IMG/VR virus record: IMGVR_UViG_3300051215_000002
Location: 1 to 20,169 of that record
From: a virus
DNA length: 20,169 nt
Reading direction: 5' to 3' (one strand)
Of this stretch, positions 1-20,169 are shown one piece after another (the first letter of the stretch is position 1; each line of letters opens with the position of its first letter). Under the pieces are notes generated by a model, which was not told the origin of the DNA, did no database searches, and saw only the letters and a list, made by a program, of their open reading frames with translations. The position numbers were made by a program, and so were the translations under genes.

Positions 1-35
1 GTCTTGGCGCGTGCCGCGCGCTGCACCTTGTCCAT
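1..35 (-). CDS. 5' end of a gene running off the left edge (unidentified)
   Basis: An ATG at 35-33 overlaps the portal stop codon (TGA, 37-35) as TGATG, the stop-start arrangement typical of translationally coupled phage genes. The visible residues read MDKVQRAARAK before the window ends. A G-run at 50-45, nine bases upstream of the ATG, could be the ribosome-binding site and forms one arm of a hairpin. By position, directly after the portal, a scaffold or capsid-assembly gene would be expected, but eleven residues are too few to identify it. Confidence 0.55.
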   Translation of the reverse strand, partial: MDKVQRAARAK

Positions 36-2329
36 CACACCATGCCCCCGTTACCGGGGGCCTGCGGCGGCTGCGCGGCGATCTGCATGGCCTGCCCGTT
101 CATCTGCTGCTCGGCCTTGATCCGGGCGGTGTCCACGGCGACGCCGTACTTGGCGGCGATCTGGGCCATGGCGATCTCCATGTCCTGCAGCATGCGGTCG
201 CGCTCCCGGTCGTCCTGCATCTGGGCCTTCGCCCACTCCATCTGGATGCGCTGCGCGTCGCTGGCCAGCTTGGCCTGCGCCTTGATCTGCTCGGCGGCGA
301 CCATGGCCTGCGCGGGATCGCCCTGCGGCGGCGGCTGCTGCCCCGGCTGCTGTTGCTGCGCCTGCGGCGGCTGGATCGGCAGGTAGTACCGATCCACGTT
401 TGACACGCCGTTCAGCGACAGGATGTCGGCTAGCGTGTTGCGAAGCTGTGCGATGCCCGCCAGCGGGTTGGCGGGGCCGTAGGCTTGGATCGCCTGCAAC
501 TGGATTTGCAGGGTCTGCCCCAGCGCGGCGGTCTTCTGTTCCTCGCGGCCAGTGCCAAGGCCGACGTTGACGGTCGCGTCCAGTTCCGCATCCCAGACGC
601 GGGGGTCCATCGGCACGTAGGTGCCGTTGATCCGCAGCATCTCGGCCTTGGCGCTGTGCTTAGCCATCAGGCGCAGGATTTGGACGAACAGGCGACGCAT
701 GCCCGTGTAGGCGAGGTTGGCCACCATGACCTCGACCTGCCCCGCAGCGGCGCTGACGGTGGCCGTCACGGCTGCGCGGGTGGTGGACTGCATGGCGTCG
801 GGGTCCAACCCCATGCTGGCGCGCGTGACGCCCGTCTTCACCTCGACCATCTGGTCAACGTACTGCAGGGCGGGCAGCGTCTGGCCCGCGACAAACGGCA
901 CGGTCAGATCGCGCAGCATCCCCGGCGCGCGGACGCGGACGACGCCGCCGATCTCGTTGTTCAGCAGGTCGTCCATGTTGACCTGCCCCTCGACCGCCTC
1001 GGCGCGGGGCTGGTTGGTCATCTGGACGTTGTCCAAGATGCCGCGCAGGATCGCCGTCGCGGCGTCCTGATCCTGCTCAATGATTTCGACAAGGCTGCGC
1101 CCGAAGTACGTGTGCGGTTCAGGATCGACATGCCAGCCCGCGAAGGGGTGGTCGTCCACAGGCTCGTACATCAGCAGGCGGTTGGCCGATCCGCCCAGCA
1201 GGAACTTGTGCAGGATCGGCACGCCCGTGCCGTCCGCATCGATCCGCATGTACGCCTCGGTGATCGTCACCAGCTTCATGGCGGGGTCCAGCGCGTTCGC
1301 ATCCTCATCGCGGTTGATGGGATAGCGGCGGTACTCTTCCTCTTCCTGATCGCGCATGTCGGGCGATCCGGCGACGTCCAGTTCCAGTACCTTGTCCTCA
1401 TCGATGCCCAAGGCGATGACGTCAGCCGCGCGCATGTCAGTGCGGTGGCCGACGACGTAGTATTCGGCATCAGACCGCGCGTTGCGGTCGATGAAGAACT
1501 CTTCGGGCGGGACCGTGTCGATGCACAGCTTGCCTGCCGGATTGCGGCGCATGATGCGGACGTCGTGCAACTGGGGCAGCGGATCGGGCATCTGCGGTAG
1601 CTGCGACGGGTCGATGGGCTGGCCAGCGGCTGCGGCCTGCGCGGCCATCTGCTGCGCGGCTGCGACCTGCTGCTGCAGGGCCGCGATGGTGTCATCGTCC
1701 GGGCGTGCGCTCTCGCGCATGATCTCGACGCCGGGGCTGCTGACCACGGCCTGATACTGGGCGTCGTCCAGATCGGTGAAGTCGTAGACCTTGGGGTTGT
1801 CGTACTCGGCCCAGTACGCCTTGGTGAAGCCCGCCTTCTTGACCAGCGCGTCGTGCGTCACATCGCGCAGGATTTGAAAGCCGTTGTGCTGGCGGAACTT
1901 GGCGGCAGCGTACAGGCTGGCCTGTTCCATGCTGGCGACGTCTTCCGGGCCGCTGGGGACGAACTCCACGGGGCGATCTGATGTCATGAAGACGCGCTGG
2001 ATCGACGGCTTCACGGCGCGCACCGTGTCGCGGCACTTGGTGGCCACGACGCTGCTGCGGCCCTCTTCCGCGCCGATGTCCACCTCGCCCTCAAAGTACT
2101 CCTGCGCCTTGATGCGCTTGTCGGCGATCTCATCCGCGATGAATGCGATGGCATCGTCCACCGCTTGGCTGACGATGGCCTCAATGGCGTCTTCATCCAT
2201 CGGGCTGAACGGCTCAGACGTGTCGGCCTCATCTTCATCGGTCGATGTGTCGATGTCCGACATGACCATGTTCATTTCATCTTCATCTGCCAGTTCGACA
2301 TCCGGGCCGTAGGTGGGTCGCTTTGCCAT
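35..2329 (-). CDS. Portal protein
   Basis: At 764 aa this is in the size range of P22-type portals. It would form the dodecameric ring at one capsid vertex through which DNA is packaged and ejected. The N-terminus (residues 10-50) is very acidic. The core has segments I recall from annotated phage portals, such as VPPEEFFIDRNA (about 274-285), a HTYFGRSLVEII stretch, and TGVTRASMGLDPDAMQ, the region around the DNA-facing tunnel. The C-terminal roughly 110 residues are Gln-rich and predicted helical, resembling the barrel or coiled-coil crown of P22-like portals. A Q/A/P-rich insert lies at residues 214-254. The start is supported by GAGG five bases upstream of the ATG. It follows the ejection-protein genes by 11 bp and overlaps the next gene. 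The portal call is family-level recognition; the P22-like subtype is less certain. Confidence 0.88.
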   Translation of the reverse strand: MAKRPTYGPDVELADEDEMNMVMSDIDTSTDEDEADTSEPFSPMDEDAIEAIVSQAVDDAIAFIADEIADKRIKAQEYFEGEVDIGAEEGRSSVVATKCRDTVRAVKPSIQRVFMTSDRPVEFVPSGPEDVASMEQASLYAAAKFRQHNGFQILRDVTHDALVKKAGFTKAYWAEYDNPKVYDFTDLDDAQYQAVVSSPGVEIMRESARPDDDTIAALQQQVAAAQQMAAQAAAAGQPIDPSQLPQMPDPLPQLHDVRIMRRNPAGKLCIDTVPPEEFFIDRNARSDAEYYVVGHRTDMRAADVIALGIDEDKVLELDVAGSPDMRDQEEEEYRRYPINRDEDANALDPAMKLVTITEAYMRIDADGTGVPILHKFLLGGSANRLLMYEPVDDHPFAGWHVDPEPHTYFGRSLVEIIEQDQDAATAILRGILDNVQMTNQPRAEAVEGQVNMDDLLNNEIGGVVRVRAPGMLRDLTVPFVAGQTLPALQYVDQMVEVKTGVTRASMGLDPDAMQSTTRAAVTATVSAAAGQVEVMVANLAYTGMRRLFVQILRLMAKHSAKAEMLRINGTYVPMDPRVWDAELDATVNVGLGTGREEQKTAALGQTLQIQLQAIQAYGPANPLAGIAQLRNTLADILSLNGVSNVDRYYLPIQPPQAQQQQPGQQPPPQGDPAQAMVAAEQIKAQAKLASDAQRIQMEWAKAQMQDDRERDRMLQDMEIAMAQIAAKYGVAVDTARIKAEQQMNGQAMQIAAQPPQAPGNGGMV
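45..60 (-). promoter_or_regulatory. Perfect 6-bp GC hairpin over the putative RBS of the next gene
   Basis: On the minus strand the sequence reads CCCCCG-GTAA-CGGGGG: six G-C pairs closed by a GNRA-type tetraloop. The 3' arm is the only Shine-Dalgarno-like sequence for the ATG at 35, with a 9-nt spacer. It lies within the last codons of the portal gene, so a ribosome finishing the portal would open it. No U-tract follows, so it is not an intrinsic terminator. The regulatory role is inferred. Confidence 0.45.
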
Positions 2330-2340
2330 GTCGGCCTCGC

Positions 2341-4314
2341 TTATTTGCTGATGGTGATGCGGGGGATGCCCGACGTGGCGGATGGTGCGGCGCGCGTCGC
2401 GCCTGCCGTGACGCGGTCGATGGCCTCAATGGTTGCCTGCTGCAGTTGCCCGACCATTGAACTGTCCTTCAGCGCCCGCTCCACAAGGGCGGGGTCTTTA
2501 GAGAGTACAATGCGGGCGACCTCAAGGCGCTGCGCATCGGTCAGCTTCGGCTGCGCCGATCCGGCGATCCGCATCAGCATGCGCGCCCACGCCATCAGAT
2601 CGCTCCCGGCGTTCACAGCCTCCTCGGCCATGTTCAGCGGCGCGGCATCGATGGACGGGGCCAGCATCGTCTGCGACGTCACGCTGTTGTCGATGATGGT
2701 AGACTTGGCCTTTTGGGCGCTGGCTGCGACATCAAGGGCGCGCGTCACGTCGTCTGCCGTCCCCGGCGGCAGGGCCAGCCGCAGGGCCGTGCCGGGGCCA
2801 GTGGTCTCATCCGACAGCGACCGCATCATCCCCGGCGCGGCGCTGGGTTTCGACATCCCGGCGCGCAGCGACGTCAGCATGCCCTCGCGGAACGCCGCGA
2901 CGGCGTCCGGGCCGAGTGCCGTGATGTCATCCATCAGCAAAGCCAGTTCATCGGGCGACTTGCGGAACGCCTCGGTGCCTGCCTTGAAAGCGTCGCGGGC
3001 GTCGCGGACGACTTTCGCCTCGGCCCGCGCTGCTGCCAGCGGCGGCGATGCGACATCAAGGCGACCCTTGAAGCCCTCGCCAAGGTCTTTTAGCGCGCCG
3101 CCCAGCGTCCCGGCCTTGTCGGCATAGGCTTTGTCTGCCATGTCGCGCAGGCTGCGGTAGGTCAGTTCCGCCTCGCGCAGCGTCGGCGCGCGACCAAACT
3201 GGATCGTGCCGTCTGCGGCCTCGGTGAAGAACGGCGTGATGCCGTACTTGACGCGCGCCACATCTGCCGCCGCCTTCAGGGCGTTGGGTGCGCGGCCAGC
3301 GATGTCTGCCATCGCGGCGACAAGGTTATCGGGTGCCATGGCCTCGACGCCGCCGGGGCGGAACGCCTGCTCATAGACGATGTCTTCGGCCTCCTCGGTG
3401 GCCTGTTCGCTGACGCGGCGGTTGGCCAGCGGGTTGCCGGGACTGCCAAGCGCGGCCTGCCCCTGTTCCATCGCGGCGGCGCGCGTCTCGCCGGGGCGGG
3501 CCGACAGCGTCGTCTTGATTTCGGCCCCGGCGGGGCCACCCTCCGCATAGAAGCGGCGGATCATGGTATCCAGCGTCTTGTTCTCAGCCATCAGGGTGCC
3601 GTTGCGGACGCCGTCAATGACCTCATCCGGCGTCAGCCCGCCGCGCTCGGCTAGTTGCTGCACAGCGTTGGACACAGCGCCCGCCATGCGGTCGCCAGAC
3701 TTGTTCCTGACCCAGTTAATCAGCCCGTCCAGAGAGCGGCTGGCCGCGCCCCCGACTGCCCCCAGCATACCGCCAAGGCCAGCGCCAAACAGGCCCTGCA
3801 CGCCCGCGTTGGCTGCGCGGTTGACGACGCCACCCTCGCCGCTGCCAAAGCCGTAGGCCATGCCTGCCTTGGCACCGCCGATGGCCCCGCGCACGCCGCC
3901 CGCGAGGGCCGCAGCCATGCGGCCACCCGCCACGGGGGCGGCAGCGCCACCAGACAGCAGCACCGGGGCCGCAGCGCCCAGCATCTCATAGCCCAGCGAA
4001 CTGGCGGGATACGCCTCCCGGTACGCGGCCAGTCTGGCCCGCTCATCGGTCAGGGCCGTGTCGTAATTCTCCGACAGCGTGCCTTCGCCAAAGGGGGCGC
4101 GCAGTGCGGCCATCGCCTCATCACCAAAGCCCAGCATCGCGCCCTGCCCGATGGCAGCGCGCAGGCGCTCTGTCGGGGCCGTGGCCTGCTCAGGCTGCGG
4201 CTCAAACGTGGCCATAAAGGCGTCGCGGTGCTCTTGCGTGTAGCTTTCCCACTCGGCGCGATCCACCGTGCCGATGACCTTGCCCTGCGAGTTTTTCAGT
4301 TCGATCTTTTCCAT
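2341..4314 (-). CDS. Putative internal virion / DNA ejection protein
   Basis: The protein has 657 aa. Residues 45-110 contain the pattern GFGDE...Y...R..L...YPASSLGYEMLGA, which I recall at the N-terminus of large ejection-type proteins of podoviruses. A long Gly/Ala-rich hydrophobic region follows (about 110-192) that could insert into or cross a membrane. The rest is mostly Ala-rich and predicted helical. Such proteins are packaged inside the capsid and released with the DNA to form a channel across the envelope. It lies between the M15-fused protein and the portal, the usual ejection-protein neighbourhood. The start has a strong GAGG seven bases upstream, overlapping the previous gene's stop. 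The exact counterpart (P22 gp16 or gp20, or T7 gp16 type) cannot be decided from sequence alone. Confidence 0.65.
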   Translation of the reverse strand: MEKIELKNSQGKVIGTVDRAEWESYTQEHRDAFMATFEPQPEQATAPTERLRAAIGQGAMLGFGDEAMAALRAPFGEGTLSENYDTALTDERARLAAYREAYPASSLGYEMLGAAAPVLLSGGAAAPVAGGRMAAALAGGVRGAIGGAKAGMAYGFGSGEGGVVNRAANAGVQGLFGAGLGGMLGAVGGAASRSLDGLINWVRNKSGDRMAGAVSNAVQQLAERGGLTPDEVIDGVRNGTLMAENKTLDTMIRRFYAEGGPAGAEIKTTLSARPGETRAAAMEQGQAALGSPGNPLANRRVSEQATEEAEDIVYEQAFRPGGVEAMAPDNLVAAMADIAGRAPNALKAAADVARVKYGITPFFTEAADGTIQFGRAPTLREAELTYRSLRDMADKAYADKAGTLGGALKDLGEGFKGRLDVASPPLAAARAEAKVVRDARDAFKAGTEAFRKSPDELALLMDDITALGPDAVAAFREGMLTSLRAGMSKPSAAPGMMRSLSDETTGPGTALRLALPPGTADDVTRALDVAASAQKAKSTIIDNSVTSQTMLAPSIDAAPLNMAEEAVNAGSDLMAWARMLMRIAGSAQPKLTDAQRLEVARIVLSKDPALVERALKDSSMVGQLQQATIEAIDRVTAGATRAAPSATSGIPRITISK

Positions 4315-4323
4315 GCGATCACC

Positions 4324-5637
4324 TCACGGGGCGGGGACAAACGACGTCGGCGGCTGGACTGTCCCGCCGCCGGGGCGCGGGGGCGGGTTGTTCATCGGCG
4401 GCAAAGCCGGGGCGCTGAGGTTACCAAAGAACACCAGATCGGTGGGCAGGCCAGCGGCCTGTGCCGTCCGCTTCAGGCCCTCGACTGCCTGCTGCGCGGC
4501 GGGCAACTTGGTGACCACCATCTGCTGCGACAGGCGCGCAATTTCATTCCTGACTTCGGGCGGCAGGTTGCCGCCGCCTTGCAGGGTGTTGATCAGCGTT
4601 GACCGCATGCCCGCCGACAGGCTCCCGGCGTTGGCGATGGCCGCGCTTTCGCCCTCGTGGACGACCGACGTCGGGTCAAGGATTTTGGCGTAGGCGACGA
4701 CCAGCGACTTGTCGCTGACCGATCCGGGGTTGGTGTAGAATGTTTCGATGTTGGTGTACGCATCCTGCATCAGAGCCAGTTCCTTCGTGGCCTTAGTCGC
4801 GTCGTCTTGCAACGCGGTCAGGCCAGACAACTGGTCGCTGGTCAGCAGCGGGGCCGCGCCGTTGGTCGGATCGTAGATGACCTTGCCCGTCCGTGGATCG
4901 ACCAACTTGCCGCCGACCTCGACGCCGTTAACCGCGTCGGGCTTCTGCATGGCGAGGCCGACAGCCGCCTTGGCGTCCAGCGCCCCGGTCATCAGCGCCT
5001 CGGCCAGATCGGTGCGCCCCTTGGATGCCAGCCATTGGGCCGTGCGGTTGGCGACCTGCGCGTCCTGCCGCTGCTGCTGCCGCGCGCCGATCATCTGGGC
5101 GATGCCCTGATCCGGGTTCATGCGCAGGCTGTTCGCGGCCAGCGCGATGGCGTCCAACGCGCGCCCGTCCTTCAGGCCCGCCTTGAGGCGCTGGCCAAAG
5201 GTCTGCGGTTCATCTTGCATATCGAGAAGGCCCATAGCCCCACCCCCGCTTGTACTCATCGTGATGTTGCCGCCGCCCGTGCCGCCGCCGACGTTCTGCC
5301 CGACCCAATCTGCAGCCCACCCCGGCAGGCTGTCCCGGCTGTAGGATGGCCCCCACGCGCGCGGTGCGCCGACGTCAAAGTGCAGGCTGTCGTCGTAGAA
5401 GCCGAAGCCCTGAAAGCCCGCATTGCGCGCCGCCGTGGCCAGCGCCAGACGCTGCTCTGGCGACATGCCCGCGACGCTGATGTCGAAGGCGTTGCCGTGC
5501 GTGTGCTGGCTGTTCCGCGCGCCGCCGACGCTGGCATTGTAGGCCGGATCGCGGAAGCCGCTGGTCACAGATAGGGGTTGGCCCCACGACTGCGTGAGGC
5601 GATCCAGTGCCGTCTGCGCTGCCGTGCTGATGGCCAT
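4324..5637 (-). CDS. M15 peptidase domain fused to a phage ejection-type protein
   Basis: The protein has 437 aa in two parts. Residues about 1-95 match the D-Ala-D-Ala carboxypeptidase-like M15 family: SGFRDPAYNASVGGARNSQH, then THGNAFD, and SLHFDVG. H45, D52 and H86 are the expected zinc ligands and all are present, so the domain should cut peptidoglycan peptide cross-links. A Gly-rich linker (about 117-135) leads to MGLLDMQDEPQTFGQRLKAG and a helical Ala/Gln-rich region of about 300 residues resembling internal virion proteins; the C-terminus is Pro-rich. A longer reading frame continues upstream to 6024, but it only shadows the preceding gene. The ATG at 5637 sits one base after that gene's TAA and lacks a clear Shine-Dalgarno. 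An internal ATG at 5235 (residue 135), preceded by a G-run, could give a separate peptidase-free product. Confidence 0.72.
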   Translation of the reverse strand: MAISTAAQTALDRLTQSWGQPLSVTSGFRDPAYNASVGGARNSQHTHGNAFDISVAGMSPEQRLALATAARNAGFQGFGFYDDSLHFDVGAPRAWGPSYSRDSLPGWAADWVGQNVGGGTGGGNITMSTSGGGAMGLLDMQDEPQTFGQRLKAGLKDGRALDAIALAANSLRMNPDQGIAQMIGARQQQRQDAQVANRTAQWLASKGRTDLAEALMTGALDAKAAVGLAMQKPDAVNGVEVGGKLVDPRTGKVIYDPTNGAAPLLTSDQLSGLTALQDDATKATKELALMQDAYTNIETFYTNPGSVSDKSLVVAYAKILDPTSVVHEGESAAIANAGSLSAGMRSTLINTLQGGGNLPPEVRNEIARLSQQMVVTKLPAAQQAVEGLKRTAQAAGLPTDLVFFGNLSAPALPPMNNPPPRPGGGTVQPPTSFVPAP

Positions 5638-5638
5638 T

Positions 5639-6331
5639 TTACTTAAACCCAGCCAGTGCCGTCGCGCCCGCCGTGAGGTAGTCGAACAGCCCTTTTTTCT
5701 CTGTGTTTGTCGTCGTGCCTTGGCCCCCCGGCATCGCGCCCAGTGCGCCCAGAACGGACGACAGGCCCGCGTTGGGTGCGCCCGTAAAGCCGCCGTACTG
5801 GCCTTTGGCTGCATCGATAAGGGCCTGCAGCATCTGCTGCTGCTGGCCACCCATCTGCGCCTGCTGGCCCGCAAGCTGCGTGCCATAGCCGAAGCCGAGG
5901 TTGGACAGGTTGCCCAACTGACCAGCCGCCTGAAGCTGCAGGTTCTGCTGGTTCTGCGCCGCCCCCAGCGCGGTGTTGAAGCCCGTGTTGTACAGGTTCG
6001 CCGCCGTCTGGCCTGCCGCGTCATAGAAGTTGCGGTTGCTCTCGGCCTCGGCGACGCCGTGCCGCGACCCGCCGTATGCGCCAGCCTGCGTCGCCTGCGC
6101 GCCGATGTCGTTCATCGTCATCTGCCGCGCCCGGTTCAGCGCATCCATGGACGTGTTGACGACGCCCTGCGTGAAGGGGTTTGCAAACGCACCAATGTTC
6201 GGCCCGCCCTGCATGACGCCCTGCGTCCCTTGCAGTGCGCCCGTGTAGGCGTTGGCCGACTGGTTGAAGACGTTCTGCCCCGGCTGCGCGGTCGGGACGG
6301 TCACGTTCTGCGGATTGCCTGCGCCAGACAT
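5639..6331 (-). CDS. Putative internal virion protein, Gln/Ala/Gly-rich
   Basis: The protein has 230 aa, rich in Gln, Ala, Gly and Asn, with a predicted long helical middle (residues about 55-190, including GAQATQAGAYGGSRHGVAEA). I recall proteins of this composition and pattern beside ejection proteins in marine podoviruses, but no biochemical function is known to me. The C-terminus ends in KKGLFDYLTAGATALAGF, a short amphipathic stretch. Its ATG overlaps the preceding stop as TAATG, so translation is coupled. Position between two other putative ejection proteins suggests virion packaging. It could instead be a tail-associated protein. Confidence 0.5.
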   Translation of the reverse strand: MSGAGNPQNVTVPTAQPGQNVFNQSANAYTGALQGTQGVMQGGPNIGAFANPFTQGVVNTSMDALNRARQMTMNDIGAQATQAGAYGGSRHGVAEAESNRNFYDAAGQTAANLYNTGFNTALGAAQNQQNLQLQAAGQLGNLSNLGFGYGTQLAGQQAQMGGQQQQMLQALIDAAKGQYGGFTGAPNAGLSSVLGALGAMPGGQGTTTNTEKKGLFDYLTAGATALAGFK

Positions 6332-7017
6332 TATCGGCCTCCCCGGAAAGTGCTTTTGGTCGCCGCGCTGGCGCTGGATCGGCTGATTGGCCGATCTGCC
6401 TGCGTCGGCGCGCGGGGCGCAGCCTGCGTGGCCCGCGCAATCGCTTGGTTGATCGGGCTGGTCAAGTTGCGATCATGCACGCCCCCCGGCAGGCGCGACG
6501 ACGCCCAGTTGGTGATGCTGCTTGTGCCGCCGCCCCGCGACGGTGCCAGCGCCGCGATCTCAGCCGCGCTGCGGTCAGATCGGCTCGACATCGGCATCGC
6601 TGCCGGGGCGACGGGCTGCGCTGCTGCCGGGGGCTGCATCCACGTCGGCATCGCGCCCGTCATCGGGTCCGAGAACTGGCCCATGATGGCGTTGTACGCC
6701 CCCGGATAGCGGGCCTTCAGTTCGGCCACCGCCGCCTCGTACATCGGCGCGGAACTGTAGCCCCGCACGCCGCCCGCGAAGGTCTGCGCTTCCGGCATGC
6801 CCGACGACGTCGGCGCGGCCATTCCGAAGGCCGACGCGCCCGTGTTGATGTTCGACATCGCCGCGTCCTGCATCGGCGTCATCGCGGCCACGTCCGGGCC
6901 GTAGTAGGGGGTGTACCCGATGGAGGCGACGCTGTTTGCACGGCCAAGGCCCTGCTGCGCGGCGGCACTCAGCCATTCGGGGATTTTTGTCTCTGACGTC
7001 TGCTTGCCGCCGCTCAT
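6331..7017 (-). CDS. Conserved phage structural or ejection-associated protein
   Basis: The protein has 228 aa. The N-terminal roughly 65 residues include IPEWLSAAAQQGLGRA and GYTPYYGPDVAAMTPMQDAA, a block I recall as conserved in phage virion-region proteins. The remainder (residues about 115-228) is Pro/Ala/Ser/Arg-rich and probably disordered. No catalytic motif is visible. The ATG lies one base after the previous gene's TGA, with AAGGG about eight bases upstream. Gene order links it to the ejection-protein set. The function is unknown and the call rests on position and the conserved N-terminus. Confidence 0.45.
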   Translation of the reverse strand: MSGGKQTSETKIPEWLSAAAQQGLGRANSVASIGYTPYYGPDVAAMTPMQDAAMSNINTGASAFGMAAPTSSGMPEAQTFAGGVRGYSSAPMYEAAVAELKARYPGAYNAIMGQFSDPMTGAMPTWMQPPAAAQPVAPAAMPMSSRSDRSAAEIAALAPSRGGGTSSITNWASSRLPGGVHDRNLTSPINQAIARATQAAPRAPTQADRPISRSSASAATKSTFRGGR

Positions 7018-7018
7018 A

Positions 7019-7375
7019 TCAGATGCCCTTTTCCATCACGACCATCGTCGTTTCCCATCCCTTGGCTTTCAGCGCCCGCTGCCAGCCGATCCGGCCCGCC
7101 AGCGTCATGGCGCTGCACCCTTGTTCTCGGCCCCACGCCATCGCGCTGTCGGTCATGTCGAACAGTTGATCCATCTTGCCGCCCGCCAAGAAAATGTGGA
7201 GGGCCTTCTTCCGTGGGTATACCACAATTTGCGTGACTGCACAGCCCATAGGGCCTGCCCACAACTGCATGTGGCCAGACGCGATACCATCCGCGACATC
7301 CTGAAAGGTGTGCGTGTCGCCGCTGTAGGCCAGCGCGGCCTCAATCCACGGTCGGCACCGCTCCAGTTCCGTCAT
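7019..7375 (-). CDS. Small GNAT-like phage protein
   Basis: The protein has 118 aa. The order of segments fits a shortened GNAT N-acetyltransferase fold: an N-terminal helix region, WAGPMGCAVTQIVVYPRKKA (strands 3-4), LHIFLAGG (strand 4), then GCSAMTLAGRIGWQRALKAK (strand 5 and the following helix) and a final strand near GWETTMVVME. The usual acetyl-CoA-binding R/Q-x-x-G-x-A/G loop is not clear, so activity is uncertain. I recall similar proteins within the structural genes of many podoviruses, without a defined role. It overlaps the preceding gene by ATGA (7372-7375). Confidence 0.45.
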   Translation of the reverse strand: MTELERCRPWIEAALAYSGDTHTFQDVADGIASGHMQLWAGPMGCAVTQIVVYPRKKALHIFLAGGKMDQLFDMTDSAMAWGREQGCSAMTLAGRIGWQRALKAKGWETTMVVMEKGI

Positions 7376-8028
7376 GCGGCCACCCGCGATATCGTCATGG
7401 TGGCGGCGGGCGTGGCCGGGGCAAACGCCGTCGCGGCCTCTGCCGACAGCGACCCGTTGGTGCTGTCTGTTGCCCAGCGGGCGATCAGCTTGTCGCCCGC
7501 ACTGAAAGTGAACAGGGCGGATCGCGCGACCACCGTGGTCGCGTTGTTGACGTGCAGCGATGCCTTCATGGTGCTGCCGGGGACGTCCGCGCCGTTGACG
7601 CGCGGCCAGAACCAGAACGTCACCGTGCTGGCGGAACTGGATTTGATCTGCGCCGTAAAAGTGACGATGTACTCGCCGCCCTCATTGAATGTGACCTCGC
7701 TGCCGCTCACCGTCAGGCCCCCGATGGTGGACGGGGGGCTGTCCCACGTCAGCGAATAGGCCGTGTTGGCCGCTGCCGCCGTGACAGACGACGCGATGCC
7801 CAGCATGGCGTAGCCATCCGCCAGAACGATCTGCCGCCACTCGCCGCCCTTGGACACGACGGGATAGCCGCCCGCCGCATCCCACAGCATGACGCCATCC
7901 TGATCGGCAGGCGCGCCCGCGCCCGCCACCTTGAACGTCAGGCTGTCCATCGCGCGGGACAGCCAGCGCCGCATGTCGTTGGCCCACAGGCTGACGTCGC
8001 GCCCGACTGGCGGAATGCCCTGCCTCAT
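7372..8028 (-). CDS. Virion protein with a C-terminal jelly-roll-like domain
   Basis: The protein has 218 aa, starting at MRQGIPPVGRDVSL. A longer frame reaches 8070, but the 8028 start overlaps the previous stop by ATGA and is preferred. Residues 1-75 form a short head (LWANDMRRWLSRAMDSLTFK), followed by a strand-rich region with alternating hydrophobics such as GGEYIVTFTAQIKSSS and TVTFWFWPRVNG, then SAGDKLIARWATDS near the end. This strand pattern resembles C1q/TNF-like jelly rolls common in phage appendage proteins. It follows the gp10-like gene, so a tail-tip or head-decoration role is plausible. No function is known to me. Confidence 0.45.
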   Translation of the reverse strand: MRQGIPPVGRDVSLWANDMRRWLSRAMDSLTFKVAGAGAPADQDGVMLWDAAGGYPVVSKGGEWRQIVLADGYAMLGIASSVTAAAANTAYSLTWDSPPSTIGGLTVSGSEVTFNEGGEYIVTFTAQIKSSSASTVTFWFWPRVNGADVPGSTMKASLHVNNATTVVARSALFTFSAGDKLIARWATDSTNGSLSAEAATAFAPATPAATMTISRVAA

Positions 8029-9500
8029 CGCGCGCTCCCCGGTCGGGCGTCGATGCGCGGCACGCCCCACCGCCAGTCGGTGTTGTCAGCGCCCGTCACG
8101 CGCATGGCGATCTGCCGCCCCGTGAAGCGGGTGTTGGTCGGGTTGGCCATGCTGTAAGGCCCATAGGATCGCTCGGTGTCGTTGGGGTAGAAGCGCGTCT
8201 TGAAGGTGACGGTCGCCTGCCCCTGCGTGCGCTCATCGGGGATCAGTTCGACCACAGACATGGTCGCGTCCCCGGTCCCGATCTGGATCGGGCCGCTCTC
8301 CGCGTACACGGCCCCGCCGCTGGTCTGGTTGCCGATCTCATGGTTCACCGCCAAGCCTGCGGGCGTCATCCAGATCGGCGTGCTGAACACGCCCGCATCG
8401 ACGCCGCTGGTCCGGGCCATGGCCCCGATCCCCCAGTGGTTTTCCTTGTAGTTAAAAACGACATATCTGTCGTTTTCGATGCTTCCGCTGGACGGGTAGA
8501 ACCACCAGATTTCCGAAAACTTGGCGTTGGACACAGCCGCGACTTTGGCCTGCTGGGTCGTGTTGATGTCGCTGAAGACGTAGTCCGCGACTTCGCTGGG
8601 GACCGACTGGACGGCCCCGCCCGCGTACGTGAAGAAACCGCGCTGGCCCATCCAGAACACCCCAGCATCGACCGACGCCGCGCAGAGGCGCGAAATAGCC
8701 CCGCAGGCCGCGCCGACGCGCTCGAAGCCGTAGACGAAGGGCGGGCCTTGGTAGGTGGCCGCGTGCGCGTCCTGATCAGTCAGGATCAGGGTCTGGCCGC
8801 GTGTGCCGATGCCCAGCATGATCTGGCCCGACGTCTGCAATTCGATGTCGCCCGCCTCATTGGTGGCCGAGGGCGTCCACACGGTGTTGGCCTCCCGGTC
8901 GCACCACTGGACCTTGCGGTAGTTGCCGCCCGCGCCCAGCGCGAACAGAAACCGCTCCTCGGTGACGACAAGGGCCGCGCAGTCAATGGGGGCGTTGGTG
9001 ATCGCTGCGGCGTTGTTGGCCGTGTTCAGCGTCCACTCCAGCAGCCGCCCATCCTTGTCGCTGCACGCGACAAGGTTCTGGCCGAAATTGTCCAGCGACC
9101 ATGTCGTGGGCGGCAGGGGCGTGCCTGTGTCGGGCCGCGCGATGCCGTAGGCTGCGGTGCCGTAGAAGCCGCCACCAAAGCCCGTGTTGACCGCCGCGTC
9201 GGCGTTGCCGACGACCAGATCGACGGGCGTGATGTCGGTGATGGTGTTGCTGGCCGATCCGACGAACAGGCCCTCAAAGCTGCCCGCAGCGAACCAGCGG
9301 TCGCCGCTCAGATCGCGCCACGCCATGGCCCCGCGCAGGGGCTGATCCGTCATCGTGGCGCGCGTCAGCCACCCGCCGACAGGCTGCATGGTGCCGTCAG
9401 TCCAGCGCACCAGCGACGCATCCCGCCAGCGGTTTGCGGCCTGCAGGTCGGTCCCGTTGCGGTATACGCCGGGGGGCAGTTGAAGCGGGATCAGGGGCAT
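8025..9500 (-). CDS. P22 gp10-like tail / packaged-DNA stabilisation protein
   Basis: The protein has 491 aa. The N-terminus PLIPLQLPPGVYRNGTDLQA followed by NRWRDASLVRWTDGTMQPVGGW is a hallmark I recall of phage proteins annotated as DNA stabilisation or tail hub proteins of the P22 gp10 kind. The body is strand-rich with repeated W and aromatic positions, consistent with a beta-propeller-like fold. The C-terminus GRQIAMRVTGADNTDWRWGV matches the usual ending of the family. The product would assemble below the portal and adaptor to seal the capsid and extend the short tail. AGGA lies six bases before the ATG. A hairpin over the end of the endolysin gene sits directly upstream of that site. 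Confidence 0.65.
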   Translation of the reverse strand: MPLIPLQLPPGVYRNGTDLQAANRWRDASLVRWTDGTMQPVGGWLTRATMTDQPLRGAMAWRDLSGDRWFAAGSFEGLFVGSASNTITDITPVDLVVGNADAAVNTGFGGGFYGTAAYGIARPDTGTPLPPTTWSLDNFGQNLVACSDKDGRLLEWTLNTANNAAAITNAPIDCAALVVTEERFLFALGAGGNYRKVQWCDREANTVWTPSATNEAGDIELQTSGQIMLGIGTRGQTLILTDQDAHAATYQGPPFVYGFERVGAACGAISRLCAASVDAGVFWMGQRGFFTYAGGAVQSVPSEVADYVFSDINTTQQAKVAAVSNAKFSEIWWFYPSSGSIENDRYVVFNYKENHWGIGAMARTSGVDAGVFSTPIWMTPAGLAVNHEIGNQTSGGAVYAESGPIQIGTGDATMSVVELIPDERTQGQATVTFKTRFYPNDTERSYGPYSMANPTNTRFTGRQIAMRVTGADNTDWRWGVPRIDARPGSAR

Positions 9501-9510
9501 GTCGTATCCT

Positions 9511-9534
9511 TTCGCCAGTGCCTTGTCAGGCGAA
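9511..9534 (-). other. Hairpin spanning the endolysin stop codon
   Basis: On the minus strand TTCGCC pairs with GGCGAA across a 12-base loop (9517-9528) that contains the endolysin TGA. The AGGA ribosome-binding site of the next gene (9510-9507) begins right after the 3' arm. There is no following T-run, so it is not a standard terminator. It may tune transcript stability or coupling; that role is inferred. Confidence 0.35.
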
Positions 9535-10386
9535 CAGTGTGGCCAGCGTCTTCGGCCCCGCGACCCCGTCTACCGTCAGCCCGTTGGCCTGCTGCCAGCG
9601 TTTGACGGCGCTCTCAGTGGATGGCCCAAAGCTGCCGTCAGGCACCATGCCGAGGCGCTTTTGCAGGCGCAGCACGGCATCGCCCTTGGCCCCCCGGCGC
9701 AGCGTCTCAGGCGCGGGGGTGGGCAACTCGTTGACGACGACCGATCCGGGCGGCATGGACAGGATCGCCAGCGCGCGGTTGTAGCGGTCCCGGCGGTCGT
9801 CCAGCCCGATGTCGCCACCATTGATGACCTTGGTCAGGTGGACGATGTCCCCGATGTCAGCCATGGTGTTCAGCTTGCGGCTGTCCCAGAACCACAGGGC
9901 CGACTTCAGTGCGCCCTCCTTGGTCAGCAGGTAGTCAGCGACCTGCTCTGCCGTCATCCCGATCAGCTTGCCAAACGCCGCGTGGTTGGCGCGGCCCGTG
10001 ACCTGCTTCAGGCCCTTGCCCCGGAACAGCCAGCCGTCGCCCTCATGCACATTGCCCAGCGCCCCGGCGGCGCTGCGGTGCTTGTCCATGTAGACGTAGT
10101 TGGCGATCTTTTCGGGCTTGTGCGCGTACTCAGTCGCGTCGGCCTTGCCGGGGCCGAAATAGCGCGGGAAGACGCGCAGCAGCGTCTCTGCGCGGTAGTT
10201 CAGGTTCTCTTCCAGCAGCTTGAAATCAAGGCTCTCATGGGCGCATTGGGCGACAAAGCCCGCGATCCGCTGCGGGGTGTTGATGTCGTACTTGGGCAGC
10301 AGGCTGTTCAGGGCCTCAAGCCACTCGCCCGCGTCGCGGTTGGACGGCAGCATGGCCGACAGTTGGGCTTGGGTCAGGACAGTCAC
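9526..10386 (-). CDS. Endolysin: GH19 glycosidase with C-terminal peptidoglycan-binding domain
   Basis: The protein has 286 aa. Residues about 35-210 form a GH19 (chitinase/lysozyme-type) domain: QCAHES with E51 as likely catalytic acid, EGDGWLFRGKGLKQVTGR (115-132) and KVINGG (186-191). Residues about 228-284 form a PG_binding_1 domain (LRRGAKGDAVLRLQKRLG, then DGSFGPSTESAV and DGVAGPKT). It should cut the glycan strands of the cell wall at the end of infection. There is no signal peptide or membrane segment, so it would need a holin for release. It starts with GTG at 10386, overlapping the previous gene's stop as GTGA, with an AGGGG about ten bases upstream. Small membrane protein genes precede it, forming a lysis cassette. 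Confidence 0.88.
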   Translation of the reverse strand: MTVLTQAQLSAMLPSNRDAGEWLEALNSLLPKYDINTPQRIAGFVAQCAHESLDFKLLEENLNYRAETLLRVFPRYFGPGKADATEYAHKPEKIANYVYMDKHRSAAGALGNVHEGDGWLFRGKGLKQVTGRANHAAFGKLIGMTAEQVADYLLTKEGALKSALWFWDSRKLNTMADIGDIVHLTKVINGGDIGLDDRRDRYNRALAILSMPPGSVVVNELPTPAPETLRRGAKGDAVLRLQKRLGMVPDGSFGPSTESAVKRWQQANGLTVDGVAGPKTLATLFA

Positions 10387-10565
10387 TTTTTCAGCCCCTT
10401 CAGGCCCTCTGCGGCCCCGGTCAGGAAGTCATCGATGTTGCCCGTGGCTGCGGTCTTGATCGCCGCCTCGACGGGGTCGGGCAGGTCGATGCGATCCAGC
10501 ACGCTGTCCACGACCTTCTCCTTGACCTTGCGGCCCACGAACAGGCCGATCAGTTTTCCGATCAT
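10383..10565 (-). CDS. Small amphipathic protein in the lysis cassette
   Basis: The protein has 60 aa, beginning MIGKLIGLFVGRKVKEKVVD. The N-terminus is hydrophobic but short and interrupted by charges, so a membrane-surface helix is likelier than a full transmembrane segment. It ends in a lysine-rich tail (GLKGLKK). I recall short proteins like this beside phage holin and endolysin genes, without an assigned function. It overlaps the upstream holin-like gene by ATGA and the downstream endolysin by GTGA, which places it within the lysis operon. It could be a holin modulator; that is conjecture. Confidence 0.5.
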   Translation of the reverse strand: MIGKLIGLFVGRKVKEKVVDSVLDRIDLPDPVEAAIKTAATGNIDDFLTGAAEGLKGLKK

Positions 10566-10828
10566 TCGTCATCCCCCTTGGGTGCGCTGCGGTCTTCTTT
10601 GTTGCCTGCGGCCATCACGCCAGACAGCACGCCGACCAGAAAGGACGCGATGGGCGTCAGCAGTTCAAAGAACTTGCGGTCGTTTTCGCTTGTCGCGCCC
10701 AGCGGCTGGGTCACAAAGACCAGCGAATAGAGGATGAAAAAGATCGTCCCGCCAAGGATGACGGTCAGCGATACCCCGATGAAGTACCGCAGCTTGGCTT
10801 CCATGACGTTGGGGTCATTCCGCGACAT
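10562..10828 (-). CDS. Holin candidate (two transmembrane segments)
   Basis: The protein has 88 aa. Two hydrophobic stretches are visible: about 15-40 (YFIGVSLTVILGGTIFFILY) and about 53-75 (FFELLTPIASFLVGVLSGVM). The C-terminus is short and charged (KEDRSAPKGDDE). Size, two membrane helices, charged tail and position two genes before the endolysin fit a holin, which would form the inner-membrane pores that release the endolysin. The sequence does not match a holin family I know firmly. A GGAG six bases before the ATG supports the start, and the gene overlaps the end of the upstream gene by 14 bp. Confidence 0.5.
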   Translation of the reverse strand: MSRNDPNVMEAKLRYFIGVSLTVILGGTIFFILYSLVFVTQPLGATSENDRKFFELLTPIASFLVGVLSGVMAAGNKEDRSAPKGDDE

Positions 10829-11009
10829 TCATCTCTCCCATCAGATCGTGCGGGCAAGTCTTGTTCGCCGTGCAGATCGGCGGCTGGCAGGACGCCTCGG
10901 TCCAGTTCAGGGGGTCTTGGCATGGGTAGCGGTAGAAGCCGTCACCGCTCAAAACAAAGACCGCCACAATGACGGCCAGTGCAGCAGCCCAAAGCAGTTT
11001 CTCCTGCAT
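10815..11009 (-). CDS. Small membrane-anchored Cys-rich protein
   Basis: The protein has 64 aa. Residues about 5-21 form one hydrophobic segment (LLWAAALAVIVAVFVLSG), followed by a short exported-looking domain with four cysteines in YPCQDP, ASCQPPIC and KTCPHDL. The spacing would allow two disulfides in the periplasm. I recall near-identical YRYPCQDP...CPPxC...CPxDL proteins in marine phages, always small and near lysis or tail genes, but no function. There is no lipobox before a cysteine, so an outer-membrane spanin lipoprotein is not supported. GAGG seven bases upstream supports the start. Confidence 0.55.
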   Translation of the reverse strand: MQEKLLWAAALAVIVAVFVLSGDGFYRYPCQDPLNWTEASCQPPICTANKTCPHDLMGEMNVAE

Positions 11010-11021
11010 TCCCGCGCCTCA

Positions 11022-11276
11022 TCACATTTTCGTTCGCTCGACCAATCGATCAAGCAGGCGATCCATCTTGGCGTCCAGCGCCTCAATGCGGAGAATAACA
11101 CGGTTGATGTCCCCATGCACCTCCGCCTTCGTGACGTACTCCTTGGCCAGTTCCTCGCGGGTGCGGTTCAGCAAAACCTGCAGCCGCTGAACCTCATCTG
11201 CGAAGAACTTCATCGCCCAGCCAACCAGCCCCAGCGCGGCGGTCAGAACGGCGCTCCAGATCATCTCAGGCGTCAT
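11022..11276 (-). CDS. Membrane-anchored coiled-coil protein in the lysis region
   Basis: The protein has 84 aa. An N-terminal hydrophobic segment (about 5-25, MIWSAVLTAALGLVGWAMKF) is followed by a charged helical region with heptad-like hydrophobics (FADEVQRLQVLLNRTREELA, then VILRIEALDAKMDRLLDRLV). This layout of one N-terminal membrane anchor and a coiled coil is that of inner-membrane spanins (Rz-like), and also of various phage proteins of unknown role. No partner outer-membrane spanin was found. It is the first gene of the presumed lysis cassette, 21 bp after the tail fibre gene. The spanin idea is an inference from architecture only. Confidence 0.5.
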   Translation of the reverse strand: MTPEMIWSAVLTAALGLVGWAMKFFADEVQRLQVLLNRTREELAKEYVTKAEVHGDINRVILRIEALDAKMDRLLDRLVERTKM

Positions 11277-11297
11277 TTATCGCATCCCCCGTTTCAG

Positions 11298-12119
11298 TTA
11301 CCGAAACACCGCAAACCACATGCCGCCGCCGACGCCGCCGCCGTTGGCCATGGTAAAGCCCGTGGTGGATTTGCTTCGGATGTGCGGGTAGCGGGTGTTG
11401 CTTTCCGCGCCATAGCCAGAGACGACGACGGTATAGTCCGCGTCTTGCATCGCAGTGGTAAACGTCACGGTGGTAGGGTTCAGCCCGCTAATCGAAGCCA
11501 CGTTTCCGCCTGACACAAAGTTTCCGCTGGCGTCGCATGTCCCCCAAGCGCGGCAAGCAAAGATCGGTGCCGATCCGGCGGCATTCAGGGCCGTGGTCAT
11601 GCGCGCGGCTGCAATATCTCCCGTGAGGGTAGCGGCAGCAATGGTGCCGCCAGTGATGGCGACAGCGGACGCGGCCTGCGTGGCCATCGTGCCGAGGCCC
11701 AGCGTCGTGCGGGCCGTCGCGGCGTCGGCGTCATCGATCAGGCTGCGCCCGTAGGCCGTGATGCTGGCGGATGCCGCAGTGTCCACGCCCGTGAAGTACA
11801 GCAACGTGTCTGCCGCCGTCGTCACGCCCGCCATGGCGGTCAGCGTGGCATCAAGGTCCTGCTTGGCGTTCAGTTGGGTCTGGATCGCCGACGTGACGCC
11901 GCCGACGTAGTTCAATTCTGCTGCCGTGGGCGTCACCGCCGTGCCGTCGATCTTCCACAGGCCACCCGACAGGTTCGGCTTGGCCTTCTGCGCGCCCGTG
12001 CCACCCAGCAGGGCGTCGATGGCGTCCATGTCGGTGTTGATCTTGCCGCCCCATGTGTCGGCGCTGGCACCGACTTCGGGCTTGGTCAGGCCGTAATTTG
12101 TGGTCGTCGTATCGGCCAT
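11298..12119 (-). CDS. Tail fibre-like protein
   Basis: The protein has 273 aa. The N-terminus [20 protein letters not shown] followed by [13 protein letters not shown] is a very common opening of phage tail fibre or appendage proteins. The middle has the fibre-type signatures [20 protein letters not shown] and [16 protein letters not shown], the repeat style of trimeric fibre shafts. The C-terminal domain (about 185-273) ends in a Gly-rich strand region ([16 protein letters not shown]) that may form the receptor-binding tip. GGAG eight bases before the ATG supports the start. It is likely to help recognise the host surface; the receptor cannot be told from sequence. Confidence 0.7.
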
Positions 12120-12132
12120 GCGCCATGCTCCA

Positions 12133-12663
12133 TCAGGCTGCTACCCAGCCCTCGGATGTGGGCGTGGCAGGCGTCCAAGTCTCATTTGTGGCGGTCTGGG
12201 CCGTCCACGCCTCTGTCGTCGGCGTCGCAGGCTCCCAAAGCACGCGCCCCGTCGCCGTCAATGTACACGAAATGGAGGCTAGTGCGCCACCCGCAATGAT
12301 CGTGACGGCGTGGGCCTGCGTCGTGGCCGTGACGCTGGCGACCATCGCAGCGGCCTGCACGCCCGTCGCGGTCGCCGCCGTGCTGGCTGTAACGCTGATC
12401 GCCGCCGCCCCGCTGGCAACCGTCTGGGGCGTCGCCGATGTCGTCGCCGTGGCCGTCGCGGCCACGCCGCCCTGCCGGATGCGTTGGCCGCTGGATGCCG
12501 TCGTGGTGCTGATCGTGTCCGCGCAGGCTGCGCTGATCAGGCGCTGGGCGCTTGCGGTCGTGCTGGTGCTGATCGATGCAGCCAGCGCCCCATCGACCGC
12601 ATTGACAGCCCCGGCCCCGTCATCGGCCAGCGGCGCAGATGCAAGGGGGTAAAGACCTAGCAT
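12133..12663 (-). CDS. Repeat-rich tail-region protein (Thr/Ala/Ser repeats and W-anchored repeats)
   Basis: The protein has 176 aa and I recognise no family. Residues about 30-127 form roughly five degenerate units of 19-20 residues, for example 30-49 ([20 protein letters not shown]) and 50-69 ([20 protein letters not shown]), with QR exactly 20 residues apart (40/41 and 60/61). Residues 143-176 carry a second repeat of 10 residues starting with Trp: [30 protein letters not shown], then WVAA. Alternating small and hydrophobic residues suggest beta-strand repeats, as in fibre or baseplate connectors. It sits between other tail genes, 13 bp before the fibre gene. Its start lacks a good Shine-Dalgarno apart from a G-run held in a hairpin. 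Confidence 0.6.
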
Positions 12664-12669
12664 AAGTGC

Positions 12670-12840
12670 TTACCCCCCAAGCGGGGGGCTGAACGTCTGG
12701 CCGTCGTAAAGCCAGCCGGGGCCGACGTCGGTCGGTGCCGTGATCCAGTGTTCCAGATGCGCCGGAATGTCCCAGACAAGAAACGCCTCCATTACGACGC
12801 CGCCCTCAACCTTGGCCTTGACGATAGGTTCGACTGTCAT
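12670..12840 (-). CDS. Short tail-associated protein (tail-fibre-assembly-like ending)
   Basis: The protein has 56 aa, starting at [16 protein letters not shown]. The 12840 start is preferred over a longer frame to 13005 because it overlaps the previous stop by ATGA. The C-terminus [15 protein letters not shown] is an ending I recall in small phage tail proteins, including tail-fibre assembly chaperone-like ones. The N-terminal half looks strand-rich. No enzymatic motif is visible. It may chaperone or cap the neighbouring fibre proteins; this is inferred from position and the short ending only. Confidence 0.55.
12673..12688 (-). promoter_or_regulatory. Perfect 6-bp GC hairpin over the putative RBS of the repeat-rich gene
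   Basis: On the minus strand the sequence is CCCCCC-GCTT-GGGGGG. The 3' G-run is the only Shine-Dalgarno-like sequence for the ATG at 12663 and lies 9 nt before it, with the TAA of the upstream 56-aa gene in between. No T-run follows, so a terminator is unlikely. It has the same build as the hairpin at 45-60. Confidence 0.45.
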
Positions 12841-13637
12841 GTCCACGCCCCATTGAATGTGTCGCCAGACAGCGCAGACCGCTGCTTGATCGTCATGTAC
12901 GCCCCCGCCAAAACAACAGCCGCCACCGCAGTACCAAGGGCGACGGATGGAATAATCTTTCCCGCCGTCGTGACGGTGATAAGGCCGCGCGCTGATACCA
13001 CACAAGTGCTGGCTGCGGTCGCAACTACGACAGGGTTTAACGAGGTGCTTCCGCTAAACGGCGTGGCGCTGGTGTTAGTGGATGCGCCCGTTGTCCCGCC
13101 GTCCTGCCCTATGACGTAGCTTAGGCTGGTTGACCCAATGGCGGCAGTGCCAGCGCCAAGGAGGTTGATGCCGAGGTTTCCACTAGTCGCCCCCATGCCG
13201 CTCATTTGCGCCAGCAGGCTGTACTCATAGACCCCGACCGCAAGCTGGATCGATCCGTTGGTGGTCGTGTTGAACAGCTTTTGCGTGGCCGTCGTGCTGG
13301 TCAGGGTGTAGTTGGCACCCAGTCGCGCCCAGTATTCCGGGCCTGAGAAATCATCTGCGATGGGGCTGATGAAGACCAGCGCCGCGCCCGACAGGTTCAG
13401 CAGCGACCCCGTGCTGGACTGGATCAGCGTGCGCGTCAGCGTCGTGCCTGACGACGTATAGACCCCGACCCCAATCTCCCACGCCGTGCCGTCTTCAATG
13501 ACGTACCGCACAGGTTCGCCATTGGCAACGCCAGCCGCCGCGAAGGATTGAAAACCAGTTGACGCCGCGCCAAGCGTGATCGTCCCGGTCCCGGTCGTGG
13601 CCGTCGTCATCTTCGCGCGGTTGGCGACCATCACCAT
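12837..13637 (-). CDS. Tail appendage protein with conserved N-terminal domain and jelly-roll-like C-terminus
   Basis: The protein has 266 aa. Residues about 5-95 ([20 protein letters not shown], then [20 protein letters not shown] and [10 protein letters not shown]) form a domain I recall at the front of many phage tail and appendage proteins. Residues about 115-260 are strand-rich ([20 protein letters not shown] and a hydrophobic ending [12 protein letters not shown]), resembling C1q/TNF-like jelly-roll folds. Of two candidate ATGs, 13637 is preferred because GAGG lies eight bases upstream. Its stop overlaps the next gene by ATGA. A structural role in the tail is likely; the exact part is unknown. 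Confidence 0.6.
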
Positions 13638-13647
13638 GTCGTCACCC

Positions 13648-14028
13648 TCAGTTCAGCGTGACGTCAAACGCGCCCGCCGGGAAGCGGAACACGTCGCCGC
13701 TGCTGATGTCCTTGCTGGCCGTCAGCGCCCCATAGGCAATGATCGTGCCGCCCGTGGACGCCGTCATGACAGCCGCCGCGACGACGGTCCCCCACGACGC
13801 CGTGGCCTCTGGCCACTCGACCGTGGCGCTGTTCGATGCCGTGTCGCCCGTGACGGTCATGGTCACGGCTTGCCGCGCGTAGCTGCCGCCCGTGACCTCG
13901 GTCCCGGCGGTGCTGTCGGTCGGCGCGACGGTGTACAGGGCGATGAACCACGTCGTCGGTCGCGTCACCGCACCCGACGTGAACAGCCAGTTCAGCGTCG
14001 TCGTCTCGTATGTGTCGGAAAGGCTCAT
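13648..14028 (-). CDS. Phage tail-type structural protein (SGD/YGAL family)
   Basis: The protein has 126 aa, starting at [16 protein letters not shown]. This start overlaps the previous stop by ATGA, so the longer frame to 14133 is rejected. The pattern is [20 protein letters not shown], then [47 protein letters not shown] and [10 protein letters not shown]. It matches a widespread family of small phage structural proteins that databases usually label tail fibre or minor tail protein (recalled, not searched). It is probably a single beta-sandwich domain. Position next to the adaptor gene fits a tail component. Confidence 0.62.
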
Positions 14029-14648
14029 GGTGCACCCCGTCTGGTTTTCATTCGCAGGCCCGCGCCGCCGTATTTGGCCGCATCGGAACTGGTGTTCAGC
14101 GTGTCCAGCCCCAGCTTGAACATGCTCTCCCAAACGCCCAGTCGGGCGTCGTCTTTGAGGTAAGGGGCCGAATGCAGCAGCGCCCCATAGAGGTAGACGT
14201 CCGGTGCCTCCGTCAGCAGCCAGTTCGTCGTGTTGGTGGCCGACAGCGCCGGGACGCGGCCATAGTAGACCAGCGAGGCGTCATAGGTGTCGTCGGGCGT
14301 CGGGAACAGTTCCAGCGCGCCGCCCGTCAGGGCGTAATACTGGGGCCGACCGACGCGGTCATTGCGATCCTGACGCATCTGCAGCATCTGCGCCGTGCTG
14401 ATCGGGGCGATCTCGCCCGTCTGCGTGTCCAGCAACTGAAGCCGGATCGGGCGCAGGAAATCGGTCGGTATCGTGCTGTACTGGGCATCAAGCAGGGCCG
14501 TGCTGCGCCGCTCCTGCCGCCAGTGCGTCAGGTCACGGTCGATCCGGGCCTCGCACAGGCGAATGAACGTCGGGATCGCCGCCGTCAGGTCGTCGCGGAT
14601 CAGGAAATCCGCGATGGCCGCTTGTAGTTCAGCATAGTCCGCGATCAT
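14025..14648 (-). CDS. Head-to-tail adaptor protein
   Basis: The protein has 207 aa. The N-terminus [20 protein letters not shown] followed by [20 protein letters not shown] is characteristic of a phage adaptor family (the SU10-type gp6-like adaptor, recalled). Later segments [36 protein letters not shown] and [17 protein letters not shown] also fit. The adaptor forms a ring under the portal and docks the tail hub. It overlaps the upstream 45-aa gene by ATGA and the downstream tail gene by ATGA. Here it is far from the portal gene, which is unusual compared with the typical portal-adaptor adjacency. Confidence 0.68.
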
Positions 14649-14782
14649 TTTTTGCCCTTCTTGGCCTTGCCCGCCTTGGACAGGGCAATGGCAATGGCCT
14701 GCTTCTGAGGCTTGCCCGCCTTCATCTCGGCGCGGATGTTACCAGAAATGACTTTCTGGGACGACCCCTTTTTCAGTGGCAT
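14645..14782 (-). CDS. Small basic phage protein (DUF6496-like)
   Basis: The protein has 45 aa ([20 protein letters not shown], then [20 protein letters not shown] and a Lys-rich end). The pattern [38 protein letters not shown] is a conserved small protein of phages and bacteria that I recall as DUF6496. The function is unknown; the Lys/Gly-rich tail may bind DNA or other virion parts. AAGGAG eight bases before the ATG at 14782 is one of the best ribosome-binding sites in the window. It starts one base after the preceding stop and overlaps the adaptor by ATGA. Confidence 0.75.
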
Positions 14783-14783
14783 G

Positions 14784-16340
14784 TCAACGGCTCCTTCTTG
14801 TCCCGCGCGCCAGCAGGGCGTCAAGCGCGTACAGATTGGCGGCTTCCTTGCCTTGAGACGCCAAAATCTCATCATACCGCGAGTTGACGTCCACCCACTC
14901 AGGGTCGATGTCTTGCCGCAAACGCGGGTTCATCTGAAAGCCGCGCAAATCCTTCGGCAGGGCTTCCATGCGCGGCATGTTTGCGCCCTTCTTGGTCGCC
15001 GCTTCCATGCGCGGCAGCGCAAGATCGGGGAACATAAGATACCACGGTCGCGGGTCGCCCATCGTCATGCTCGGCCCGACTTTGTTCACCGCAGCGGTAT
15101 ACGTCGAATGGATTTCGCCCCCGTGGCGGCGGATCGCGTCGCTGGGTGCAGGCTCAAACAGGCGGTAGCCGCTGCTCAAAAGGTCTGCCCCGACAAGGTT
15201 CGGGTCCATCGTCGCCCAGCGCGTTGCGGCGACGCTGGGGATGTTGGCCTTCATGGCCGGGTTGGTGTCCAGCGCCTTCACGAACTTGGCTCGTTCTCCA
15301 CCCTTCACCGTCTCAAGAAACGCAGGCAGGCGGGGGTCCAAAAGACCCGTCAGCCCGCTCTGCTCCAGCGAGGCCAGTTTCGGCATGAACGTGGGGTCCA
15401 CGACGTCGGCTGACCCAGCGATAAGCTGCGCCTGCGTCTGGCCAAGGTGCTGGCTGAAATCCCCGCCCTTCGGTCCCATGACCATGGGCGTGACGCCGAC
15501 GCGAAGCCCCTCGCGCTGCGCCTCGCGCCATGCCTTGTTCCGCGATGCCATCGCGACTGGCTCGGACGCAAATCCCAGACGACCCCGGTCGATGAATGTG
15601 TGGCCAGCCTGCTGCAAGATGGGCTGCGGCAACGTCACGCCGTTTACGCTGTCGATGATGACGTTGTTCAGCGTCGCGTCCGCAGGGTAGCCGTACAGCA
15701 CGTCAAACTTGGCCCCGATGTCCTCTGGCCGCATGCTGACAGATGCCTCGTCCTGCCCTGACAGCCGTCGTCCCGTGACCTCCCAGTCGTAGGGTGCGAC
15801 CTTGTCCTGTTTCAGCCCAGAAAACTCGGTGTAAAGCGCGAGGTCTTTGGCCTTCCCGCCACCCCTGCGCGGCTCGGCGAAATTCTCTGCCCCCGTGCGG
15901 CGAAACGGCGTTGCGTTGTCTAGTGCCTCATCGGGCAGGCGACCCAGCGCGTTGTACAGGCCACCAAGGTTGACCGACCCGCGCTCATCCGCGACGAAGT
16001 CCATCAAACCGCGCTCTACGGTGGGTGCCACAGCGCGTCCAGCAGATAGCAGGCCCTGACCACCCAGCAATGCGCCAAGGGCCTCTGTGGCCGCGTCTGC
16101 GCCCGCTGCGACGCGATCCACGCCACCCAGCGACGGGTCCAGCGCGCGGTTGGTCGCCGCCGCCGACCGTTGTAGGCCGACGACGGGGTTCAGCATTTCA
16201 TTGACCGCGCCCACGCGGTCAGGGATGCCCGTGGGGCCGAGGTAGTAGCGCAGGGCCTCGGCCAGCGCGGCCTCTTGGCTGTCCAGCCAGCGACGGCGAT
16301 CCTGACCCGCTTCGGACGAGAAGAAATCCAAAATTCCCAT
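14784..16340 (-). CDS. Large phage protein of unknown function
   Basis: The protein has 518 aa and begins [20 protein letters not shown]. It is a soluble, mixed alpha/beta-looking protein without membrane segments. Segments such as [37 protein letters not shown] and [18 protein letters not shown] resemble a family of large phage and prophage proteins that I recall with conserved MGxxGxDF and LMFPD pieces and no defined activity. PRMEA occurs twice, 13 residues apart, near residue 440. AGGA seven bases upstream supports the start. The neighbours, a lytic transglycosylase upstream and virion genes downstream, make packaging in the virion plausible. An enzyme acting in the host is another possibility; no catalytic residues can be named. 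Confidence 0.6.
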
Positions 16341-16350
16341 TGGTGTATCC

Positions 16351-16869
16351 TCAGTCCAAGAGGCCCATCGGGCGGGGCCGGGGGCGTGTAAGTTGCAGGA
16401 GGTCCATCTGCTGCGGCAGTTCCATCCCCGTCGCGTCGCGGTATAGCTTGCGGATGTGGCCCGCGTACTCTCTGGCCTGCTGGCCCATGTCTTGCGGCCC
16501 CTTTCCCGCCGCCAGCACCGAGTTCATTTCGATGGGGCCAGCGTTGTAGGCCGTCAGGGCGTTGTCGATGTTGCCCCCATAGGCCCGCATCAGATCGCGC
16601 AAGTATGGGTCGCCGAGGGCCATGTTGATTTCGGGGTCGAACAGCAGCGACTTGGCCGTCTCTGGCGTCTCGTTGATGACGTCGTACCCCAAGCCGCGCG
16701 CCACGTCGAACACCGACGGGGCGCTGTCGCCGTACAGGTCATGCGCGTGTTCCGGCTTGATCTGCATCAGCCCGACGGCACCCTTCTTGGACACGGCCAT
16801 CGGGTCGCCCTTGCTCTCGCGCTGGATCAGCGCGTTGATCAGGTCGCTGAACTGAAACTGGTCGGCCAT
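16351..16869 (-). CDS. Lytic transglycosylase (SLT, LysM-free)
   Basis: The protein has 172 aa. The SLT/goose-lysozyme-like motifs are intact: ALIQRESKGDPMAVS with E18 as catalytic acid, KKGAVGLMQIKP (28-39), INMALGDPYLRDLMRAYGGN and ALTAYNAGP (104-112). The enzyme would cleave peptidoglycan glycan strands with formation of an anhydro ring. There is no signal peptide and no membrane segment. Its position among virion genes, far from the lysis cassette, suggests a virion-associated enzyme that opens the wall during DNA entry. It ends in a Pro/Arg-rich tail and the motif MGLLD. The start is the first ATG; AGGA lies about 11 bases upstream, a rather long spacing. Confidence 0.85.
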   Translation of the reverse strand: MADQFQFSDLINALIQRESKGDPMAVSKKGAVGLMQIKPEHAHDLYGDSAPSVFDVARGLGYDVINETPETAKSLLFDPEINMALGDPYLRDLMRAYGGNIDNALTAYNAGPIEMNSVLAAGKGPQDMGQQAREYAGHIRKLYRDATGMELPQQMDLLQLTRPRPRPMGLLD

Positions 16870-16890
16870 TGATGTCAGTATCCTGTGGTG

Positions 16891-17352
16891 TCAGTAGCCG
16901 AGGTAGGCGCGTGGGTTGATGCCCAGCGCAGATGCCGACTGCATGATGCGTGGATCGCGCGTCCAGAACGCCTGCAAGTCTGCGAGGTAGGTCGCTTTCT
17001 CGGCTGGCGTCATGTTCAGCGGGGTGGTCGATCTGTTGTCCAGTGCGGCGCGGACCATGGCGACCAGTTCCTCGTCGCTCATTCGGTCCAGCGACGTCGT
17101 GGTGACGGCTCCGGGGCCGTAGGGGTCCGCAGGCGGCTGTGCCGGGGTGGGCGGCGCAGCCGGGGCCATGTAGGTAGGCCGTGGCCCCGGCTGCGGCATT
17201 GGCCGCGCTGCGGATAGGCGATCCTGATAGCCCATCGGCCTGACGCCGATGTCGTTCAGGAAATTGGACAGGGGGCCTCCCTCGAAGGTTTGGCCAGCGC
17301 GGCCCGCGCCGCCGCCGTCCAGCATGTCGATCAAACCCAGATAGTTCGCCAT
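16891..17352 (-). CDS. Hypothetical phage protein, Pro/Gly-rich
   Basis: The protein has 153 aa. The N-terminus is MANYLGLIDMLDGGGAGRAG, then a Pro/Ala-rich, probably disordered middle (about 50-82), and a C-terminal helical part with MSDEELVAMVRAALDNRS and MTPAEKATYLADLQAFWTRD. I recognise no family. A textbook AAGGAGG lies eight bases before the ATG, and a possible promoter lies further upstream. It is the first minus-strand gene after the homing endonuclease insertion and immediately precedes the transglycosylase gene. It may be a virion protein; this rests on position and a shared N-terminal motif. Confidence 0.6.
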   Translation of the reverse strand: MANYLGLIDMLDGGGAGRAGQTFEGGPLSNFLNDIGVRPMGYQDRLSAARPMPQPGPRPTYMAPAAPPTPAQPPADPYGPGAVTTTSLDRMSDEELVAMVRAALDNRSTTPLNMTPAEKATYLADLQAFWTRDPRIMQSASALGINPRAYLGY

Positions 17353-17390
17353 CAGGTGGCCCTCCTTGCGCGCGTCGTAGCGTTTGGCCT

Positions 17391-17418
17391 ACCATAGCAG
17401 AACGACGCGATGCTGCAA
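17391..17418 (-). promoter_or_regulatory. Candidate sigma70-type promoter for the 153-aa gene and downstream genes
   Basis: On the minus strand TTGCAG (17418-17413) and TATGGT (17396-17391) are separated by 16 bases. The -10 matches consensus at four of six positions, the -35 at three of six. The gap is the only sizeable non-coding stretch in the window and lies just where the antisense endonuclease gene separates the terminase genes from the rest of the operon. Evidence is weak and based on sequence alone. Confidence 0.28.
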
Positions 17419-17462
17419 ACACCGCGCCGTTCTTGATCAACAGCCGCATTCGAGGTGCCGCC

Positions 17463-18029
17463 GTGACTGAAAAAACCTTACCCTCTGTCGATCTGCTGCG
17501 CAAGTTGCTGGACTACGACCCCGCAACAGGTGCGTTGTACTGGCGGGAAAGATCACCAGATGACTTTTTCGGCTCTGGTCCCGTGGCCAAAGAAACTGTG
17601 TGCCGTCGGTGGAACTCACGGCTTAGTGGCAGGCGTGCCGACAGCACATCAGGGAATGGGTACCACCAAGTCAACATAACCACGCCTGACGGTAAACGCT
17701 GCCTTATCGCCCACCGCGTCGTCTGGGCTTTGGTCTACGGGCACTGGCCCGCGTTTCCGCTGGACCACGTCAACGGGGTGCGGGGCGATAACCGCGTCGA
17801 AAATCTGCGCGCCAGCACCCCAGCCCAAAATTCGCGCAACTCCGCGCGCCGCAGCGATAGCCGCTTGCCTTGCGCTGGCGTGCGGCAGAAAGGGCTGTCG
17901 TGGACAGCCCAGATAAGCATAGGCGGCGTGCGCGTTCACTTAGGGTCATTTGCCTGCCGTTTCGACGCTGTGCTTGCCCGCCTCCTTGCGGAAAAGGCGC
18001 ACGGCTACACCATGCGCCACGGCCTTTAA
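17463..18029 (+). CDS. HNH homing endonuclease with AP2-like DNA-binding domain
   Basis: The protein has 188 aa and is the only gene on the plus strand. The N-terminus (LLDYDPATGALYWRERSPDD) is typical of freestanding HNH endonucleases. The HNH_3-type core runs from about 84 to 126: H84 in AHRVVWALVYG, D101-H102 and N104 in PLDHVNGVRGDN, then RVENLRASTPAQNSRN. The C-terminal part (about 138-181, GVRQKGLSWTAQISIGGVRV) is AP2-like and would bind the target DNA. It should nick or cut a specific site and spread its own gene. GTG at 17463 is preferred over an upstream TTG at 17433 because GAGG lies seven bases before it. Its stop shares the TTAA at 18026-18029 with the stop of the large terminase, so the two genes converge without a gap. 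Confidence 0.88.
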   Translation: MTEKTLPSVDLLRKLLDYDPATGALYWRERSPDDFFGSGPVAKETVCRRWNSRLSGRRADSTSGNGYHQVNITTPDGKRCLIAHRVVWALVYGHWPAFPLDHVNGVRGDNRVENLRASTPAQNSRNSARRSDSRLPCAGVRQKGLSWTAQISIGGVRVHLGSFACRFDAVLARLLAEKAHGYTMRHGL

Positions 18030-19432
18030 GCAACCCCCTTCAAGTTCCGGCGGATCGGCTTTGACCAGTTGGCCGATGGCGATCCCAGTGACGTCGCGGC
18101 TTCCCCGGCAAAGGTCAGGAAGACGGCGTCGGCCTTGTCTGGGCTGCGCAGGCCGCGCCTGCGCATGTCATCTTTGGATTCTGCCTTCATCTTGCCCGTG
18201 CTGGCGAAAGAATACCTGATGCTGGTCATCTCGGCAATCAATTCCCCGTCGCTGGGGATGCGGCTCCCCCGCTGCTCCAGCCAGCCCCGGAAACGGAAGA
18301 TCAGTTCCGTGCGCAGGTTGTTGTACGTCGCCCCCAGCGCGGGGGCCTCGCTGACGTTCACGGCCCGGACGGGCAGGCCCAGTTCGCGCAGGCGGTCATG
18401 CACGCCGCTGCCCAGACCGATGACGTCCACCAGTATCTCGCTGGGCCTCTGCGAGGGCAGCAGGCCGTCGTACTGGGCCTTCACGCGCCCCACGGTCTGC
18501 ATCAGGTCCAGACCCTTCCACGTCTCCACCTCGCTGACGACTGGCCCCGTCCGCTTGGCCAGCGCCGTGCGGTCGCTGCCGAAGCGCGCGACGTCCAGCC
18601 CCCAGACGGGCTTGGCCGTGGGGCTGACGGTGATGTCGCGCCCCTTCGCGGCCTCGGCCAGATAGAGGGGGATGATCGTGTCGTCGTCGCCCAGCGGGAA
18701 CTCGCCCAGCACGCGGATGCGGTAGGCGTTGCTGTCGATGCCGTAGCGCGTGGCCATCTCATCCACAAACTCTTCGCTGACGCGCTTGCTGTCGATGCAG
18801 GACCAGTGCAGCGTCAGCCAGTGGCTGGACAGGCGCGTGTGCGTCTCAAAGAACGTGCCTGTAGATCGCGTCGGGTTGCCTGCGAGGATCGTGATGGCGC
18901 TGTGGCCCGACATGCTGCCGCTTGCCGCCTCGAAGACCTGTTCCGGCACGCCGCTGGCCTCATCGACCACCAGCAGGACGTTGTCGCTGTGGACCCCGGC
19001 CAAGGCTTCGGGCTGCTCGGCGCGGCTGGTCCGGGCCGAAATGAACGCCTCCGACGCGGCGGCGATCAGTTCGATCCTGTCCGTCTTCGTCTCCAGCAGC
19101 ACCTTCAGTGCCGCAGGCAATTCGTTGATCCACCGCTTCAGTTCCGCGAACAGGGCGTCGTAAAGCTGGGCCGTCGTCGGGGCCGTGACGACCACCTTGC
19201 AGGGAAACCTGAACAGCACGAACCACAGCATCGACCAGCTTAGGCTGGTGGACTTGCCCGTGCCGTGGCCGGATCGCACGCTGATCTTGCGCTCCCCGCG
19301 CCCGACAGCCCGCAGCAGGTCATCCTGATAATCCTCTGGCGTCGCGCCGAGGATTTCACGCACGAACAGGCCGGGGCCGTCCTCGGTCGTGCCGTACCGC
19401 GCGATCATGTCGTCAAACGGGTTGTCGGTCAT
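18026..19432 (-). CDS. terL: Terminase large subunit
   Basis: The protein has 468 aa. The ATPase part shows Walker A SGHGTGKS (54-61), a coupling region VVTAPTTAQLYDALF, and Walker B VLLVVDEASG (D157, E158). The nuclease part has the three expected acidic positions: D280 in VWGLDVARFGSDRTAL, D336 in EILVDVIGLGSGVHDRL, and D435 in SPDKADAVFLTF. It powers DNA packaging into the capsid and cuts the concatemer. The start at 19432 overlaps the 81-aa gene's stop by ATGA; a longer frame to 19531 begins with a run that only shadows that gene. The C-terminus meets the homing endonuclease gene tail to tail. Confidence 0.95.
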   Translation of the reverse strand: MTDNPFDDMIARYGTTEDGPGLFVREILGATPEDYQDDLLRAVGRGERKISVRSGHGTGKSTSLSWSMLWFVLFRFPCKVVVTAPTTAQLYDALFAELKRWINELPAALKVLLETKTDRIELIAAASEAFISARTSRAEQPEALAGVHSDNVLLVVDEASGVPEQVFEAASGSMSGHSAITILAGNPTRSTGTFFETHTRLSSHWLTLHWSCIDSKRVSEEFVDEMATRYGIDSNAYRIRVLGEFPLGDDDTIIPLYLAEAAKGRDITVSPTAKPVWGLDVARFGSDRTALAKRTGPVVSEVETWKGLDLMQTVGRVKAQYDGLLPSQRPSEILVDVIGLGSGVHDRLRELGLPVRAVNVSEAPALGATYNNLRTELIFRFRGWLEQRGSRIPSDGELIAEMTSIRYSFASTGKMKAESKDDMRRRGLRSPDKADAVFLTFAGEAATSLGSPSANWSKPIRRNLKGVA

Positions 19433-19674
19433 TCCTCGCCCTCTTCCCTGACGCCCAGCGCGTGCAGCTTGGCGTGTTCGGCCATCCACAGGGCATCCTT
19501 GTTCGACACGTTGCCGCTCGAATAGAAGCACATGTCGCCGTCCGCATTTGCCCCGATAATCATCACCGCGTCCAGCCCGTCGGCCAGCGCCGCGCGCAGT
19601 GCCATGTCGGGCGTCCGCAGGACATCGGGGGCCGGGAACACGGCGACGTTGTCGTTGTCACTCCCCGTCGTCAT
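19429..19674 (-). CDS. Small conserved phage protein between the terminase genes
   Basis: The protein has 81 aa. It has a compact alpha/beta look: DMALRAALADGLDAVMIIGA, NADGDMCFYSSG, then KDALWMAEHAKLHALG. I recall proteins with this pattern (a strand-turn-strand followed by an ALW-x-x-E-x-A-K helix) near phage terminase genes, with no function. It overlaps the small terminase by 17 bp and the large terminase by ATGA, so all three are translated together. A G-run about nine bases before the ATG may serve as its ribosome-binding site. Confidence 0.62.
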   Translation of the reverse strand: MTTGSDNDNVAVFPAPDVLRTPDMALRAALADGLDAVMIIGANADGDMCFYSSGNVSNKDALWMAEHAKLHALGVREEGEE

Positions 19675-20131
19675 ATGTCACGCCCCCGACCAGCTTGGCG
19701 TCGTCGCCGTCGCGCCGCTTCTTCAGGGCGTCCAGATGCAACTGGTTGATGTTGATCGTGACGGTCGGGCCGTTCTTGTTCTGCTGATACCGATCCGGGT
19801 TGTTCACCGTCGCCAGCCACTTTCTGACGTCGATCCGCTCCTTGGCGATGGCGATCTGCTCCTTGGTGCGGACGTCATCCGCCAGCCCGTCCGCGATCTG
19901 CAGGGCCTCCTCCGCCAGCGCGTCGGCCTGCTCTGCGCGGGCCTCGCCGATCACGACCCTGTACTCATCCTGCGCGTTCAGGTGACGGCTCAGGTAGGTT
20001 CGGCTGCACTCCAACTCATTGGCCAGATCAAGGATCGTGCCGCCGCTTGCGATGTACTCGCGGACGTATTCCGGGCCTCCCCGGTCGGCAATCTCGGCCA
20101 GCAGCCGCTTTTTCAGTGCTTTCCCCGCCAT
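19658..20131 (-). CDS. Terminase small subunit (putative)
   Basis: The protein has 157 aa, starting MAGKALKKRLLAEIADRGGP. A helix-turn-helix appears at about 30-55 (SGGTILDLANELECSRTYLS), followed by a helical region rich in Glu/Ala (EARAEQADALAEEALQIADG) and a segment, KERIDVRKWLATVNNPDRYQ, typical of phage terminase small subunits. The protein would recognise the packaging site on the phage DNA and hand it to the large subunit. Start choice: the ATG at 20131 has GGAG six bases upstream; ATGs at 20143 and 20167 are possible but weaker. Upstream sequence is cut off by the window edge. Confidence 0.8.
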   Translation of the reverse strand: MAGKALKKRLLAEIADRGGPEYVREYIASGGTILDLANELECSRTYLSRHLNAQDEYRVVIGEARAEQADALAEEALQIADGLADDVRTKEQIAIAKERIDVRKWLATVNNPDRYQQNKNGPTVTININQLHLDALKKRRDGDDAKLVGGVTYDDGE

Positions 20132-20169
20132 GTGATACTCCATTGGTGCTTGCCTACTGTGGGCCAATT

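Follow-up and report, generated by a model that had tools for sequence, protein, structure and literature searches.

What does a wall-cutting peptidase domain do at the front of a gene that lies among what look like the ejection genes of a bacterial virus, and how did it come to be there? The gene in question is found on a 20,169-base virus contig from IMG/VR, recorded as 'linear', the whole of which was analyzed and is referred to here as the window; the coordinates of its features are given in Table 1. Its product is likely to be the second of three proteins that make up an ejection set, occupying the position of the tunnel-class proteins (T7 gp15, P22 gp20), with a muralytic head that can be exchanged and with a form that probably also occurs headless. 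What was computed directly, and what this reading builds on, are the domains of the protein, the order of the genes, the exchange of heads with its breakpoints, the relatives that lack a head, and one pair in which head and core are split.

Table 1. Features of the peptidase gene and its neighbors in the window.
Feature	Position	Strand	Length or basis
Whole gene, exchangeable M15 head and ejection-type core	4324..5637	-	437 aa
Head, M15_3 peptidase with H45, D52 and H86, residues 1-112	5302..5637	-	boundary by eye
Gly-rich linker, residues 113-134	5236..5301	-	pLDDT <50 over 119-145
Shine-Dalgarno-like stretch GGGGGTGGGG	5238..5247	-	pairing energy -9.9
Putative internal start codon, Met135, beginning MGLLDMQDEPQTF	5233..5235	-	
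Constant middle of core, residues 135-229	4951..5235	-	common to all nine head types
C-terminal part of core, exchanged among relatives	4327..4950	-	residues 284-393 match phrog_13634
Upstream neighbor, DNA ejection protein family phrog_4287	5639..6331	-	230 aa
Downstream neighbor, phrog_5880 (function unknown)	2341..4314	-	657 aa; gp16-like by position and size only
Portal protein, SU10_portal	35..2329	-	E 1e-170

The gene begins with the ATG at 5637 and ends with a stop codon at 4326-4324. A longer frame reaching 6024 runs into the upstream gene, the stop codon of which ends one base before ATG 5637. An AlphaFold model of the whole protein, of moderate confidence (21-row alignment, mean pLDDT 73.8, pTM 0.40), consists of the M15 domain, a disordered linker and a mostly helical remainder. 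The front part matches Pfam Peptidase_M15_3 (PF08291) over residues 8-85 (E 1.4e-18; score 67.4 bits, curated cut-off 23.2), and the M15_2 profile matches it as well (2.7e-7). Among solved structures, the zinc DD-peptidase 1lbu is closest to it in sequence (E 7e-8), and H45, D52 and H86 are all present in the aligned stretch, where they correspond to what we take to be the zinc ligands of 1lbu (HxxxxxxD...H). The same structure is the best fold match of the head model (Z 9.8, rmsd 2.6 over 98 residues), followed by Hedgehog domains (Z up to 8.7) and the endolysin 8q2g (Z 8.2). Judged by its sequence, the head is an intact zinc peptidase domain of the M15_3 type, and it is predicted to cut peptidoglycan; the initial annotation had likewise seen an M15 domain here and named the same three residues.

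The order of genes on the minus strand is a virion structural protein (phrog_3287), a few further genes, the phrog_4287 ejection protein, the M15 gene, the 657-aa gene and the portal. In podoviruses, the ejection operon runs from a gp14-like through a gp15-like to a gp16-like gene, according to the review PMC8954989, which also sets out the roles of the three proteins. The portal and the relatives of the window are of podovirus type, and the M15 gene is placed between a gp7/gp14-like and a putative gp16-like ejection gene. In P22, the corresponding order is gp7 (229 aa), gp20 (471 aa) and gp16 (609 aa), to be compared with 230, 437 and 657 aa here, and the P22 records describe gp7 as DNA ejection and gp20 as 'released from the phage upon host infection'. 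This gene order around the 437-aa gene agrees with the earlier suggestion that the M15 head is joined to an ejection-type protein. A profile comparison of the upstream neighbor with P22 gp7 was not significant (0.3%).

The P22 gp20 family, phrog_2534, is matched by a headless relative (L033, 7.7e-11) and by two headed ones (L004, 2.5e-8; L017, 8e-4), these being proteins that have either the window-type core or an M15 head on another core. The window protein itself gave no match to phrog_2534, and the alignment of the core compared with a six-member alignment of P22 gp20 gave an hhalign probability of 1.1%, which is not significant. Since the family is matched in relatives but the comparison of core profiles is null, we describe the protein as one that probably works like the gp15/gp20 class, and do not claim membership of it. 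No solved homologue of the core was found by sequence (best E 0.78), and no fold match marks it as a tunnel protein, the fold searches being led by the M15 part. Whole-length matches to viral models named LT_GEWL or SleB were set aside (rmsd 25-29). Cellular genomes scanned for the core yielded 19 pattern matches, none of which was confirmed.

Related loci were gathered in two ways, through the upstream neighbor (keeping the best 80 of 267 loci) and through the core. Even the first relatives to be found had this core, beginning MGLLDMQDEPQTF, behind fronts of other kinds. Of 85 unique proteins classified, 55 had the core; two copies (L015 and L129) and one protein cut by a contig end (L128) were dropped, leaving 52 that include a few shortened by contig ends. 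Within this sample, which draws on the best 80 of 267 neighbor-scan loci, 40 of the 52 distinct core proteins carry one of nine head types and 12 carry none. The GESGGDY type is the most frequent (20), followed by SLT (5), SleB Hydrolase_2, M15-like A4 and Phage_lysozyme2 (3 each), M15_3 and M15-like L118 (2 each), and M15_4 and the L124 type (1 each). One locus (L003) is labeled M15_3 because its contig carries the head at its opposite end (L002). Pfam names five of the nine types (M15_3, M15_4, SLT, Hydrolase_2 and Phage_lysozyme2), and the remaining four, which we infer to be enzymes as well, are named by none of the libraries used. The GESGGDY head corresponds to phrog_14527 (function unknown) and has no convincing Pfam match, a weak match to a solved sequence (E 0.0027) and a low-confidence model with no fold match, so that 'lysozyme-like' is a label given by eye. 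The A4 head is called M15-like from an H..D..H pattern seen by eye; none of its matches to solved sequences is solid (an FKBP, E 0.044; the M15 endopeptidase 8q2g, E 0.049).

The distribution of heads requires at least 13 changes of type on a tree of the cores and 15 on a tree of the upstream proteins, where the least possible number is 9. The trees hold 51 proteins (L031, which is cut, was left out) and 49 (L111 and L133 lack the neighbor), respectively, and both are quick builds with several weak branches. Head labels are nonetheless clustered on them, as shuffled labels require 28-29 changes, and this clustering despite the many changes indicates that exchange is frequent but not free. M15_3 heads also precede another core (L004, L005 and L007-L009). 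From these comparisons of sequence, the M15 domain is one state of a slot with exchangeable heads. The gene fusion proposed initially is real in that an M15 head is joined to this core, but it is not a single event, as the trees call for a minimum of 13-15 changes of head.

Breakpoints can be seen in the DNA of close relatives. The L123 and L124 loci share 96.3% identity over 4.6 kb, ending 12-15 bases into the gene; the heads that follow are unrelated, and some 20 codons ahead of the core identity is back, at 97.0%; their C-terminal parts diverge again after 493 bases. When the window is compared with relatives bearing other heads, similarity returns at 5277 (L013), 5286 (L022) and 5283 (L120), all within the linker, placing its exchange point 14-17 codons ahead of Met135. 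Between L014 and L016, which also have different heads, similarity is back only 4 bases before the core, and the exchange point varies between locus pairs. The closest relative of the window (contig 3300033067_000354, the locus L003) is 92-93% identical in DNA through the head, linker and middle, and its portal is 91% identical; no DNA similarity to it was detected from 4959 to 2329, a stretch comprising the rest of the gene and the whole of the 657-aa gene. The C-terminal part of the core and the 657-aa gene are thus both dissimilar in DNA between these close relatives, as if they were exchanged jointly and interacted. A clustering of C-terminal parts and next genes lumped too much and gave no readout of linkage.

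Head and core also occur as separate genes. In L041, three bases separate the end of a lysozyme gene (Phage_lysozyme2) from a core gene of its own (E 1.8e-6 against the core model in a three-sequence check), the start of which, MGLLD, resembles the internal Met135 of the window protein. Together with the 12 headless proteins among the 52, this split pair shows the two parts apart. Among held-out loci (the best 80 of 131 from a core scan, less 36 that overlapped earlier loci, leaving 44 with 33 distinct rows), 22 of the 33 rows have no recognized head, two of them cut by contig ends. A stand-alone M15 gene exists in L010: it specifies 171 aa (M15_3, 2.1e-18 by Pfam), has the equivalent place in the operon and overlaps the next gene by ATGA, but that next gene is not a detected core homologue (E 2.5).

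A start-like signal lies at the seam between head and core. The in-frame ATG at 5235 (Met135) follows the stretch GGGGGTGGGG, and initiation there would give a protein of 303 aa. The pairing energy with the anti-Shine-Dalgarno sequence is -9.9 at Met135 and -4.3 at the full-length start, and the Met135 site is the best of the 12 internal ATGs of the gene, so the G-run that the initial annotation had pointed to before this ATG is indeed a strong Shine-Dalgarno-like stretch. For all 16 lineages of the first set, and for 7 of 8 held-out ones, the best internal site of the gene falls within the junction zone, where chance would give 2.6 of 16 and 1.3 of 8 (3.9 of 24); these lineages, and the 11 headed rows of the 33 held out, were chosen by eye and share ancestry, and so are not independent. 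The junction site in gp19 of Octadecabacter DB virus 2 (MW805364), at Met157, ranks no higher than second among the internal sites, and the lineage of this virus is represented in the count by L054. Energies of -8 or better are reached by 20 of 71 distinct junction-zone ATGs in the first loci, compared with 6 of 483 elsewhere in the same genes, and by 5 of 30 compared with 0 of 158 in the held-out rows, although only 14 of the 24 lineages reach this value (11 of 16 in the first set, 3 of 8 held out).

The strength of these sites was also compared with what the encoded peptide would dictate, by holding the amino acids fixed, redrawing the codons and setting the junction pairing energy against the resulting mean. 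All 16 lineages of the first set fell below the mean (Fisher p 3.8e-6), as they did with codon usage from the same genes only (16 of 16, 1.9e-5). In the held-out set 6 of 8 were below (p 0.09, or 0.046 with the codon usage of the genes themselves), and for the window alone the result is weak (p 0.11-0.13). Gly-rich control zones containing Met gave a mean z of +0.41 (n = 118; none with p<0.1, two reaching -8), and those within the same genes +0.47 (n = 90; none with p<0.1, one reaching -8). The first codon-usage and control sets consisted of all coding-strand stop-to-stop frames of at least 300 codons, and may include spurious frames.

The position of the junction Met varies: an ATG stands at the first codon of the core in 18 of 27 distinct sites. 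Several junctions low in Gly still have AGAGGAG or AAGGAG before the ATG; in L004, L005, L007 and L009, where M15 heads precede the different core, AAGGAG lies eight bases before the junction ATG, which is the best site. A linker of the form (I/V/Y/M)S(T/N)RGAP(Q/E)M is shared by L017, L024, L027, L028 and L054, which have four different heads between them, and GAGGAG precedes the ATG in all five, spelled AGAGGAG in four and CGAGGAG in L027. RNA folding around Met135 is weaker than in shuffled sequences (z +1.4), and is near zero in two relatives (+0.2 and -0.5). In Sulfitobacter phage phiGT1, which is related to the window by its portal, gp18 occupies the same slot and is annotated as an internal virion/injection protein with a muramidase domain; its internal start sites are all weak (-5.8 at best). 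Since the muramidase domain of phiGT1 is annotated as internal, this is what one would expect of a signal that goes with an N-terminal head.

Two readings of the seam have to be weighed. We lean, on balance, towards a conserved docking point, at which the core keeps its own ribosome-binding site and ATG, any wall-cutting head may be plugged in-frame upstream, and headed and headless subunits are both produced. The other, which has a smaller though substantial chance of being correct, is that the Shine-Dalgarno-like stretch merely follows from the linker being rich in Gly, or is a site of ribosome pausing, and that no second protein is made. The linker of the window does contain much Gly, and the synonymous comparison there, like that in the held-out lineages with two of eight not below the mean, would suit a by-product. 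Against it stand the Gly-rich control zones, none of which reached p<0.1 in either set, the low-Gly junctions that keep AGAGGAG or AAGGAG before the ATG, and the fact that 23 of 24 lineages have their best internal site at the junction. If docking occurs at a start kept by the core, the linker peptide (STRGAPQM, STSGGGAM) would be a translated ribosome-binding site.

Alternatives to an ejection role for the protein appear less probable. It is unlikely that we are dealing with a structural or tape-measure-like virion protein whose wall hydrolase acts from the tail and is not ejected; in its favor, there is a resemblance to tail tape-measure families (phrog_9570) in the Phage_lysozyme2 head of L037, and the core is without a solved homologue, yet the slot, with an ejection-protein family on one side and the 657-aa protein on the other, is that seen in P22, and portal and relatives alike point to a podovirus. 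That the gene specifies a free, non-virion endolysin with an unusual C-terminal binding part is very improbable. The M15_3 part does match an endolysin family (phrog_894, 2e-18), but the operon consists of virion genes, headless relatives occupy the same slot, and the window has another gene of endolysin type, with a domain for binding peptidoglycan, at 10386..9526. Slighter still is the chance of a recent one-off fusion in the phage of the window, for which one could cite the rarity of M15_3 on this core (2 of the 52 proteins, one from the window and the other from a closely related contig); that contig, however, has the same join, M15_3 heads are borne by another core, and eight other head types are found on the window-type core. 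A one-off recent fusion was rejected on the heads of relatives, the trees and the breakpoints, the recency of the window's own M15 head being a matter apart.

In the reading we prefer, as a middle ejection protein, the protein would be packaged in the virion and would leave it before or together with the DNA. The M15 head would then cut stem-peptide bonds in the periplasm, opening a path, and the helical cores might form or line a conduit. The core would retain a ribosome-binding site and ATG behind the in-frame head, and because it keeps them, the gene probably yields chains of both kinds, one full-length and one headless, the latter translated from Met135. With both starts in use only some chains would be headed, and a weak first site followed by a strong second would favor headless chains.

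Two-product designs of a similar kind are those of lambda C/Nu3 and T7 gp4A/4B. For the protein itself, P22 gp20 (phrog_2534) offers a parallel in gene order and size class, and in the family matches of some relatives; it differs in that its record annotates no enzyme head and in the non-significant comparison of core profiles. In phiGT1 gp18, the muramidase domain is internal according to the record note, and not at the front as here; the phiGT1 paper (PMC10386132) notes that divergence or mosaicism makes the genes of internal virion proteins difficult to locate. That ejection proteins can bear enzyme domains, and that these move from one member of the set to another, is already published (PMC8954989), and the review in question calls domain swapping among such proteins thematic. 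It describes T7 gp16 as an ejection protein with an N-terminal lytic transglycosylase: the muralytic domain is N-terminal in both, the ejection of the window protein being presumed, whereas T7 gp16 is a gp16-class member, cuts glycan and has 1318 aa. In the same review, gp35 of the E. coli phages K1E and K1-5 is a gp15-like ejection protein with lysozyme activity. As proposed for the window, the wall-cutting activity is there on the gp15-class protein and not on gp16; what sets the window family apart is the many heads at one seam, zinc peptidases among them, and the start-like signal.

The nearest described design is that of the endolysin genes that yield two polypeptides, such as CTP1L (PMC4777826) and LysIME-EF1 (PMC7098653). 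They share an in-frame internal start after the catalytic domain, and their full-length and C-terminal products form mixed oligomers (PMC9430671). They are lysis enzymes, however, and their short product is usually wall-binding, while that of the window would be an ejection-type core. A search among open-licence PMC papers found no report of M15 heads on ejection proteins or of internal starts in them, which is weak evidence; ejection proteins with enzyme domains are known, and so are endolysin genes with two products, and for the two combined we found no report. The locus turns a thinly sampled idea, the movement of wall-cutting domains among ejection proteins, into a natural experiment that can be counted, with nine head types (five named by Pfam), one conserved core and mapped exchange points. 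By retaining a start signal where head and core meet, the phages may have an uncomplicated genetic means of setting the number of enzyme heads per DNA-injection conduit. If the docking reading is true, one gene would provide a conduit with only some enzyme heads, and the head could be replaced to suit the host wall with the conduit untouched. The natural head-core junctions are a ready set for the study of phage entry.

Two further wall enzymes had been proposed for the window. The SLT enzyme at 16869..16351 (minus strand) is confirmed by PF01464 (E 1.9e-21). Of the GH19 endolysin at 10386..9526 (minus strand), the peptidoglycan-binding part is strong (PG_binding_1, 5e-15), but Glyco_hydro_19 is below the cut-off (E 0.083). 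Two small ORFs beside this gene (10828..10562 and 11276..11022) appear by eye to be membrane-bound, and have no Pfam match. Some relatives have other arrangements. The L020 locus (4125-6344 of MW202675) specifies a 739-aa protein beside a portal that combines an acetyltransferase-like part, M15_3 and an ADP-ribosyltransferase of polyvalent-protein type. In L059, L065 and L066, the core protein is replaced, after the ejection protein, by an ORF starting MT(V/A)CLQFSGGKDSLACLYL, which bears some resemblance to PAPS-reductase/ATP-pyrophosphatase proteins. In the window, the SLT gene ends ...PRPMGLLD*, and ten bases on, a gene at 16340..14784 (minus strand) for a protein of 518 aa with no family match starts MGILDFF; the two look like another split pair of head and partner, with the same MGLLD signature.
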